NCBI RefSeq assembly: GCF_004006665.1
Contig: NZ_QOCL01000002.1
Coordinates: forward strand, 124,001 to 188,000
DNA length: 64,000 nucleotides
Direction: 5' to 3'
Source of the DNA: Halobacteriovorax sp. HLS
Lineage (GTDB): Bacteria; Bdellovibrionota; Bacteriovoracia; Bacteriovoracales; Bacteriovoracaceae
Shown here: positions 1 through 64,000 of the stretch, in pieces
Position numbering within the stretch: the stretch's first letter is position 1
How the letters are laid out: each line of letters starts with the position of its first letter
Program-made: the position numbers and the translations under genes
Notes under the pieces: model-generated
Told to the model about the DNA's origin: nothing
Seen by the model: only the letters and a program-made list of their open reading frames with translations
The model's database searches: none

Positions 1-521
1 GTACTCTGAGTGACGAATTACCTGATCCAAGAAAAACTAAATTTGCTCAGGCACTTGCCGTTGATTACAAAGAAGATCCAATAAGTATTTCTTCCGTATC
101 AATTGGTGATCAACTTCTTGCGAAGCCTTTTAACAAAGTTGTTACTGTACAATCTATAAATGAAAGAAAAAAAGAAATTCAAGTTCTAAATGGAAAAATG
201 AGTATTTGGATGGCTTCAAAGAACCTTTATCCTACTCATCATAAGCGAGTGGCAAAAGAAGTTCAGATAAATATTACCCGTACAGTCCATGGAAAACTAG
301 AAATTGATGGAAGAGGTTTGAGGCTTGAAGAGTTTCAAAGACTTGTTGAAGACACACTTCATGAACTCATCTCTGGAGATATTCCTTTTTTGAATATTGT
401 TCATGGCCATGGGGAAGGTGTTTTAAAGAAATGGCTTAGAGGATACTTAACTTCTTTTAAAGAGATAGAATTTTCTTCAGAAGAAGGAAATGATGGAGCA
501 ACAAGAGTAACACTTATCTAA
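1..521 (+). CDS. mutS2: MutS2 family protein, C-terminal part (Smr domain), 5' end outside window
   Basis: The reading frame is open from the left edge, so only the C-terminal part of about 172 residues is visible. The first half has the linker-like text of MutS2 proteins (IGDQLLAKPFNKVVTVQSI). The last 85 residues form an Smr domain: LEIDGRGLRLEEF, where the family has LDLHG, then NIVHGHGEGVLKKWLRGYL, matching the HGxGxG loop, and a final TRVTLI strand. MutS2 proteins act in recombination control or ribosome rescue, with Smr as the nuclease module; this role is family knowledge. In the first Smr motif Asp-Gly replaces the usual His-Gly, so nuclease activity is not certain. The 3' end overlaps the convergent lepB by 8 bases. 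Confidence 0.85.
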   Translation, partial: TLSDELPDPRKTKFAQALAVDYKEDPISISSVSIGDQLLAKPFNKVVTVQSINERKKEIQVLNGKMSIWMASKNLYPTHHKRVAKEVQINITRTVHGKLEIDGRGLRLEEFQRLVEDTLHELISGDIPFLNIVHGHGEGVLKKWLRGYLTSFKEIEFSSEEGNDGATRVTLI

Positions 522-1275
522 TTTTTTCACCTATTCTAGCGCTTCTAAAAATAAAACTCCCACCATCAGTAGGAAAAACCACTGACATCCAAACAAACTC
601 AGCTCTCCCCTTAATATACTCCACCGGAACAGTTGACCAAAACCTAGAATCAAATGAAAAGTCGCGATTATCGCCCATAACATATACATGGCCAGGCTTA
701 ACGGTAATCTTATCCTTATCTTTTGAATAATAATTATCACTATCTTGCTGTATAATATGTGGAATTTCGCCAAAGTATTCTTCAAAAAAGTTCAACTTAT
801 ATTTCTTATATTTTTTATTCATATCTACAAGGTATTTATCACCCTTAATTGGTAGAGTTTTAATTTGAACATCATTTAGGTATAAAACTTTATCTTTAAT
901 TTCAATAGTATCACCCGGTAAACCAACAACTCTCTTTATATAATTTATTGAAGGGTCTTTCGGAAATTTAAATACTATTATATCTCCACGCTTAGGTAAT
1001 TCTTGCTTCGTTAAGTACTTTGGATTTAAATTAATATCACCTAGAGTAAAGTCACTAAAAGGTAGTTTTGCGCCATAGGCAAACTTATTAACAATTATGT
1101 AATCACCAATTTTTAGAGTAGGAATCATAGAGCCTGTAGGTATTCTATAAGGCTCAAAGAGTGAAGAGCGAAAAACCATAATTACAAAGATTATTGTAAC
1201 GATTAAAACCAACTCTTTTACAATTCGATTGTTTTTACGAGGTGCCTTTGCCTCCTCAAAACCAAGATCTTCCAC
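514..1275 (-). CDS. lepB: Signal peptidase I
   Basis: Membrane-anchored serine protease that removes signal peptides from Sec/Tat-exported proteins. It is 253 residues long. One N-terminal membrane segment (about 20-38) is followed by the catalytic Ser box (PTGSMIPTL, Ser49), the Lys box (NYIKRVVGLPGD, Lys114) and the C-terminal GDNRDFSFDSRFW motif (about 201-213). All family S26 signatures are present. It starts at a GTG whose first base is the last base of the upstream PBP stop codon, so the two genes are translationally coupled. Only one transmembrane segment precedes the catalytic Ser, as in many non-enteric LepB proteins. Confidence 0.95.
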   Translation of the reverse strand: MEDLGFEEAKAPRKNNRIVKELVLIVTIIFVIMVFRSSLFEPYRIPTGSMIPTLKIGDYIIVNKFAYGAKLPFSDFTLGDINLNPKYLTKQELPKRGDIIVFKFPKDPSINYIKRVVGLPGDTIEIKDKVLYLNDVQIKTLPIKGDKYLVDMNKKYKKYKLNFFEEYFGEIPHIIQQDSDNYYSKDKDKITVKPGHVYVMGDNRDFSFDSRFWSTVPVEYIKGRAEFVWMSVVFPTDGGSFIFRSARIGEKIR

Positions 1276-2561
1276 TAAGTATCCTTATCTAATTCTTTAT
1301 TCTTAGCCTTAGTAAGGTTGTCATTTAAAGGATTAACTTTCTTAAAGTAGTATTCAATTATATTTTTTGCAAGATAAGTTGATTTTACGTACCACTTCTT
1401 AACATTAATATTCATAACAGCAACAGAAATTCCTTTCCCTAAGGAAGAATTGACAGGCATTGCATAGGATGTAAACCAATCTCTTTTTCCATAAGGAACA
1501 CCACCGGTAATAGAGCCTGTTTTCCCTCCGACCAATAATTCCTTTTTCAATTTTCTATTAAGTCTTCTAAATGGGCCTCTGGCCGTCCCAATCTTAACAG
1601 TTAAACCCATTAAGTCCTGCATCTGCCTAGCCGTTCCAACTTCCATAACTCTCTTTGTTTTAAGTTGTGGTGTCCAAATTGGTTTATTTGTAGTTAAGTC
1701 CGTAACTTGTGTAACAAATCTTGGATAATTCAAAACACCATCATTAGCAACTACAGAAGAAAGTACTGCCGCATGAATAGGAGAGATCATTGTTTCCGAA
1801 TTAAATCCCGATGCTTTTTCAGCTAATTCATACTCGGTTTCTGAGATTTCAAAAGATGACTTAGACAAGTTAATCTCTTCCATTAGCTTTTCGTTAAAGC
1901 CAAAGTCAGAGGCCATATCAAAAAGCCTTTCTGAACTTGATTCATTTATTGCAGCCTTTCCGAAGATTACATTATTTGAATAAGCAAATGCTTTAGCCAA
2001 TGTCTGATTTCTTTGCCATCGACTCTTTTTATCTTTTAACTGATACTTATAAAGAGTAGTCCCTCTTCCTCTAAACTTGAAGACAGAATCATTTGATAAA
2101 TTAGATTTCTCGATTAAGTCTGCTGTCGTTATAATTTTAAAAAGTGAAGCTGATGGGTGTGTTGAGCTAAAAGGAAGAGATATATTAAAGTTATTATCTT
2201 TTCTCTCGTAACCAACCGCTGAAAGAATGTAACCAGTTTCATTATCAATAACAATCACTGAAGAATAATCTGATCGATACCTCTTCAAGAGTCTCTTAAT
2301 ATGTTCTGTCAGCTGTTCATTCATTGAGTATTCAACCGACACTGAATTATCATTTAACTCTATTTTTTTGGGGAACGTTGATCTTTCAAAATTGAACGAT
2401 TGACTTAAAGTTTGCTTTATAACTGAGCGCTTACTTATCATCTCATTACGTTTTTTTTCGGCCTTGTGCTCTTTCCAAGATTGATTAAAACCAAATCCCG
2501 CAGCAACAACAGTTAGAAAAAGGAATAAATAAAAGCTTTTTTTGTTTAGTATATATTTCAT
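1275..2561 (-). CDS. Penicillin-binding protein with transpeptidase domain only
   Basis: A 428-residue membrane-anchored peptidoglycan transpeptidase. An N-terminal membrane segment (about 9-25) is followed by a linker and the transpeptidase domain. The catalytic motifs are all visible: SxxK as SLFK (Ser139-Lys142), SxN as SNN (195-197) and KTG as GGKTGS (347-349). It lacks the long dimerisation/PASTA architecture of the FtsI in the cell wall cluster at 43730-45652 and has no glycosyltransferase domain. It may be a specialised class B-like PBP or a D,D-transpeptidase used in a particular growth phase; that is inference. It is coupled to lepB through a shared TAGTG junction. Confidence 0.85.
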   Translation of the reverse strand: MKYILNKKSFYLFLFLTVVAAGFGFNQSWKEHKAEKKRNEMISKRSVIKQTLSQSFNFERSTFPKKIELNDNSVSVEYSMNEQLTEHIKRLLKRYRSDYSSVIVIDNETGYILSAVGYERKDNNFNISLPFSSTHPSASLFKIITTADLIEKSNLSNDSVFKFRGRGTTLYKYQLKDKKSRWQRNQTLAKAFAYSNNVIFGKAAINESSSERLFDMASDFGFNEKLMEEINLSKSSFEISETEYELAEKASGFNSETMISPIHAAVLSSVVANDGVLNYPRFVTQVTDLTTNKPIWTPQLKTKRVMEVGTARQMQDLMGLTVKIGTARGPFRRLNRKLKKELLVGGKTGSITGGVPYGKRDWFTSYAMPVNSSLGKGISVAVMNINVKKWYVKSTYLAKNIIEYYFKKVNPLNDNLTKAKNKELDKDT

Positions 2562-2570
2562 ATCTACTTA

Positions 2571-3179
2571 TTATGCCTTATATCCACGACCAATGACAAA
2601 AAATTCTTTACTGATTGAACGTGTCGACTTGGGCTTAAGAAAATCATACTGTTTAAACAAACCTTTCTGGTCTTTAAGGAACTTTTGGGCCTGGTTACTA
2701 TCAAAAACTTTGATTACAAGATTTCCATTTTCTTTTAAGAAAACAGGTAGAACCTCAAATACTTTTTCAACTAAGTTTAAACTTCTATCTTGATCAACTG
2801 AGCGTATCCCAGTTGTATTAGGTGCCATATCAGAAATAACAACATCAAACTTATGATCTACACCTAGTTGAGAAGTTTCTTGAACTTCAAAAATATCTTG
2901 TTCAAAAAGTGTTATATTTTTAATGTGGAGAAGTTTTTTGTTTAACGGTCTAATGTCAATACCTACGACCTTCCCATCCTCACCTACTTTTCGACTTGTG
3001 TATTGAGTCCAAGAACCTGGGTGATATCCAAAATCAACTACCGTGTTACCTTTGTTTATAACTTTGAACTTTTGATCAATTTCTTCTAACTTATAAACAC
3101 TTCTAGCAAGAAAATCCTCTTTCTTAGCTTTCTTAAAATAGTGATCCTTAACTTTGAAATTCATCACAACCTCATGCAT
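2571..3179 (-). CDS. rlmE: 23S rRNA 2'-O-ribose methyltransferase RlmE/FtsJ family
   Basis: SAM-dependent 2'-O-methyltransferase; family members modify U2552 of 23S rRNA on the assembled large subunit. At 202 residues it is normal in length. The K-D-K-E catalytic tetrad can be placed at Lys30 (RSVYKLEEID), Asp117 (ISDMAPNTTG), Lys157 (VIKVF) and Glu192 (SKEFFVIG). The SAM-binding motif reads VDFGYHPGSW rather than the usual VDLGAAPGGW. The start is uncertain: Met1 and Met6 are both possible. It lies 10 bases upstream of the PBP gene, with the sigma54 activator just before it, so it may be part of a four-gene minus-strand transcript. Confidence 0.9.
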   Translation of the reverse strand: MHEVVMNFKVKDHYFKKAKKEDFLARSVYKLEEIDQKFKVINKGNTVVDFGYHPGSWTQYTSRKVGEDGKVVGIDIRPLNKKLLHIKNITLFEQDIFEVQETSQLGVDHKFDVVISDMAPNTTGIRSVDQDRSLNLVEKVFEVLPVFLKENGNLVIKVFDSNQAQKFLKDQKGLFKQYDFLKPKSTRSISKEFFVIGRGYKA

Positions 3180-3185
3180 CAGCAG

Positions 3186-4094
3186 CTATGCCGCTATTTT
3201 TATACTTTCTTTAAATTGATGCACAGTAATACCATATTTACGCATTTTTGCAATGAGCGTTGTCTTTGAGATTCCTAATGATTTTGAGGTCTTATTTACT
3301 CCATGATTATTAGAAGCTAGCTCCTTAAGTATTATCTTGCTCTCAAACAACTCTACTTGACTACGGAAGAGGCCACCCTCTCTACTTACTTGTGTCATAT
3401 GAGGTGGTAAAGAGCTCTTTTCAATCTTTGATCCATTTCCTTTGAGAATTAAAAACTCTATAGTCTTCTCTATCTCTCTAAAGTTTCCAGGCCATTCATA
3501 TGAAGTAAGTATAAGTAATGCTTCGTTAGAAACTTCACACCCATTTAAATTATAGGTATCGCAAACTTCGTTTATTTTTCTTTGAATAATCATTTGCTTT
3601 TCTTTATAGGCTCTTCTCCAGAATGGTTTAAGCTGAATTGGATTAACCCCCATTCTAAAGTATAAGTCCTCTCTAAACTTTCCGTTGCGAACCATTTCTT
3701 CTAGGTCTCTATGTGTTGCAAAGATGACTCGTCCATAGAAGCGCTTTCTCTTATATGAGCCTACAGCGCTGTACATACTTTCATCTAAAAGTGATAAAAG
3801 TCTCTTCTGCTGAATTAGACTTAGTTCTCCGATTTCATCTAAAAACAATGTTCCATCACCTACTATGTCACAATACCCTTGCTTATATTTATCGGCCCCA
3901 GTAAATGCTCCCTTCTCATGACCAAAAAGTTCGCTACTAAATAGGTTATCACTTAGGCCGGCAACATCACACTTCACAAACGGAAGTTCTTTTCTATTTG
4001 AATTGGTATGAATTTTTCTTGCAAGAATAGTTTTACCAGTCCCAGACTCCCCTTTAATAAGGATTGGAACAGATGAGTTATATAGTAAGTTCAT
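3186..4094 (-). CDS. Standalone sigma54-dependent transcription activator (PspF-like)
   Basis: An AAA+ enhancer-binding protein with no sensory domain. Visible elements in order are Walker A GESGTGKT (15-22), the sigma54-contacting GAFTGA loop (62-67), Walker B GTLFLDEIGE (81-90), an arginine-rich second half (FREDLYFRMG) and a C-terminal FIS-type helix-turn-helix (VNKTSKSLGISKTTLIAKMRKYGI, about 267-290). It would use ATP to open sigma54 holoenzyme promoters. A strong AGGAGG lies five bases before the ATG and fixes the start, only 14 residues ahead of Walker A, so the usual first helix and strand of the AAA domain are shortened. With no receiver or GAF domain, activity is probably set by a partner protein or by expression. 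Confidence 0.85.
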   Translation of the reverse strand: MNLLYNSSVPILIKGESGTGKTILARKIHTNSNRKELPFVKCDVAGLSDNLFSSELFGHEKGAFTGADKYKQGYCDIVGDGTLFLDEIGELSLIQQKRLLSLLDESMYSAVGSYKRKRFYGRVIFATHRDLEEMVRNGKFREDLYFRMGVNPIQLKPFWRRAYKEKQMIIQRKINEVCDTYNLNGCEVSNEALLILTSYEWPGNFREIEKTIEFLILKGNGSKIEKSSLPPHMTQVSREGGLFRSQVELFESKIILKELASNNHGVNKTSKSLGISKTTLIAKMRKYGITVHQFKESIKIAA

Positions 4095-4163
4095 TAGTCC
4101 TCCTAAATGGAGAAATAACTTTTCACTGCTAAAAGCTCAATTAGAACGTATTCTTTAGAGAAT

Positions 4164-4916
4164 TTATTTCAAAAGTGAACTTTGTAATCGTGCTAAATCT
4201 TTTTCCCGACACCATATAAGCTCACCATCAATTTTGACAGAGTCTAATCTCTTAACTTCAGCGCCAGATTGAAATAACTTAATCTTTCTATCCCAACAAA
4301 GTAACGTACCTGCGGCTATATCCCAGACACTTTTAGGAGTTTTAGAATAGACAAAGTCACAAGCTCCACTTGCAAGTAGCGCAAGCTTAAAAGCGATACT
4401 TCCTCTCGGTTCAACAACTATCGAACTATCTAAAGATAAATCAGAGAAAATGCCCTTTGAGTAATCTGTTCGAGAAACAAGGCCAAACAATCTATCTTCA
4501 TTAAAGCTAACAGGCTCACAGAATGCGTCCTTCGAAGAGATTTCAAAGCCAGTAAAGGGGTTATATATCCACGAAAAGCCTTCATTACTACTAGTCATTA
4601 CGGCCAAAGAGACAACACACTCACCTAATCCCTTTGCTAACTCTCTTGTCCCATCTATTGGATCCAAGATTATTGAGGGAAATCCGAAGCTCACCATATT
4701 TTCTTCACTGAAAAAGTGAAACCCCTCATTTTTAACAAGATGCTCCAACTCAATTTCAATGAGTTTAGAAATTTCCTTATCTACACGCGTAACAATAGAG
4801 CGATCTGACTTCTTTTCAATTTGCAGAGACTCCGATAAAGACTCGGGGTTTATAACTTCTCTTACAATCTTATTCACACCAGATCTTAATAAATTAAGCT
4901 TTTCGCTTCTAATCAT
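4164..4916 (-). CDS. Inositol monophosphatase family phosphatase (CysQ/SuhB-like)
   Basis: A 250-residue Mg-dependent, lithium-sensitive-type sugar or nucleotide phosphatase. The metal-binding motifs are present: FFSEEN (Glu71-Glu72), LDPIDGTRE (DPIDGT 85-90) and SVWDIAAG (Trp198-Asp199). In the family these bind the metal ions and position the nucleophilic water. Substrate cannot be read from sequence; inositol-1-phosphate, 3'-phosphoadenosine 5'-phosphate or fructose-1,6-bisphosphate are the family options. It stands alone, 69 bases upstream of the activator gene on the same strand, with the long intergenic region before it. Confidence 0.85.
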   Translation of the reverse strand: MIRSEKLNLLRSGVNKIVREVINPESLSESLQIEKKSDRSIVTRVDKEISKLIEIELEHLVKNEGFHFFSEENMVSFGFPSIILDPIDGTRELAKGLGECVVSLAVMTSSNEGFSWIYNPFTGFEISSKDAFCEPVSFNEDRLFGLVSRTDYSKGIFSDLSLDSSIVVEPRGSIAFKLALLASGACDFVYSKTPKSVWDIAAGTLLCWDRKIKLFQSGAEVKRLDSVKIDGELIWCREKDLARLQSSLLK

Positions 4917-5391
4917 TTAACCTATTCCTTAATAAAACATTAAGCTCAACTTAATATATTACAATAGTCTTACCTTAACAAAGTTCTAAAAAATATCTAA
5001 AAAATGCGAAATATTTAGTTGACAACTTTGTTTTACTCACAAAAACGTAAGAGTTATCCACAATAATATACTACTTTGCTCAATTAAACTTTACTAATTA
5101 ATATCTCTTTAGAAAGTCGTGTTTTCAACGTTTTACCTAACTATTTTTAACACATTGAAACAATACGATTACCTGCACAAGAATGTATCCACAAATTTAT
5201 TCAAGTTATCCACAAAATTACACATTTTAAAAGTTGCTTTCTTAAATTTTATAACATTAACAAGATTCCCTAAAACTTAAGAATATTATTGAAAACCTTA
5301 CAATCTAAAGGTTGAATTAAATTCAAAAGGTATCCAAACGACACCACTAGAATTCATTTAAACTAGTTTAAATGGCCATTTAAAGCTAAAT
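4917..5391. promoter_or_regulatory. Long AT-rich intergenic region with DnaA-box-like sites
   Basis: No plausible gene was seen in these 475 bases. Two perfect DnaA-box sequences TTATCCACA lie at 5054-5062 and 5206-5214, and a one-mismatch site GTATCCACA at 5185-5193, 21 bases (two helical turns) from the second. All are in the same orientation. The flanks are very AT-rich. No dnaA, dnaN or gyrB is nearby and the genes on both sides run in the same direction, so a chromosomal origin is not indicated. A DnaA-regulated promoter or DnaA-titration site is possible. It also contains the palindromes at 5355-5384 and the promoter region of the phosphatase gene. Confidence 0.4.
5355..5384. repeat. 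Two overlapping perfect palindromes (three alternating arms)
   Basis: A 20-base perfect palindrome centred on CTAG (5355-5374) overlaps an 18-base perfect palindrome centred on GGCC (5367-5384). The three arms are CATTTAAA (5355-5362), TTTAAATG (5367-5374) and CATTTAAA (5377-5384). The middle arm can pair with either neighbour but not both. It lies 7 bases beyond the stop codon of the 72-residue ORF. No T tract follows, so it does not look like an ordinary terminator. It could be a double operator or a switchable RNA structure. Confidence 0.7.
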
Positions 5392-5610
5392 CTACTCCCC
5401 AGTAGATAAGACTTCCATCTCTCCGTGGGAAGCCATCGTGCTTGCAAATAGGTCACCTTCATCATCAAATGACATACTCGTTAGCAAGCGAACTTCACCA
5501 GTTTCGGGGTCGACATAAACAAAGGGGTAGGATTCGATTTCATCTCTTCTTAGGTTAAAAGAGGTTAAAAAATCTTGATAGAGAACATTCGTGAGACTGG
5601 ACTTAAACAT
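5392..5610 (-). CDS. Small protein of unknown function, 72 residues
   Basis: I do not recognise this protein. It has 72 residues, is acidic overall, and has no membrane segment. The central VYVDPETGEVRLLTSMSFDDEGDL looks like a beta hairpin with a turn; the C-terminus is short and Ser/Glu rich. AAGGAG lies seven bases before the ATG, which supports a real gene. It stands between a 475-base intergenic region and a large membrane protein gene on the same strand, and palindromes follow its stop codon. Confidence 0.6.
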   Translation of the reverse strand: MFKSSLTNVLYQDFLTSFNLRRDEIESYPFVYVDPETGEVRLLTSMSFDDEGDLFASTMASHGEMEVLSTGE

Positions 5611-5684
5611 AGAAACTCCTTTTCCAATGCTTATCGACTCAAATAAATTATATCATACAACTTCAATTATATAATAAGATTAGT

Positions 5685-7187
5685 CTATCTATGAAATAAT
5701 TTTAAAAATATCTTAAATCTACCCTCAAAGTGAGAATCAAGAAGACAAATTAAAATGTAAATTAAATAGATCATATTCCTACTAGATCTTAATCTCGAAA
5801 TTTGAAGAAAAACAACCTCTAGTGGTATTAAGCTAAAAAAAGCAATAATCCACAGTAGAGAAAATCCCTGTAACGTAAGTCCGTTAATAACAATACCAAA
5901 ACTAAAAAGAATAAAAAGCCCAATGTTGAACTCATCAATTCGAACTTTATCAAAGTGAAGTGCTGTTAATGATCTCAATCGGGGAGTTGTTCTTTTCAAA
6001 AGTACAATAAGTACACCGAAAAAAGACAATGTATAGAATGCTTTTCTATCAATTAGTGTTTTAATATTAGAGATGAAATCTATTCCACTTGGTTCAATAT
6101 CTGCAACCAAGCTAAAGTTAAATATGACCACTAAAACCATTAGCGCAAGGCCGAAAGAAGCGTACTTTAACAACTGCCTTTTGAACCAATCCGTCTTATC
6201 TTTTAAAAAATAAAAAATCAAAACAAGAACCTGTAAGATAGAAAGTAGGGCATAGCTTTGATTTAACAGAGCACCATAAAAGCCTAATAAACCAAGAAAT
6301 AATCCCGTTCTATAGGTTGAACTCTTGGTAACCCATAGAAGGCCCCAGATCCAAAGTATTGAATAAGACTCAAAGAGTATTGCTCCATAATCACTAACCA
6401 AGATTTTTGAGACACTCCATGAAGATATAATAGCAAAGACACCGAGCAGAGAAAGTCTTCTGGAAATAAAGAATCTTGCAAATGCATAAAAGGTAAGTAG
6501 GTATAAGCAAATATTTACAACATAAAAGTAACTACTCCAAGCAATTTTAAATAGCGTAGGGTAGTTCTTAAAAGGATAGTACGTGACCGTGAGAAAGTTC
6601 CAAAACATTGGACTTAAATGTTGTGCAGGATCAAAATATAAAATGAGAGCTTCTTTTTGAACTAACTCAGGCAGTGCAGGGATTGTAACTGCAACCATAA
6701 GAACAACTAGTGACACAATTGTTTTCTCAAAACTATCAAGATACTTAAACTCGGAAAAGTTAGTAGTAACAGATTCCTGAATTATTTTTCCTCTCGTTGG
6801 CCAAGAATAGAAAAGACCAAGAACCCCCCAAATAATCCAAAAAACATTATAAATCCATTTTGAGGGCAGTAGATAAACAAGATTAAAAACAAGAATGAAG
6901 AAGAACAGACCCAAAAATAGGCGATAGACAACTCTATCAATTGAAGAGTTTACCCTGAAGTAGATTTTTAATCGGTGATCAATCTCCTTACCCAGAAAGA
7001 ACCACTGACTCATTATAAATCCACTATAAAAAAGCATCATAAAAACTTGATAAACAGGTCGAATATCTAATGACTTCTGAACATACACAGGAATGAGCAA
7101 GAAAGAGAAATAACTAACTAGCCGATATATAAAGAATTTCGATTTTAAAAACAGTATTCCTGACTTTTTTTCTAAAGTATTTGCCAT
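5685..7187 (-). CDS. Polytopic inner membrane protein, unknown function
   Basis: 500 residues with roughly a dozen hydrophobic segments spread over the whole length and short basic loops. No signature motif was found. The layout (long lumenal-type loop around residues 180-215 with PAQHLSPMFWNF, many aromatic residues) resembles membrane glycosyltransferases or O-antigen-type integral proteins, but there is no motif to support an assignment. It ends with FEGRFKIFLKLFHR. It is transcribed away from the flagellar operon, with the orphan terminator in the divergent gap. Confidence 0.65.
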   Translation of the reverse strand: MANTLEKKSGILFLKSKFFIYRLVSYFSFLLIPVYVQKSLDIRPVYQVFMMLFYSGFIMSQWFFLGKEIDHRLKIYFRVNSSIDRVVYRLFLGLFFFILVFNLVYLLPSKWIYNVFWIIWGVLGLFYSWPTRGKIIQESVTTNFSEFKYLDSFEKTIVSLVVLMVAVTIPALPELVQKEALILYFDPAQHLSPMFWNFLTVTYYPFKNYPTLFKIAWSSYFYVVNICLYLLTFYAFARFFISRRLSLLGVFAIISSWSVSKILVSDYGAILFESYSILWIWGLLWVTKSSTYRTGLFLGLLGFYGALLNQSYALLSILQVLVLIFYFLKDKTDWFKRQLLKYASFGLALMVLVVIFNFSLVADIEPSGIDFISNIKTLIDRKAFYTLSFFGVLIVLLKRTTPRLRSLTALHFDKVRIDEFNIGLFILFSFGIVINGLTLQGFSLLWIIAFFSLIPLEVVFLQISRLRSSRNMIYLIYILICLLDSHFEGRFKIFLKLFHR

Positions 7188-7212
7188 AATATCCGATCAA
7201 TTTAGTACAACA

Positions 7213-7288
7213 CTTGTTAACTACCCATTAACAAGGTTTAGAATTATTACTCACTCGAAATGGCCAGATCCCCAATCTGGCCTTTTTT
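7213..7288 (+). terminator. Orphan intrinsic terminator with upstream hairpin; candidate small RNA end
   Basis: A perfect 8-bp stem GGCCAGAT/ATCTGGCC with a 5-base loop (7262-7282) is followed by TTTTTT (7283-7288), an intrinsic terminator on the plus strand. A second hairpin, CTTGTTAA/TTAACAAG with a 7-base loop, sits at 7213-7235. No plus-strand gene ends here: the gene to the left runs the other way and fliD starts 200 bases downstream. The transcript it ends must be short, either a small RNA or an attenuated leader. There is no matching T tract for the minus strand. Confidence 0.65.
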
Positions 7289-7485
7289 AGTTTAAGCCAT
7301 TATATAATTTCTATAAAGCTATTTTAAGTATTTATCACTCAATCCTGAGCGCATCACTCAAGTATTACCCATAGAAAATAATGCCCCCACATCGCGTCAC
7401 ATTGCACCAAAGCACTGCTGTGATAATATATAGAGGGTTTATCCAGGCTCTCAGGAAGAGGGTTTAGGCACTTCAGGAGGAAGAT

Positions 7486-8874
7486 TTGAGTATTTCTTTT
7501 GGCTCCATAAATACAGGGCTTCCAAAAGATATAGTTAAGCAGATTGTCGCTGCTGAGCGAATTCCTTTGCAAAAAATGGATGAAAGAAAAGGTAAAATCT
7601 CTGACAAGAAGGCGCTTGTTGGTGAACTAATCAAGCTCATGGAAGGTGTTAAAGGTGAAGTCCTTAAAAATGGTAACGCCAGATCACTAAGAGAGCTTAA
7701 AGTACAAACTAACGATGACATAATTGGAGTTAGTGCAGATAAGAATATTGCTCAGCCTGGAACCTACCAACTAGAAGTTACACAACTCTCTCAAAAGTCT
7801 TCAGCTATGACTTCCGGGTTTGAAGACCCAGATGAAAGTTACGTTGGTGTTGGATTTATTCAATACTATCTACCAAATGGAGATAGCAAAGAGTTATATG
7901 TAGACAGTGACAACTCATCACTAAATAGTCTAGCCAAGATGATTAATAAAGATAGCGACAATGGCCTAAGAGCATCTGTCATCAACGACGGTAGTGGTGG
8001 AGATGAGCCATGGAGAATGATTCTATCTCTTGAAGATACAGGTGATGAAAAAAGAGCTGAGTTTCCATATTTCTACTTCGTAGATGGTGAGAACGACCTC
8101 TATCTAGAATTTGAAAGAGAGGCCCATGATGCCAAAATTAAATTAGATGGATTTGACATCGAACTACCAGAAAATAAAGCTTCGGAACTTATTCCAGGCC
8201 TAACAATTGATTTAAAAAAAGCAAAACCTGGCGAAGAATTCTCACTAACGGTTACAGAAGATTCACAAGCTGTTGCAGGCAAAGTTGAAGATATAGTTAC
8301 AAGTATCAATGGCGTACTTCAATTTATTAAAACTCAAAACCAAATGGACGAGAACACTGATACCTCTAGAACCCTTGGTGGTGACAGTATTTTGCAATCA
8401 CTGGAAAGTAGACTTAGAGCTACTATATTCCAAGATATAAAAACTGAAAAAGGCTACAAGAGATTAAGTGATTTAGGAATTAAGTTTCAAAGAGATGGTT
8501 TATTAAAACTTGATAGTGAAGTCCTCGGGAACTTTGTATCAAAAGACTACAAAATGGTCTCTCAGATATTAACTGGATACTTTGGAGAAGAAGGAAAATC
8601 TCCAGGGTTTGTAGACCATCTAAATAATACTGTTAAAACTGCTCTACAGTTTCCAAATGGGTTACTTCAATCAAGAAAGAGATCTCTTGATACAAACATA
8701 GATCAAATTGACAGAAGAATAGTTGATAAAGAAAGAAGAATTGAACAAAAAGAAAAAAATTTAAAAGATAAATTTGCAAGGCTCGAAGGAACTATTGCAA
8801 GAATGAAAAGCCAAGGTGCTGGAGTAAGTGCTCTAGGTGCTGCTGGACCAGATCCAGTACAGCAACTTGGTTAA
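7486..8874 (+). CDS. fliD: Flagellar hook-associated protein 2 (filament cap)
   Basis: FliD forms the cap at the tip of the growing filament and folds exported flagellin into place. The 462-residue protein has the FliD N-terminal helix (FGSINTGLPKDIVKQIVAAERIPLQKMDERKGKI), the FliD_N region (GTYQLEVTQLSQKSSA, about 90-105) and the FliD_C region with TLGGDSILQSLESRLRATI and RLSDLGIKFQRDGLLKLD, ending in a charged coiled coil (DRRIVDKERRIEQKEKNLKDKFARLEG). It starts at TTG, five bases after AGGAGGAAG. fliS and a fliT-like gene follow directly, the usual fliDST order. Confidence 0.93.
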   Translation: MSISFGSINTGLPKDIVKQIVAAERIPLQKMDERKGKISDKKALVGELIKLMEGVKGEVLKNGNARSLRELKVQTNDDIIGVSADKNIAQPGTYQLEVTQLSQKSSAMTSGFEDPDESYVGVGFIQYYLPNGDSKELYVDSDNSSLNSLAKMINKDSDNGLRASVINDGSGGDEPWRMILSLEDTGDEKRAEFPYFYFVDGENDLYLEFEREAHDAKIKLDGFDIELPENKASELIPGLTIDLKKAKPGEEFSLTVTEDSQAVAGKVEDIVTSINGVLQFIKTQNQMDENTDTSRTLGGDSILQSLESRLRATIFQDIKTEKGYKRLSDLGIKFQRDGLLKLDSEVLGNFVSKDYKMVSQILTGYFGEEGKSPGFVDHLNNTVKTALQFPNGLLQSRKRSLDTNIDQIDRRIVDKERRIEQKEKNLKDKFARLEGTIARMKSQGAGVSALGAAGPDPVQQLG

Positions 8875-8890
8875 CCATTAGGAGGTGGTT

Positions 8891-9292
8891 ATGAGTTATG
8901 GTTTAGGAGCTTATAAAAAGACGTCGATTCACACGGCAAGCAAGGAACAAATTCTACTGATGCTCTATCAAGCAGCTATAAAGAATTGCAAGAAGGCAAT
9001 TGAAGCTATTGAGCAAAGGAATATCCCTGCCAAAGGTGAATATATTGGAAAACTACAAGACATAGTTATCGAGCTAAATAACAGTCTTGACTTTGAAGTA
9101 GGAGGAGATATTGCAAAAGAACTATCATCTTTATATGACTTCATTCTATTTTCTAGCACACAGGCCAATATTAAAATTGAGGCCGAACCATTAAATGGTG
9201 TTCTCAATGTACTCAATACTCTTTATGAGGGATGGGGACAAGCAATCAAATCGCTCCGTAAAGAGAGCGCAGCAGAAGGAAATGGTGCCTAA
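8891..9292 (+). CDS. fliS: Flagellin export chaperone FliS
   Basis: Small helical chaperone that binds the C-terminus of flagellin in the cytosol and prevents early polymerisation. Recognised by the N-terminal AYKKTSIHTASKEQILLMLYQAAIKNCKKAIEAIE and the central GGDIAKELSSLYDFILFSSTQANI, both close to the family consensus. The start is placed at ATG 8891 because AGGAGG at 8880-8885 is correctly spaced for it; a GTG two codons earlier lies inside that ribosome binding site. The stop overlaps the next ATG (TAATG). Confidence 0.92.
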   Translation: MSYGLGAYKKTSIHTASKEQILLMLYQAAIKNCKKAIEAIEQRNIPAKGEYIGKLQDIVIELNNSLDFEVGGDIAKELSSLYDFILFSSTQANIKIEAEPLNGVLNVLNTLYEGWGQAIKSLRKESAAEGNGA

Positions 9293-9699
9293 TGATAAGT
9301 AGAATTTACAATCTCCTAATGAGACATACATCTCTATTGGATAGTAGTCTAAAAATGACACATGAAATGTATATTGCAACAACTCGTGGCGATATCAATC
9401 TTGTAAACTTTGAAGCTGACAATAGAGAAAGAGTGATCAATATCCTAGAGAAGTTCCAGTCGGAAATCGAAAATATGGTAGCAACTCTCAAGCCCGAGGA
9501 AATCACTCAAGAGATAATTTCAATACTCAAAGCTTGGCAAAGTGACCTATCTTTATGGGCACAAGAAGTTGAAGCAATTGATGTAAAGTCATTTGAGATC
9601 CTTGAAGCCCAAAAATTAGAAACAACCAAGGAGATTGGTACGATATTTAAGTCACGCCAACAGTTCAAAGGATACAACCTTAATAATACCAAAAAATAA
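9292..9699 (+). CDS. FliT-like flagellar chaperone
   Basis: A 135-residue, all-helical, soluble protein directly coupled to fliS by a TAATG overlap. In many flagellar operons this third position is fliT, a chaperone for FliD. The sequence has FliT-like features: amphipathic helices with MYIATTRGDINLVNFEADNRERVINILEKF, a central helix, and a C-terminal QKLETTKEIGTIFKSRQQFKGYN segment. Sequence similarity to enteric FliT is too low to see by eye, so the call rests on position, size and helix pattern. Confidence 0.6.
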   Translation: MISRIYNLLMRHTSLLDSSLKMTHEMYIATTRGDINLVNFEADNRERVINILEKFQSEIENMVATLKPEEITQEIISILKAWQSDLSLWAQEVEAIDVKSFEILEAQKLETTKEIGTIFKSRQQFKGYNLNNTKK

Positions 9700-9711
9700 C
9701 CTTAATTTAAG

Positions 9712-9768
9712 CTGGTTCCCATAGATTACAACTCCTTATGGGACCCAGTGTTAATCGACTATTTTTTA
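9712..9768 (+). terminator. Probable terminator after fliD-fliS-fliT
   Basis: A 12-bp stem with one mismatch, CTGGTTCCCATA (9712-9723) against TATGGGACCCAG (9737-9748), with a 13-base loop, followed 13 bases later by TTTTTT (9762-9767). The stem-to-T-tract distance is longer than ideal, so it may be an imperfect or partial terminator separating the cap operon from the next genes. Confidence 0.5.
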
Positions 9769-9798
9769 TATTCTGATTGACGAAAATCCGTAGACATG

Positions 9799-9848
9799 GT
9801 GAAATATAGGGGCGAGAGAACTAGGATTTGGTTCTCTATATATTTCAC
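9799..9848 (+). promoter_or_regulatory. Large two-part hairpin in the leader of the Maf-like gene
   Basis: Outer arms GTGAAATATA (9799-9808) and TATATTTCAC (9839-9848) are perfectly complementary over 10 bp. Inside them AGAGAAC (9815-9821) pairs with GTTCTCT (9831-9837) around a 9-base loop. The structure ends 12 bases before the ribosome binding site GGAAGAGG of the gene starting at 9877. It probably forms in the 5' untranslated mRNA and could control stability or translation. It also argues against a gene start at the upstream ATG 9796, which would put the structure inside coding sequence. Confidence 0.55.
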
Positions 9849-9876
9849 AAATAACCTTAAGGAAGAGGTAATCAAC

Positions 9877-10614
9877 GTGTCTAATAATTCTATTATTGAA
9901 AATTCTAAATATCTATCTACAGCCAAGGAATTCTCCATGGAAAATACTTCTTTATATAAGTATGAAATCAAGGTTGCCAAAACTGAACACAAAGTTCCAG
10001 TTGTAAATGATGTACATATTCATTCAATCTACAACCCTGTTAGAGAGGCCGTAGGGTTTATAGCTAAGAATAAAAAGTTGATCTCTGCAAAGAATGAAAT
10101 ACTAATTCTAGGTCTGGGTTTTGGATACCATGTAAGCGAGGCCATCGTATCTCTTAAAGAAAAATGGGGAACAAATTATAAGATAATAGTTATTGAACCA
10201 AATGAAAAAGTTTATAGAGATTACCTCGAATATAATGAACTAAGCGACAGTAACCTTTCTATATATGCAGGTTATGAGATAAAAGAATTATATAAAAACA
10301 GAGAACTTGTAAATTACCTACTCACAAAGCCAGGAATCATAGCTCATCCAGCAAGCTTCAATCTATATGAAGATTACTACAAAAACCTTCTTTCGTACCA
10401 AGCTCCAAAGAGTGTGAGAAGTTTCGATGAATATATTGAATCTGTAGTTCTCAGAGACAACCTTAAAAGATTAAACCAGGACAGAGACATTGTTAGTGCA
10501 ATAAATGAATCGGTTCAAAATAGAAAAGAAGATCTAGATCAAACAGATCACTTCTTTCTAGCATATAATGAAATGATTAAGGGATCACTCGCCCTCGAAG
10601 AAGGAAATAAATAA
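9877..10614 (+). CDS. Maf-type (motility accessory factor) N-terminal domain protein
   Basis: About 245 residues from the GTG at 9877, chosen because GGAAGAGG lies eight bases ahead; an in-frame ATG at 9796 has no ribosome binding site. The central part matches the N-terminal Rossmann-like domain of Maf glycosyltransferases: HSIYNPVREA, then ILILGLGFGYHVSEAI, then IIVIEPNEKVYRDYL. Full-length Maf proteins transfer nonulosonic acids to flagellin and have a second domain (MAF_flag10/DUF115), which is absent here. The following gene starts on its stop codon. Downstream of fliDST and next to GT9-like genes, a role in glycosylation of flagellin or another surface protein is likely but unproven. 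Confidence 0.6.
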   Translation: MSNNSIIENSKYLSTAKEFSMENTSLYKYEIKVAKTEHKVPVVNDVHIHSIYNPVREAVGFIAKNKKLISAKNEILILGLGFGYHVSEAIVSLKEKWGTNYKIIVIEPNEKVYRDYLEYNELSDSNLSIYAGYEIKELYKNRELVNYLLTKPGIIAHPASFNLYEDYYKNLLSYQAPKSVRSFDEYIESVVLRDNLKRLNQDRDIVSAINESVQNRKEDLDQTDHFFLAYNEMIKGSLALEEGNK

Positions 10615-12260
10615 TGAAAAAAGTATTACTTGTTAATCTAAGAAGATTTGGTGACATCTATTCATGCGAAAACCTCATCAACTCGATGGTTAAAGAGAAT
10701 GGGTGGGATATATCGCTTCTAGTATATAAAGAGTTTGAAAAGGTTGCACTAAACCTTCAAGGTGTAACTAATGTTTACACAATAGATAGAAAAAAAATAA
10801 TTACTCTAACCAAGAGTAATATTTTCAATGATGGGTATGCGATCGAAGAGTTCTACAAAGATATTAAAGAGTTTAATACTATTAGCTGGGATCAAGTAAT
10901 AAACTACTCTAACGACAGAGTTTCAACTCATCTTTGCACACTTTTAAATTCAAAAGAAAAACTAGGGTTAACATTTTCAAAAACAATGCGAAACAATTAC
11001 TCTAATGATTGGGAAATTCTTTTTAACGATGTTCTCACTGAACTAGACTTCTCTCCTATTCATTTTAACGACATATATCACAGTATGGTAGGTGTTAAGA
11101 TAAACAAAGACGGGCTTAAACTGAAAACTAGCGCAAACCATAATGAAAATGCATTTAAAAACATTTCATTCCTTAGAAAAGGGCAAGATGGAAAGAGCAA
11201 AAAAGTTATTGGTCTCCAACTTGTTACAAGCGAAAAATCGAAAAACATTCCAGAAAACATTTTAATAGAAACAATTCAGTTGCTTATTGATAATGACATT
11301 ACTCCTATGCTTCTAATTGCCCCAACTGATTCAGAAAGAACAATTGCAAATAGAATCAATGAATCATTCTCAGGGAAGCTTGTTTCGGTTGAATCAGACT
11401 TTCACGCACTAACTAGTGTGGTTATGAATCTAGATGCAATTATAACTCCTGACACTGCGATAAAGCATTTATCGGACCTAGTAGATACTCCGTGTCTAGA
11501 AGTAAGTCTCGGAGCATCTCCTTTTCTTAAGCAAGGGTCCATCAACGATCAGTCTCTAATACTTACAAAGTCACTAGAAGATAGAAATTTCTCAAAAGAT
11601 GATACTGAAGTAAAGATTACTGCTTCAGACATACTCAACTCAACACTTTTACTACTTAATATTAAATCCCTTGATAGTACTGAAATATCAGAAGGCCTAA
11701 CTTTGTACAGACCTTACCATGATGATCTAGGTGTTTCATATTTTTCAGTTAAAGGAAGTGTAAACAATATCATAGAGGCACAAAGAATTGCTTCTAGAAT
11801 GTTCCTAACTAAAACCCTAACAGAGAGGCCAACAGATTCTTTTGTAGAGATGATCTTAGATTTGAAAGGAGATCAATTCAAAAGATGGCTTGCTAACGAA
11901 AAAGAAGCTGTAACAAATGTTACAAAAGATCTTCTAGGAACAATAAGATCATTAATCCAAATGACTGAAAGTAAGTCTAAAACTAAAGACTTTATCGCTT
12001 CACTAGGCCTGCTATTAGAACACTGCTCTGATGTAACTATTACTGCAATACCTACACTCTTTCTTAGAGCAAGGCTAGAAGCACTAATTTCTACTAACTT
12101 ATCTGAGTCTGTAAAAGAAGTTGAGGCCCAACTTTATAAAATGAAAGGCGAATTACAGAAAGTATATGAAGTGTTAAAAACAGTTGAAGAAAGCTCAAGG
12201 CTGCAGGATGCTGCTTCGGTTATCGAAAACAAAAGCACTAGGCCTATTCAATCACTATAA
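10614..12260 (+). CDS. GT9-like (heptosyltransferase-type) glycosyltransferase with C-terminal extension
   Basis: 548 residues. The first 340 resemble glycosyltransferase family 9: N-terminal KKVLLVNLRRFGDIYSCENLINSM (the nucleotide-sugar GT-B fold start with the RxGD-type motif), and the donor-site strand VVMNLDAIITPDTAIKHLSDLVDTPCLEVSLG near 280-310. The last 200 residues are helical with no recognised domain and end in a possible coiled coil (VEAQLYKMKGELQKVYEVLKTVEE). It overlaps the Maf-like stop by one base. LPS heptosyltransferases are about 350 residues, so the extension is unusual and shared in kind with the gene at 12412. I infer a protein or surface glycosylation role from the flagellar context. 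Confidence 0.65.
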   Translation: MKKVLLVNLRRFGDIYSCENLINSMVKENGWDISLLVYKEFEKVALNLQGVTNVYTIDRKKIITLTKSNIFNDGYAIEEFYKDIKEFNTISWDQVINYSNDRVSTHLCTLLNSKEKLGLTFSKTMRNNYSNDWEILFNDVLTELDFSPIHFNDIYHSMVGVKINKDGLKLKTSANHNENAFKNISFLRKGQDGKSKKVIGLQLVTSEKSKNIPENILIETIQLLIDNDITPMLLIAPTDSERTIANRINESFSGKLVSVESDFHALTSVVMNLDAIITPDTAIKHLSDLVDTPCLEVSLGASPFLKQGSINDQSLILTKSLEDRNFSKDDTEVKITASDILNSTLLLLNIKSLDSTEISEGLTLYRPYHDDLGVSYFSVKGSVNNIIEAQRIASRMFLTKTLTERPTDSFVEMILDLKGDQFKRWLANEKEAVTNVTKDLLGTIRSLIQMTESKSKTKDFIASLGLLLEHCSDVTITAIPTLFLRARLEALISTNLSESVKEVEAQLYKMKGELQKVYEVLKTVEESSRLQDAASVIENKSTRPIQSL

Positions 12261-12281
12261 TTACAATGCCAAGGAAGGCGT

Positions 12282-12425
12282 ATGAGTAACTTTGCGAAAG
12301 AAATTGTTGATAAAATTGAGGACATAAAGAAATCTGCTTCGACAGGTAAACCTTTGTCATCAGAAGAGCTAAAAGTTCTATTCCTTGCATCACTTTTAGA
12401 GGAGGAAGGAAATGTCAGCAGTTAA
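12282..12425 (+). CDS. Small 47-residue protein between two GT9-like genes
   Basis: An ATG six bases after AAGGAAGG opens a frame of 47 residues (MSNFAKEIVDKIEDIKKSAS, then TGKPLSSEELKVLFLASLLE, then EEGNVSS). It overlaps the start of the next gene by 14 bases, so translation is likely coupled. It is soluble and predicted as two helices joined by a Gly-Lys-Pro turn. I do not recognise it. The good ribosome binding site, placement in a tight operon and coding-like composition support a real small protein, perhaps a partner or regulator of the neighbouring glycosyltransferases. Confidence 0.5.
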   Translation: MSNFAKEIVDKIEDIKKSASTGKPLSSEELKVLFLASLLEEEGNVSS

Positions 12426-14121
12426 AAATTCGACAGATATTGAAGTACCTCCACAGGAAGTAAAGAAAACAATAGCACTAGTACAAATACTACGACTTGG
12501 TGATATTATCCAGACAGTTCAAATGGCCCAAGGTCTACGCTATGTCCACGGAGAAAAGTACAGACTACTTCTTATCGCTAGAAAGCAATTTGCTACTCCA
12601 CTGAAAAAAATTATCGACAGTGTATTTGATGAGTGCATAACTGTTGATCTAAATGACCTGACACTATCGAGTCAAACGACTAATCTTGAGAATACTCTTA
12701 CAAATATTGAAGCACTTAGATCAAAAATTAACTTAAATAATATTGAAGTTTGTATAAATCTTTCCTACTCAAAAAGTGCAAACTATCTGATGTCCCTAAT
12801 AAATGCTCAACATAAAATTGGTCCACACTATGACACCAATGCAAATATTGTAATCAATGACAAATGGTCACAGTATTTATATGCAAATGTTCTAGAAACA
12901 AATCAGAACCCATACTCTCTTGTTGATCTTTTCAACTTTATTGTTGGCGTAGACTTAACTTCAACCACTAAAAACAAAGTAAAAAACTCTGTAAAAAAGA
13001 AACTAATTATTCATCCATTCGCCAGTGATCCAAAGAAGAAATGGAGTGAATCAAAGTGGGTTGAAATCATTTTTAAATTCTTAAAAGATAATACAGACAA
13101 GGCAGTTCATATAGTCGGAGCAAAGTCCGACCTAGAGTGCTGTGATAAAATAATAAAAAACCCTTTGTTAAAAGACTATCTAGATAGAATTCATGTAGAT
13201 TGCGCAAAGTTGTCAATAAACGAACTCAAAGAGTCAATGGATAGCGACACATGCTTTATTGGACACGACTCAATGGTTAGTCACTTAGCTTCTTTACAAC
13301 AGATCCCAATAATCACCGTTAGTATTGGGCCCGTTAGACCACATGAGACAACTCCATATATCGAGGGTGTTTACAATTTATCACCACAAACAAAGTGTTT
13401 TCCTTGTAAACCTGATACAAAATGTGACTTCTATCAGTGTCATGCAGACATTCCATTTCAAACAATAAATGAAGTTTTAAACTTAGTCGCTAATGGAAAA
13501 GAAGTAACTGAAGAGGCCCTAAAAGAAAAGCTTTCTCACTTTCACTTAAACTCTATTAACATTAGAAAATCTGAGTTTAATGAGTCTGGTGTTTACATAC
13601 TTAAGTCCATCACAAAAGATGAATCTAACTACTTAGACACCACCGCCAGCTTCTACAGATTAGCTTGGGCATATTTATTCAACGGAATCGAAGTCAAACA
13701 AGACTTGCCTATTATTTCAGATAAAACACATCAACAAATAATGACAGATATGAAAGGACTTCATCAATTTTATGAATTGTGTGAATTTGGTAAGAAATAC
13801 TCTCGCTACATTTTAGAAGAAATTTCATCAAAGACTCCTGACATTCAAAAAATAAAGAGCTTTTCAAACAAAGTTGACGAGGTAGACAAGCTTAGTGATT
13901 TAATTGCTCAAACTTATCCTCAACTAACACCTGTAACAAATTTCGCAAAGATCTCAAAAGCAAACTTGCATGGTGATAACCTAGTAAAGCTTACAGAGAG
14001 TTCATTCTATGCTTTTAATGATCTCTCGAACTTATGCAGTATTATATATGATCTATGTGAAAAGACTTTAACATCTAAACAAAAAGAAAAAACTAATCTA
14101 AGCACTATAAATCCAAGGTAG
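12412..14121 (+). CDS. GT9-like glycosyltransferase with Cys-rich motif and C-terminal extension
   Basis: 569 residues. It is a clear GT9/heptosyltransferase relative: IALVQILRLGDIIQTVQMAQGLR near residue 20 (RLGD motif), LIIHPFASDPKKKWSESKWVEII (nucleotide-sugar loop, about 200-220), CFIGHDSMVSHLASLQQIPIITVSIG (donor site, about 280-305) and the CFPCKPDTKCDFYQCHADI cluster seen in many GT9 members. Residues 380-569 form an added helical region of unknown role. It is a likely paralogue of the gene at 10614. AGGAGGAAGG precedes the ATG. Position after fliDST and the Maf-like gene suggests glycan addition to flagellin or another envelope component; the acceptor is not deducible. Confidence 0.75.
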   Translation: MSAVKNSTDIEVPPQEVKKTIALVQILRLGDIIQTVQMAQGLRYVHGEKYRLLLIARKQFATPLKKIIDSVFDECITVDLNDLTLSSQTTNLENTLTNIEALRSKINLNNIEVCINLSYSKSANYLMSLINAQHKIGPHYDTNANIVINDKWSQYLYANVLETNQNPYSLVDLFNFIVGVDLTSTTKNKVKNSVKKKLIIHPFASDPKKKWSESKWVEIIFKFLKDNTDKAVHIVGAKSDLECCDKIIKNPLLKDYLDRIHVDCAKLSINELKESMDSDTCFIGHDSMVSHLASLQQIPIITVSIGPVRPHETTPYIEGVYNLSPQTKCFPCKPDTKCDFYQCHADIPFQTINEVLNLVANGKEVTEEALKEKLSHFHLNSINIRKSEFNESGVYILKSITKDESNYLDTTASFYRLAWAYLFNGIEVKQDLPIISDKTHQQIMTDMKGLHQFYELCEFGKKYSRYILEEISSKTPDIQKIKSFSNKVDEVDKLSDLIAQTYPQLTPVTNFAKISKANLHGDNLVKLTESSFYAFNDLSNLCSIIYDLCEKTLTSKQKEKTNLSTINPR

Positions 14122-14127
14122 GAAAAA

Positions 14128-14745
14128 ATGACGTCAGTAACAGTTAATAATAAGCTCGTAAAAAACTCAGACAAAAACTTTAGTGTAAATGACGTTATGG
14201 AGTTTGTGCTAAATGAAATCCTTCATTCTGATGAAGTCATTACCTCCGTTGATATTAATGGTAAACAACTATCCTACGAAGAAGAACAAGAAATAATGTC
14301 TGAGTCTGCTCAACAGTACAACGACATAAATTTTACGACTACAAGTAGTTACGAACTTGCTTTTGATGCACTTGCTGATTGCTCATCATACATCGACACA
14401 ATTATCAAAAAAATTGAGATGCTTACAGAGTATCAAAATGAAAACAAAATGAATGAAGCAAATGTACTTTTTGGAGAAGTTATTGAAATCATGGACCTCT
14501 TTGTGCAATTAATGTCCAGAATTTATAAAACAATTAGAAAAAGACATACTCAGCATTTACAAACAAGTACTACATTTCAAAACTTAGAAATCCACTTGTT
14601 ATCAATAATGAAAGCCCTAGTTCCTGCTAAAGAAAAAAACGACATTATAATGTTGAACGACTTGCTAGAATATGAACTAACAGATAATCTGACACAGTGG
14701 AAAATAAAGGCAATACCAGAACTAAAAAAATTAAGAGACCTTTAA
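14128..14745 (+). CDS. Helical protein of unknown function in flagellar/glycosylation operon
   Basis: 205 residues with no membrane segment and no recognised motif. The N-terminal 60 residues look like an alpha/beta lead-in (SVTVNNKLVKNSDKNFSVND), and the rest is predicted helical with alternating charge (IDTIIKKIEMLTEYQNENKM and NEANVLFGEVIEIMDLFVQL). Six bases separate it from the GT9-like gene, and its 3' end overlaps the histidine kinase gene by 49 bases, so it belongs to the same transcript. It may be a chaperone or adaptor, but nothing in the sequence proves that. Confidence 0.6.
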   Translation: MTSVTVNNKLVKNSDKNFSVNDVMEFVLNEILHSDEVITSVDINGKQLSYEEEQEIMSESAQQYNDINFTTTSSYELAFDALADCSSYIDTIIKKIEMLTEYQNENKMNEANVLFGEVIEIMDLFVQLMSRIYKTIRKRHTQHLQTSTTFQNLEIHLLSIMKALVPAKEKNDIIMLNDLLEYELTDNLTQWKIKAIPELKKLRDL

Positions 14746-16424
14746 AACTCTATATCTCAGATAGTATTCAGGCAGGTATATTTAAACCTGCCGAGAATAT
14801 TACTCTTTCTCAAACTCCATTAAACTCTGACTATTCTATTCACTGTACAAAAGGAACTTTTGAAGTATTTCAAGGGAATTCAATCCTAGGAAAGCCTTTA
14901 TTTAAAACGTCATCTTCAACATTTTATAAAACTATATATCAGCTAATTAGATCTAATGAAGATTTACAAAAAGATGAATTCAAAGGATTTACAAAGAAAA
15001 AATCTCTCAAGGTAAATCACTTACGGAAAGTGACGTCTAACAACATAAGAAGTCTTTACGAAATATTAGAATTTAAAACATATATGATTAGTCAGTCTAA
15101 AAAGATTTCTAGTACTAAAGAGCTTCCAGAATATATTTTAAAATCAAAATTATATAAGTCCTATTCATCTTGCCAGATAATGATACATCAAAAGGGGAGT
15201 CCTAGTATTTCAGCCTATTGTTATGATGAAACATTAGGTCCGACCCAGAAAGAAATTCTAGTTACAAATTTTAGTAAGATATTCAATCTCGTTAAGAAGA
15301 GTAAGAACAAATTATTTGATCAATCTTCTCTACTTGAAACAGACATTGGAGTAGTGGGAACATTTCTGGCCAAAGAAATTGAATTGTCAAAACACTCAAT
15401 ACTTATATTCATTTCAAGAAATGACTTCTTACCACCATCCGACATAGAAATTGGACTTTTTAATTCATCAATGAGTTTTATCTCTGACGTGGTTCAAGAC
15501 ATACTACTAACTTCTCTTGAGAAACAAAGATCTGAACTATATTCTTCTTTTATTCAACACTATCCACACCCAGTATTTTTAGACGAAAATCCATTAAATA
15601 TTTCAGCGCGTGAGATAGAGCTTCTTGAGCAAGAAGAGGCCGACAAGTACATAGACGTTAACGAAAAAAAGCTCGTAGAGTTATATAAGACTCAACAAAA
15701 AGATACTTCAGATATTTATCACCATCAAAGAATAAGTCTATTAGGTGAATTGCTTAATACGTTAAAACATGAACTTAGTAATCCCTTGTTTGGATTAAAG
15801 ATGGCCTCTGATCTTCTCCTACTTGAAGATGGTGATGACGAATTCAAAACGACAGTTAATGATATCTCTATCAATAGTAATAGGTGCCAAACAATTATCG
15901 ACAATTTCTCCAAGCTTTATAGAGAAGAGAATATCTTCGAAGAATTTAACATTTCCGATGTTATTAAAGAGACAATATTACTCACCAAGAGTGAAAGTAA
16001 ACAGATTCCTAAGAAAATCGACTTTTACAACTTTCAAGTAGAAAAAGACTATATTATTAATTCCAATCCTACGTGGCTAAGTCAAATTATATTTAACCTC
16101 GTTATCAACAGTTCTCAGGCCATAAAATCTAGTGGAACAAATCTCAGTACCAATAAGATTGATATCAGCATAATTAAGCGACTAGAAGAAATAGAGATAT
16201 CTATCTCGGATACTGGCCCTGGTATACCAGACAAGTACAAATCTAAAGTTTTTGATGCTTTCTACACCTCAAAATCTAAGGGTACAGGCCTTGGACTATC
16301 AATCTGCGCAAACTTAATTGACAAACTGCATGGAAAAATTGAAATTATAGATAGGGACGAATGTGGTACTATTGTAATATTCACCCTCCCTATAGAGGAT
16401 AACTATGCAAATTCTTGTAATTGA
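14697..16424 (+). CDS. Soluble sensor histidine kinase
   Basis: 575 residues with no membrane segment. The N-terminal 340 residues form an unrecognised sensing region. The kinase core follows: phosphoacceptor box LLNTLKHELSNPLFGLKMAS with His358, N box QIIFNLVINSSQAI, G1 ISDTGPGIP, F box FDAFYTSKSKG and G2 GTGLGLSIC. All catalytic elements are intact. The HELxNP form of the H box resembles NtrB/PilS-type kinases. The start is GTG 14697, inside the preceding gene, with a weak ribosome binding site, so the N-terminus is uncertain. The response regulator starts 20 bases before its stop, indicating a cognate pair. Confidence 0.85.
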   Translation: MENKGNTRTKKIKRPLKLYISDSIQAGIFKPAENITLSQTPLNSDYSIHCTKGTFEVFQGNSILGKPLFKTSSSTFYKTIYQLIRSNEDLQKDEFKGFTKKKSLKVNHLRKVTSNNIRSLYEILEFKTYMISQSKKISSTKELPEYILKSKLYKSYSSCQIMIHQKGSPSISAYCYDETLGPTQKEILVTNFSKIFNLVKKSKNKLFDQSSLLETDIGVVGTFLAKEIELSKHSILIFISRNDFLPPSDIEIGLFNSSMSFISDVVQDILLTSLEKQRSELYSSFIQHYPHPVFLDENPLNISAREIELLEQEEADKYIDVNEKKLVELYKTQQKDTSDIYHHQRISLLGELLNTLKHELSNPLFGLKMASDLLLLEDGDDEFKTTVNDISINSNRCQTIIDNFSKLYREENIFEEFNISDVIKETILLTKSESKQIPKKIDFYNFQVEKDYIINSNPTWLSQIIFNLVINSSQAIKSSGTNLSTNKIDISIIKRLEEIEISISDTGPGIPDKYKSKVFDAFYTSKSKGTGLGLSICANLIDKLHGKIEIIDRDECGTIVIFTLPIEDNYANSCN

Positions 16425-16764
16425 AGATGAGTTGCTAATTCAGAAGTCACTAAAGAAGCTCCTAGAAAAGAAAGGTGCCTCTGTTGACGTCTCTTCAACA
16501 GGTAAACTTGCAATCGATATGTTAATTAATAATAACTATGACAGAATAATTTGTGATCTTATGCTACAAGATATTACGGGTTTCGATATTATTGAAGAAT
16601 CTAAGAAAAAATATTCTATAGAAGAAATTAGTAGTTTATTTATCATTATGACGGCCTATAGCTCTCCTCAAATTTTAGAAAAAGCTAAAAGCTACGGTTG
16701 CAAAGTATTAAGTAAACCCTTTGAAGATATTCAAGAAGCAATTGAAATATTTATAAAAAAGTGA
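16405..16764 (+). CDS. Single-domain response regulator (receiver)
   Basis: 119 residues: a complete receiver domain and nothing else. Acidic pocket ED at 7-8, phospho-acceptor Asp51 (RIICDLML), Thr in IIMTAYS and Lys in VLSKPF are present. It overlaps the kinase gene by 20 bases and is presumably its phosphotransfer partner. With no output domain it would act by protein binding, as CheY or SpoOF do. The chromosome context (fliDST, flagellin-linked genes upstream) allows a motility role, but nadK and recN downstream do not point either way. Confidence 0.88.
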   Translation: MQILVIEDELLIQKSLKKLLEKKGASVDVSSTGKLAIDMLINNNYDRIICDLMLQDITGFDIIEESKKKYSIEEISSLFIIMTAYSSPQILEKAKSYGCKVLSKPFEDIQEAIEIFIKK

Positions 16765-16770
16765 GAACAA

Positions 16771-17673
16771 GTGAGTAATGTAATTAAAAATGTAGGTATA
16801 CTTCTAAAGCCTAGAAATGTTCTAGAATTCACAACAATTATTCCTAATATTACAGAATGGTTAATAAGAAGAAAGAAAACAGTTACATTCCTATCTACTG
16901 AGCATAATCGCATCCAAAAGTATTTTAAAACAATTCCAAAACAAGTTAGTTTTGAAGATCATAGTGAATTCCACAAACTAGACCTAATCATAACACTAGG
17001 TGGAGATGGTACTTTAATAGGGATAAGTAGAAAGTGTCAGAAAAAGAGTCCTCCAATCTTTGGTATTAATATGGGAAGACTCGGTTTTATAACTGAGTTT
17101 TCTAAAGTCGAGTATTTCGACGAACTCGCAAAGACTCTTAAGGGGAACTACGAAATCTCAAAGCTTCAACTCTATAAAGTTGAGGTTTCTCGAAAGAATA
17201 AATCTATTTTTAAAGCAAACTTCATAAACGATGTTGTAATAAACAAGAACAATATTTCAAGAATGTTTAGCTTAACAGCAGAAAGTGATTCAGAACTCAT
17301 ATATAATGTCTCTGGAGATGGTCTCATAATAAGTACTCCTATTGGTTCAACAGCATATTCACTAGCCGCTGGTGGACCAATTATTCATCCCGAGGTTAAC
17401 GCTCTTGTCTTAACTCCAATATGCCCTCATAGCTTAAATCATAGACCACTAGTTATTCCAGACAACAAGAGTATTGATATAAAGTTTCCAATTCAAGAAG
17501 ATCACCTAACTCTAACGATAGATGGGCAAGAAGCATGTGATATTGACAAAGGTTGTATCGTGACAATTTCTAAAGTGAAAAATAGTTACGCAAAATTTAT
17601 CAAGAACCCTGACAGAACATATTTTCATACGCTAAAAGAAAAACTTACTCATGGGCAAAGAGAGAATTTATGA
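16771..17673 (+). CDS. nadK: NAD kinase
   Basis: Phosphorylates NAD to NADP using ATP or polyphosphate in the cytosol. 300 residues. Signature motifs are the GGDGT box (LIITLGGDGT, 77-81), INMGRLGFITEF, the NDVVINK strand and the NAD-binding ISTPIGSTAYSLAAGGPIIHP, followed by HSLNHRPLVIP. All are as in bacterial PpnK. It starts at GTG 16771, six bases after the response regulator, and its last four bases overlap recN (ATGA). The nadK-recN pairing is common across bacteria. Confidence 0.95.
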   Translation: MSNVIKNVGILLKPRNVLEFTTIIPNITEWLIRRKKTVTFLSTEHNRIQKYFKTIPKQVSFEDHSEFHKLDLIITLGGDGTLIGISRKCQKKSPPIFGINMGRLGFITEFSKVEYFDELAKTLKGNYEISKLQLYKVEVSRKNKSIFKANFINDVVINKNNISRMFSLTAESDSELIYNVSGDGLIISTPIGSTAYSLAAGGPIIHPEVNALVLTPICPHSLNHRPLVIPDNKSIDIKFPIQEDHLTLTIDGQEACDIDKGCIVTISKVKNSYAKFIKNPDRTYFHTLKEKLTHGQRENL

Positions 17674-19271
17674 GAAATAAACTTATACTAAAGTCTTTAA
17701 CCTTAAATAATTTTGCAACTTTCGATAATCAAGTAATCGAGTTTAATGACTCGTTTAACACAATTGTAGGTGAAACAGGATCAGGAAAGAGCTTAATTCT
17801 AGATGCTCTTCAGCTTGTATTTGGAATGAGAGCTGATAAAAAAATTATTAGAAAGGGTTCTATATTCTCAACTGTAGAAGCAGTATTTAGCTGCGGAGAT
17901 AAGGAAATACAAGATTACTTTTTGGAAATAGGCCATCCTTTTGAAGAAGATGAAATTATTGTAAAAAGAATTATCAATCAAGAAGGTTCATCCAAAGCAT
18001 ATCTTAATTTTCAACAATGTTCATTATCGACCCTATCTTCTATATCTAAAAGATATGTTGACCTTGTTGGACAATTTGATAATCAAAAGTTATTAAGCGA
18101 AGATTATCAATTAAAGTTAGTCGACGACTATAGCAGTAATAACTCAAAAACATACATCGGCCTTTATACGAAGTTAAAGGAACGACAAAATGAACTAGAG
18201 GAATTAACCGAAATAAGCAAAACACTTCTTCAAAGAAAAGATTATCTAGATTTTCAGATCAATGAACTTGAGGGTCTAGATCCTACAGAAGAAGATGAGT
18301 TATTTCTTATTGCTAAGAAAGATGAGCTACTTAGTGAAATAAAGAAGGCCCAAAGTTATAAAGAAGCCTCAGATATATTAAGTGAAAACAATCACAGTAT
18401 AACATCACTATTAAAAGGTGTTATTTCTAAAGTAGAAAGAAATGATTTACTACCAGAGTCTGAATACTCGAGTCTAATTGAAGCGGTAGAAACAATTGAA
18501 GAGATTTCATATTTTATATCAAAAAAGAATCAAGACATTACTGATGAAGATGAGCTACAAGAAATAATAGAAAGGCTTGATGCTTATCAAAAAGTGAAAA
18601 GAAAATTTAATTGTTCAACTAAAGAACTTGAAGATATTTTCAGAGGCTTCAAAGACGAATTTGATAGAATTGAAACATCTGACACGCGTATTAAACATGT
18701 AAAAGATGAGATAAGATCACTACAAGAACAGTGCTGGAACGAAGCATCTAAACTTCATCAAGCAAGAGTGAGCGCATCAAAAAAACTATCTAGCGACCTC
18801 ACCAAGAAAGTAAGATCTTTAAGAATGACCGGTGCTACGATAAAAATAGAATGCTCTGAACAAAAAGTTCTTAGTTCAAACGGTTGCACTAGTATCTCAT
18901 TTATAGCCCAGACAAACTCAGGCGAAGGGTACTTTAGAATAAAGGACATAGCTTCAGGCGGAGAACTTTCAAGAATTTTATTATCTTTAAGACAAATTCT
19001 TTCACAGTCAGACACTATTTCAGTGTTTCTTTTTGATGAGATTGACACAGGAATTGGTGGGGAAACAGCCGTAACGATTGGTAAGGCACTAAAGGAAGTA
19101 TCTCAGGCTTCTCAAGTTATTGCCATAACTCACCTTCCACAAATTGCAAAATTCTCAGACTTATTGATTGATGTCGACAAGAAAGAAATCTCAAAGAGAA
19201 CATATTCTTTTACTAAGGTTATTGATGCTACTCAAAGAGAGTCTTATCTACAAAACATGGCCCAGATTTAG
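17670..19271 (+). CDS. recN: DNA repair protein RecN
   Basis: SMC-like ATPase acting in double-strand break repair. The 533-residue protein begins with LILKSLTLNNFATFDNQVIEF and has Walker A GETGSGKS (34-41), a long central coiled coil, the ABC signature IASGGELSRILLSLR and Walker B SVFLFDEIDTGIGG, then AITHLPQIA. It is slightly shorter than typical RecN (about 550). It is coupled to nadK by ATGA. The 3' end overlaps the convergent lpxH-like gene by 24 bases. Confidence 0.95.
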   Translation: MRNKLILKSLTLNNFATFDNQVIEFNDSFNTIVGETGSGKSLILDALQLVFGMRADKKIIRKGSIFSTVEAVFSCGDKEIQDYFLEIGHPFEEDEIIVKRIINQEGSSKAYLNFQQCSLSTLSSISKRYVDLVGQFDNQKLLSEDYQLKLVDDYSSNNSKTYIGLYTKLKERQNELEELTEISKTLLQRKDYLDFQINELEGLDPTEEDELFLIAKKDELLSEIKKAQSYKEASDILSENNHSITSLLKGVISKVERNDLLPESEYSSLIEAVETIEEISYFISKKNQDITDEDELQEIIERLDAYQKVKRKFNCSTKELEDIFRGFKDEFDRIETSDTRIKHVKDEIRSLQEQCWNEASKLHQARVSASKKLSSDLTKKVRSLRMTGATIKIECSEQKVLSSNGCTSISFIAQTNSGEGYFRIKDIASGGELSRILLSLRQILSQSDTISVFLFDEIDTGIGGETAVTIGKALKEVSQASQVIAITHLPQIAKFSDLLIDVDKKEISKRTYSFTKVIDATQRESYLQNMAQI

Positions 19272-20030
19272 ATCAATGAATCGAGGGCCTTGCTCATCAA
19301 TATATATAAAGCTTTTGCTACTTGGAGCGTAGCCATTATTTATATAATATTTACCATGATCTAATTTATATAAATCCTTACTGTGGCTGTGCCCACAAAT
19401 AAGACCTTTTACATCTCTGTTATCATTGAAAAACTTTTGAGCACTTTGTCTAAATTTATCTTTAACAAATTCTTGTCCTTCAGAAGACATCTCGTAATGT
19501 TTTGAGTTCTTACTTCTAGAGTAATCTGAACTTTTCTGTCCTATCCACTCAATCAAAGAGAATGGTAAAATATTTCTCGTAATAAATTTCATCAGCTTAT
19601 TATTAACTCTACTTTTATATTTCTGATACGCAATATTATCTATCTCGACATCATCTCCATGAGTAAAAAGTAGAATTTCACCATCTACTTCAATACGATA
19701 TTCAGACCGACAATGTATAAATTTATCTCTAGGAATATTAAATCTCTCGTATGAAGATGATATCATTCTATCTAAAAAGAAGTCGTGATTACCTTCTAGG
19801 TAAACTACTGTTGCTCCCATTGAAGTAGCTTTCTCAATTAATTTAAAGAAAGATTCATATTTATCAATATATTGGGACTTAGTGCCTAGTAAAAGGTCAA
19901 AAATATCTCCATTTAGAACTATATAATCAGATTTTTGAACAATTTCTTGAGCAAAGAAACTACTTAGAATTTTAAAAGAATTATCATCTAAGACTTTGAC
20001 GTGAACATCAGATATGGAAGAAATTTTCAT
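19248..20030 (-). CDS. lpxH: Metallophosphoesterase, probable UDP-2,3-diacylglucosamine hydrolase
   Basis: 260 residues of calcineurin-like phosphoesterase. Metal ligands can be traced in order: SDVH (Asp8, His10), NGDIFD (Asp42), LEGNHDFFLDR (Asn-His-Asp 81-83), FTHGDD, and GHSHSKD near 213. LpxH removes UMP from UDP-2,3-diacylglucosamine in lipid A synthesis at the inner membrane face. The spacing and the FTHGDD-type motif fit LpxH, but related YbbF-like phosphoesterases are hard to exclude. Three bases separate it from the PilZ gene upstream on the same strand. Confidence 0.75.
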   Translation of the reverse strand: MKISSISDVHVKVLDDNSFKILSSFFAQEIVQKSDYIVLNGDIFDLLLGTKSQYIDKYESFFKLIEKATSMGATVVYLEGNHDFFLDRMISSSYERFNIPRDKFIHCRSEYRIEVDGEILLFTHGDDVEIDNIAYQKYKSRVNNKLMKFITRNILPFSLIEWIGQKSSDYSRSKNSKHYEMSSEGQEFVKDKFRQSAQKFFNDNRDVKGLICGHSHSKDLYKLDHGKYYINNGYAPSSKSFIYIDEQGPRFIDLNLGHVL

Positions 20031-20032
20031 AC

Positions 20033-20734
20033 TTAATCAATATCACAAACAAGCTTTTTCTGTCCATTTATGATCTTCAATATCTCTTTCTTTATTAGTG
20101 ACGTATTACCTTCAAAAGTAAGTGAGAGCCTAGCAGCTCCATATGGATTCTCTTCGTTTGAAAAAGGATTTAGCTTTATCATGCTAGATACTTTTGCATC
20201 TACTTTAATATTTTTCATCGGAAAAGTTAGCTCTAGACCTTTAATAATATCTCCAAAAGTGAATTTATTAACTTCATTCTTTGAAAGAACTAAAGACATG
20301 CCACCTATACTTATATCATTACAAGATTTATTAAACCTAACCTTGTTATGTTCAAACTTTATCGAAAGGTTAAAGAATGGATCGATTCTTTCAGATTTTC
20401 TTCTATCATAGAATTTATAGTATTTTGGAAAAGCGATAGTGAGATCATCTTCATACGAAAGAAATTCTGATTCAAAAAGAAGAGACATCTGAGGTATTGC
20501 GAAATTTATTTTTCCAATTCCACCGATTAATTCATCGAGATATGCTCTGCTTATTTTTTTTGGACTTAATATGATTTTTTTTTGATTAAATTTAATTGTC
20601 TTAAATTCTAAATCGGCCTTAACAACTCTTCCACCAAATGATCCCCATGCATAAATCTCATACTTACTTTTAAAAGCTTCAAGTATTAGATCTTTAACTT
20701 TTGAATCATTTTCTTCATTTCTCAAGTTGTTCAT
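20033..20734 (-). CDS. PilZ domain protein (c-di-GMP receptor)
   Basis: 233 residues. The C-terminal half is a PilZ domain: RRKSERIDPFFNLSIKFEHN carries the RxxxR c-di-GMP clamp, followed by CNDISIGGMSLVLSK (DxSxxG motif) and a beta-barrel ending in ARLSLTFEG. The N-terminal 110 residues have no named domain and resemble the YcgR-like beta-rich accessory domain. It would bind cyclic di-GMP in the cytosol. It lies between flagellin and lpxH on the same strand with a structured leader, so a link to motility control is plausible. The start is supported by GGAGAAGG four bases ahead. Confidence 0.85.
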   Translation of the reverse strand: MNNLRNEENDSKVKDLILEAFKSKYEIYAWGSFGGRVVKADLEFKTIKFNQKKIILSPKKISRAYLDELIGGIGKINFAIPQMSLLFESEFLSYEDDLTIAFPKYYKFYDRRKSERIDPFFNLSIKFEHNKVRFNKSCNDISIGGMSLVLSKNEVNKFTFGDIIKGLELTFPMKNIKVDAKVSSMIKLNPFSNEENPYGAARLSLTFEGNTSLIKKEILKIINGQKKLVCDID

Positions 20735-20756
20735 GCCTTCTCCTTCGCGCCTTAAA

Positions 20757-20851
20757 AGTTCCCCCCGGTGGGAACCGGAGGGATCTGGGCTTAAATCGGA
20801 GTTTTTACACTCCTAAGGGCTTAGGAAGTGTGGGTGAATTTATCACCCACA
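20757..20851 (-). promoter_or_regulatory. Structured gap between flagellin and PilZ gene with competing hairpins
   Basis: On the minus strand, after the flagellin stop, come four adjacent stems: TGTGGGTGA/TCACCCACA (20829-20851); ACACTTCCTAA/TTAGGAGTGT with one bulge (20807-20831); GGAGT/ACTCC (20798-20813), which reuses the right arm of the previous stem; and CCGGT/ACCGG (20765-20778), overlapped by an alternative GTTCCC/GGGAAC pairing. The second and third stems are mutually exclusive. The region lies 23 bases upstream of the PilZ start. It may end the flagellin transcript, protect its 3' end, or act as an attenuator; I see no match to a known c-di-GMP riboswitch. Confidence 0.5.
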
Positions 20852-20869
20852 TTTTCTTAACTTTTAATA

Positions 20870-21703
20870 TTATCCGATTAATCTTAACGCTGAGTTAGGT
20901 ATTGCATTTGCCTGTGACAATGATGATACCGCTGCATTTTTTACAACATTTGATGATGCCATTTTTGCAGTTTCTTCAGCTACATCCACATCTTGGATTA
21001 CTGATCTTGCGTTATCCTGGTTGATAGTTTGAACTTCTAAGTTCGCTACCGTTGACTGTAGTCTTGACTGGATTGAACCTAAGTTCGCTCGTTGTCCCGA
21101 CACTGTACTTATTGCTGTATCTATATTTTCAATTGCACTTAAGGCATCTCCCTTATCTGAAATTGATGTTCCTCCGACCCCTATCTCATCTGCTGTTGCA
21201 TTTGTTGCATCTGAGTCGAATTGAATTCTGTTTTGATCTCCTGCAAAGGCACCTACCTGAATATCCAGTGTTCCTTTACCATTTCCATTTAAAAGATTTG
21301 TTCCGTTAAATGTTGTTGATTCAGCAATTCTGTCTACTTCTGTTGTTAACTGTTGATATTCCTTATCTAGGAATCCTCTTTCAGTATCACCAACTGTATC
21401 AGATGATGCTTGAACCGTTAGCTCTCTAAGACGGACTAAAATGTTTGAAACTTCGTTCAATCCACCTTCCGCTGTCTGTACCATAGAAACACCGTCATTC
21501 GCATTTCTAGTGGCCTGTCTAAGACCTTTTGTTTGTGCATCTAGGTTAGTAGCAATTGCTAGTCCAGCTGCATCGTCAGCGGCCTTTGTAATTCTCTTAC
21601 CTGAAGAGAGTTTTTCAAGACTTGCTTGACCTTCGTTTGAAACTTCTTTTAAATTTTTCTGAACTGCTTGAGAAGCGATGTTCGTTGCGATTCTTAAACC
21701 CAT
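20870..21703 (-). CDS. fliC: Flagellin
   Basis: 277-residue filament subunit. Conserved D0/D1 ends are complete: N-terminal GLRIATNIASQAVQKNLKEV, ASLEKLSSGKRITKAADDAAGLAIATNL, and C-terminal ANLEVQTINQDNARSVIQDVDVAEETAKM ending in LRLIG. The variable central region is very short, as in other small flagellins. AGGAGG precedes the ATG and a sigma28-like promoter lies 75-101 bases upstream. It is a paralogue of the flagellin at 21954 with about half the residues shared by eye; both are identical in length. The filament probably mixes these and other flagellins encoded elsewhere. Confidence 0.95.
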   Translation of the reverse strand: MGLRIATNIASQAVQKNLKEVSNEGQASLEKLSSGKRITKAADDAAGLAIATNLDAQTKGLRQATRNANDGVSMVQTAEGGLNEVSNILVRLRELTVQASSDTVGDTERGFLDKEYQQLTTEVDRIAESTTFNGTNLLNGNGKGTLDIQVGAFAGDQNRIQFDSDATNATADEIGVGGTSISDKGDALSAIENIDTAISTVSGQRANLGSIQSRLQSTVANLEVQTINQDNARSVIQDVDVAEETAKMASSNVVKNAAVSSLSQANAIPNSALRLIG

Positions 21704-21777
21704 GATTTCCTCCTAAGAAATACTGTTATATTTTTTTCCCTTTAAGCCTGTCCGACTGTTTTTGTCAGACAATAACT

Positions 21778-21804
21778 TTATCGTTCACATGCCAAAATAC
21801 TTTA
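21778..21804 (-). promoter_or_regulatory. Sigma28 (FliA)-type promoter for flagellin at 20870
   Basis: Reading the minus strand: TAAAGTAT, 11-base spacer, AACGATAA. The FliA consensus is TAAAGTTT-N11-GCCGATAA, so the match is 7 of 8 and 6 of 8 with exact spacing. It lies 75 bases upstream of the flagellin start. An 8-bp hairpin (TGTCTGAC/GTCGGACA, one G-T pair) follows immediately in the expected 5' untranslated region, about 21749-21771. Confidence 0.75.
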
Positions 21805-21899
21805 GCCTTTTGGTCGGAAATAATTAAATTAGTTTGATTTTATCAATATTTACAATAGGTTAGATGCTGACTTTTTTGGTATGGTATTTGTATAGGCAC

Positions 21900-21922
21900 A
21901 AAAAAAGGCCTCTTGCGAGGCC
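21900..21922 (-). terminator. Intrinsic terminator of flagellin at 21954
   Basis: On the minus strand GGCCTC-GCAA-GAGGCC (21907-21922) is followed by seven T. It is 32 bases beyond the flagellin stop codon. This makes the second flagellin gene a single-gene transcript separate from the first. Confidence 0.9.
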
Positions 21923-21953
21923 TTCCTTTTTAAATGAATGTTTAATACACTTT

Positions 21954-22787
21954 TTAGCCAATTAGCTTTAGAGCTGCATTTTGAGAACTATTAGCTTGCG
22001 CTAGTACCGAAGTAGACGAAGCAGTTAGAATATTTGCTTTAGTCAGTTCAGATGATGTTTGTGCAACATCAGTGTCTCTAATACGAGAATTTGCAGCACT
22101 TAAGTTTTCTGTCTTAACATCTAAGTTAGAGATAGTAGACTGTAGTCTGTTTTGTAGCGCACCTAGGTTTGCTCTATTCTCATTTATTTTATTAATCGCT
22201 CCGTCAATACCTTCTAGGTTTGACTGCGCATCTTCTTTCGTCGATACAGCTAATCCACCAATTCCAATACTATCTGCAGAAGCCGCCGAATCTTGTGGTC
22301 TGTATGAAATTCTGTCATTAAAGTCATCATTCATAATACCAATTTGAAAGTCAGCTGTTTCACCTTCTCCACTTAGCAACTCTTTACCGTTAAACTTAGT
22401 CGATCCAGCAATTCTATCTACTTCTTGAACTAAATTTTGAAATTCCATATCAGAAAACTTTCTTTCAGCGTCACCAATTGTATCTGATGCTGCCTGTACT
22501 GATAACTCTCTTAGTCTAACTAAGATATTTGAAACTTCATTTAATCCACCTTCAGCAGTTTGAATCATTGAGATACCATCTCCAGCATTTCTTTTCGCTT
22601 GTTGAGAACCTCTAATATTCGCTTTTAACTTTTCACTGATAGCTAAACCAGCTGCATCATCAGATGCCTTGTTAATTCTACTTCCAGAAGCAAGTTTCTC
22701 AAGGTTATTTCCTTGATCCGCTTTAACTTTTCCTAAACTTCTTTGTGCTGATAATGATTGTACATTTGTGTTAATTCTTAAACCCAT
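21954..22787 (-). CDS. Flagellin (second copy)
   Basis: 277 residues with intact flagellin ends: GLRINTNVQSLSAQRSLGKV, LEKLASGSRINKASDDAAGLAISEKL, MIQTAEGGLNEVSNILVRLRELSVQAASD and the C-terminal NLGALQNRLQSTISNLDVK to LKLIG. The block MIQTAEGGLNEVSNILVRLREL is nearly the same as in the neighbouring flagellin, showing tandem duplication followed by divergence. GGAGATTAGTA precedes the ATG. It has its own sigma28-like promoter and terminator, so the two copies can be expressed at different levels. Confidence 0.95.
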   Translation of the reverse strand: MGLRINTNVQSLSAQRSLGKVKADQGNNLEKLASGSRINKASDDAAGLAISEKLKANIRGSQQAKRNAGDGISMIQTAEGGLNEVSNILVRLRELSVQAASDTIGDAERKFSDMEFQNLVQEVDRIAGSTKFNGKELLSGEGETADFQIGIMNDDFNDRISYRPQDSAASADSIGIGGLAVSTKEDAQSNLEGIDGAINKINENRANLGALQNRLQSTISNLDVKTENLSAANSRIRDTDVAQTSSELTKANILTASSTSVLAQANSSQNAALKLIG

Positions 22788-22891
22788 TACTAATCTCCTC
22801 GAAACATATACCTTCCTCCGTAAAAATGATTAGAACAAACAGCCTTGTTTGCTACAATTTAAGCCCACCCCACATGGGCCGTGTAATAACC

Positions 22892-22918
22892 ATAACGGAT
22901 ACTCGGAAATATACTTGA
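22892..22918 (-). promoter_or_regulatory. Sigma28-type promoter for flagellin at 21954
   Basis: On the minus strand TCAAGTAT, 11-base spacer, TCCGTTAT. Matches to TAAAGTTT-N11-GCCGATAA are 6 of 8 and 5 of 8 with the same total length (27 bases) as the promoter of the other flagellin. It is 105 bases upstream of the start codon. Downstream in the leader are small hairpins (GCCCA/TGGGC and CAAACA/TGTTTG). Confidence 0.55.
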
Positions 22919-22981
22919 GAAATAAATGGAAGAATTTGCCGTAATATCAGGTATTTATAACCGACCACTTAAGTCTGTTAT

Positions 22982-23353
22982 TTATAACTGACTATAATTA
23001 TTGGACAGAACCTTAAGACTGATTTTTTCTGAATCTGTTGGTGTTAAGGCCAGAAGTTTTTCTCTTAAATTGACACCAATATAAATAAAGTCTTCGTGAA
23101 GCTTAATATCCTTTTGCTTTATAAGCTCAATCCACTCTTTATCGAATCGAGATGAGTCATTTAATATAAATACGCTCTTATTTCGTTTTAATGAGCATGC
23201 TAAGCAGTCATTAAAAACCTTAAATGAAACTTTATCCGACAAAGTAATAAAGTCACCAGACAAATCAGAAGATAGAAAAAAAAAGTCATAATCTTTAAAA
23301 GATTTTAATTCTTGATTAAAGCCTGTGCCTTCATTATTAAGAGTTAGAAACAT
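22982..23353 (-). CDS. Unknown protein, 123 residues, directly after rfaE2
   Basis: I do not recognise this protein. It is soluble, with a predicted alpha/beta pattern (DYDFFFLSSDLSGDFITL, KSVFILNDSSRF, DFIYIGVNLREKLLAL). Its ATG follows the rfaE2 stop codon with no spacing, so it is the last gene of the RDD-rfaE2 operon and is probably translated by re-initiation. The FIYIGVNLREKLLAL text and the regular strands could be a small Rossmann-like domain, but no catalytic motif is visible. Confidence 0.6.
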   Translation of the reverse strand: MFLTLNNEGTGFNQELKSFKDYDFFFLSSDLSGDFITLSDKVSFKVFNDCLACSLKRNKSVFILNDSSRFDKEWIELIKQKDIKLHEDFIYIGVNLREKLLALTPTDSEKISLKVLSNNYSQL

Positions 23354-23818
23354 CTACTCTTTCCCTTGCACAGAAGAGATTATATTTGTTGTAGAGTAAC
23401 CTTCAACAAAGAGTAAACTTTTAACTTCACCACCGTTGGCCAAAACAATATCATGCCCTACGATCTGTTCAACTTGCCAATCTCCACCCTTTACAAGAAC
23501 ATTTGGTTCTATAGCGCGAACCAAATCATAAGGAGTATCTTCAGTGAAGATTTCCACACAATCAATACACCTTAAGTTTTCAAGTAGATATTTTCGGTCT
23601 TTTTCTTTATTAATCGGCCGAGTTGGCCCCTTTAATCTTTTAATACTATCGTCTGAATTTAAACCAACAACAAGGAGATCCCCTTGCTTCTTTGCTTCGT
23701 TTAGATAAGCTACATGCCCGGAATGTAATATATCAAAACATCCGTTGGTAAAAACTATTTTCTTACCTTTATTATTCGCTAGAAACTCTTTTGTAGATGA
23801 AGATAGATTAAACATCAT
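23354..23818 (-). CDS. rfaE2: Heptose-1-phosphate adenylyltransferase domain enzyme (RfaE2/HldE C-terminal type)
   Basis: A 154-residue nucleotidyltransferase with the cytidylyltransferase-like fold: KIVFTNGCFDILHSGHVAYLNEAKKQGD carries the HxGH motif, followed by VVGLNSDDSIKRLKGPTRPI and the C-terminal VEGYSTTNIISSVQGKE (STT motif). It adenylylates D-glycero-beta-D-manno-heptose 1-phosphate for LPS core or capsule synthesis. It is separate from the kinase half, which is fused in E. coli HldE and is not in this window. GT9-like genes are present at 10614 and 12412; a shared ADP-heptose supply is possible. Confidence 0.9.
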   Translation of the reverse strand: MMFNLSSSTKEFLANNKGKKIVFTNGCFDILHSGHVAYLNEAKKQGDLLVVGLNSDDSIKRLKGPTRPINKEKDRKYLLENLRCIDCVEIFTEDTPYDLVRAIEPNVLVKGGDWQVEQIVGHDIVLANGGEVKSLLFVEGYSTTNIISSVQGKE

Positions 23819-24554
23819 CTACAACTTTTGTATCTGTTAGTTTTCCTTGAAAATCAATAATACAAGGAAGACCTAAAGTAACAAAAGAAATAACAGTAAT
23901 AAACGAACGAAGAAAACTGTCTTTTAAACTAACTGGTTGGTTGTTTTCCTTAACAAGTTTTATCTTAAACATCGATTTACCGGGAGTTGTCTGTAAATCT
24001 AAAATAGAAAAATAGCTTAAGTAAAAAATAGAAAATGCACTTGCTCCAAAAATCAATAAGTCATTAGGACCAATTATTTGATAAAACTGAGAAACCTTAA
24101 GTCCAGAGACTAAGACAAACAGACCAAGTAGTGAAATACTCATAAGAGTAACAACTGAAATATCAACTAACCATGCTCCAAATTGTCTTGATGAGGATGT
24201 AACTTGATAAAAACTCTCTTCAGTAAGTGTCTTTTTTAATTCAACTTCAACTTGCTCAGGCTGAGTTTCCTCATAAAAAGCTGACAGAGCGTTCATCGAC
24301 TGAATACCCTTATCCGCGACCTTTGGATTTGATATCCCTAAACTAGATGTTCTAACTGCACTGTGGCTTCGTGAAACAGAAATATTTTTATTATTATTCG
24401 TTGGAAGTATACCGTTTCTTCTTTCTTCTTGGTGAAAACCTAAACCTTCATTCAGTGGCTTAAAATCGAACTCATCAAGGTTAAACTCACTTGTATTAAA
24501 AACAATATTAGAATCATTACTTTTTGGTTCGTTATGAGTAATTTGATTGTCCAT
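23808..24554 (-). CDS. RDD family membrane protein with long soluble N-terminus
   Basis: 248 residues. The N-terminal 125 residues are polar and low in order, with FKPLNEGLGFHQEERR near 30-46. The C-terminal half has three hydrophobic segments with RDD-family hallmarks: RQFGAWLVDISVVTL (Arg and Asp in the first segment), TPGKSMFKIKLVKENNQPVSL and DSFLRSF. RDD proteins are small membrane proteins of mostly unknown or ion-exchange function. The gene overlaps rfaE2 by 11 bases. Confidence 0.8.
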   Translation of the reverse strand: MDNQITHNEPKSNDSNIVFNTSEFNLDEFDFKPLNEGLGFHQEERRNGILPTNNNKNISVSRSHSAVRTSSLGISNPKVADKGIQSMNALSAFYEETQPEQVEVELKKTLTEESFYQVTSSSRQFGAWLVDISVVTLMSISLLGLFVLVSGLKVSQFYQIIGPNDLLIFGASAFSIFYLSYFSILDLQTTPGKSMFKIKLVKENNQPVSLKDSFLRSFITVISFVTLGLPCIIDFQGKLTDTKVVDDV

Positions 24555-24616
24555 GGCCCATCCAAGTATGAAGTTATAGATACTTATATAATCTCACAAA
24601 AGACTTAAAGCATCAA

Positions 24617-25306
24617 TCAAAACTTACTAAGTATGTAACCTGAACCTACAGCTAGAGCTGTTGGTGCCCGAAGAATATTAGTGCTCATTTTGCACACAAC
24701 AACATTAGGTTGAGAATTAAAAGAGTCTTCTTCATCCTCACAAAAACCGGCTTCAGGGCCAATCATCATAAGAACATTTTGAGCGTTAATTTCTACAAGA
24801 TCACCTTTAGTAAATGTAGAGAAATTAACAACTAAGTCAAAATGATTTAAGACGTCTCGGTAATTTTCAACGATGGTGAACTTCATTCTATATGGATTAT
24901 TACTTTGAAGCATCGCACTTTCTTCAATTTTAAGAACTCGCTCATTAACTTCAACCTCTTGCTGAGAGAATCTCGATCGGTATAAGAATATTTCTTTAAT
25001 ACCTATTTCAGAAGACATTTTAACAATACTCTCAAATGCCTCTTTCTTGGGAATTCCAAGAAAAAGACTAATCCTACGGCTATCCACAGCTACATCTACA
25101 CTTTCTAATTTAACACTTAACTCTCTTCGATCGACATGAATCACACAAGCAATTACCCGACTCCCCTTTCCATTAAGAATCAAAATCTTTTCATTCTTTT
25201 TAATTCTAATAACTTTAATTAGGTGCCTAGCTTGATCCGACTCAATTTTGAAGACTTTATCAACATCATCAACAGTAAAAGTATTCTCTAAAAAAGCTGC
25301 TCTCAT
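24617..25306 (-). CDS. rsmE: 16S rRNA m3U1498 methyltransferase
   Basis: SPOUT-fold methyltransferase of 229 residues. N-terminal PUA-like part: AFLENTFTVDDVDKVFKIESDQARHLIKVIRIKKNEKI. The SAM-binding trefoil knot is seen in LMMIGPEAGFCEDEEDSF and the closing STNILRAPTALAVGSGYIL, both diagnostic of RsmE. It methylates U1498 of 16S rRNA in the small subunit. The start overlaps the prmA stop by four bases (ATGA), giving the prmA-rsmE pair found in many genomes. Confidence 0.93.
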   Translation of the reverse strand: MRAAFLENTFTVDDVDKVFKIESDQARHLIKVIRIKKNEKILILNGKGSRVIACVIHVDRRELSVKLESVDVAVDSRRISLFLGIPKKEAFESIVKMSSEIGIKEIFLYRSRFSQQEVEVNERVLKIEESAMLQSNNPYRMKFTIVENYRDVLNHFDLVVNFSTFTKGDLVEINAQNVLMMIGPEAGFCEDEEDSFNSQPNVVVCKMSTNILRAPTALAVGSGYILSKF

Positions 25307-26280
25307 ATCTTTTTAAATAAAATTGCTGACCAGTCATCTTTTGATACGACTTCTATTTTTTTAAATTCACTATATTCTTTAACTATATTTTCAACCTGAT
25401 GATTAAGCAATCCCGAAACAATTAAGTATCCCCCCTCAGCTGTAGAATTAACCAATTCACCTTTCTCGAGAATAAGTACATTTTCTAATATATTTGCAAA
25501 GACGAGTTCATATTTTTTATCAGACACAAACTTCTTTCTGCTTACCAAAGAAGTTCCCGAAAGGTCACATCCTCCAAAATTAAGGTCTAAATTTTGTAAA
25601 CAATTGTTAAGGGCCTGCTCATCAATATCACAAAACTGTGTTGGCATAGAGAGCTTCTTTATTGCTGCAATTCCTAAAATTCCCGAGCCACACCCAAAGT
25701 CAAGACAAGAAGAATCCTTAGGAAGTTCAGATATAATTTCCATAAAAAGTTTAAGACAAAGATATGTCGTTTGGTGTTCACCAGTTCCAAAACCCATTCC
25801 AGGATAGATATAAATGCAACTTTCATCGGACAGATTTGATTCTTCTTTTTGCCACTCCGGCACTATAACGAGTTCATCAGAGACAACAATTGGTTTATAG
25901 AATTTCCTCCACTCTTTATTCCAATCTTCCCACGCTTTCTCTTCCAAAGTAATATCAATTACCTTCTCATTAGTTTTTAAATACTCTCTAAAAATCTTCG
26001 CATCATCTAAAGCCGTATCTGATTGATAGAAAAAATATACAAGACTAAGATATTTCCCGCTAGCGACATCGCTAACTTCATCGATCACATCTTCTGGAAC
26101 GTCTCCACCTGAGTAAGCCCTAGTTCCAAGGATCTCATCGACAATAGGCTCATCAATACTAAACTCTTGAACCCCATCACAAGCATAATCACTCATTGCA
26201 AGAGCATTGATTTCATCTAGCTGCGAAATATCTCCAACAGTAAAGTGTACTTTGACTTCAATAAAATTTTTATTTTCCAC
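25303..26280 (-). CDS. prmA: Ribosomal protein L11 methyltransferase
   Basis: 325 residues. A variable N-terminal substrate-binding region is followed by EDWNKEWRKFYKPIVV, the family motif PGMGFGTGEHQTTYLCLKL, the SAM site SCLDFGCGSGILGIAAIKK and the NPPY-like ELVFANILENVLI. PrmA trimethylates ribosomal protein L11. It starts at a GTG that lies inside the 3' end of the substrate-binding protein gene (11-base overlap) and is coupled to rsmE. The N-terminal domain is longer than in E. coli (293 residues). Confidence 0.93.
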   Translation of the reverse strand: MENKNFIEVKVHFTVGDISQLDEINALAMSDYACDGVQEFSIDEPIVDEILGTRAYSGGDVPEDVIDEVSDVASGKYLSLVYFFYQSDTALDDAKIFREYLKTNEKVIDITLEEKAWEDWNKEWRKFYKPIVVSDELVIVPEWQKEESNLSDESCIYIYPGMGFGTGEHQTTYLCLKLFMEIISELPKDSSCLDFGCGSGILGIAAIKKLSMPTQFCDIDEQALNNCLQNLDLNFGGCDLSGTSLVSRKKFVSDKKYELVFANILENVLILEKGELVNSTAEGGYLIVSGLLNHQVENIVKEYSEFKKIEVVSKDDWSAILFKKI

Positions 26281-27814
26281 AGTTATCCACCAAGTTTAAT
26301 AAAGATAAGAAACTACCATTAGGCTGAACCTCTACACCTTGTAAACAACTTCTACCAATCCATATAATATTTGGATGCCATAGATTTAAATACGAATATT
26401 GCTCATTTGAAATCTTTAGAGCTTCTTTATAGTAATTATTTCGCTTAGTTGAGTTAATTTCAGATGTCGCCTTATCAACAAATTCATCAAACTTTGCATT
26501 TACAAAGAAACCTCTATTTGCACCATTTGGAGGTATTGTCTGACTATGAAATATATAGCGTAAAAGTCCTGGTCCAGTAAAGCCAACCCACTGAGACATC
26601 ACCATATCAAAATTTCCTGTCTTATAATTACGAATAAAGGTCCCCCACTCCTGAACCATTAAATTAACCCTAAGTCCGGCTTCTTCAAAAAATGTCTTTA
26701 TACTTTCAGCTGTTTCAATTGCACTTTTGTTATTTGAAACACGCCAAGTAAGAACAACCTCTTTTCCATTTTTAGTCAATACTCCTGCTTCATTCTTCTT
26801 GTAACCAAGCTTTGTGAATAGTTCTAAAGCTTCTTTAGGGTTGTAATCATCAAAGAGTTCTCCGAGATAAAAGTCTGAGAACGCTTTTGAAAACATGCTA
26901 GAAGATAATGTAACAGTATCTTTTAATTTATATTTTGAAATTTTCTTTCTTGGTATCAGTAATGACAGTGCCCTTCTAAAATCTTTATCTTTTAAATATT
27001 CGTTCTTATGATTTATACCGATATACTGATAGTTAGTTCCCTCTGTCTGAATGAATTGTAATCCTTTCACATTCTCCTTAAGCCATAAGTACTTACGTGG
27101 AGAAATGTTTGCCAGCGACAGATCAATTTCCTTATTAATTAATTTTAAAGCAAGCGTTGTCTCGTCTTTTACCACCTTAAAAGATAAGTCTGGCCTTTGT
27201 TTATCCAATGACTCTAAAACTATCTCAAGCTCACTTATCTTTTTAAATTTGTAGTCTCCTGCTCCAATTATTTTTTCTGCAGGCATAGGGTTAACAATAT
27301 CAGAATCATTAATCTTTACAATTTTAAGAAGTGTCAAATTAGAAAGGTTATCAACATTAAATTCTTTAAAAACCAATTCAACTTCAAAGTCATTTTTAAT
27401 ATTAATACTCTCAATGGCTGAGAAGCTCGCTTGGTATTTCGACTTTATTACTTCATTTTTAGCAATGTATTGCCATGAATTAACAACATCTCCCGCAGTT
27501 ACTACAGTTCCATCCCAAAACTTAACATTCTTCTTTAATTTAAAATTTATAATATGCTTTTGACCATCCATTCTTTCGGAATAGTTTTCACATAACCTAC
27601 AAAAGAACGTCATATTACTACTAAAGTCAGTCAAACTTATATGAACAAGACGATTAATATTCTGTGAGTTTGCATCTGAACCGTAAAAGAAACTTATATT
27701 AGATGGGGCTGATGAAATAGCAATACGAGTAGGTGACTTCGAAAGAGCAGATAATGAATCAAAACAATAGAGAAGGGCCGAAAGTATTACAAGTGTAAGT
27801 GTCTTAAATCGCAT
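26270..27814 (-). CDS. Extracellular solute-binding protein family 5 (peptide type)
   Basis: 514 residues with an N-terminal signal segment (FKTLTLVILSALLYCFDSLS). It follows the SBP_bac_5 pattern: INFKLKKNVKFWDGTVVTAGDVVNSWQYI near 90-115, FRRALSLLIPRKKI near 280, LRVNLMVQEWGTFIRNYKTGNFDMVMSQW and the C-terminal half ending in LVDNCGK. In family members it captures oligopeptides or similar ligands for an ABC importer. No permease or ATPase genes are adjacent; instead it is joined to prmA, so it may work with a transporter encoded elsewhere. There is no Cys immediately after the signal, so it is likely periplasmic rather than a lipoprotein. Confidence 0.85.
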   Translation of the reverse strand: MRFKTLTLVILSALLYCFDSLSALSKSPTRIAISSAPSNISFFYGSDANSQNINRLVHISLTDFSSNMTFFCRLCENYSERMDGQKHIINFKLKKNVKFWDGTVVTAGDVVNSWQYIAKNEVIKSKYQASFSAIESINIKNDFEVELVFKEFNVDNLSNLTLLKIVKINDSDIVNPMPAEKIIGAGDYKFKKISELEIVLESLDKQRPDLSFKVVKDETTLALKLINKEIDLSLANISPRKYLWLKENVKGLQFIQTEGTNYQYIGINHKNEYLKDKDFRRALSLLIPRKKISKYKLKDTVTLSSSMFSKAFSDFYLGELFDDYNPKEALELFTKLGYKKNEAGVLTKNGKEVVLTWRVSNNKSAIETAESIKTFFEEAGLRVNLMVQEWGTFIRNYKTGNFDMVMSQWVGFTGPGLLRYIFHSQTIPPNGANRGFFVNAKFDEFVDKATSEINSTKRNNYYKEALKISNEQYSYLNLWHPNIIWIGRSCLQGVEVQPNGSFLSLLNLVDNCGK

Positions 27815-27922
27815 TAAAGTTCCTAAATAAAGTAAGTAAATATTATCCTAATTATTGTGATAACTACATATTATCATTATCTTATCTCTAAGTGAATTTT
27901 ACAAACTGTTTGGAGTAATATT

Positions 27923-28609
27923 GTGTATCTTGTAGGCATTGCCGGTGGTTCAGGTTCTGGAAAAACAACTTTTGCAAAGAAAATCATTAATTTAGTTAGT
28001 GAAGAGATGGCCATACTACACATGGATTCATACTACCTAGACAATCAGCCAGAAATTCACTTTACCGCAAAAGGTAATCCAAATTATGATCATCCAGCAG
28101 CTTTTGACTGGGAATTATTGCGCACACATCTGCAAGCGTTAAAAAGTGGCAATCCAATAGAAGTTCCTGTTTATGACTTTGTTACATCTAAAAGGCTTAA
28201 TAAAACAAAAACAGTAAAGCCTACCAGCGTGATTTTATTCGAAGGGATTTTTTCTATTTTTGATTCTGAAATAAGAGATCTACTAGATATAAGGTGCTTT
28301 CTACATGTTGACGCAGACATTAGGATTGCACGAAGAATAAATCGAGACGTAAATGAAAGGGGACGTACTCTTGATTCAGTAATATCGCAATACTACGAAA
28401 CCGTACGCCCGATGTACAACAAGTTTCTTTCTCCTCAAAAAGAATACGCAGACTTTATCATAGGTGAAGAAACTGATATTGCAGCTTCAATATTAAGTGC
28501 AAAACTAAATGAACTTTCACAAAAAGGTGAGTATTGCCTAAATAGCACAAATCTAAACAGAGAAGATTTCAACTACGGAGATCATCAGGTAAATCTATCA
28601 AATGAGTAA
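27923..28609 (+). CDS. udk: Uridine kinase
   Basis: 228 residues. Walker A GIAGGSGSGKTTFA at the N-terminus, lid-associated DSYYLDNQP and NYDHPAAFDWELL, the nucleoside-binding VPVYDFVTSKRL, and DADIRIARRINRDVNERGR near 125. Phosphorylates uridine/cytidine to the monophosphate in pyrimidine salvage. It starts at GTG with GGAG upstream. The last 8 bases overlap the RNase J gene, so the two are one transcript. The C-terminal 25 residues beyond the kinase fold (SQKGEYCLNSTNLNREDFNY) are an extra tail. Confidence 0.92.
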   Translation: MYLVGIAGGSGSGKTTFAKKIINLVSEEMAILHMDSYYLDNQPEIHFTAKGNPNYDHPAAFDWELLRTHLQALKSGNPIEVPVYDFVTSKRLNKTKTVKPTSVILFEGIFSIFDSEIRDLLDIRCFLHVDADIRIARRINRDVNERGRTLDSVISQYYETVRPMYNKFLSPQKEYADFIIGEETDIAASILSAKLNELSQKGEYCLNSTNLNREDFNYGDHQVNLSNE

Positions 28610-30230
28610 AAGTCTAATTAAAATACAACCAGTTGGTGGAGTAGGGCAAATTGGTTCAAACATGACTCTATTTGAAACATCTAATTGTAGAGTAATTGTA
28701 GATGCAGGAATACTCTTTCCTAGTGAGGACTTCTTTGATATCAACTATCTAATCCCAGACCTCACACTTTTAATTGAAAACCCTCCAACTCACCTCGTAA
28801 TCACTCATGGACATGAAGATCACATAGGAGCAATTAACCACATAATTGACCACTTCCCCAATATTGAAATTATTGCTCCTCCATTTGCTGCAGCACTAAT
28901 CAGAAGAAAGCTTGATTACTATAAAGTTAGCAAGAAAATAGATATCTACGATAGAAATTCGGTTATAGAGTTTGAAGATTTTGATATTTTTCCAATTCAT
29001 GTAAACCATTCAATTCCAGATACATTTGGATTAGTGTTTAGAGAAAAGAATGAAGTGTATAGTATTTTTTTAGTTTCAGATTTTAAGATCGATTCTATAA
29101 ACCCATACGAAAGAGAATTTGATTTCAAACAGCTTAAAGAAGTTACGCGTAATTCTAGTAAACGCATTCTGCTTGCTGACAGCACAAATATCCTTTCTAG
29201 CAACCTAGAAACTCCCTCAGAAGCCCTCGTTCTTGAATCTTTTAACGAGCTCTTTAAAAAGAATTATAATAGAGTTTATCTTACTTGCTTCAGTTCGAAC
29301 ATTCATAGAATTCAATCTGTTATTGCATCCGCTGCCGCCAATAAAAAGAGAGTACTGCTCTATGGTCGCTCAATGATAAATTATGTCAACACAGCAGTTG
29401 AAAGAGGTCTTATAGAAGAGGGGAGTTACTATACTGACCAAGCAGCACTACCTAATAAGACTAATTTAATTGTGATTCTAAGTGGATGCCAAGGAGATTT
29501 CAGAGGGTCATTCAGACGTGTTGTAAAAGGAGAAGATACTCATTTTAAACCAAACCATGAAGACTTGTTTATCATAAGCTCTAAAGCAATCCCGGGAAAT
29601 GAAAAGAAAATCTCTCTTTTGGAAAATGAAATTATTGAAGCTGGTGCTGAAATTATTTCGAATAGAAACTTACTTGTTCACGTATCTGGACACCCTGGAA
29701 AGAGCGATCTTAAAAAAGTTTATGAAAGCTACTGCCCTGACTACATTGTTCCTATTCATGGGGAATCACTCTTCTTGAAAGAGCATGCAAATTTTATAAA
29801 AAAGAGTTATCCACAAGCACAGGCAATTGTTTTAAAGAATTTTGATATTCTTAGACTAAATGAAAATTTAGAGCTAGAAACGCACGTAGGGGAGAGCTTA
29901 AGTCCTATTCTTATACATGGAAAACAATTAGAGATTGAAAAGACGAATATTTCTAAAAGAAGAAAACTAGCTACAACAGGCCTAATATCTCTTTCAATTA
30001 ACAAAGAAAGTTTACTTAAAAGAAATATTCAGATTGTTTTAACTTATGAAGGTCTTCCGGATTCTTTTAAAGAGAATCATGACGAGCTTCGAAGCTTAGT
30101 TCTAAATGAATTGTCCACACGAAAAAATAAACTCTTAGAAAAAACGTCTGAGCACTTAAGAATTGTTGTCCGGCGTTATGTTAATAATATACTTGGGTAC
30201 AAGCCAGTCACCATTGTCCACATAGTTTAG
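28602..30230 (+). CDS. rnj: Ribonuclease J
   Basis: Metallo-beta-lactamase/beta-CASP ribonuclease, 542 residues, acting in mRNA turnover and RNA maturation as endonuclease and 5' exonuclease. The zinc motif THGHEDHIGAI (His69, His71, Asp73, His74) is complete; ILLADSTN and later VHVSGHPGKSDLKKVYESYCPDYIVPIHGE give the beta-CASP histidines. The C-terminal ~120 residues form the expected dimerisation domain. A single RNase J gene overlaps udk by 8 bases. Confidence 0.93.
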   Translation: MSKSLIKIQPVGGVGQIGSNMTLFETSNCRVIVDAGILFPSEDFFDINYLIPDLTLLIENPPTHLVITHGHEDHIGAINHIIDHFPNIEIIAPPFAAALIRRKLDYYKVSKKIDIYDRNSVIEFEDFDIFPIHVNHSIPDTFGLVFREKNEVYSIFLVSDFKIDSINPYEREFDFKQLKEVTRNSSKRILLADSTNILSSNLETPSEALVLESFNELFKKNYNRVYLTCFSSNIHRIQSVIASAAANKKRVLLYGRSMINYVNTAVERGLIEEGSYYTDQAALPNKTNLIVILSGCQGDFRGSFRRVVKGEDTHFKPNHEDLFIISSKAIPGNEKKISLLENEIIEAGAEIISNRNLLVHVSGHPGKSDLKKVYESYCPDYIVPIHGESLFLKEHANFIKKSYPQAQAIVLKNFDILRLNENLELETHVGESLSPILIHGKQLEIEKTNISKRRKLATTGLISLSINKESLLKRNIQIVLTYEGLPDSFKENHDELRSLVLNELSTRKNKLLEKTSEHLRIVVRRYVNNILGYKPVTIVHIV

Positions 30231-30248
30231 TTCAGTTATAATAATTCC

Positions 30249-30812
30249 ATGAATATTCAAATTGATTCTACTTTAATGATAATTGTTATCTTGCTCTTAC
30301 TTATAATTGCAGGCCTCATTGTTGTTTCGATATTCTTAATGCTCAACTACTTTAAAAGATCAAAAATTGAAACTTCGCAAAAGCCAAAAGATCTAGAAAA
30401 AGAAATTGAACCTGTCATAGAAAGTATTGGCCTATGTAAAAATCATGACGAGAAAAACTCAGTCGGCATCTGCGCTATTTGTGAAGACGAGTTCTGTATT
30501 GACTGCCTTAAGCAAATTGAAAGTGTAAACCTTTGTCCAGAGCATTTTAGTATTTACGCTTCACATACTTGGTCACCTATAACAAATCAAAGAACAACAC
30601 CTAACGATCCCAATGATGGTGTCTATATATATAAATTCAAACAACAAATTTGGAAAAGCAACAAGACACCTTCTTTCATACTAAACGAATATAAAATCCA
30701 AGTTGAAAATGACTTTATAGAAACTTATGTTCAACTTTACGTTCGAGAAGAACAGAAAGATGATATTTCAAACCAATTACAAAAATTTAAAGAAGAGCAG
30801 CGTAATGGATAA
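30249..30812 (+). CDS. Membrane-anchored B-box-like zinc finger protein
   Basis: 187 residues. An N-terminal membrane helix (about 8-33, IIVILLLLIIAGLIVVSIFL) is followed by a Cys/His module: CKNHDEKNSVGICAICEDEF then CIDCLKQIESVNLCPEH, with a C-x2-H/C-x2-C pattern like a B-box zinc finger. The remaining 85 residues are soluble alpha/beta (DGVYIYKFKQQIWKSNKTPS). B-box-like zinc fingers in bacteria usually sit on membrane proteins of unclear role. It follows RNase J by 18 bases, and the next gene begins within its end. Confidence 0.6.
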   Translation: MNIQIDSTLMIIVILLLLIIAGLIVVSIFLMLNYFKRSKIETSQKPKDLEKEIEPVIESIGLCKNHDEKNSVGICAICEDEFCIDCLKQIESVNLCPEHFSIYASHTWSPITNQRTTPNDPNDGVYIYKFKQQIWKSNKTPSFILNEYKIQVENDFIETYVQLYVREEQKDDISNQLQKFKEEQRNG

Positions 30813-31203
30813 AGATAATTTAAAGAATGCAATTCAAGATATTATGAATAAGAATCAAGTTAATGCTCCTAAGCGCAACATGATTGATAAAAAAATCCTT
30901 CAATATGAAGCCGATTTATTATCTGCTAACGTAAATGTTGATTACTCAATTTGCTTGGCGGATATTTTCCAAGATGAAAGAAGCAAGAAATTTGGTGGTG
31001 GAGATTTCACTCGTCAAGACTATGCTCTAAACTGGAAAAAATGGAAAGAACAGGGACATAGATTTATTCTTACAAATATTAAACATAGTAATTCAAAATT
31101 ACTATTAGAGTGTCCTGAACAATTTAAAAAAGATACTTTAGAAACTTTGCCTCAATTTATCGAACTCCTTGCAAAGAGTGTAACTAAGACAATAAACGAA
31201 TAA
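30805..31203 (+). CDS. Unknown 132-residue protein coupled to the zinc finger protein
   Basis: Starts at ATG 30805, whose reading frame overlaps the last eight bases of the preceding gene; an in-frame ATG at 30727 lies deeper inside that gene and is less likely. 132 residues, soluble, mixed alpha/beta, with IFQDERSKKFGGGDFTRQDYALNWKKWKEQ and RFILTNIKHSNSKLLLECPE. No family recognised. It is the last gene before the bidirectional terminator and is co-transcribed with udk-rnj. Confidence 0.6.
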   Translation: MDKDNLKNAIQDIMNKNQVNAPKRNMIDKKILQYEADLLSANVNVDYSICLADIFQDERSKKFGGGDFTRQDYALNWKKWKEQGHRFILTNIKHSNSKLLLECPEQFKKDTLETLPQFIELLAKSVTKTINE

Positions 31204-31210
31204 AAATTAA

Positions 31211-31240
31211 AGGCGCTTGCAAAATAAATCACAAGCGCCT
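31211..31240. terminator. Bidirectional intrinsic terminator between the udk operon and ftsZ
   Basis: Perfect 9-bp stem AGGCGCTTG (31211-31219)/CAAGCGCCT (31232-31240) with a 12-base loop. The plus strand is followed by TATATTATT; the minus strand by a T-rich TTAATTTTTATT. It lies between two converging genes (31203 and 31269), so it can stop both transcripts. Confidence 0.85.
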
Positions 31241-31246
31241 TATATT

Positions 31247-31269
31247 ATTGAGTTGGGGGGCAACTCAAT
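31247..31269 (-). other. Second perfect hairpin directly after ftsZ stop
   Basis: Arms ATTGAGTTG (31247-31255) and CAACTCAAT (31261-31269) pair perfectly over 9 bp around a 5-base loop that is GGGGG on the plus strand and CCCCC on the minus strand. It starts within one base of the ftsZ stop codon and precedes the terminator by 6 bases. There is no adjacent T tract. It may protect the ftsZ mRNA end or assist termination. Confidence 0.6.
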
Positions 31270-32774
31270 TAAAATTCAGCATTATTATGAGATTGATTCT
31301 CATCTTTTCTTAAGAATGATGGTGTATCAAGCTCATCTTCATCAAAGTTAATAAATCCTAACTTCTCAGCGATTGATTTTGCTCTATTAACTGAAACACT
31401 TTCTTGCTGTGCTGGTCTAGCTGGAGCTGTTTGAACTTGCTCAGTTTTACCAGACTCATATCTAGTTGCTGCATCTCTAATTGACTGCGCTAATGAAGAG
31501 TTAGCCTGAGCCTCATTTCTAGCAGGCATCTCTTCTCTTTCTCTATAAGTTGGCTGATCCCAGTTTTGAGTTTCCACAGGAGCAGATACAAATTCTTCTA
31601 CTGTCTCTGGCTTTACTTCTTGAGAAGCAGGTTGAGACCAAGTTTGCTCAGTTGATTGAGATGAAACATGAGCTGTGTCTTGAGTTCTCATTTCAGTATT
31701 TTGATTATTTTCCCAGTTCTTAGGAGCCTGTCTTTGAACAACTGGCTCTGGTCTTAGCCTTTCAACCATTTGTTCAGTTCTTGTTACAGATGCATGATGT
31801 ACTTTTTCTAGGCCACCAAGTCCAGTCGCAACAACTGTAACTTTAATATTGTCTTCCATAGTGTCGTCAATAACAGTCCCAAAAATGATTTCTGCGTCTT
31901 CATCAGCAGCTTCCATAATTAAAGTAACTGCTTCATTAGTCTCATGCATTGTTAATGAGTCATTACCTGTAATATTGATAATGATTCCCGTTGCTCCATT
32001 GATAGAAATATCTTCAAGAAGTGGAGAACTAATAGCTTCAGTTGCAGCCTTAATTGCTCTATCTGGACCAGAACAAAGTCCAGTTCCCATAAGAGCAAGC
32101 CCTTTATTAACCATAACTGTTTTAACATCAGCAAAGTCAGCATTGATGTGACCTGTAGTATTAATTAAATCTGAAATACCTCTAACAGCATTCAGTAAAA
32201 CTTCATCGGCCTTTTTAAAAGTATCTACTAGAGATAAACTTTCTCCTGCCATATAAAGCAGTCTTTGATTAGGAATTGTAATCAAAGAGTCAACATTTTC
32301 TTCTAATACTTGAATTCCTGCATCCGCTTGACGAAATCTTTTCTTTCCTTCGAAAAGAAATGGTTTAGTCACAACACCAACAGTTAGAGCACCAAGCTCT
32401 TTAGCAAGTTTTGCAATAACAGGAGCTGCCCCTGTACCAGTTCCACCACCCATTCCGGCAGTAATAAAGATCATGTCTGAACCTTCTAGAACTTCACTTA
32501 ATTTTTCATATTCGTCTAAAGCTGCTTTTCTTCCAACTTCTGGATTTGCACCTGCTCCTAGACCTTTTGTTATTTCAGCTCCCAGCTGAATCTTTGTTGG
32601 TGCAAGGTTAGCGTTTAAAGCTTGCTGATCAGTGTTTGCAACAATGTACTCAACTCCAGTAAGTCCTGCTCTAATCATAGTGTTAACAGCATTACATCCG
32701 CCTCCACCAATACCTACTACTCTAATTTTTGCACCGTTCGCTACAACAGAATTTTCTTGTTCAATCTCAAACAT
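31269..32774 (-). CDS. ftsZ: Cell division GTPase FtsZ
   Basis: Tubulin-like GTPase forming the Z ring. 501 residues, longer than E. coli FtsZ (383). The GTPase core (about 15-325) contains [16 protein letters not shown], the tubulin signature [15 protein letters not shown] and the T7 loop FADVKTVM. A long Gln/Glu/Ser-rich linker (about 335-475) precedes the conserved C-terminal peptide [13 protein letters not shown], the site for FtsA binding, so the division tail is complete. It lies 14 bases downstream of ftsA, the last gene of the dcw cluster. Confidence 0.97.
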
Positions 32775-32787
32775 GAGAGCCCCCTAA

Positions 32788-34026
32788 TTAAAAAATTTCT
32801 TTAAAGACGGATTTTAGAGAGTCACTAAACTTTCCAATCAAATCCATCTGATTGTTATTATTTTCTTGTACTTTACTCATCCCTTCGTACTTCTGGCTCG
32901 ACTCTATTAAAAGTCCTAGCACAGTGGAAAACTTAGGGTTTTGCATTATATTAGTCATCCCACCAAATGGGGTAGGAAATCCAATCTTTGTTGGTCTTTC
33001 AATTACATACTCACCTAGCTCAGCAATACCTTTAATCAAAGCACCACCACCAGTAAGAACGATTCCACCCGTGATTTCATTACCAAGGTTTTTATCTTCT
33101 ATAATTGTTCTAATTATTTTAAATAATTCATCTGCTCTTGCTCCAAGAACATCAGCAATTAAACTTAACTGAACTTCTCTAGGCTTAGTTCCACTCAAGC
33201 CTTGAACTGTAATATGCGCTGATTGATTAAGCTGTTCAGCAAGCACACATCCATGATTTATTTTAATTCTTTCAGACTCAGCATGAGGTATCTTTAGAGC
33301 AACGGCCAAGTCATTTGTAAAATGATTTCCACCTACAGGTATAATTTGTGAGTGAATCAAGCTACCTTCTTTCCAGATCGCGATATCAGTAGTTCCTCCA
33401 CCAATATCAACTAAGATGACTCCCAGTTCTTTCTCTTCGCTTGATAACACAGCAGCACTTGAAGCAATAGGCTGTAGCGTAACAGAATCTGCCTTAACAC
33501 CTGTCTGCTCAACACACTTAACTAAGTTTTGAATTAAAGGAATTGAACCTGTAACAATGTGCACATGCGCTTCTAAGCGAACACCGCACATGCCTACTGG
33601 ATCTTTAATACCATTCGTATTATCTACTCTAAACTCTTGAGGGATAACATGAAGAATCTCTCTATCAGAAGGAATTACAACAGCTTTTGCTGCTTCTAAA
33701 ACTCTATCCACATCTTCACTTGTTATCTCTGAGCCTTTAATAGCAACAACACCAGAACTATTAAAACTGTATATATGACTACCAGCAATCCCAATTGTTG
33801 CACTATGAATATTCACGCCAGCCATTAGCTTTGCTTCTTCTAATGAGCATTGAATAGATCTAACGGTCTTATCGATATTTACTACTGAACCTTTTTTAAG
33901 GCCGTAACTTGGATGAGTTCCAATACCGATTATCTCTAATTCTGAATCAGGGTTCTGTACACCGACAATGGTGCAAACTTTGGTAGTACCGACATCTAAG
34001 CCGACTATGATATTTCTTTCGTTCAT
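32788..34026 (-). CDS. ftsA: Cell division protein FtsA
   Basis: Actin-like ATPase that tethers FtsZ to the membrane. 412 residues: phosphate-1 loop IVGLDVGTTKVCTIVG, the 1C subdomain with GMCGVRLEAHVHIVTG, phosphate-2 VILVDIGGGTTDIAIW and adenosine motif GGIVLTGGGALIKGI. The C-terminal amphipathic membrane-targeting segment is visible as LIGKFSDSLKSVFKEIF. All expected elements are present. Divergence from E. coli is ordinary for the phylum. Confidence 0.96.
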   Translation of the reverse strand: MNERNIIVGLDVGTTKVCTIVGVQNPDSELEIIGIGTHPSYGLKKGSVVNIDKTVRSIQCSLEEAKLMAGVNIHSATIGIAGSHIYSFNSSGVVAIKGSEITSEDVDRVLEAAKAVVIPSDREILHVIPQEFRVDNTNGIKDPVGMCGVRLEAHVHIVTGSIPLIQNLVKCVEQTGVKADSVTLQPIASSAAVLSSEEKELGVILVDIGGGTTDIAIWKEGSLIHSQIIPVGGNHFTNDLAVALKIPHAESERIKINHGCVLAEQLNQSAHITVQGLSGTKPREVQLSLIADVLGARADELFKIIRTIIEDKNLGNEITGGIVLTGGGALIKGIAELGEYVIERPTKIGFPTPFGGMTNIMQNPKFSTVLGLLIESSQKYEGMSKVQENNNNQMDLIGKFSDSLKSVFKEIF

Positions 34027-34107
34027 GAGATTCCTTTCTCACTGGTGTTCAATCAATCCGTTGATCTTGCTTTATATTTTTTTTAGATATAAAGCGTTAC
34101 AAAAATT

Positions 34108-34887
34108 CTAGAATTTGTCGTTGAACTTGACAACAACTTTTTTTGAATTTGTAAGATTTATAATTGCTGGAATTTTCTTCTGTAATTCCATATAGTTAAC
34201 TATCTTCTCCAGCTTAGTCATCTTAAGCGGCCACTCGTCTATCCCCATAAAAACACTAGAAGGGTGATTATTTAAAGATAAAATTATGGTTAGCTCCTTA
34301 TCTTCATTGATAATTACCTCTGCAAGTTTCTTTCTAAACTTAAGAGGCATTCCTGAAACAAGCTTAGTAATATCTTTTTGAATTTTTTCATCCATCTCAC
34401 CGACAGGTAAAGCCAGAAATGGTAAATCATATGTCAGCTTATTCTCTGTTCTTAGTAGTACCTCGTAGGTAGGATCAAATAACTTTCCATTATCAACTAA
34501 GATTGCTTCATAAGATTCAAGGCCGCCTTCCTTATAAATCTGAACCTTCATTAATGGTTCAGGACAATCATACTGGAAGTGGAGATACTTTTTTAAAGGA
34601 TCGTATTTAACTTTATATGACGAAATGAAATGCTTTTCATCTAGTTTATCTTTAACAATTTTTGTCTTTACATCTTTGAGAGATTTATTCTTTTCGAAAG
34701 ATTTTATTAGTTGCAACGTTAGTGTTCCAGCAGCTCTTGAAGGACACTGACCAAAAGAAGTTCTATATTTAACTTCCTGTCTCTTGCTAGCACCTATCGA
34801 TGTCACTCCCTCTTCAACCATGAAGAGAAAAAGTAATACAACTGGTGCAATTAAGATCAAACGTATTTTTGATGGTTGATCAATCAT
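34108..34887 (-). CDS. Divergent FtsQ-like division protein (by position)
   Basis: 259 residues with one N-terminal membrane segment (about 8-26, IRLILIAPVVLLFLFMVEE) and a periplasmic mixed alpha/beta part. The order murB-this gene-ftsA-ftsZ is the usual place of ftsQ. The start of the soluble part (FGQCPSRAAGTLTLQLIKSF and LKDVKTKIVKDKLDEKHF) could be a POTRA-like fold but the sequence is too diverged for me to recognise it. FtsQ/DivIB links the early and late division proteins. Confidence rests on topology and synteny. Confidence 0.6.
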   Translation of the reverse strand: MIDQPSKIRLILIAPVVLLFLFMVEEGVTSIGASKRQEVKYRTSFGQCPSRAAGTLTLQLIKSFEKNKSLKDVKTKIVKDKLDEKHFISSYKVKYDPLKKYLHFQYDCPEPLMKVQIYKEGGLESYEAILVDNGKLFDPTYEVLLRTENKLTYDLPFLALPVGEMDEKIQKDITKLVSGMPLKFRKKLAEVIINEDKELTIILSLNNHPSSVFMGIDEWPLKMTKLEKIVNYMELQKKIPAIINLTNSKKVVVKFNDKF

Positions 34888-34898
34888 ATTTTATTGCC

Positions 34899-35795
34899 CT
34901 AAAGTTTAACTTCCGTTTCAAACTCAACGCCATACTGCAGGCGTAATTCATCCTTGATTATTTTAATTAGAGCGACGACATCTTCACGGCCTGCATTATC
35001 TACATTTTCCATAAAGTTAGCGTGCTTCGGGCTAATTCTCAATCCATTATGAGATAACCCCTTCAATCCCAGTATATCAATAAACTTTCCGGCCAGGCAA
35101 GTTCTCTCAAGTTTAGAGTTTTCGAAAATACATCCACATGTCCATTCTTTAAGAGGTTGTGTCCTGTTTCTTAAGTCTAAGTAATTTTTTATCTTGTCAG
35201 TAATTGCCGGATCAACACCCAAATGCCCCATTGACACTGACACTACGACATCACCTTCTTTTAAAAAGTGATTCTTTCTATAACTAAATGATGTTTCATT
35301 TATAACTTCAACTCTGAGCTCACCTAATTTATTAATAATTCTTACTTCTCGAATTAAAGTACCTATTTCACCTAAATTTGTTCCTGCGTTCATGAAAACA
35401 GCACCGCCAAGTGTCGCTGGAATACCAGTAAAGCTCTCCCAACCACTCAACCCATTTTTAATCGCATGTGAAGATAATTTACTTAAAGTAACTGAAGCTG
35501 GTAGTTCATATATTTCACGTACTTCATCCAAGTAAGAAGATTTAAAAGGTAGAGCTAATTTTATAAAAGGAATCACGCTAAGTTCAGGTAAAAGCTGATT
35601 TGCCCCCAATCCTAACACTCTATAGCTAATCCCTTTTGACGTTAGAGTAGGCAAGGTCTCTTTTAGAGCTTCTATCGATCTGACAGTTATTAAGTCTCCT
35701 TGAGCCTTTAATCTCATAGTACTATACTTTGTCAGATCTTTAGCTTCTTCAAGCTCAATGTCTTTAATATTAGTTAACAGTTCTCTTAAGTTCAT
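34899..35795 (-). CDS. murB: UDP-N-acetylenolpyruvoylglucosamine reductase
   Basis: FAD-dependent enzyme converting UDP-GlcNAc-enolpyruvate to UDP-MurNAc. 298 residues. FAD-binding YRVLGLGANQLL, GWESFTGIPATLGGAVFMNAGTNLGEIG, the substrate Arg-Lys region FSYRKNHFLKEGDVVVSV and the C-terminal LAGKFIDILGLKGLSHNGLRISPKHANFMEN are family signatures. The position of the proton-donor Ser (GSxF in most MurB) holds Cys222 (GCIFENS). Its end overlaps the start of ftsQ-like spacing by 11 bases gap, and murC ends within its start by four bases. Confidence 0.92.
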   Translation of the reverse strand: MNLRELLTNIKDIELEEAKDLTKYSTMRLKAQGDLITVRSIEALKETLPTLTSKGISYRVLGLGANQLLPELSVIPFIKLALPFKSSYLDEVREIYELPASVTLSKLSSHAIKNGLSGWESFTGIPATLGGAVFMNAGTNLGEIGTLIREVRIINKLGELRVEVINETSFSYRKNHFLKEGDVVVSVSMGHLGVDPAITDKIKNYLDLRNRTQPLKEWTCGCIFENSKLERTCLAGKFIDILGLKGLSHNGLRISPKHANFMENVDNAGREDVVALIKIIKDELRLQYGVEFETEVKL

Positions 35796-37162
35796 TTATC
35801 TGTAATAGACCTTATGGCCTTTCCAATTGTTCCGGCGCCTAAAGTTACAAAAGTTACATTTTCACTTTCATACTTCTTAATAAGTAATTCAATATTATTA
35901 ATATCATCAAGCTTAGAGACTAGGTTAGGGTGAAGAGCATTTATATCTGAAATTAGCCTATCGCTTTCAATTCCTGCAATAGGTTTTTCACTAGCAGGAT
36001 AAATTGGTGAGATATATACCTCATCAGCATGATTAAAACAGTGAAGAAAGTTATCCCAACAGTCTTTAGTTCTTGAGTATCTGTGTGGTTCAAAAACAAC
36101 TACGATTTTTTTATCGATTCTTGTTTCTTTCATTGTTTTTAATGTTGTCTCAATTTCAGTTGGATGATGAGCATAATCATCAATGATTTCAAATTTTCCT
36201 TTAGAATAAAGGGTTTGAAAACGTCTTCCGACACCATCAAACTTAATTATTGAAGCTGCAATTTTTTCAAAAGAGACACCCATATTATAAGCCAGAGAAA
36301 TGGCTCCTAATGAGTTTAGAATATTGTGGCTACCTGGAAGGTTAATTGTAATCTCGATTACTTTTTCACCTTTATGGAAAAGGTCATAAGTCGCAACATT
36401 TGTAACATATCTAATATTACGTGCTTCGAAATCAGCTTTCGTTTCAATTCCAAAAGTAACCCATGGTTTCTTAATCTCAGGAGTCATTGCCATCAATCTT
36501 TCGTCGTGAGCATTAAGGGCATTTAAACCGTAGAAAGGTACCTTATTTACAAACTCCTTAAACGAGTCCACAAGGTTCGCTTCGCTACCATAGTGATCCA
36601 TATGATCGTTATCTATATTAGTTACAACAGACATAATTGGATTCAATAAGAGAAATGAACCATCAGACTCATCAGCTTCAGCTACTAGAAACTCACCTTT
36701 TCCAACTTTTGCATGACCATCTAAATTCTTAACAATTCCACCGATAATATAAGTTGGATCATACTGACTTTCTTGTAAAATTGTTGCCAAGAAACTTGTT
36801 GTAGTTGTTTTTCCATGAGTTCCAGCGATCGCTAACCCATATTTCAACCTCATAAGTTCAGCGAGCATTTCAGCTCTTCTCATTATTGGTAATCTTTTAG
36901 ACTTTGCCAAAATAACTTCTGGGTTAGTATTGTCAATTGCTGATGAATATACAATTACTGTTGCGTTCGAAATATTTTCTGCCTTATGACCTACAAATAC
37001 TTCGGTACCTAAGTTTCTAAGCCTGATAACAGTAGGAGATTCTGAAATATCAGAACCACTCACTTTATATCCTAGAGAGAGCAGCACTTCAGCAATACCA
37101 CTCATACCAATTCCACCGATTCCTATAAAATGAACCTTAATATCCTTTCTAGGACTAAACAT
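35792..37162 (-). CDS. murC: UDP-N-acetylmuramate-L-alanine ligase
   Basis: 456 residues. Adds L-Ala to UDP-MurNAc. N-terminal IHFIGIGGIGMSGIAEVLLSLGYKVSGSD is the nucleotide site; the ATP loop is GLAIAGTHGKTTTTSFLA; VAEADESDGSFLLL, TNIDNDHMDHYGS and DDYAHHPTEIETTL follow. The DYAHHP signature separates MurC from the other ligases. Located between ftsW and murB; the usual ftsW-murG-murC arrangement lacks murG here. Its four-base overlap with murB indicates coupling. Confidence 0.96.
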   Translation of the reverse strand: MFSPRKDIKVHFIGIGGIGMSGIAEVLLSLGYKVSGSDISESPTVIRLRNLGTEVFVGHKAENISNATVIVYSSAIDNTNPEVILAKSKRLPIMRRAEMLAELMRLKYGLAIAGTHGKTTTTSFLATILQESQYDPTYIIGGIVKNLDGHAKVGKGEFLVAEADESDGSFLLLNPIMSVVTNIDNDHMDHYGSEANLVDSFKEFVNKVPFYGLNALNAHDERLMAMTPEIKKPWVTFGIETKADFEARNIRYVTNVATYDLFHKGEKVIEITINLPGSHNILNSLGAISLAYNMGVSFEKIAASIIKFDGVGRRFQTLYSKGKFEIIDDYAHHPTEIETTLKTMKETRIDKKIVVVFEPHRYSRTKDCWDNFLHCFNHADEVYISPIYPASEKPIAGIESDRLISDINALHPNLVSKLDDINNIELLIKKYESENVTFVTLGAGTIGKAIRSITDK

Positions 37163-37198
37163 AGATGCTCCATCAATTAGTAAGAAGCTACTTTCTCA

Positions 37199-38404
37199 CT
37201 ATCTTGTAAAGCTAGATGATGCCTGATTTGTCGGGGTTTGAAAACTAGATGAATGTCCTGATGTAGGATTAAAGATATTATTATCACTATAAGAGCTCGT
37301 GGTTTTTTCTCGATAAGAACGAAGCACTGCAAAAAACAATCCTATACCAAAAAGGTTACCGAGTAAGGACGAACCACCGTAACTAATAAAAGGTAAGTTC
37401 AACCCTTTAGTAGGAAGTAAACCAAGTACAACGCCCATATTAAGTGCCCCTTGAATACCTACTACAAAAATTATAGTGGCCATTAAGATTGAACCTTCTC
37501 TCATTTTTACTTTTAATGAGAGACTAAAGCCTGCATAAATCAAAAAAAGAAATAATAAAGCGATGCTCATCACACCTAAGAATCCAAACTCCTCTCCAAT
37601 TACTGAAAATATAAAATCGTTATGGGCTTCAGGTAAATAGAATAGTTTCTCTATACTATTACCTGGTCCTGTTCCAAAGAAGCCACCATTTGCAAACCCA
37701 ATCCATGATTGAATAATTTGAAATCCTGAGCCCTGTGCATTTGCCCAAGGATCAAGAAAAGTAAGTAAACGCTTTAACCTATATGGTGCGGCCACTAGTA
37801 CGGCACAACCAATAAATAACCCTGCAATGAACGATGAATAAAAGTATTTTCTTGGAAAAGAACTCAAAAAGCATACAAAACTAATCGAAAAGAAGCAGAT
37901 AGAAAATGTACCGAAGTCTGGTTGTAAAATCAGCAATAAGAATGGAAGGCACAAACTTACTGCATATTTAATTCTCGTGTTTCGATCGAACTTTTCAAAG
38001 TTCTCGAAAAAAACGATTGCTACCAGAAGTATGGTGTATTTAATAAGCTCGCCAGGCTGTACTGTAACGCCAGCAAAATTGAGCCAACGATTTGCACCTT
38101 TAGCAACAGTTCTAAGACCTGGAACAAAAGTTAAGAACAATAAGAAAGTTGCGGCTGAATTTATGAATAGAGAAAACTTAAGCCAAAACTTGTATTTTGT
38201 CCTTGATACAACAAAAGCAACACCAAGGGCGATTGCGGCAAAAATTAATTGTTTTATAAAAAAGTAGCCAGAGTTTCCAAAGTTCTCTTTTGCATACATA
38301 TATGATGCTGAGTAGACCATTATCACTCCAATTGTAAGGAGCGTGCCTAAAGAGAATTTTAAATAAGTGGAGAGCTTTTCCATCCTAGAGAAGTCATCAT
38401 TCAT
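37199..38404 (-). CDS. ftsW: Peptidoglycan polymerase FtsW (SEDS family)
   Basis: 401 residues with about ten hydrophobic segments. SEDS features: VIMVYSASYMYAKENFG near 27, RWLNFAGVTVQPGELIKYTILL near 105, LLILQPDFGTFSICFF, GNSIEKLFYLPEAHNDFIFSVIGEEFGFLG and LLPTKGLNLPFISYGGSSLLGNLFGIG (SEDS signature). It polymerises glycan strands at the septum with FtsI. The 5' end lies 44 bases after the murD terminator, so it probably also has its own promoter. The C-terminus is Ser/Thr-rich and cytosolic. Confidence 0.93.
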   Translation of the reverse strand: MNDDFSRMEKLSTYLKFSLGTLLTIGVIMVYSASYMYAKENFGNSGYFFIKQLIFAAIALGVAFVVSRTKYKFWLKFSLFINSAATFLLFLTFVPGLRTVAKGANRWLNFAGVTVQPGELIKYTILLVAIVFFENFEKFDRNTRIKYAVSLCLPFLLLILQPDFGTFSICFFSISFVCFLSSFPRKYFYSSFIAGLFIGCAVLVAAPYRLKRLLTFLDPWANAQGSGFQIIQSWIGFANGGFFGTGPGNSIEKLFYLPEAHNDFIFSVIGEEFGFLGVMSIALLFLFLIYAGFSLSLKVKMREGSILMATIIFVVGIQGALNMGVVLGLLPTKGLNLPFISYGGSSLLGNLFGIGLFFAVLRSYREKTTSSYSDNNIFNPTSGHSSSFQTPTNQASSSFTR

Positions 38405-38447
38405 ATTCTTAGTTTAAGGGTGAATTAGATTTCGCGCAAGGAAATAC

Positions 38448-38476
38448 AAAAAAAAAGGAAGCCTAAGCTTCCTTTT
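38448..38476 (-). terminator. Strong intrinsic terminator between murD and ftsW
   Basis: On the minus strand AAAAGGAAGC-TTAG-GCTTCCTTTT forms a 10-bp stem with a 4-base loop (38453-38476), followed by T (38448-38452) giving a run of nine T including stem ends. It sits 7 bases past the murD stop codon and 44 bases before ftsW. It divides the division cluster into an upstream (mtnP to murD) and a downstream (ftsW to ftsZ) transcription unit, unless readthrough occurs. Confidence 0.9.
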
Positions 38477-38482
38477 ATGATT

Positions 38483-39865
38483 TTATAATTGATAAACAAG
38501 TTTCTTAAAGTAACTACCACGTTCTTCGTAGTCTCTAAAGAAATCTGAAGCGCCATTTCCAGGTGATAATAAGATAACATCACCTGTTCTAGACTTTTGG
38601 TAGGCCAAAAGGATTGACTCTTCAAAAGAGCCAACGATGAATGTTTGAGTATGCTCTTGAAGAGCACGGTTCATTCTTTCCTTACATTCACCAACTAGTA
38701 CAATAACTCGAGAGTACTTAATTACGTCGTTCGTATATGGTTCGAAATCAAAATCTTCAATATCCTTACCACCAGCAATTAGAATAACTTGATTTTTAAA
38801 TGCCGAAATAGACTTACATAACTCTTCCATAGTTTCAGCTTTAGAATCGTTATAAAAAGACACTCCATTTTTTTCCATAAGGAACTCAAGACGGTGAGGA
38901 ATTCCAGGAAACTTTTGAACACATGACTGAATAGACTTATCAGAAACTTCTAAGGCCTTACATGCAGTAATAGCTGCTAATAAATTTTCTCTATTCTCTT
39001 GTCCAATAATTCTCATCTGATTAACTTTAAATTCAGAATGATAATTTATATTCGAGTGAATTCTTCTGTCGTGGAAGTGAGTTCCTTGGATCTCGTTTAT
39101 AACTCCCATTGTCACAAAAGACTTTCTTGAGTACCAATAAGTTTGGCAATTTGCATTTCTAAAAAATGTATTATTTGCTAACTGATCAAAGTTAACAACA
39201 AGAGTGTCATCAGGAGACAATGTTTTGATAATACTTAACTTAGTTTCAATATAATCACCAACTGAGCTGAAATGCTTATCAGGATAGTTTTCACTAATAT
39301 TAGTAAACACAACTAACTTAGGGTGAAAATTAGTAAGTTTTCTCATCTGAACAGCAGAAACTTCTACTACGACGTAATCAACCTCTTCTTTGTTAGGCAG
39401 CATTGCATATTCTATAAAAGGACTTCCTGAAGTACCTCCAATAAAAACATTCTTACCGTCTAATTTAAGCGTATAGCCGATCATGTGAGCTACTGTAGTT
39501 CTACCCTGGCTTCCACATACTGCTATAATTGGTTTTCTACATAATAGATTACCCAGTGCAAATTCTGAATAAACTTCTTTTCCATTTTGTCTTGCTAGCT
39601 CAAGTTGAGGAAGATCAGGATTAACCGAAGAAGAGTAAACAACTACGTCTGCTTCAAGAAAATCACTATCTCTGTGTTCTCCAAAAGTCATTTGAAGAGG
39701 TGGTTGAATTTTTTTCAACTTTTTTACTGCTTTGTTTAAATCAAAGATAGGCTTTATATCCGTCACTTTAATTTCACACCCAACAGTGTTAAAGAAATTG
39801 ATTAACGTAAAACCTGTTTTACCAATTCCAACAATTAGAACTTTTTTGCCTTGAAAACGTTCCAT
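38483..39865 (-). CDS. murD: UDP-N-acetylmuramoyl-L-alanine-D-glutamate ligase
   Basis: 460 residues. Adds D-Glu to UDP-MurNAc-L-Ala. N-terminal VLIVGIGKTGFTLINFFNTVG, ATP loop PIIAVCGSQGRTTVAHMIG, LVVFTNISENYPDKHFSS, GIPHRLEFLMEKNGVSFYNDSKAETME and LILSPGNGASDFF (family LLSPAxASFDxF). The P loop reads GSQGRTT rather than GTNGKTT, a moderate change in the nucleotide site; the HRxE and NDSKAT-type motifs are intact. The start is five bases after mraY. Order mraY-murD is conserved. Confidence 0.9.
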   Translation of the reverse strand: MERFQGKKVLIVGIGKTGFTLINFFNTVGCEIKVTDIKPIFDLNKAVKKLKKIQPPLQMTFGEHRDSDFLEADVVVYSSSVNPDLPQLELARQNGKEVYSEFALGNLLCRKPIIAVCGSQGRTTVAHMIGYTLKLDGKNVFIGGTSGSPFIEYAMLPNKEEVDYVVVEVSAVQMRKLTNFHPKLVVFTNISENYPDKHFSSVGDYIETKLSIIKTLSPDDTLVVNFDQLANNTFFRNANCQTYWYSRKSFVTMGVINEIQGTHFHDRRIHSNINYHSEFKVNQMRIIGQENRENLLAAITACKALEVSDKSIQSCVQKFPGIPHRLEFLMEKNGVSFYNDSKAETMEELCKSISAFKNQVILIAGGKDIEDFDFEPYTNDVIKYSRVIVLVGECKERMNRALQEHTQTFIVGSFEESILLAYQKSRTGDVILLSPGNGASDFFRDYEERGSYFKKLVYQL

Positions 39866-39869
39866 CTAC

Positions 39870-40946
39870 TTACCTCATTTTCAATGTCGCTATCGCGAAC
39901 ATTGCTAAAAATATACTAATAATCCAAAATCTGACTATTACTTTTGGCTCCGGCCATCCCTTTAATTCAAAGTGATGATGTATAGGGGCCATTCTAAAAA
40001 TTCTTTTCTTTCTAAGTTTATAGGAGCCTACTTGTAAAATTACAGATAGGGCCTCTACAACAAAAATACCACCGATAATCACAAAGAGTATCTCACTCTT
40101 AGTCAGCACCGCTATAATTCCTAGGTTTCCACCTAGGCTTAGAGAACCAACATCTCCCATAAATATTTGTGCTGGATAAGAGTTGTACCATAGAAAGCCT
40201 ACACCGGCACCTATTATGGCCGCAGAAATAACCATCAATTCACCGATATTTTCTACATAAGGAATAAATAGGTATGCAGCAATCTCTTTATGACCAGCAG
40301 CGTAAGCAATAATACCTAAACTTGCCGCACTTGTAACGATTGGACCAATTGCTAAACCATCTAAGCCGTCAGTTAGGTTTACTGCATTACTTGAACCGAC
40401 TACGACTAGTCCTATAAAAAGAACATAGAACCAGCCCATATCTAAAACCGGTCCCTTAACAAAAGGAACGTACAAATTAGTATCTATTACACCATTACTA
40501 ATTAGAAAGTAGCCAGCTAACAAGGCCGTAGCGAATTGCCACAAAAGCTTTCCTTTAGCTGATATTCCATCAGTATTTTTTTTTAAAACTTTAAGATAGT
40601 CATCACAAAAGCCTAATAAGAAGTAAGATAGTGTAACGCCTAGAGTAACGAGGACTGGTATAGAGAAGAAATTGGCCGTAACTAACATTGTTACGAAAAT
40701 AGTACCAATAATGAAAACTCCACCCATTGTAGGTGTTCCAGCCTTCTTTAAGTGACTTTCAGGACCGTCATCTCTCACGATTTGTCCAAACTGCTTCCTT
40801 TTCATAAATTTAATGAAATATTGACCCCAAACGATTGAAAAGATAGTAGCAATCAAGAAAGCCGCAAAAGTACGAAATGTAATATAGCGAAAAATATTAA
40901 AAGCAGAGAAATCCTGACTTAGAGGATATAAAAAATGATATAGCAT
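39870..40946 (-). CDS. mraY: Phospho-N-acetylmuramoyl-pentapeptide transferase
   Basis: 358 residues with ten hydrophobic segments. Transfers phospho-MurNAc-pentapeptide to undecaprenyl phosphate at the inner membrane (lipid I). Family motifs: IVRDDGPESHLKKAGTPTMGG at residues about 55-75, FLLGFCDDYLKVLKKNTDG (DD motif), SSNAVNLTDGLDGLAIGP and IFRMAPIHHHFELKGWPEPKVIVRFW. The HHHFE loop is complete. The gene is preceded by murF with 30 bases between. No surprise in sequence. Confidence 0.97.
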   Translation of the reverse strand: MLYHFLYPLSQDFSAFNIFRYITFRTFAAFLIATIFSIVWGQYFIKFMKRKQFGQIVRDDGPESHLKKAGTPTMGGVFIIGTIFVTMLVTANFFSIPVLVTLGVTLSYFLLGFCDDYLKVLKKNTDGISAKGKLLWQFATALLAGYFLISNGVIDTNLYVPFVKGPVLDMGWFYVLFIGLVVVGSSNAVNLTDGLDGLAIGPIVTSAASLGIIAYAAGHKEIAAYLFIPYVENIGELMVISAAIIGAGVGFLWYNSYPAQIFMGDVGSLSLGGNLGIIAVLTKSEILFVIIGGIFVVEALSVILQVGSYKLRKKRIFRMAPIHHHFELKGWPEPKVIVRFWIISIFLAMFAIATLKMR

Positions 40947-40975
40947 ATGTTACCCAAGCTAATATGAGATGTAAC

Positions 40976-42361
40976 TTAAGTTATATCTATTATTGACTCA
41001 AGTTGTAAAGAGCGACTTCCTTTTATAAAGAAAGCTTTGTGCTGCTTCAAAAGTTCGGGCCATGCGTCATTAAAGCCTTCTTTTGTCTCATAAGACTTCC
41101 CGCAGGCCATTCCCTTTTGGTAAAAGCCACTAAACTTACCAATGAACGAGGCTGACTTAACACCTAGTCCTTCTAAGATCGTGGCAATTTTCATATGCTC
41201 TTGCTCAGTATACGAACCAAGTTCATTCATATCACCGAGTATAAAATGAACGCTACTGAGTTCAATACCTTTCAACTCTAGGTTCTCAACAAAAGACTTT
41301 ATAGAAAACTCCATAGAAGTTGGGTTAGCATTATAAGCATCAAGAAAAAACGTTTTATCATTTTTAGAAATCCATTCAGATCTGTTTAATGACGGCATCT
41401 CAAAAGTTTTTACACTATCCAAAAGTTGCTCAATCTTTTCTGGGTATAAGCAAAAGGATAATAAAAAAGATAGAACTAAATTCTGCTGATTATATATCTC
41501 TAATATCGTCGGGTTATTTATACAAAAACTATTCTGTCCATTTTCTACAATCCAACCATTAGAAGCTTTACTAATATTAAATTCCACTTTACCAGAAGAT
41601 CCAAACTTCTTTAGAACTTCTGTTTCAGATAACCTTGTAAGGTACTTATCCTCGTCACTAACAATAAATTTTGAACGAGCCGTACTATTAGACTCTACAT
41701 ATTTATATAAAGACGTTTTTTCTTTATATATTGTTTCTACGTCCCCAAACAAACCAATATGGGCAGCTCCAATACTAGTTATTAACCCCGCCTCTGGTTG
41801 TGCAATTTTGCAAAGAGCCGAAATCTCTCCATAATGATTTGCACCCATCTCAACTATTAAGACTTTACATTTTTCAGGAGCTGATAGAATTGTTAAAGGT
41901 ACTCCTATATGGTTATTCAAATTACCTTGGGTACAAAAAACCTCTTCTCCATGAATACTACTTAATAAGTGATGTAACATTTCTTTAGTTGTCGTCTTTC
42001 CATTTGAGCCCGTAATTCCAATAACTAAATTGGACTCTCTCTTAAATTCATCGATCCTTAACTTGGCCAGCTCTTGAAGAAAATCAATAGGGTCATTGCA
42101 TGGAATAAATTGTACTTTAGGATATTTTTCAACAAGAGTTTTAAGAGTTTTTAAATTCTCTTGTGCATCTCTGAATATAACTATCTTACAACCAGACAAG
42201 ATCACAGATTCACAAAAGTTGAATCCATCGAAGTTATCCCCGTATAAACAAAAGAAAACTTCTTCTTTATTATATTTTCTTGAATCTGTTGATAGAGAAA
42301 CTTGAGTCCTTTCAAAAGTAAATTTACTTTGTAATTGATTCAAAAGAGATAAGTTAAACAT
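40976..42361 (-). CDS. murF: UDP-N-acetylmuramoyl-tripeptide-D-alanyl-D-alanine ligase
   Basis: 461 residues. Adds D-Ala-D-Ala to the UDP-MurNAc-tripeptide. N-terminal VSLSTDSRKYNKEEVFFCLYGDNFDGFNF, ATP loop VIGITGSNGKTTTKEMLHHL, NNHIGVPLTILS, VEMGANHYGEI and the SRSLQLE tail motif. The conserved LGDMNELG block (HFILGDMNELGSYTEQEH) is present. Its start overlaps the murE stop by one base. Middle domain is slightly shorter than in E. coli but no motif is missing. Confidence 0.94.
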   Translation of the reverse strand: MFNLSLLNQLQSKFTFERTQVSLSTDSRKYNKEEVFFCLYGDNFDGFNFCESVILSGCKIVIFRDAQENLKTLKTLVEKYPKVQFIPCNDPIDFLQELAKLRIDEFKRESNLVIGITGSNGKTTTKEMLHHLLSSIHGEEVFCTQGNLNNHIGVPLTILSAPEKCKVLIVEMGANHYGEISALCKIAQPEAGLITSIGAAHIGLFGDVETIYKEKTSLYKYVESNSTARSKFIVSDEDKYLTRLSETEVLKKFGSSGKVEFNISKASNGWIVENGQNSFCINNPTILEIYNQQNLVLSFLLSFCLYPEKIEQLLDSVKTFEMPSLNRSEWISKNDKTFFLDAYNANPTSMEFSIKSFVENLELKGIELSSVHFILGDMNELGSYTEQEHMKIATILEGLGVKSASFIGKFSGFYQKGMACGKSYETKEGFNDAWPELLKQHKAFFIKGSRSLQLESIIDIT

Positions 42362-43737
42362 TACAATCCTTTAATGGCATTTCTTATTACTTCACTATCA
42401 CTAAAATGGTATTTAACACCTTTAATCTCTTGATAGTCTTCGTGACCTTTTCCTGCGACAAGAACCACAGAACGTTTCTTTAAATTATTTATTGCTAACT
42501 CGATGGCCTTCTTACGATCTTCTTCTATAGTATAATTACCTTTTAAGTCACATACAATATCTTCAATAATCTTCATCGGTTCTTCTGTTCTAGGATTATC
42601 AGATGTCACAATGATTGAGTCAGCGTACTTTTCAACAACCTTTCCCATTAAAGATCTTTTAGATGTGTCTCTATCTCCACCACAGCCAAAGACAACAACT
42701 AATTCGTAATCATTAAAATCTGACTTGATTGTATTGCATATATTTTCTAAGGCATCGGGAGTATGTGCATAATCAACAATTATTATATTGCCATTTATCT
42801 CTACGGGCTCAAATCGTCCGTCAGGTAAATTAATTTTCTCCATTTCAGACATTAAGATTCTTCTACCTATGAGCTCTTGAACCAAAGCACGGGCTATTGC
42901 TAAGTTGTTTTGATTATACTTAGCTTTAAAACCTACAGACAGACGTTGGTCATAAAATGGTTTTACAATATACGTGTTAATTTTTTCTACATCTAATTTT
43001 TTAATTAAATCTTCTTCCGTTTGAGGAACAATTATATTTTTATTCTTAAGATTATTAACAAGTAAGCACTTTGCTTTAAAATATTCTTCAAAGCTTGAAT
43101 GGTAGTCTAGATGGTCTTGTGAAAAACTTGTCCATGCTCCAAGTTCAAGTTCAATATCAAATAACCTTTTTTGAGCAAGCGCGTGAGAGCTAACTTCAAT
43201 AAATAGAAATTTATAATCTTTTTGATATTTATGGATAATCTTTCTTAGTTCAAGGTAGCTAGGCGTTGTACTTAAGAGATCTTTTTCTAAAACCTTTTCA
43301 CTCGATCTTATCCCAATAGTACCTATGGATAAAGAAGGGTAGTTACAATTAGATGCTATCTGCATTGCAAGATAACTAGTTGATGTCTTACCATTGGTTC
43401 CCGTAATACCAATAAGCTTCAACTTTTGCTGATCGGGGTAGAGTATATCAGCAATTATTTTTTGCGCTTTAAGGAAGTCCTCTTTACTAACAACCCATAT
43501 ATTTATGCCAGGAATTTCGATTCTTAAAGTTGTTACAAGATTTTTGCAGTCACTTTGAGTTAATCTCTTTTTAAGCGTGTCTACTGGAAGACCTTCTGAA
43601 TTGAGGTTGTAGAAGCATAGATCGTTAGCGCAAGCTAACTGCAGATTAGTTGTGGCCCCAAGAATTTCACTTTGAAGATTTGCATTCTTCGATTCTATCA
43701 GTGGAGTAAGAATATCTGTGATTTTTTCATTATTCAT
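42361..43737 (-). CDS. murE: UDP-N-acetylmuramoyl-tripeptide synthetase MurE, meso-DAP type
   Basis: About 458 residues from ATG 43737; this start gives an 8-base overlap with ftsI, while an earlier in-frame ATG at 43776 would overlap by 47 bases. ATP loop KLIGITGTNGKTSTSYLAM, substrate motifs TTPSYLELRKI, EVSSHALAQKRL, DYAHTPDALENI and VVFGCGGDRDTSKRSLMG. The DNPRTEEP motif (TSDNPRTEEP) is the signature of enzymes adding meso-diaminopimelate, so the peptidoglycan is probably meso-DAP type. Position between ftsI and murF is standard. Confidence 0.94.
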   Translation of the reverse strand: MNNEKITDILTPLIESKNANLQSEILGATTNLQLACANDLCFYNLNSEGLPVDTLKKRLTQSDCKNLVTTLRIEIPGINIWVVSKEDFLKAQKIIADILYPDQQKLKLIGITGTNGKTSTSYLAMQIASNCNYPSLSIGTIGIRSSEKVLEKDLLSTTPSYLELRKIIHKYQKDYKFLFIEVSSHALAQKRLFDIELELGAWTSFSQDHLDYHSSFEEYFKAKCLLVNNLKNKNIIVPQTEEDLIKKLDVEKINTYIVKPFYDQRLSVGFKAKYNQNNLAIARALVQELIGRRILMSEMEKINLPDGRFEPVEINGNIIIVDYAHTPDALENICNTIKSDFNDYELVVVFGCGGDRDTSKRSLMGKVVEKYADSIIVTSDNPRTEEPMKIIEDIVCDLKGNYTIEEDRKKAIELAINNLKKRSVVLVAGKGHEDYQEIKGVKYHFSDSEVIRNAIKGL

Positions 43738-45652
43738 AACTAGGTGGATTATAATACAATCTAACAGATCGTCCACCTTCTATTTTTTCACCAGAAGGAG
43801 GATCTTGCGATGAAACGACTCCAATTCCCTGGTGATGAATTGTTAAGTTTAATTTCTTAGCTAATTGACTAGCTGAACGCTTATCAAGACCTTTGAAGTC
43901 AGGAATATGACCTTTAATTATACGAGTTGAAGAGTGCTTAACTTTTACTGTGTCAAAGTTATTTTTCTTATCAAAATTCTTCTTCACCGCTAAATTACCA
44001 AGGTTGCGATCTTTATAAAGAATGTATTGTGCAATCTTCTTAAAGACCGGAGCAGCGACAACACCACCGTAGTAGGCCTTACCTTTTTCAGGACGATGTA
44101 CGTAGACATAAACAACAAATTTATCTTTTGTTCCAAGAGGAAAGCCAATAAATCCTGGTGTATAACCTGTATAACCACCACCATTACTATCTGACTTTTG
44201 TGCTGTTGATGTCTTCCCACCAATTGTAAAGTACGGAATTCTTGCATTAGTTCCTGTTCCATTTTCAACAGCTTCTACCAACATTTTTTTCAACTCTCTA
44301 GAAGTTTGAAATTCTATTATTCTCTCTTTATCTTCTTCCTTAATCTCACTTTTATCTCTTTTAAGGATTGTTGGTTTTATATAGTTACCTTCATTTAGTA
44401 TCGCAGAGTATGCAGACAACATTTGTATTCCTGTCGTAGCAACTCCTTGACCGAAGCTAATATTACTTAGACTTAATGGAGATACATTCTCTTCCTCATT
44501 AAATATACCTCTTGATTCTCCAGAAATTTCTATTCCTGTTTTTTCACCAATCCTAAACTTCTTTAGCGTTTCTTTTAGTTTCGGATACGTTAAATCAAAA
44601 GCAATTTTTGTCGTTCCTACGTTTGATGAATGACTTAGGATATCTGTAACAGATAGCCACTCATACTTCTTCTTTGATTCCGCTTCAGAGATTATATGAC
44701 CTTCTACTTTTAACTTTCCTTGCTCACAATAATAGTTCGTATCTGGGCGTGCAATTTTATGTTCTAACGCTGAAGCAATTGTAAGTGATTTGAACGTTGA
44801 ACCAGGTTCGAATGGATCTGTAATAAAAGAAAGTTTTTGATTCTTAGAAGGCGACTTATGAGGATAATTTGGATCAAAAGTAGGGTAGTTACCCATTGCC
44901 AGAATTTCACCTGTCTCAGAATTCATTACTCCAAAGCCACCTTTAAGTGCTCCGTATTCCTCAATTGCATCTTTTAAAGCCTTTTCACCGATTGACTGCA
45001 GATCTTTATCAATAGAGAGAATAATATCTTTAGCGCCACTTCCGGCCTGTGTACTTTCAAACTTTATAGGACGACCTTTACGATCAATCACATACTTTGT
45101 AATTTTAGGCTTACCCTTCAACTGCTCATCAAAAGCATATTCAATTCCTGATAGTCCACCATTATCGATTCCGACAAAACCAACAGTTTGAGCAACCAAT
45201 TCATGGTTTGGATAGAACCTCTTTGCTACGGCTTCTATATGAACACCTTTTAAATCTTTTAATTTTTCAACTTGTTCATTAGTCAGTTCTATCTTTCGGG
45301 CTAGAAAAGTAAATTTCTTTCTCTTTTTAATAATAGACATTATTTTGTTATAAGTTAGGTCTGGAACAATTTTTGAAACTTCCCTATAAGTTGAATAGTC
45401 ACCCTTAAGGTTTTTTGGAATTGTAAAAATACTATAAGTTTGAACATTTATCGCAAGAGGGTTCCCATTACGGTCATAAATAGAACCTCTTTTAGGATAA
45501 GTTGTTCTCTCTCTAAAAAATTGTTTCTTAGCCTTTGTTAATAGATGTTCTTTGTCTACAACCTGAAGCATGAAAGCCTTTATTAATATTGCTGTAAATA
45601 AACCAACAAAAATAAAGAATGAAATTTTAATTTTTGTACTATTATTTTCCAT
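43730..45652 (-). CDS. ftsI: Septal transpeptidase FtsI/PBP3 with C-terminal PASTA domain
   Basis: 640-residue class B penicillin-binding protein for septal cross-linking. One N-terminal membrane segment (about 10-28), dimerisation domain with RFYPNHELVAQTVGFVGIDNGGLSGIEYAFDEQLKG, transpeptidase motifs SxxK as GSTFKSLT (Ser-Thr-Phe-Lys) and SHSSNVGT. The third motif reads GGKTSTAQK (Lys480-Thr481-Ser482) instead of KTG. A PASTA domain (about 575-640) closes the protein: GHIPDFKGLDKRSASQLAKK and VSSQDPPSGEKIEGG. It sits directly after the ftsL-like gene and works with FtsW. Confidence 0.93.
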   Translation of the reverse strand: MENNSTKIKISFFIFVGLFTAILIKAFMLQVVDKEHLLTKAKKQFFRERTTYPKRGSIYDRNGNPLAINVQTYSIFTIPKNLKGDYSTYREVSKIVPDLTYNKIMSIIKKRKKFTFLARKIELTNEQVEKLKDLKGVHIEAVAKRFYPNHELVAQTVGFVGIDNGGLSGIEYAFDEQLKGKPKITKYVIDRKGRPIKFESTQAGSGAKDIILSIDKDLQSIGEKALKDAIEEYGALKGGFGVMNSETGEILAMGNYPTFDPNYPHKSPSKNQKLSFITDPFEPGSTFKSLTIASALEHKIARPDTNYYCEQGKLKVEGHIISEAESKKKYEWLSVTDILSHSSNVGTTKIAFDLTYPKLKETLKKFRIGEKTGIEISGESRGIFNEEENVSPLSLSNISFGQGVATTGIQMLSAYSAILNEGNYIKPTILKRDKSEIKEEDKERIIEFQTSRELKKMLVEAVENGTGTNARIPYFTIGGKTSTAQKSDSNGGGYTGYTPGFIGFPLGTKDKFVVYVYVHRPEKGKAYYGGVVAAPVFKKIAQYILYKDRNLGNLAVKKNFDKKNNFDTVKVKHSSTRIIKGHIPDFKGLDKRSASQLAKKLNLTIHHQGIGVVSSQDPPSGEKIEGGRSVRLYYNPPSYE

Positions 45653-45994
45653 CTATGGAATCACCATTACCTGACTTTGTTTCGGTTGCTTAAGATCATA
45701 CTCTTTTGCCATACTTCTTAGGTTCTTTACCGATAATAGGCGCGCCTTCTTAGCTTTAAGCTCTTTAGACTCTAGAGCAACTTTTTCTATATCTTTATTT
45801 ATATTTGTTATTTTATAATTTAACTCAATACCTTTCATTCTAAACAATACAAAGAGAATTCCTAGAACAGAAAGCGTAAGCATAATTGGCATTCCCTGAG
45901 AACTTAGAAATACCTTCTTAACAGAGTCAATTGCTCCGTTATTAACTGAAGATTTTGATTTTGATCGTTTTGCTTTTTTCTTTTTTAAAGACAT
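45653..45994 (-). CDS. ftsL: FtsL-like division protein
   Basis: 113 residues: basic cytosolic N-terminus (KKKKAKRSKSKSS), one membrane helix (about 36-53, MPIMLTLSVLGILFVLF) and a periplasmic coiled coil (about 58-95, NYKITNINKDIEKVALESKE). Topology, size and position between rsmH and ftsI define FtsL despite low sequence conservation. It would complex with FtsB and the FtsQ-like protein. Its stop directly abuts the ftsI start. Confidence 0.8.
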   Translation of the reverse strand: MSLKKKKAKRSKSKSSVNNGAIDSVKKVFLSSQGMPIMLTLSVLGILFVLFRMKGIELNYKITNINKDIEKVALESKELKAKKARLLSVKNLRSMAKEYDLKQPKQSQVMVIP

Positions 45995-46054
45995 TTGTTA
46001 TCTCCTAAGCTTCTTGCTTAAAATTACAAATTAAATTAAGAGCATCATGCTCTA

Positions 46055-47032
46055 CTATCTATTTTCACCTATTTTTGAAAATTGTGCATACTTATTCTTA
46101 GATTTTTTTTGATTTACTTTTTCAATTACTCTTAACTTAGCACTTCTAGATCTTGGATTTTCTTCTAACTCACCATGAGATGGGACGATTGGCTTTTTAT
46201 TATAAAGCTCAAAGAGCTCTTCACTTCGCATCGCGTCTTTAAACAAATTTTTTACAATTCTATCTTCGAGAGAGTGAAAAGTTATAATTGCGAGTTTTCC
46301 ACCAATTTTTAACATTGGTAAAAGTGCCGGGATAAGGTTTTCTAAAACTTCTAATTCTTTATTTACTTTGATTCTCAAGGCCTGAAAGCACTTGGTTGCA
46401 GGATTAATTTTACCAAATTGTAGTTTTGTCGGATAACAATCCTTAATAATTTGCTCCAGTTGCTTAGTGGTTTCTATAGGGGCAGTTTCTCTTTGCTCTA
46501 GAATCTTTCTCGCTATTCGTTTAGAAAACTTTTCTTCACCATAACGAAAAAATATATTTGCAAGTTCTTCACCGCTATATGTGTTAACTATATGGGCAGC
46601 TGTTTCTATTGAGTCATTATCTGAGTCCATTCTCATATCAAGGGGAGCATCAAATCTAAAAGAAAACCCTCGATCACCTTGATCAAAGTGATGACTCGAG
46701 ACTCCTAGGTCAGCAATTATTCCGTCAAATTTAAGACCTGCTTCATTTTGGGAAATGAATTTTGGAAATTCTTGAAAGTTCATGTCTCTTAAAATAACTC
46801 TACCTTCTAGGTTACTTTCAGAGATTTCTTTCCTTCCATTATTAAGAGCATCTGGGTCTTGATCAACACTATGAACAGTACAATTTTCTCTTGCTCGTGC
46901 TAGAGCAAAAGTGTGCCCACCTGCTCCAAAAGTCATGTCTGCAAAAGTAAGTTCATCATCAGTCTCAGTGTTTCCACAAAGTATTTCAATGACTTCTTTA
47001 TTTAATACTGAATAGTGTTCTTTATAGCTCAT
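46055..47032 (-). CDS. rsmH: 16S rRNA (cytosine1402-N4)-methyltransferase
   Basis: 325 residues (MraW). SAM-binding FADMTFGAGGHTFALARA, FDGIIADLGVSSHHFDQGDRGFSFRFDAPLDMRM, NIFFRYGEEKFSKRIARKI, KCFQALRIKVNKELEVL and GGKLAIITFHSLEDRIVK are the family blocks. It methylates C1402 in the decoding centre. It is the first wall-cluster gene here; mraZ, which often precedes it, is absent. The start overlaps the mtnP stop by one base (TAATG). Confidence 0.96.
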   Translation of the reverse strand: MSYKEHYSVLNKEVIEILCGNTETDDELTFADMTFGAGGHTFALARARENCTVHSVDQDPDALNNGRKEISESNLEGRVILRDMNFQEFPKFISQNEAGLKFDGIIADLGVSSHHFDQGDRGFSFRFDAPLDMRMDSDNDSIETAAHIVNTYSGEELANIFFRYGEEKFSKRIARKILEQRETAPIETTKQLEQIIKDCYPTKLQFGKINPATKCFQALRIKVNKELEVLENLIPALLPMLKIGGKLAIITFHSLEDRIVKNLFKDAMRSEELFELYNKKPIVPSHGELEENPRSRSAKLRVIEKVNQKKSKNKYAQFSKIGENR

Positions 47033-47880
47033 TATGATTGTAACACTTCACAAATTTTTCTTTGCTCATCACTCATCGCATCTTTTGGAGTCATGATTGC
47101 AAACATATTCTCTTTCTTAAAATCAAATTTGTTATTTTCAATCTTCTTTAAAGCACTCTTTAAAATAGACTGAGCCGTCTCGTTGTTAGTCTTCATAACT
47201 TTCATTATTTCATCAACTGTACAGTGATCTTCTTCTCTCCAACAATCATAATCTGTAACCATCGCAAGTGTTGCATAGGCCATACCTGCTTCTTTGGCGA
47301 GGTAAGACTCTGGAACATTTGTCATCCCAATCACTGTTGCACCAAAGCCTCTATATATATTTGATTCTGCTTTCGATGAGAATTGTGGACCTTCAATACA
47401 AAGGTAGGAACCACCAACATGATGATTTGCACCTGACTCTTTACAAGAATCAATTAATACCTGTCTAAGATTAGGCTCAACTGGTTCTGCAACTGAAACG
47501 TGAGCAACAATTCCTTCCCCAAAAAATGTTCTTCTTCTTCCACCCTTAGTCCAGTCAATAAATTGATCAGGAAGTACCATAGTGGTCGGTGGACATTCTT
47601 CCTTAAGAGATCCAACTGCAGATACAGAAATTAAGTATTGAACATTAAAAGTCTTAAGTGCATAAATATTTGCACAGTAGTTAACCTCGTGAGGTAATAC
47701 TGAGTGAGCTCTTCCATGTCTTGGAATAAAATAGAACTTAACACCGTCTAACTTTGCTTCAATTATTTTATCTGATGGAGCTCCATAAGGAGTATTGACC
47801 TGATGCTCTTTCAAGATTTCAATACCTTCTATGTTATAAACTCCACTTCCACCAATTATTCCAATCGCTCTTTCAGACAC
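47032..47880 (-). CDS. mtnP: S-methyl-5'-thioadenosine phosphorylase
   Basis: 282 residues. Splits 5'-methylthioadenosine with phosphate into adenine and methylthioribose-1-phosphate (methionine salvage). Motifs IGIIGGSGVYNIEGIE, PRHGRAHSVLPHEVNYCANI, SVSAVGSLKEECPPTTMVLPDQFIDWTKGGRRRTFFGEG, CIEGPQFSSKAESNIYRGFGATVIGMTNVPESYLAKEAGM and TDYDCWREE are MTAP-type. It starts at GTG with GGAGG five bases ahead. Its stop overlaps the rsmH start, so methionine salvage heads the transcript of the division cluster. Confidence 0.93.
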   Translation of the reverse strand: MSERAIGIIGGSGVYNIEGIEILKEHQVNTPYGAPSDKIIEAKLDGVKFYFIPRHGRAHSVLPHEVNYCANIYALKTFNVQYLISVSAVGSLKEECPPTTMVLPDQFIDWTKGGRRRTFFGEGIVAHVSVAEPVEPNLRQVLIDSCKESGANHHVGGSYLCIEGPQFSSKAESNIYRGFGATVIGMTNVPESYLAKEAGMAYATLAMVTDYDCWREEDHCTVDEIMKVMKTNNETAQSILKSALKKIENNKFDFKKENMFAIMTPKDAMSDEQRKICEVLQS

Positions 47881-47972
47881 TTAGACCTCCGCATCAAAGG
47901 ATTTGACTACTTTCATAAGTTAATGCAACAATTCTACTCCCGACTCTTTAGTTTTAAAAGAGGATATAAACA

Positions 47973-49196
47973 ATGACGCCGGCCATAGCACCGAATGAGA
48001 CATACAAAAGGTATTTAAAGCAATACCAGTCGTACAAGAAGCACACTAAGAACTTCTTAGAAAGTGCTACGCGTATTTCTATCAGGGACTCAATTGAGGC
48101 AGTGGAGACATTTGTTCGCGAGCCAAATATTCAGACAATGACAAATCTAGTTAAAACACTAACTAATTCTGGTACATGGATTAGTCATTCTAGTTTACGC
48201 TATCTCCATTCATATATAGATATTTTTAATAAGAGAAATAATTTTAAAAATGACGAAGGCTTCATTGAAATTATTAAGTCTATTGAAAGCGGTGATAAGA
48301 CTATCCTCGAGAAATACTCCGAGGGAGATATATTTGAAGCCATATGTCTTGAGCTTGATTATGCTCATAAGCATTCTGATTATGAAAGTACTATTAAAAT
48401 ACCTAAAATTGACTCAACTATAGTTTTAGTTTCTGGTGTTTTTAATGAGATCTTTTCGACTCCTGCATTTGAAAGAGGGGCCCAACATCTTTTTAAAACG
48501 AAGGGACTCAAATATATTGCGGCTGAAGTCAACGGAACAAAATCTTGCAAGCACAATTCAAGGCTTCTTCAGCAACAACTAAAAAGGTATACTGAAGAAA
48601 ATCCAAATGAAAAACTTTGGTTCCTCTGCTTTTCTAAAGGCGGAATTGATACTCTTCATTTTTTAAAAGATAATAAAGACTGGGCCCAAGAACATGTCAT
48701 TGGCCTTAGTACAATCGCATCTCCAATATTAGGGTCTGATCACTTAAAGCACAAAGTTTTTAAGCTACTAAATAGTATTCACTTCTTTGAAAGAACTAAA
48801 ATTTATAAATATATAGATAGTAAGAAAGATATTATGATGAAGGAGTTTCAACGTTCTTTATCAAGTGATTATCAGAAAGATTGGTTTAAGAAAAACCATC
48901 AATTCTTACCAAATTTACAGTTTTACACATCTGTTGCTCTAGAAGCGGAGTGGTACGAGAGCCATATCTGGATGGTCTTAACAAAGTTACTATTTCAAAG
49001 TAATGAAAGTAATGATGGAGTAGTAGATACTAAGAACGCACACTTTCCAAACTACTTTAAAGCCTTTAATCTCGGAATTCTTAGAGGTCACCATCTAATT
49101 GGAACAAGATCAAGTTTCTATACTCAAGAAGCGCTGCTTGAATCCCATTTAGTTATGCTCGACTTCCTAGATAAGTCACAAAAGCTTAATCGCTAA
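47973..49196 (+). CDS. Alpha/beta-hydrolase-like protein
   Basis: 407 residues, soluble. Residues 1-135 are helical (DSIEAVETFVREPNIQTMTN). Then a strand IVLVSGVFNE near 150 and a possible nucleophile elbow LWFLCFSKGGIDTLHF with Ser221; the first elbow glycine is replaced by Cys219. NDGVVDTKNAHFPN could hold the acid and GHHLIGTRSS the His. These are the ingredients of a lipase-type serine hydrolase. Substrate cannot be inferred. It is divergent from mtnP and convergent with mglA (3 bases apart), so it is a single-gene unit with GAGGATA ahead of the ATG. Confidence 0.6.
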   Translation: MTPAIAPNETYKRYLKQYQSYKKHTKNFLESATRISIRDSIEAVETFVREPNIQTMTNLVKTLTNSGTWISHSSLRYLHSYIDIFNKRNNFKNDEGFIEIIKSIESGDKTILEKYSEGDIFEAICLELDYAHKHSDYESTIKIPKIDSTIVLVSGVFNEIFSTPAFERGAQHLFKTKGLKYIAAEVNGTKSCKHNSRLLQQQLKRYTEENPNEKLWFLCFSKGGIDTLHFLKDNKDWAQEHVIGLSTIASPILGSDHLKHKVFKLLNSIHFFERTKIYKYIDSKKDIMMKEFQRSLSSDYQKDWFKKNHQFLPNLQFYTSVALEAEWYESHIWMVLTKLLFQSNESNDGVVDTKNAHFPNYFKAFNLGILRGHHLIGTRSSFYTQEALLESHLVMLDFLDKSQKLNR

Positions 49197-49199
49197 AAC

Positions 49200-49790
49200 T
49201 TATTCAACTCCACCCTTTAAATTCATAAGAACTAATTTACTAATCTGCTTTAATGTTTCAAACACGCCTGTTCCTTGAGTAGCTACGCCTTCAAACTCTG
49301 GAAAGTTCCATTTGTTTAGTTTTGAAGACAGATCTTCTTTACTCATAACATTAGGTAGATCTCTTTTGTTCCATTGCATAACAATAGGAATTTTACTCAT
49401 ATCATAACCTTGCTCTAAGAGGTTACTTTCAAGATTTTTTAAACTCTCAATATTTGCATCAAGCCTTTCAACTTGTGAGTCTGCAACAAAGACAACACCA
49501 TCAACACCCCTAAGGATCAATTTTCTACTCGCCTCATAAAAGACCTGCCCAGGTACAGTATAGAGATGAAACCTCGTTTTAAACCCGCGTATTTCTCCAA
49601 GGTCTAATGGAAGAAAATCAAAAAAGAGGGTTCTTTCATTTTCAGTATTTAAAGAAATTATCTTTCCCTTAGAGTCACCAGAAGTTTTTTGATAAACATG
49701 TTGTATATTTGTAGTCTTGCCACCAAGGCCTGGACCATAGTAAACAATCTTACAGTTAATTTCTTTTGAATGATAATTTACAAAAGACAT
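49200..49790 (-). CDS. mglA: MglA family Ras-like GTPase
   Basis: 196 residues. P loop [20 protein letters not shown] (GPGLGGKT, 19-26), a DLG-type G3 region around residue 57 ([26 protein letters not shown]) and the G4 motif WNKRDLPN near 140. The [29 protein letters not shown] block is diagnostic of MglA. In Myxococcus and Bdellovibrio this GTPase sets cell polarity and gliding. A roadblock-like gene lies 11 bases upstream. Co-transcription with dnaX-ybaB-recR is inferred from spacing. Confidence 0.92.
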
Positions 49791-49801
49791 ATATCCCTCA
49801 G

Positions 49802-50311
49802 TTATTGAAGTGCTGTTGAGAATAGATTATCCATCTCTTCATCAGTAATATTATTAAAAAGTGTGCTATCGATCATATTGTCACTATTTTTCGATGTTAA
49901 TGCCCAAAAATCAGACAATCTCCAACTCATATCCCTAAGCTTTGATTTAATCTGCCCAGGATTAACTTCTTCAAAATAAATCATTCCTAAATAAACTTCT
50001 TCATTACCAAGTGAAATTGGTACTATATAAATTCCTTTATCAGATGTATCGAAACTTAATCTAAATATGTCTCTCTCTGTAGAGTTGGGAATAAATGACG
50101 CCATCGCTCTAGCTGCTTGCCATACTCCACCAAGTAACGCACCAACTGAAGAGCTATCGAAATCAGTACTTAGTTCATTTTTGACATACAATGGAACACC
50201 ATCTGATCTGCAAAGAAACAAACTACTATTTTTTAATTGGTTTACATCAGCAACTTCTGTAAAGAATTCCTCTGCTAATTTTGGTAAATTTTCCAAAGTA
50301 AACAAAACCAC
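49802..50311 (-). CDS. Roadblock/LC7-like protein, possible MglB-type regulator
   Basis: 169 residues. The middle part fits a roadblock fold: [20 protein letters not shown] (strand, helix), [20 protein letters not shown] and [30 protein letters not shown]. The C-terminal 45 residues ([20 protein letters not shown]) are an extra acidic tail. MglB roadblock proteins are GAPs for MglA; sharing an operon with mglA makes a functional partner likely, but the sequence is far from classical MglB. Its start is 11 bases after recR. Confidence 0.65.
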
Positions 50312-50322
50312 TCCCTGGTTAG

Positions 50323-50916
50323 TTACATTTTTCTTCTATTTTCTAACGCTTTCGCTATTGTCATGGTATCCAAATATTCTAAACTTCCACCCATTGGAAT
50401 ACCAAATCCAATTCGATCGACCTCAACCGTTTCTGGAATAACTTGATTAATATAAGAACAAGTCGCATCACCCTCAACAGATGGGTTAACAGCTAGCACT
50501 ATGCTCTCAATATTCAAATCACGCACTCTCTTCACGAAATTATCTATTTTTAATTCTTCAGGTCCTATACCCATCAATGGATTAAGAACCCCTCCTAAAA
50601 TATGATAAAGACCGTGGTAATTACCACTTCTCTCAATCGCTAAACAGTCTGTTACATTTTCTACAACACAAATGGACTTACTTTCTTTTCTTTCAGGCTT
50701 GGAACAAATGTCACAGATATTTTCATCTGCATACATACCACACTCATTACACGACTTAAGATGTGCCAAGTTTTTCATAGCATCACCAAAAGCTAATAAT
50801 TCTTGAGCTGACCATTTGGCCAAAACAAGTGTCTGCCTAGTTGCTGTTTTATCACCAACGCCAGGAATTCGACTTAATTGATCAATAACATCTAAGAGTG
50901 TTTTTGGTAGTTCCAC
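50323..50916 (-). CDS. recR: Recombination mediator RecR
   Basis: 197 residues. N-terminal helix-hairpin LSRIPGVGDKTATRQTLVLAKW, Cys4 zinc module CNECGMYADENICDIC, then the TOPRIM domain (ICVVENVTDCLAIERSGNYHGLYHILGGVLNPLMGIGPEEL) with VLAVNPSVEGDATCSYI, and the closing GIPMGGSLEYLDTMTIAKALENR. RecR works with RecF/RecO loading RecA at gaps. It follows ybaB by 8 bases in the conserved dnaX-ybaB-recR order. Confidence 0.96.
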   Translation of the reverse strand: MELPKTLLDVIDQLSRIPGVGDKTATRQTLVLAKWSAQELLAFGDAMKNLAHLKSCNECGMYADENICDICSKPERKESKSICVVENVTDCLAIERSGNYHGLYHILGGVLNPLMGIGPEELKIDNFVKRVRDLNIESIVLAVNPSVEGDATCSYINQVIPETVEVDRIGFGIPMGGSLEYLDTMTIAKALENRRKM

Positions 50917-50924
50917 TTATTTCC

Positions 50925-51239
50925 TTAAAAAAGACCTGGAATATTTAATCCACCAGTAACTTTACTCATTGCTGAACTAACCATCTCTTGCGATTCCTTA
51001 ACGGCTTGATTAACAGCAGTTTGAATAAGCTCTTCCAACGTTTCAACGTCAGTCGGATCAACACATTCCTTATCTAGCTTAAACTCTTGGATCTCTTGCT
51101 TTCCATTGATCTTAATTTTAACCATTCCACCACCTGAAGAAACATCAAGCTCTCTAGATTCAAGTTCTTTTTGTAACGTAGACATTTTCTGTTGCATTAC
51201 TTGTGCTTGTTTCATTAAGTGATTTAAATTCTTTGCCAT
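50925..51239 (-). CDS. ybaB: Nucleoid-associated protein YbaB/EbfC family
   Basis: 104 residues with the family architecture: long N-terminal helix LMKQAQVMQQKMSTLQKELE, the beta strands VSSGGGMVKIKINGKQEIQEFKLD and the C-terminal helix VNQAVKESQEMVSSAMSKVTGGLNIPGLF. Binds DNA as a tweezer-shaped dimer; role in nucleoid shape or repair. Order dnaX-ybaB-recR is widely conserved. A ribosome binding site GGAGCTT precedes the ATG. Confidence 0.94.
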   Translation of the reverse strand: MAKNLNHLMKQAQVMQQKMSTLQKELESRELDVSSGGGMVKIKINGKQEIQEFKLDKECVDPTDVETLEELIQTAVNQAVKESQEMVSSAMSKVTGGLNIPGLF

Positions 51240-51248
51240 TTCAAGCTC

Positions 51249-53057
51249 CTATTTAGATTCTTTTTTTATAATAACTTTATCAATTTTAGAGTTAAAGATA
51301 TCTTGCGCCTGTACTATAAGAGGGTTATTCAAGATATCATTCTTCTGTCTATCTTCTTCTTTATCCTCTAACATCTGCTTAATCTCTGCTTTAGACTTAA
51401 AGTCAGTCTCAATTGCATCCTCATTACCAACAAGCTCCAAAACAATAGTAACATTCTTTTCTTCAACATTAAAAAAATCACAAACCTGTGATGTAAGCTT
51501 TTTGAAAGCTTCTGCTTCTTTTAAATAATCAAGAAAAACCTTACTTGTTTCAGGAAAACCAATATCAATAACAACTGTGCTTTCTGTGACAGTCAGTGGA
51601 TTAATAATATTACCTTGCTCAAGGTTAGAAGCAGCAGCTGGCGACACTTTAAATAAGTAAGCTAAAAAACCGTCCCATGATCGAGGCAGATCCTGAACAG
51701 ACTTTTCTCTTAATAATTCTTCTGATTTAGTAACTGAATCAAGAGTCTCATCGACCTGAACAGGAATACTTTCATTTGAATCGAGAACCTTAGACAGCTC
51801 TTCAAAGTTAACCGCAGGCCCTTCATCCTGCCTATCTTCTTCAACTATCACCTCAGCAGGTTTAACTTCTATAGTCTCAGAAGGAGGACTCTCTATTACG
51901 TCCTCAATAACTTCTACTTTTTCTTCATTTGCACTGGAGTTAATTATCGTTTTTTTTTTTACGATTTCTTCTTCTTGAAAAAAAGAATTTCGAAGCGCTA
52001 TTTTTACAAGAGCAACTTCAGTGGCCCTTTCTGGAGAAAGAGACGCCAACGTCCAAATAATATCTTTAGAAATGGACTCGTAAATCCAAAAGATTTCACC
52101 TGGCTGCAAAGAACTACTATTTGCAGCAGGCCATCTCGATTTTATATTTTCTTCATTATCTACCTGAGAAATAAAGAGATAGAATTCATCAAGCAGAGAA
52201 TAACAAATATTTTTTGCTGAAACATTTTCATTTAACAAATCATTATAAAGCTTACTTAAACTTACTCTGTCACCATTAATGATAAAAGTTACCATATCTA
52301 TAATAGCAGAGGTTTTAGCAAGACCTAAAGCGTACGATACGCTTTGCTCAGTTATAACTCCATCCTCAGAAAAACTAAGAACTTGATCTAATAGAGATAA
52401 AGAGTCTCTAACCGAACCTTTACCTTGAGCACTTATTTGAGAAATAATTTTATCATCTTCAAACTTTATGCCTTCTTCTGTTGCAATATGTTTTAGATGG
52501 ACCGAAAGATCTTTAACAGTTGCATTGCGAAAATCGAATCTCTGACATCTTGAAAGGACAGTTCCTAATAACTTCTCAGGCTCAGTTGTTGCCAGTATAA
52601 AAATAGCGTGAGCAGGTGGCTCCTCAAGAGTTTTTAAAAGTGCATTAAATGCGCTCGTTGAGAGCATATGAACTTCATCAATTATATAAATTTTGTATTT
52701 TCCAGACGTGGGAAGATATTGAATATTTCCAATCAGGTCTCTAATGTCGTCTACACTATTGTTAGAAGCACCATCAATTTCTACAATATTCATAGAAGTT
52801 GTGCTTTCAAAGTCCAAACAACTTGGACATTCTCCACAGGGATTAGAGTCTTCACGCTTATTTTCACACCTAATTGCTTTAGCAAAAATTCGTGCTACAG
52901 ATGTTTTCCCAATTCCTCTAGTTCCAGACAAAATATAGGCATGCCCGAGCTTATCTCTTGATAAAGCATTTTGAAGAGAGCGTGTTATATGAGACTGACC
53001 TATAACATCTTGAAATCTCTTTGGGCGCCACTTTCTAGCTAGAACCTGATACGACAT
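51249..53057 (-). CDS. dnaX: DNA polymerase III gamma/tau subunit
   Basis: 602 residues as read in frame. Walker A GTRGIGKT (45-52), a Cys4 zinc site (Cys64, 74, 77, 80), Walker B IYIIDEVHML, sensor 1 IFILATTEPEKL and sensor 2 GSVRDSLSLLDQ, then domain III to about residue 365. Residues 367-369 are three Lys encoded by an 11-A run. Beyond it lie a low-complexity linker (EVIEDVIESPPSETIEVKPA) and a tau-type C-terminal domain (about 445-540). A slip of one base either way on the A run would truncate the product at about 370 residues, giving a gamma form. It is preceded by the SRP RNA gene. Confidence 0.95.
   Translation of the reverse strand: MSYQVLARKWRPKRFQDVIGQSHITRSLQNALSRDKLGHAYILSGTRGIGKTSVARIFAKAIRCENKREDSNPCGECPSCLDFESTTSMNIVEIDGASNNSVDDIRDLIGNIQYLPTSGKYKIYIIDEVHMLSTSAFNALLKTLEEPPAHAIFILATTEPEKLLGTVLSRCQRFDFRNATVKDLSVHLKHIATEEGIKFEDDKIISQISAQGKGSVRDSLSLLDQVLSFSEDGVITEQSVSYALGLAKTSAIIDMVTFIINGDRVSLSKLYNDLLNENVSAKNICYSLLDEFYLFISQVDNEENIKSRWPAANSSSLQPGEIFWIYESISKDIIWTLASLSPERATEVALVKIALRNSFFQEEEIVKKKTIINSSANEEKVEVIEDVIESPPSETIEVKPAEVIVEEDRQDEGPAVNFEELSKVLDSNESIPVQVDETLDSVTKSEELLREKSVQDLPRSWDGFLAYLFKVSPAAASNLEQGNIINPLTVTESTVVIDIGFPETSKVFLDYLKEAEAFKKLTSQVCDFFNVEEKNVTIVLELVGNEDAIETDFKSKAEIKQMLEDKEEDRQKNDILNNPLIVQAQDIFNSKIDKVIIKKESK
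51950..51960 (-). other. A11 slippery run in dnaX (probable programmed slippage site)
   Basis: On the coding strand, 11 consecutive A follow GT in codon 366. With one extra A (or a -1 ribosomal shift) the frame reads Lys-Lys-Lys-Asn-Asp-Asn-stop. With one A fewer (or +1) it reads Lys-Lys-Lys-Arg-stop. Both give a 370-372 residue protein ending after domain III. This resembles the transcriptional slippage of Thermus dnaX (a run of nine A) more than the A AAA AAG ribosomal shift of E. coli; I did not find a clear downstream stimulatory hairpin. Confidence 0.75.
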
Positions 53058-53142
53058 GGAACTTCCATTTTAATAAAGTTTTTCAAGTTTAAAGGTAATG
53101 AAATTATAAGGCTTAGGCAATGAAAAATGCCCAAATGAAGCT

Positions 53143-53249
53143 AAAGCGGCAGCCCACCCCTACGACACAACGTACCATAAGTTACCGTTGCTTCGTTCCC
53201 GACCTGGCGGAGTTCACCATGAATACGTTTGCCAAGGGGCAGACTACCG
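53143..53249 (-). ncRNA. ffs: Signal recognition particle RNA (4.5S type)
   Basis: The minus strand holds the conserved SRP apical loop: CCAGGTCGGGAACGAAGC, with GGAA tetraloop closed by G-C and followed by AACGG, matching the CAGGTCnGGAAnGAAGCAG consensus. The outer stem pairs CGGTAGTCTGCCCC (about 53236-53249) with GGGGTGGGCTGCCG (53147-53160). About 107 bases, of the small bacterial type without an Alu domain. It guides Ffh to signal sequences. It lies just upstream of dnaX, as in many bacteria. The 3' end is approximate. Confidence 0.85.
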
Positions 53250-53254
53250 ACGCC

Positions 53255-53283
53255 ATCATATTTTTATATTAACTTAATGTCAA
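53255..53283 (-). promoter_or_regulatory. Strong sigma70 promoter of SRP RNA
   Basis: On the minus strand: TTGACA (53278-53283), a 17-base spacer, TATGAT (53255-53260). The expected start point is about 53247-53249, exactly at the first base of the SRP outer stem. It may also drive dnaX-ybaB-recR-mglA by readthrough, as no terminator was seen between the RNA and dnaX. Confidence 0.85.
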
Positions 53284-53332
53284 TTTGAGTTTTTTCTACC
53301 ACTTTTATTCAATTATGAACTAAAATAATTTT

Positions 53333-53716
53333 ATGGATAAACTAATAAAAATACTTATTGCTGATGATGAACCTGAGGTTCTGAACTTAATCGAAGATTG
53401 CCTACTTGATGAATTTAAAGGGGCAAAGACCACTAAGGCCAAAGATGGGCTTGAAGCATATCATTATGCAATGACAATGGAGTATGATCTTATAATCTCA
53501 GATCATAAAATGCCATTTTGTACAGGACTAGACTTCGTTACTAAAATTAAATCTACCACTAATACGAATTCAGAAACACCTGTTATTTTTGTCTCAGGAT
53601 ATATTCCAGAAATTGAAGAAGGGTTATCTGTTTCCGAAGGAATTCTTTATATCGATAAACCTTTTACCAATGAAAGACTAACGAAATTTTGTAAAATGCT
53701 ATTAAATAAAAAATAG
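53333..53716 (+). CDS. Single-domain response regulator
   Basis: 127-residue receiver domain only. Acidic pair DDE (11-13), phospho-acceptor Asp57 (LIISDHKMP), Ser in VIFVSGY and Lys in YIDKPF are in place. No output domain, so it would act through protein contacts. No kinase gene is next to it. It faces the SRP RNA promoter region divergently and is followed by tRNA-Ser on the opposite strand. Confidence 0.85.
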   Translation: MDKLIKILIADDEPEVLNLIEDCLLDEFKGAKTTKAKDGLEAYHYAMTMEYDLIISDHKMPFCTGLDFVTKIKSTTNTNSETPVIFVSGYIPEIEEGLSVSEGILYIDKPFTNERLTKFCKMLLNKK

Positions 53717-53718
53717 AA

Positions 53719-53806
53719 TGGCGGAGAACAAGGGATTCGAACCCTCGAAACGTTGCCGTTTACACGCTTTCCAAGCGTGCGCCTTCGACCACTCGGCCAA
53801 TTCTCC
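53719..53806 (-). tRNA. tRNA-Ser (anticodon GGA)
   Basis: 88 bases including encoded CCA. Acceptor GGAGAAT/GTTCTCC, D arm TGGCCGAGTGGTC, anticodon stem ACGCT with loop TTGGAAA giving anticodon GGA, long variable arm (TAAACGGCAACGTTT) typical of Ser, and T arm GAGGGTTCGAATCCCTT. Reads UCC/UCU. Confidence 0.95.
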
Positions 53807-53820
53807 GCAATTGAAGTTAA

Positions 53821-53849
53821 AATGTAACTCACGTTTAAATAAATGTCAC
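53821..53849 (-). promoter_or_regulatory. Sigma70 promoter of tRNA-Ser(GGA)
   Basis: On the minus strand GTGACA (53844-53849), 17-base spacer, TACATT (53821-53826), 15 bases before the tRNA 5' end. Confidence 0.55.
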
Positions 53850-53856
53850 ATATAAG

Positions 53857-54213
53857 TTAAGAAATTGATTGAATTAATTCTTCAATTTTTGAGATATCTT
53901 CAATTGGCTTATTTAGAATAAAAAGTGCTCCAGCATCAATAGATTGATTCGGATGCTCTAAAGAGCTGCCTGGAGAAGTCATTGCGATAACTGGAATATA
54001 AGGCTTAATCTCTTTAAGCTTTTTAATAAATTCGATTCCACTCATCTCCGGTAAATTTAAATCAGTCATTACAAGATCAAAGTCTTGAGCTTCTAAATAT
54101 ATTAGTGCGTCTTCAGCATCTCCACATTCTCTAATCTCTAGACCAAGCTTCGAAAGCTTAGCTACGATGATTTTTCTTTGAAAGTTCGAATCTTCAATTA
54201 GTAGTAGTTTCAT
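53857..54213 (-). CDS. Single-domain response regulator
   Basis: 118 residues, receiver only. Acidic residues ED (7-8), Asp51 (LVMTDLNLPEMSG), Thr/Ser in VIAMTSPGSS and Lys in FILNKPIED match the family. Its ATG overlaps the tadA stop by four bases (ATGA), so it is co-transcribed with tadA. No partner kinase gene is adjacent. Confidence 0.85.
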   Translation of the reverse strand: MKLLLIEDSNFQRKIIVAKLSKLGLEIRECGDAEDALIYLEAQDFDLVMTDLNLPEMSGIEFIKKLKEIKPYIPVIAMTSPGSSLEHPNQSIDAGALFILNKPIEDISKIEELIQSIS

Positions 54214-54689
54214 TCTTTAATATACGACTTGCGCTTTTCTCTAAAGAACTTTGATAAGATTTGAGAAGTTTCAAAATGCATTACTCCTCCAATTACATCA
54301 AAGTTATGGTTAAGTCTTTTGTCCTTATATAGATTGTAATTTAGACTTATTGCTCCGCCCTTAGAGTCATATGCACCAAATACAAGTCGTCCAATTCTAG
54401 ATTGAACTAGGGCACTTAGGCACATTGGACATGGCTCTAGAGTTACAAAAATAGTACAGTTATTTAATCTCCAACTTCCTTTTTTTTCGCAAGCTTCTCT
54501 AATCGCTAATATTTCTGCATGACCGCAAGGATCGTTAACGCTTTCTTTTAAATTATGGGACTGACTTAAAATGTTACCATTCTCATCTACAACCAATGCA
54601 CCGATTGGAACTTCATCAACCCCATAGGCCTTATAAGCTTCATCTATGGCCTTTGACATCAACCACTCATAATCCTTAAAATTATGCAT
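54210..54689 (-). CDS. tadA: tRNA adenosine(34) deaminase
   Basis: About 159 residues from the ATG at 54689, six bases after AAAGG; a TTG two codons earlier is possible. Zinc/catalytic motifs GHAEILAIREAC (His57, Glu59) and EPCPMCLSALVQSRIGRLVFGAYD (Cys87, Cys90). TadA changes A34 to inosine in tRNA-Arg(ACG), a gene for which lies 4 kb away at 58149. C-terminal helices (SQILSKFFREKRKSYIKE) are normal. Confidence 0.94.
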   Translation of the reverse strand: MHNFKDYEWLMSKAIDEAYKAYGVDEVPIGALVVDENGNILSQSHNLKESVNDPCGHAEILAIREACEKKGSWRLNNCTIFVTLEPCPMCLSALVQSRIGRLVFGAYDSKGGAISLNYNLYKDKRLNHNFDVIGGVMHFETSQILSKFFREKRKSYIKE

Positions 54690-55419
54690 TATCAACCTTT
54701 TTCGTAAATCTCTTTTTACTCTTTGCTATCTTTTCTCTTTTCCAAAATGTATAGAACTCATCATAACTTTTCTCAGAGTATTCTTCATTAAATATAAACT
54801 TAACTCCATGCGAGCTCGGCCTACCAAGCGAATATTGTCTACGGCTCATTATTTCCACCAAAAAAGTAAAATTTTGAATACCATTATCCGCATGGATTTT
54901 AACATTTGTTCCAACTTCTAAGTTTTTAAAAGCAGATAAACATCCAGCACCTCTTCTAAGATCGGTCAATCTAGCTTCTGACTCAAGCTCATCACAGTAC
55001 AATTTAACTTTAAGATCATCTCTATATCTAAAATCATATTCCCACCAACTAACTCGAGGATAGTAAATAGGTGAAAGAAGGATATACATCTGTACAAATA
55101 GAATGATCATCGCAACGAGGTAGAGATAGAACACTTGTAAATTAGACTGATTAGCAACTACACAATAAAGGTTATAGCTTAAGTACAGAGCAAGCCCTGC
55201 TGAAAAGGTCCAAAAAGAATAATAAAGATCTGCTAATGTTTTAAAGTATAATTTATAGAACAAAAGACCCATCAGAATTCTTAAACACATTGTAATGATT
55301 TTAAAATCAAGTATTCCTTCAGCAACAAAGGCCAACATAAGAATAGAAAAGTGCCCCCATTGCAGTAAATGTACTCTATCAATATCTTGGCGAATTTTTA
55401 AATTAGATAAATCGATCAT
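54682..55419 (-). CDS. Membrane protein with PilZ-like C-terminal domain
   Basis: 245 residues. Four or so hydrophobic segments between residues 15 and 120 are followed by a soluble domain: RYRDDLKVKLYCDELESEARLTDLRRGAGCLSAFKNLEVGTNVKI, where Arg-x-Arg and DLRRGAG are in the places of the PilZ RxxxR and DxSxxG motifs, and SSHGVKFIF closes the barrel. The motif is degenerate, so c-di-GMP binding is uncertain. The gene overlaps tadA slightly. The Lys/Arg-rich tail KREKIAKSKKRFTKK is cytosolic. Confidence 0.6.
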   Translation of the reverse strand: MIDLSNLKIRQDIDRVHLLQWGHFSILMLAFVAEGILDFKIITMCLRILMGLLFYKLYFKTLADLYYSFWTFSAGLALYLSYNLYCVVANQSNLQVFYLYLVAMIILFVQMYILLSPIYYPRVSWWEYDFRYRDDLKVKLYCDELESEARLTDLRRGAGCLSAFKNLEVGTNVKIHADNGIQNFTFLVEIMSRRQYSLGRPSSHGVKFIFNEEYSEKSYDEFYTFWKREKIAKSKKRFTKKVDNA

Positions 55420-55506
55420 ATATAAGTCCTTTATAATATTATCTTAATATTTAGCATTTTTACCAAGGATGAGCGAATTTTACCGATAGGGAACTAAAGA
55501 GAAATT

Positions 55507-55947
55507 ATGCTGAACTTAAATTATCCACTAAACCTTGTTTTGATTGACGACGACCCTGATATGTTAGACCTGATGGAATTCTACGTTCGTAATAACAGCA
55601 ATTTTAAGGCCCATAAATTTACATCTCCAATTTTAGCGCTAGAGTTTATGAGCAATAACCAAACGGCAATTGCCATCGTCGATATTAATATGGAAGAAAT
55701 GGCCGGAGAGGTTGTTTTGCGAAAAGTAAATGAACTTGGTCATGGTACACAGGTTATCATAGCGACAGCATCAAATAACTTATTAACCTTTACCGCGTGC
55801 TTTCATGAGAAAGCGACTGGCTTTATATTTAAACCATTTACTCAAGAAAGGTTTTTAAGCACAATTGAAAGTGCTCACACGTGTATCAAATCGTGGCACG
55901 ATATATTCATTGAAATGATGAAAAGAAAACACAAAAACAGTGCTTAA
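55507..55947 (+). CDS. Single-domain response regulator
   Basis: 146 residues. Receiver with acidic DDD (14-16), phospho-acceptor Asp59 (AIVDINMEEM), Thr in VIIATAS and Lys in IFKPFTQ. A short C-terminal tail (CIKSWHDIFIEMMKRKHKN) could be an interaction helix. The gene converges with the Lrp gene and overlaps it by 4 bases. It is the third receiver-only gene in this 2.5 kb stretch. Confidence 0.82.
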   Translation: MLNLNYPLNLVLIDDDPDMLDLMEFYVRNNSNFKAHKFTSPILALEFMSNNQTAIAIVDINMEEMAGEVVLRKVNELGHGTQVIIATASNNLLTFTACFHEKATGFIFKPFTQERFLSTIESAHTCIKSWHDIFIEMMKRKHKNSA

Positions 55948-56408
55948 TCTAACTTCAACTCTCTATTTATTGGTGTCTCAAGGCAAATAAAGGACTCTGT
56001 GGACCTTATTTCTTCTATGGCCTGTAACTTCTTAACCAAAAAGTCATGATATCCGTCGATATCTTTAGTGATAACTTTAATAAAGAGAGCGTAGTTTCCA
56101 GTAGTATATAAGGCCTGAACTACCTCAGGAAATTTCTCTAATTTCTTAATAACTTTTGAAACAACTTTGGCGTTTACGAGATGAATTCCTAGTAGCACTT
56201 CAACACCATAGCCCAGCTTCTTGTGATTTACAGAAATGCTGCTTCCTTTGATTACACCATTCTCTCTGAGCTTCTCAACTCTCTGATGAATAGTTCCTCC
56301 AGAAACTAAACACTTTCTGGCCATATCAAGAAATGGCTTTCTAGCATCTGATTGTAATTCACTAATTATTCTCTTATCCAAACTATCAATTTCGTACTCT
56401 GAGCCCAT
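55944..56408 (-). CDS. Lrp/AsnC family transcription regulator
   Basis: 154 residues. N-terminal HTH: LDKRIISELQSDARKPFLDMARKCLVSGGTIHQRVEKLRENGVIKGSSI. The C-terminal effector domain (LGYGVEVLLGIHL, KFPEVVQALYTTGNYALFIKVITKDI) is the RAM fold that binds amino acids. It is divergent from asnB (136-base gap), so it may regulate asparagine synthesis and itself in response to asparagine or another amino acid; this is inference from position, as in other AsnC-type pairs. Confidence 0.9.
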   Translation of the reverse strand: MGSEYEIDSLDKRIISELQSDARKPFLDMARKCLVSGGTIHQRVEKLRENGVIKGSSISVNHKKLGYGVEVLLGIHLVNAKVVSKVIKKLEKFPEVVQALYTTGNYALFIKVITKDIDGYHDFLVKKLQAIEEIRSTESFICLETPINRELKLD

Positions 56409-56544
56409 TTTATCCCCTCAAAATTAACATATTCTCATAATTATAATGAAATATTAAATAATTCGCATTAATCAGAGCACCATATTGTAAATTATATAGC
56501 AAAAAGTAGAATATACCGATAAATCATATAACAAGGGGTTAGTT

Positions 56545-58146
56545 ATGTGTGGTTTTACAGCGTATTTACTTGAAGAGAATGACAAAGAAATTGCTCAACA
56601 ATACTCTTCCTATGCCAGAAGAATTGATTATCGGGGACCTGATCAGTATTCACATATTGTACTTAATCAGAAAGTAAATCTTCACTTTCAAAGGTTGGCC
56701 ATAATGGATTTATCTACAAGTGGTATGCAACCATTTATATCTAAGAGTGGTAGTGCACTTGTATGCAATGGCGAAATCTACAACTTCGAAGATCTTAAGA
56801 AAGATCTATTAAGCGATCATGAATTTCACTCTACATCTGATTGTGAGGTAATTTTACCTCTATATAAGAAAGTAGGAATAGAAAAAACATGTAAGCTACT
56901 AGATGGAGAATTTGCTTTTGTTATTTGGGATGAGGCAAAGCAAAGTTTTATAGCTGCAAGAGATCAAATTGGGATACGTCCTCTTTTCTTTGGAAAGTCA
57001 CTCATCACCAAGCAGCTTTGCTTTTCATCGGAGATCAAAGTCTTAAAAGACATGTGCGAAGAGATTTTACCATTTCCCCCTGGAAGCTATTTCGACGGCC
57101 AAAAAATAATTAAATTTGAACAAATAGAGCAAACACAAATAGATCCTACAATTGATCAATCAAAAGCTCTTTCTGGAATAAAACATCTTTTAGAGCAAGC
57201 GGTTATAAAGAGGCTCAACTCTGATGCTAAAGTAGGCTTTCTATTAAGTGGCGGTCTAGATAGCAGCCTTGTATGTGCTATCGCAGCGAAAGCCAGCAAA
57301 GGACCTATTAACACATTTGCAGTGGGCATCAAAGAAGATCCCATTGATACAAAGTATGCAAGAATAGTTGCTAAACACATTGGTTCAAACCATCATGAGT
57401 ACTTATTTTCGAAATCAGATATTTTAGAAGTTTTAAGTGATTTAATCTATAGACTCGAAACTTTTGATATAACGACAATTCGAGCATCAATTGGAATGGA
57501 TCTTATTTGTAAATACATTAGAACTAATACGGCCATTAAAGTTCTAATGACAGGTGAGTGTAGTGATGAATTATTTGGATATAAATATACTGACTTTGCA
57601 CCTAACCCAAGTGAATTTCAAAATGAAGCAATAAAGAGAATTAAAGAGTTATATATATATGATGTCCTTAGGGCCGACAGATGTATAAGCTCAAACTCAC
57701 TTGAAGCCAGGGTTCCATTTAGTGACAAAGCTTTCGTCAGATTTGTTATGAGTATACCACCGAGCTTGAAAATGAACTTTTCAGGACATGGAAAGTACCT
57801 TCTTAGGGCCGCATTTGATTTAGAGGACTATCTACCACATGAAATATTATATAGAGATAAGGCAGCATTTAGCGATGCTGTGGGACACTCCAGTGTCGAC
57901 TTCTTAAAAAGTCTAGCGGCGATGACTATTACTGATGATGAGATGAGTTGCGCGCACAAAGAGTTTCCTTACTGCACTCCTAAAAACAAAGAAGCTTATC
58001 TCTATAGGAAAATTTTCTCGACGCATTTTAAAGATCAAGAGAAATTAATTCCTCAAATATGGATGCCAAATTTAGAATGGGAAAATTGTGATGTCGAAGA
58101 CCCTTCTGCCAGAGTTCTACCTAACTATGGAAAAAGTGGTGTTTAA
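56545..58146 (+). CDS. asnB: Asparagine synthetase (glutamine-hydrolysing)
   Basis: 533 residues. Class II glutamine amidotransferase at the N-terminus with Cys2 nucleophile (MCGFTAYL), RGPD (RIDYRGPDQYSH), LHFQRLAIMDLS and CNGEIYNF. The synthetase domain carries the ATP-pyrophosphatase loop LLSGGLDSSLV (SGGLDS 235-240) and MTGECSDELFGY. Makes asparagine from aspartate, ATP and glutamine in the cytosol. GGGG ahead of ATG acts as RBS (AAGGGGTTAGTT). Divergent Lrp gene suggests regulation. Order AsnB-tRNA genes is incidental. Confidence 0.95.
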   Translation: MCGFTAYLLEENDKEIAQQYSSYARRIDYRGPDQYSHIVLNQKVNLHFQRLAIMDLSTSGMQPFISKSGSALVCNGEIYNFEDLKKDLLSDHEFHSTSDCEVILPLYKKVGIEKTCKLLDGEFAFVIWDEAKQSFIAARDQIGIRPLFFGKSLITKQLCFSSEIKVLKDMCEEILPFPPGSYFDGQKIIKFEQIEQTQIDPTIDQSKALSGIKHLLEQAVIKRLNSDAKVGFLLSGGLDSSLVCAIAAKASKGPINTFAVGIKEDPIDTKYARIVAKHIGSNHHEYLFSKSDILEVLSDLIYRLETFDITTIRASIGMDLICKYIRTNTAIKVLMTGECSDELFGYKYTDFAPNPSEFQNEAIKRIKELYIYDVLRADRCISSNSLEARVPFSDKAFVRFVMSIPPSLKMNFSGHGKYLLRAAFDLEDYLPHEILYRDKAAFSDAVGHSSVDFLKSLAAMTITDDEMSCAHKEFPYCTPKNKEAYLYRKIFSTHFKDQEKLIPQIWMPNLEWENCDVEDPSARVLPNYGKSGV

Positions 58147-58148
58147 AA

Positions 58149-58225
58149 TGGCGCACCCTGAGAGATTCGAACTCCCGACCTTCTGATTCGTAGTCAGATG
58201 CTCTATCCAGCTGAGCCAAGGGTGC
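58149..58225 (-). tRNA. tRNA-Arg (anticodon ACG)
   Basis: 77 bases with encoded CCA. Acceptor GCACCCT/AGGGTGC, D arm GGCTCAGCTGGATAGAGC, anticodon stem CTGAC with loop TACGAAT around ACG, variable loop GAAGGTC, T arm GGGAGTTCGAATCTCTC. The A34 is the expected substrate of TadA at 54210, giving inosine to read CGU, CGC and CGA. Confidence 0.95.
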
Positions 58226-58238
58226 GCAATTATCCGAT

Positions 58239-58267
58239 AAAATAACGCTTAGAAATAAGAGTGTCAA
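58239..58267 (-). promoter_or_regulatory. Sigma70 promoter of tRNA-Arg(ACG)
   Basis: On the minus strand TTGACA (58262-58267), 17-base spacer, TATTTT (58239-58244), 14 bases before the tRNA. It follows the terminator of the upstream tRNA-Ser genes, so tRNA-Arg is a separate unit. Confidence 0.8.
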
Positions 58268-58290
58268 GAAACCTGAAATATATGCCCAAA

Positions 58291-58317
58291 AATAAAAAGC
58301 CAGCTTAAAGCTGGCTT
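58291..58317 (-). terminator. Intrinsic terminator after tRNA-Ser genes
   Basis: On the minus strand GCCAGCTTTAAGCTGGC (stem GCCAGCT/AGCTGGC, 58299-58315) is followed by TTTTTATTTTT. It ends the transcript of tRNA-Ser(TGA)-tRNA-Ser(GCT). Confidence 0.85.
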
Positions 58318-58322
58318 CTTAA

Positions 58323-58413
58323 TGGCGGAGACATAGAGATTCGAACTCTAGGAACCGTCAAACGGTTCGACACCTTAGCAAGGTGCTCCCTTCGGCCACT
58401 CGGGCATGTCTCC
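58323..58413 (-). tRNA. tRNA-Ser (anticodon GCT)
   Basis: 91 bases with encoded CCA. Acceptor GGAGACA/TGTCTCC, D arm GCCCGAGTGGCC, anticodon stem CACCT with loop TGCTAA region giving GCT, long variable arm (CGAACCGTTTGACGGTTC), T arm AGAGTTCGAATCTCT. Reads AGC/AGU. Confidence 0.95.
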
Positions 58414-58445
58414 ACAGATTATCAATTTACTTAGAGAACAATAAA

Positions 58446-58533
58446 TGGCGGAGGACACAGGATTCGAACCTGCGGACCCTTTCGGGTCAATGGTTTTCAA
58501 AACCACCGCTTTCGACCACTCAGCCAATCCTCC
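58446..58533 (-). tRNA. tRNA-Ser (anticodon TGA)
   Basis: 88 bases with encoded CCA. Acceptor GGAGGAT/GTCCTCC, D arm TGGCTGAGTGGTC, anticodon loop TTTGAAA with anticodon TGA, long variable arm with GACCCGAAAGGGTC, T arm CAGGTTCGAATCCTG. Reads UCA/UCG and is followed 32 bases later by tRNA-Ser(GCT). Confidence 0.95.
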
Positions 58534-58549
58534 GCATTTAGGAATTGTC

Positions 58550-58578
58550 ATATTACGAGAAAGTTTTGAAAAATGCAA
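58550..58578 (-). promoter_or_regulatory. Sigma70-like promoter of the tRNA-Ser pair
   Basis: On the minus strand TTGCAT (58573-58578), 17-base spacer, TAATAT (58550-58555), 16 bases before the tRNA-Ser(TGA) 5' end. The -35 box is weak and the -10 is good. Confidence 0.55.
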
Positions 58579-58634
58579 TATAGATAAATACATTATCCTA
58601 AAATTTTTAAGACCACATGCGTCTTTAAATAAAA

Positions 58635-61600
58635 TTATCTTAATCTCTTCATTAAATTTTCTATATTTGCTCTATCTTTTGCAGCAGGGGTCAAATCTAA
58701 GTATACCCTAAAGCTGTCAATAGCTAAGGCACTCTGACCTATGTCTTTATAAATAAAGCCAAGAGACCTGTGTATCTCCCCATTATTCTGATTTCCTTTT
58801 AAGGCCTTCAAATAGTACTGTCTTGCTTGATCTAAGTAGCCTTGCTTCCACTTAATCCAACCCATACCGATAAGAGCTTCTTCATATCTTCCATTTCTTG
58901 ATATTGATTTTTTAAAGTTATTTTCTGCATCTTTGTAATTCTTCTGCGATCTATAAACTTCACCCAAAATATAATATCCAAATTCAAGAGTTGGATTTGC
59001 TTTTATTTCTTTTAAAGCTGCTGCTTCAGCATTTTTGAAATCTCTTAGCTTTAAATATGTCTTTGATAAGAAGTAATTAGCTTTGGGAAATGATTCTAAT
59101 CTAGCGAGAATTTGTTGGAACATACTCAACGCTTCTTTATATAAACCTTTGTCATAAAGATTCGAACCTAATTTAATTTGAACATCCAAGTCACCTGGAT
59201 TAATTTTTATTAACTCTTTACCATATTTAATTACATCTTCATCTCGATCATCTAATTCAGCAGAATAAATTAGAAACTCATAAAAACTTGCATCAGTAGA
59301 TGTGAGTCTTTCAAGCCTTTTCTTATATTCTTCAAACTCTAAAGTTTGTCCATTTTTATAATAATAAATAGCAATCTCACCCAAAATTCTTGGATCTTCT
59401 TTATTCGTTTTTAGAAAGTTTCTTAAGTAACCAATTGCTGTGTCTGCACCATCTAGCTCATAAATTATATTTGCATACATGCTATGATAAGTTGTATTAA
59501 CGGGGTCTAGGGCTATTGACTTGATCAATAAGTTTTTAGCCGTCTTATACTTTCTATGCTCCATATATATTTTTGCTAATTGATAATAATCTTGATCATT
59601 GATTGGATTCTTTTTAATACTATCTTTGTACTTTTTTATCGCATTTTCATAGAATTTTCTTCTATAGAAATACTGACCTTGTAGAGACGAAAAGATATAA
59701 CTCGTTCCTAGCTTAGACTGACCAATTGCTCTTAGTTCAAGTTCGGCATCTCTCAACTTAAATGCTTTTATGTAAGCGTTTACAAGAGCAACATTAATCT
59801 TCTTATTAAGAGGGTACTCTTTTTTCATTCGTACAAATGTTTTGATAGCGTCTTCGTAATACCCTCGACGAACTTGAATATCTCCAAGAAGAAGTTGAGC
59901 CGGTATATAGGACCGATCCATATCAGAGGCCTGAATAGCATAGAGAAAAGCCTGTTCCCAATTCTTTCTCTTTACCATATCAGAAGACTTTTTCATTAAT
60001 TCGAGTATTTTACTTTCAAGAATAAGTTTTTCAACCTTGTTACTTCCACCAAGCTCTAGCGCAGATAATTTTGATCTCAACTCATCAGACTCATGAATCT
60101 TAAGAGCAGATTTAAATAATCTAGCAGCATTATTATTATCGCCTTTTATTGCACTTAAGATTCCCATATATTCTAAAAACTTAGAATAGTAGATCGGTGA
60201 TCTTCCAGCATTAAGTTTGCTAATTGCTTTTAAAACAACTTCAAACTTTTTTACATCTCTAGCTTCAAATTTATACTGCGCCAGTTTTAGAAGTAATGGT
60301 ATTGATGAGGGAAACTTCGTTCTAGCTTCAGTAAGTATTTTTTGTGCTTCATCTCTAAGTTCATTTGATTCATAGTAAAAAATTAAATTTAAATAAGTTA
60401 TTTCTTCTTTATTTTTTACATCTATCAGCAAATCATATACCTTCTTGGCTTCTACATAATTACCAATATTAAGTAGTACCTTAAGGTAGATTGAAAGTAA
60501 CTTAACACTTGGCTTATTAATACGGATGTAATTTTCTAGTATTTTATTAGCCGTATATTTCTTATCAATACTTGAATAAAATATTGCAGAACCCATCGCC
60601 ATATTAATATCTGTAAGCACTTTACTTTTGCCGATTTCAATGAGGTTAAAAATTTTCTTTTGCGCAGAAAATTCATTTGATGCATTTTGAAAAATTTCTG
60701 AATAAGTTAAAACAAGATATCCTAATGCCTTATTTTTTCGATACTGATGATGAAGAGATTCGCGAAACTTTGCTGCGGCTTGAATTTTCGAAAGATAAGT
60801 ACCTTTTGAGTATAGCTCAACACCCTCAACTAGTGCCTCACGACTTTTAACTTCGTCAAGAATATCTGCAGCCACAGGATGAATTACCTTTATTCTTATA
60901 GGCTCTAGCTTTTTCTCACTTTCCTCCGGAAACATTAAGACCGCAATTATTGCAAGGAATGCAAAAGCAACAATCGGCTTCATTTTCTTTTTCTTCTTCT
61001 CTTCTTTCTTTTTTTCTTCCTTTGCTTGCTCTATCTTTTTCGTTTCTTCTTTTTTTTGTTCAATCTCATCTTTGTTACTTTCAATTTCAACTAGCTCAAA
61101 TTCTTTTTCTGCCTGTTGAGAGACTTGCTTAATATCTGGCATCACTTCTTTTAGATTGATAAACTCTGTTGCTTCATCTGTAACAATTACTTCTTCTGGC
61201 TCATCCTCAGAGTCTTCTTCATCATCTGCTTCAGCCTCCTCACTCAAGCTCTCATTAGATGCGATTTCTTCTGGCTCATCCTTTGGCTTATTTAAAAATG
61301 GATTAGGTGTGACAATAACTGTTTTTTCAGCGACGTCTTCTTGCAGACTAGCTCGATTAACAATGACTGTTTTTTCTACAGAATCTTCCTCTTCTGAGAC
61401 TTCATTGGGTTCATCCAAATGATGTAGTTCTTCTTCTATCTCTTTTATCTCTTGAAGATCTTCTTGATATCTTTCTTCTAAAGCATTGTAGTCTACTTTA
61501 CTGGCATCTTCTTTCTTATATTGAAATTCTTGAAAACCATCATCATTCTTAGGCTTGGCCCCTGCACTCTTAGGTTTATTGATACGTGCAAAGGTTCCTG

Positions 61601-61835
61601 TTTTCTCAGGATTGCTCTTAATAGTATTATCAACTTGACCCGCAGCGATTTTTGCAAAAAGTGAATTAATCTCTTTAAACGATTTTATTTCAACCCAATC
61701 TCCAACAGGAAAGAGCTGACACTTTTCGTTACCCTGGATATGACCTTTAGCGTATAGTTCTCCAATCTGATCAACTAAGAATGGACCAACAACTCTATCA
61801 TTTAATAACTTAACTCTATATTTTTTGCTCATCAA
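58635..61835 (-). CDS. Large membrane protein: GYF-like N-domain, acidic linker, TM helix, TPR array
   Basis: 1066 residues. Residues 5-60 resemble a GYF_2-type domain ([20 protein letters not shown], then [19 protein letters not shown]). Residues 70-285 are acidic and low complexity, with KTVIV twice (155-159 and 171-175). A single membrane helix (about 286-301) follows a Lys-rich stop-transfer run. Residues about 320-1066 are tandem TPR-like repeats ([30 protein letters not shown] type). The TPR part would therefore lie in the periplasm. It probably is a scaffold for an envelope complex; in related predatory bacteria such proteins occur in gliding or polarity systems, but no partner is adjacent. 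Confidence 0.7.
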
Positions 61836-61931
61836 AGACCGGCTAGAAAGTAATTCATTTACAATTATAGCCTAAAACTACACACAAAAAAAAAGGACGC
61901 TAAAGGCAAGAATTACCTAATTTTCAATTAC

Positions 61932-62945
61932 TTAACACTCATTAGAAAGCTTACTTACTATCGATTTGGCAACAAACCCAATACCAATATAAATAAAGGA
62001 TAACCCTATTATCGAGATAATCTGATCATAGCTATCAATACTGAAAGCGAAGTATTTATAAATATGTCCAAGAGGGGATAGACCAACAATTTCAGTCATT
62101 AATAAAAAGATACCTAACTGATATACTCTATTTTTTGGAGCCGACAATAAGAAGACATGAAATACACAAAGCAAAAGAATGAGCCGTACAACAGTAAACT
62201 GATAGTCTTCCCAGAAAATCCTATTTATTGAGACCAATAAAGGAAGAAAAGAAAGTAAAAATAGTGAAGTAAACCCTAAAATTAGGCTATCTCTCGTCTT
62301 AGATCTATTCAAATAGCGCAATGATAAAATAAAAGACACCGAAGAAATTATAAAGGTTATAGTTGAAATATATGTACTGTGCTCAGGTAATATAAACTCA
62401 TCAATACTGGCTAAAAAGTAAATCAGCTTAAAAGCAATAGTTGGCAACAAAATTGAGACTAGAGCAATTCTTTCTGATTTAGTAACTAACGAAAATTTAA
62501 TTCTATACAAGAAGCCTACAAACAGAAGAGCAAGAATTAGTAATGTATTTGTGTAAACTATACTTAGTTTAAAATCTGTTCTTTCTACGATATCAACAAA
62601 TTCAAAAGTTGCGAATGTTGTGTAATAACAATATATGGAGATTAACCATAATGGAAATCTTGCAAAATTAAAAAAATAGCTTTCAAATCTCTTATAATCA
62701 ACTTTAAAAATAATTTCCTTTAGAATAAGTGCGGATTCAATAAAGAAAATAAGTGAAATTAGATTTGTAGCATTAAATAAAAAGTAACTCATTAAAATGA
62801 TGAACGGTATGCCTAAAACTTGATCTGTATATTTGTCTAGTTTTTTCCAGAAGAAAACATAACCTATAGACGCGAGACTAAAGATTATTTTCAACATAAC
62901 ATTCCAATCATAATAGCTAATTAATTGGTTTAATTTATCCATCAA
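61932..62945 (-). CDS. Polytopic membrane protein, unknown (third of a set)
   Basis: 337 residues with about ten hydrophobic segments. No motif recognised; the segment pattern, with LFNATNLISLIFFIESALILKEIIF near 50-75, is reminiscent of antiporter-like membrane subunits such as NuoN, but the conserved Lys/Glu positions cannot be assigned. It overlaps the upstream gene by 11 bases. A 96-base gap separates it from the large TPR gene on the same strand, so all may be one transcript. Confidence 0.5.
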   Translation of the reverse strand: MMDKLNQLISYYDWNVMLKIIFSLASIGYVFFWKKLDKYTDQVLGIPFIILMSYFLFNATNLISLIFFIESALILKEIIFKVDYKRFESYFFNFARFPLWLISIYCYYTTFATFEFVDIVERTDFKLSIVYTNTLLILALLFVGFLYRIKFSLVTKSERIALVSILLPTIAFKLIYFLASIDEFILPEHSTYISTITFIISSVSFILSLRYLNRSKTRDSLILGFTSLFLLSFLPLLVSINRIFWEDYQFTVVRLILLLCVFHVFLLSAPKNRVYQLGIFLLMTEIVGLSPLGHIYKYFAFSIDSYDQIISIIGLSFIYIGIGFVAKSIVSKLSNEC

Positions 62946-63744
62946 TATATTTCCCAGAAGAATAATTAAAATAATTTAGAATTGAAAATGCTAAAATAGT
63001 AAGTACCACAATTAAAACATTCGCTCTCATTAACGGAACAAGTGAGAAAGTAAGCATCAGCAGAACGACATTATCATAGGTCATTCGTGATATCTTTGAA
63101 CTTATGAAGCTTAAGGCCAAATAAGAAAGAAGTAATGTGACTGTAAATATAAGAAACTCAGAACTATGATTCAGAGTAAGTAAATTTATACAAACTGTTA
63201 GATTAAGAATTATATAGAATAATCTATTAGTTCTGAACTTATTAAAAATAACTACCGCTAACATAAGTCCAACTGAGATTAAAGACCATCTAAAATCATA
63301 GTCAAAACTATATATTTCTCTTAAGGACACTAAGGCGAAGAGATTAAATGAAAAAAGAGGTATTCTTACTTCCTTTGTATAGTTTGTTTTTAGAGTGCTC
63401 AAAAGAATAATATTGATTATGACATAAGCGATTAATACTGTAACTGGGTACACGTCTATGTTCTGAGTGAAAATAACAACTAAGAAGTATGACAAAAATT
63501 TCATAAAGAAAATATTGTCGATTTTTCGTGCACTAAAACAGTACATAGAAATTGTTACAAGCTCAAAAACTAGAAAGTAATCGAAAAGAGTAGAACTAAG
63601 CTTAAATAATACTATTCCAACTAATTGTAAAACAAACATCATATAAAAAGGTATGAGCTCTTTTCTATTACTACTACCTGCTGTAACAGCGACAAGGCAA
63701 AACAATGTAAACGCTACGAACAAATAAACCATATACCTACTCAA
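62935..63744 (-). CDS. Polytopic membrane protein, unknown (second of a set)
   Basis: 269 residues, about eight hydrophobic segments, few charged residues. No motif recognised. Similar composition to the next gene, which it overlaps by 11 bases, and overlaps the partial gene upstream by 8 bases. Such tight overlaps suggest the products form one complex. Confidence 0.5.
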   Translation of the reverse strand: MSRYMVYLFVAFTLFCLVAVTAGSSNRKELIPFYMMFVLQLVGIVLFKLSSTLFDYFLVFELVTISMYCFSARKIDNIFFMKFLSYFLVVIFTQNIDVYPVTVLIAYVIINIILLSTLKTNYTKEVRIPLFSFNLFALVSLREIYSFDYDFRWSLISVGLMLAVVIFNKFRTNRLFYIILNLTVCINLLTLNHSSEFLIFTVTLLLSYLALSFISSKISRMTYDNVVLLMLTFSLVPLMRANVLIVVLTILAFSILNYFNYSSGKYIDG

Positions 63745-64000
63745 TTAATATTAAAAGTTGACCAACGAAGAATAAAAAGAAAATTACTACAATCATATAG
63801 CTAGAGCTCTGTCCGACTAAATTAATCACATTATAAAGCTTAACTTTTGAGCGATTTGTTTCTCTAACAGTAGCGTTCTTTCTAAACAATAAGGACCTTG
63901 GCTTAATCGAAGAAAATATATTAATGAACCTATATTTAATTAGCCAAACCTTTTTAAAATCTAAAATACTCAAGCCATAAATTACTAAACAAAATAGTAT
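63737..64000 (-). CDS. Membrane protein, C-terminal fragment (runs off window)
   Basis: The frame stays open to the right edge, so this is the C-terminal 87 residues of a longer protein, not a complete small protein. A hydrophobic start (ILFCLVIYGLSILDF) is followed by a basic region (KYRFINIFSSIKPRSLLFRK) and a last membrane helix (YMIVVIFFLFFVGQLLILIE). I cannot name the family; the two downstream membrane genes suggest a multi-subunit inner-membrane complex. Confidence 0.5.
   Translation of the reverse strand: MLFCLVIYGLSILDFKKVWLIKYRFINIFSSIKPRSLLFRKNATVRETNRSKVKLYNVINLVGQSSSYMIVVIFFLFFVGQLLILIE

Follow-up and report, generated by a model that had tools for sequence, protein, structure and literature searches.

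A conserved poly-A run at the gamma/tau border of dnaX points to programmed slippage in Halobacteriovorax sp. HLS

In dnaX of Thermus thermophilus, transcriptional slippage takes place on a run of nine As, and both the heterogeneity of the RNA and the formation of products at about 1:1 have been shown (PMC1088944, PMC5009743). The placement of stops in both shifted frames is likewise already known, as it was published for the same gene (PMC5009743; PMC1088944). A second group comprises 17 two-ORF dnaX frameshift genes with a poly-A run, mostly of 10 As, from 12 genera, in which tau depends on the shift; in E. coli reporter cassettes, shifting amounted to 10%, 40% and 63% for runs of 7, 9 and 11 As (PMC3711429). 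The main text of that study mentions neither Bdellovibrio nor Bacteriovorax, a literature search on Bacteriovorax and slippage returned nothing, and no report of dnaX slippage was found for the host phylum in the literature searched. Slippage in dnaX is already known from Thermus and from the two-ORF genes. Here, we analyse an A11 run in dnaX of Halobacteriovorax sp. HLS, located in a window of 64,000 nucleotides (the whole stretch of DNA that was analysed).

The dnaX gene and its A11 run

The dnaX gene (window positions 51249–53057, minus strand) encodes a product of 602 aa, the full-length, tau-like form of DNA polymerase III subunit tau/gamma. It is named DnaX above cut-off by TIGR02397 and PRK05563 and also exceeds the cut-off of NCBIfam NF004046; its Pfam domains include DNA_pol3_delta2 and DNAX_ATPase_lid. 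PF13177 covers residues 21–178, PF22608 residues 185–231 and PF12169 (gamma/tau domain III) residues 235–368, the last with 21.1 vs 24.4 bits, i.e. below the threshold for that single model. The AAA+ core, the lid and domain III thus assigned correspond to codons 1–368 (51954–53057, minus strand). The remaining, tau-specific part (51252–51938, minus strand) consists of an acidic, variable linker and a C-terminal region; alignment shows the linker to be poorly conserved and conservation to set in from about residue 454. It is through its C-terminus that E. coli tau makes contact with the alpha subunit of the polymerase (PMC3290774).

The candidate slippage run of 11 As lies at 51950–51960 on the minus strand, within codons 366–370 (GTA AAA AAA AAA ACG); codons 364–373 of the coding strand read GAA ATC GTA AAA AAA AAA ACG ATA ATT AAC. 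Situated at about 61% of the gene length, it separates the clamp-loader domains I–III from the C-terminal part of tau. Both shifted frames close immediately, with stops one and three codons past the last lysine codon. With one A added, or upon a −1 ribosomal shift, translation would meet the TAA at 51940–51942 (minus strand), and the A12 reading gives a gamma-like protein of 372 aa ending in VKKKNDN. With one A lost or two added, the TAA at 51944–51946 (minus strand) is met instead, resulting in gamma-like proteins of 370–371 aa; here the A10 reading (370 aa) ends in VKKKR and the A13 reading in VKKKKR. Re-reading of the sequence reproduced exactly what an earlier note had given for the run, in position and length, and for its two neighbouring readings, Asn-Asp-Asn-stop with one extra A and Arg-stop with one fewer. 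The same note had placed the truncation after the AAA+ core and domain III, in agreement with a PF12169 match that ends at residue 368, directly at the run. The gamma form of E. coli dnaX also ends just after domain III.

Directly downstream of dnaX and likewise on the minus strand follow a ybaB-like gene of 104 aa (50925–51239), recR (50323–50916), an mglB-like gene (49802–50311) and mglA (49200–49790). The same order, dnaX-ybaB-recR-mglB-like-mglA, has been reported for Bacteriovorax marinus (PMC3983030). If messages of different run length are made, those for gamma would contain a stretch of about 690 bases ahead of ybaB-recR that is not translated, and expression of ybaB-recR could be reduced as a result. 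As a local feature, the run is enclosed by an inverted repeat, ATCGT ... ACGAT (51943–51966, minus strand), which is not shared by neighbouring species. A U7/A-rich hairpin precedes the run.

Runs of this length are rare in the genome. Pattern searches located A11 at only three places in the whole 3.84 Mb and no A14 at all. Among the 62 predicted genes of the window, only three coding-strand runs of at least nine As were found. An A9 run is present at codon 121 of an MraY-like gene (39870–40946, minus strand) and another at codon 51 of a gene encoding 233 aa (20033–20734, minus strand). Within the window, coding DNA shows only a weak tendency to avoid A runs. Still, a lone A11 in AT-rich DNA proves little: the window has a GC content of 34%, the dnaX linker is rich in lysine and glutamate, and synonymous shuffling of the window's genes leads one to expect 0.3 A11 runs. 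Judged by the window, the run is therefore compatible with a functionless by-product of a lysine-rich linker that arose by chance, and it is the comparison with relatives that speaks against this explanation.

Conservation of the run and of the stops in both shifted frames

A set of 129 genomes of the host family was searched, and dnaX was readable through the region in 111 of them. These 111 genes (181 kb of coding sequence) hold 55 runs of at least nine As, 50 of which fall in codons 350–395, in 31 genera. At this site, the runs occupy codon phases 0, 1 and 2 in 14, 20 and 17 genes; their lengths are A9 (19 cases), A10 (27), A11 (3) and A12 (2), and A7–A8 are nearly absent. A position conserved over 31 genera and in three phases is far beyond chance, the more so as only ten runs of at least ten As occur in the 3.44 Mb of G001, the nearest complete relative. 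Consequently, the chance explanation is already contradicted by the sequence comparison, and we consider it wholly improbable.

The host genus illustrates what is retained. All five of its species carry A9–A11 at the corresponding codon, both shifted frames soon run into a stop in each of them, and the alignment shows nine invariant A columns inside poorly conserved flanks. The peptide encoded at the run varies among relatives (VKKKT, EKKN, QKKT, EKKK) while the nucleotide run stays; judged by these sequences, it is the nucleotide run and not the peptide that is kept. This bears on the idea that selection acts on a KKK peptide, e.g. in a DNA-contacting or protease-sensitive linker, with the A run as a secondary effect. 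Such a peptide is indeed present in most relatives, and gamma of proteolytic origin is known from Caulobacter (PMC5009743). Beyond the variation of the peptide, a constraint at the protein level gives no reason for stops to accumulate in the two shifted frames, and we regard this alternative as extremely unlikely.

That enrichment is pronounced. Past the run, the median distance to the first stop is 2.5 codons when one A is added and 3 codons in the remaining frame, compared to 5 and 8 codons for positions of these linkers away from the run (MWU p 2e-4 and 9e-10). As the null positions taken from a single gene depend on one another, the values obtained with one entry per genus, 2e-7 and 6e-9, are the safer ones. 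The double-sided stop design emphasized in the earlier note is thus present in the window and enriched in both frames across genera.

The run is not universal. On a tree of 159 DnaX proteins its presence changes state 20 times; it is mostly missing in clades g37 and g14 (nearly all members of each), g4, g36 and g45 and in part of g12, and in most members of g37, g14, g4, g36 and g45 even a run of at least eight As at the gamma/tau border is missing. In these clades of the family, gamma would be either dispensable or made otherwise, and the clades that lost the run constitute a natural experiment by which the need for gamma can be tested in comparisons of relatives. The comparison with relatives suggested in the earlier note, covering run length and out-of-frame stops, accordingly turned out in favour of the run in all five species of the genus and in 31 genera of the family, with the exception of the clades just named. 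Outside the family, sampled members of families f2, f11, f14, f17, f21 and f23 of the same phylum show A9–A10 at dnaX codons 385–405; no such run was found at these codons in the sampled members of f6, f8, f12 and f3. In G022 (L021), DnaX comprises only 444 aa: most of the tau-specific region is lost, and the A run is also missing. According to a 2012 review, most bacteria lack dnaX frameshift signatures (PMC3290774), and gamma production by most bacteria has been doubted; here, such a signature is conserved across the host family as well as in further families of its phylum.

Three relatives show the reverse layout, in which the zero frame is short and tau would require a shift. In G069 (L207, A11), the zero frame ends after 365 aa and one A less gives 565 aa. 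In G106 (L171, A9), it ends after 375 aa and one A more gives 635 aa; in G144 (L245), one A more extends 405 aa to 514 aa. These may be real cases of tau depending on a shift, or homopolymer assembly errors. Run lengths in G069 and G106 that are out of frame compared to their sister genomes, together with the variation from A9 to A12 between species, would also suit a contingency locus, at which replication slippage changes the length of the DNA run between cells (phase variation). However, tau is expected to be essential, and cells in the off state should therefore not survive; nearly all genes are set to the tau frame, and stops in both frames at the gamma boundary are not expected for an on/off switch. 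We therefore consider phase variation very unlikely.

Level of the proposed slippage

Given the conserved runs and the double-sided stops, some kind of programmed slippage very probably takes place at the dnaX run, which supports the central proposal of the earlier note that gamma and tau are made from one gene by slippage. We favour a mainly transcriptional, Thermus-type process as the likely form. RNA polymerase would realign the transcript on the A/T tract, giving a mixture of mRNAs with 10, 11, 12, 13 and further numbers of As. Messages with 11+3n As would yield the 602 aa tau. All other lengths would lead to a stop one to four codons past the run, and hence to a gamma-like protein of 370–372 aa that keeps the AAA+ core, the lid and domain III, without the C-terminal tau region. 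The short form would serve as gamma, a role that we infer along with the ratio of the two products. That slippage occurs in the cell and is mainly transcriptional we likewise infer from the run, the near stops, their position and their conservation.

The main competitor is a −1 ribosomal frameshift of the E. coli dnaX type at A_AAA_AAA, which would produce the short form from an unchanged mRNA. Every dnaX run of at least nine As includes an in-frame A_AAA_AAA, the stop in the −1 frame is close (in the window, the TAA at 51940–51942), and the only lysine tRNAs found, two genes, both carry the anticodon UUU; these features also suit ribosomal slippage. Yet the window reads A_AAA_AAA followed by ACG and contains no A_AAA_AAG. 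A Shine-Dalgarno-like (SD-like) site upstream of the run was found in none of 50 family dnaX genes (2.3 expected), and the same 50 genes show no excess of downstream structure (mean z −0.26 vs −0.12 for the control; −1.22 in the window). Run lengths cluster at 9–12 where 6–7 would do, and the opposite frame has its stops just as near, although a −1 ribosomal shift needs one frame only. Finally, G069 would require a shift in the opposite direction. Transcriptional slippage, which yields every length, fits the service to both frames, the lengths of 9–12 and the lack of an SD-like site and a stem-loop, as well as the opposite directions in which tau would be restored (loss in G069, gain in G106 and G144). 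A purely ribosomal origin is thus unlikely, while both levels may contribute to the shift.

Possible stimulators of slippage were also considered. A nascent-RNA hairpin abutting the run shows no clear excess among 51 genes (mean z −0.23). An upstream T7 run as partner of the A run was rejected: runs of at least six Ts are about as common without the A run (25% vs 20%), and the T7 is explained by a conserved Phe-Phe.

Runs at other domain boundaries and comparison with known systems

A9–A12 runs at domain boundaries were also found in genes for a GYF-like membrane protein, a pyruvate kinase-ferredoxin and RibBA, these companion sites having been detected partly by following A runs. In all four genes, dnaX included, a slip by one base would close or reopen the reading frame at the boundary, and the in-frame length differs between species in three of them. 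Four of the ten long runs in G001 are located at such sites, one in dnaX, two in the GYF-like gene and one in the pyruvate kinase gene. Similarly, 262 kb of coding sequence from the host genus yielded only five runs of at least nine As, and three of them are boundary sites (dnaX once, RibBA twice).

The second A11 of the host genome (G000:C1:566169–566179) is located at the end of a 326 aa membrane ORF (L032:1493–2473, minus strand), which one added A fuses to the next ORF of 398 aa (L032:255–1451, minus strand). The resemblance of the former to GYF is our own reading; no Pfam or NCBIfam match was obtained. For the 398 aa ORF, an all-alpha superhelical fold is predicted (pLDDT 89.5), and the model has no solved-structure match at E ≤ 0.001. 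Of 29 family loci, 25 have the junction with A9–A12, and each of these needs one A more; in other relatives (L322, L325 and L326) the fusion is encoded in frame with the runs kept at the same sites. At several loci, a further run with stops on both sides of the frame precedes the membrane helix. Two slippage sites and up to three products are predicted for this gene. That all 25 junctions need a single direction would be equally met by a −1 ribosomal shift; the bias fits transcription too, since insertions exceed deletions in transcriptional slippage on A7–A11 (PMC6260861).

A pyruvate kinase with a C-terminal 2[4Fe-4S] ferredoxin carries A10 at codon 493 (L328:1310–2986, minus strand); in G001, the run falls exactly between the kinase and the ferredoxin domain. 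In 70 family pyruvate kinases, all 19 runs of at least nine As are situated at codons 477–494, and 17 of them at 491–494, so that 17 of the 70 relatives have a domain-border run (A9–A11). The frame ends at 497 in G002 and G017, which puts the ferredoxin out of frame; adding one A extends the product to 560 aa. In RibBA, three of the four congeners that were read (L344, minus strand; L431; L437) carry A10 where RibB and RibA meet, in two codon phases and with off-frame stops in both frames within 3–8 codons; slippage is predicted to give RibB alone vs RibBA. An A10 was also noted at codon 147–148 of 360 in an M23-peptidase-like protein (L346, G000:C3:237908), where the membrane/coiled-coil part at the N-terminus gives way to the peptidase-like domain at the C-terminus.

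Taken together, we lean towards the view that the family and its relatives use poly-A slippage as a general means of gaining or dropping entire domains. The companion genes suggest that slippage of RNA polymerase is a routine source of isoforms in this lineage. Gene callers would report a gene of this kind either as one protein or as a pair of broken ORFs.

Compared to known systems, the locus most closely follows Thermus dnaX in its coding-strand run of at least nine As, its single tau ORF with near stops in both other frames and, as predicted here, gamma from mRNAs of shifted length. It differs in its phylum, the longer A11 run and the position at about 61% of the gene, directly after domain III. 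The two-ORF dnaX genes likewise have poly-A between the gamma and tau parts, a layout shared by G069, G106 and G144; in the window, on the contrary, the zero frame is open over the 602 aa of tau, and a shift would make gamma. With E. coli dnaX, the locus has in common the gene, the predicted outcome, the near −1 frame stop and tRNA-Lys(UUU) as the only lysine tRNA found, whereas A_AAA_AAG, the SD-like stimulator and the stem-loop are missing and 11 As with stops in both frames are found instead. Two length variants per gene, as predicted here, are also known from transcriptional slippage on poly-A/T runs in IS elements and tssM (PMC1088944, PMC4256274). Slippage there usually restores or extends a frame, a layout that the GYF-like gene resembles, whereas in dnaX it would truncate the product.
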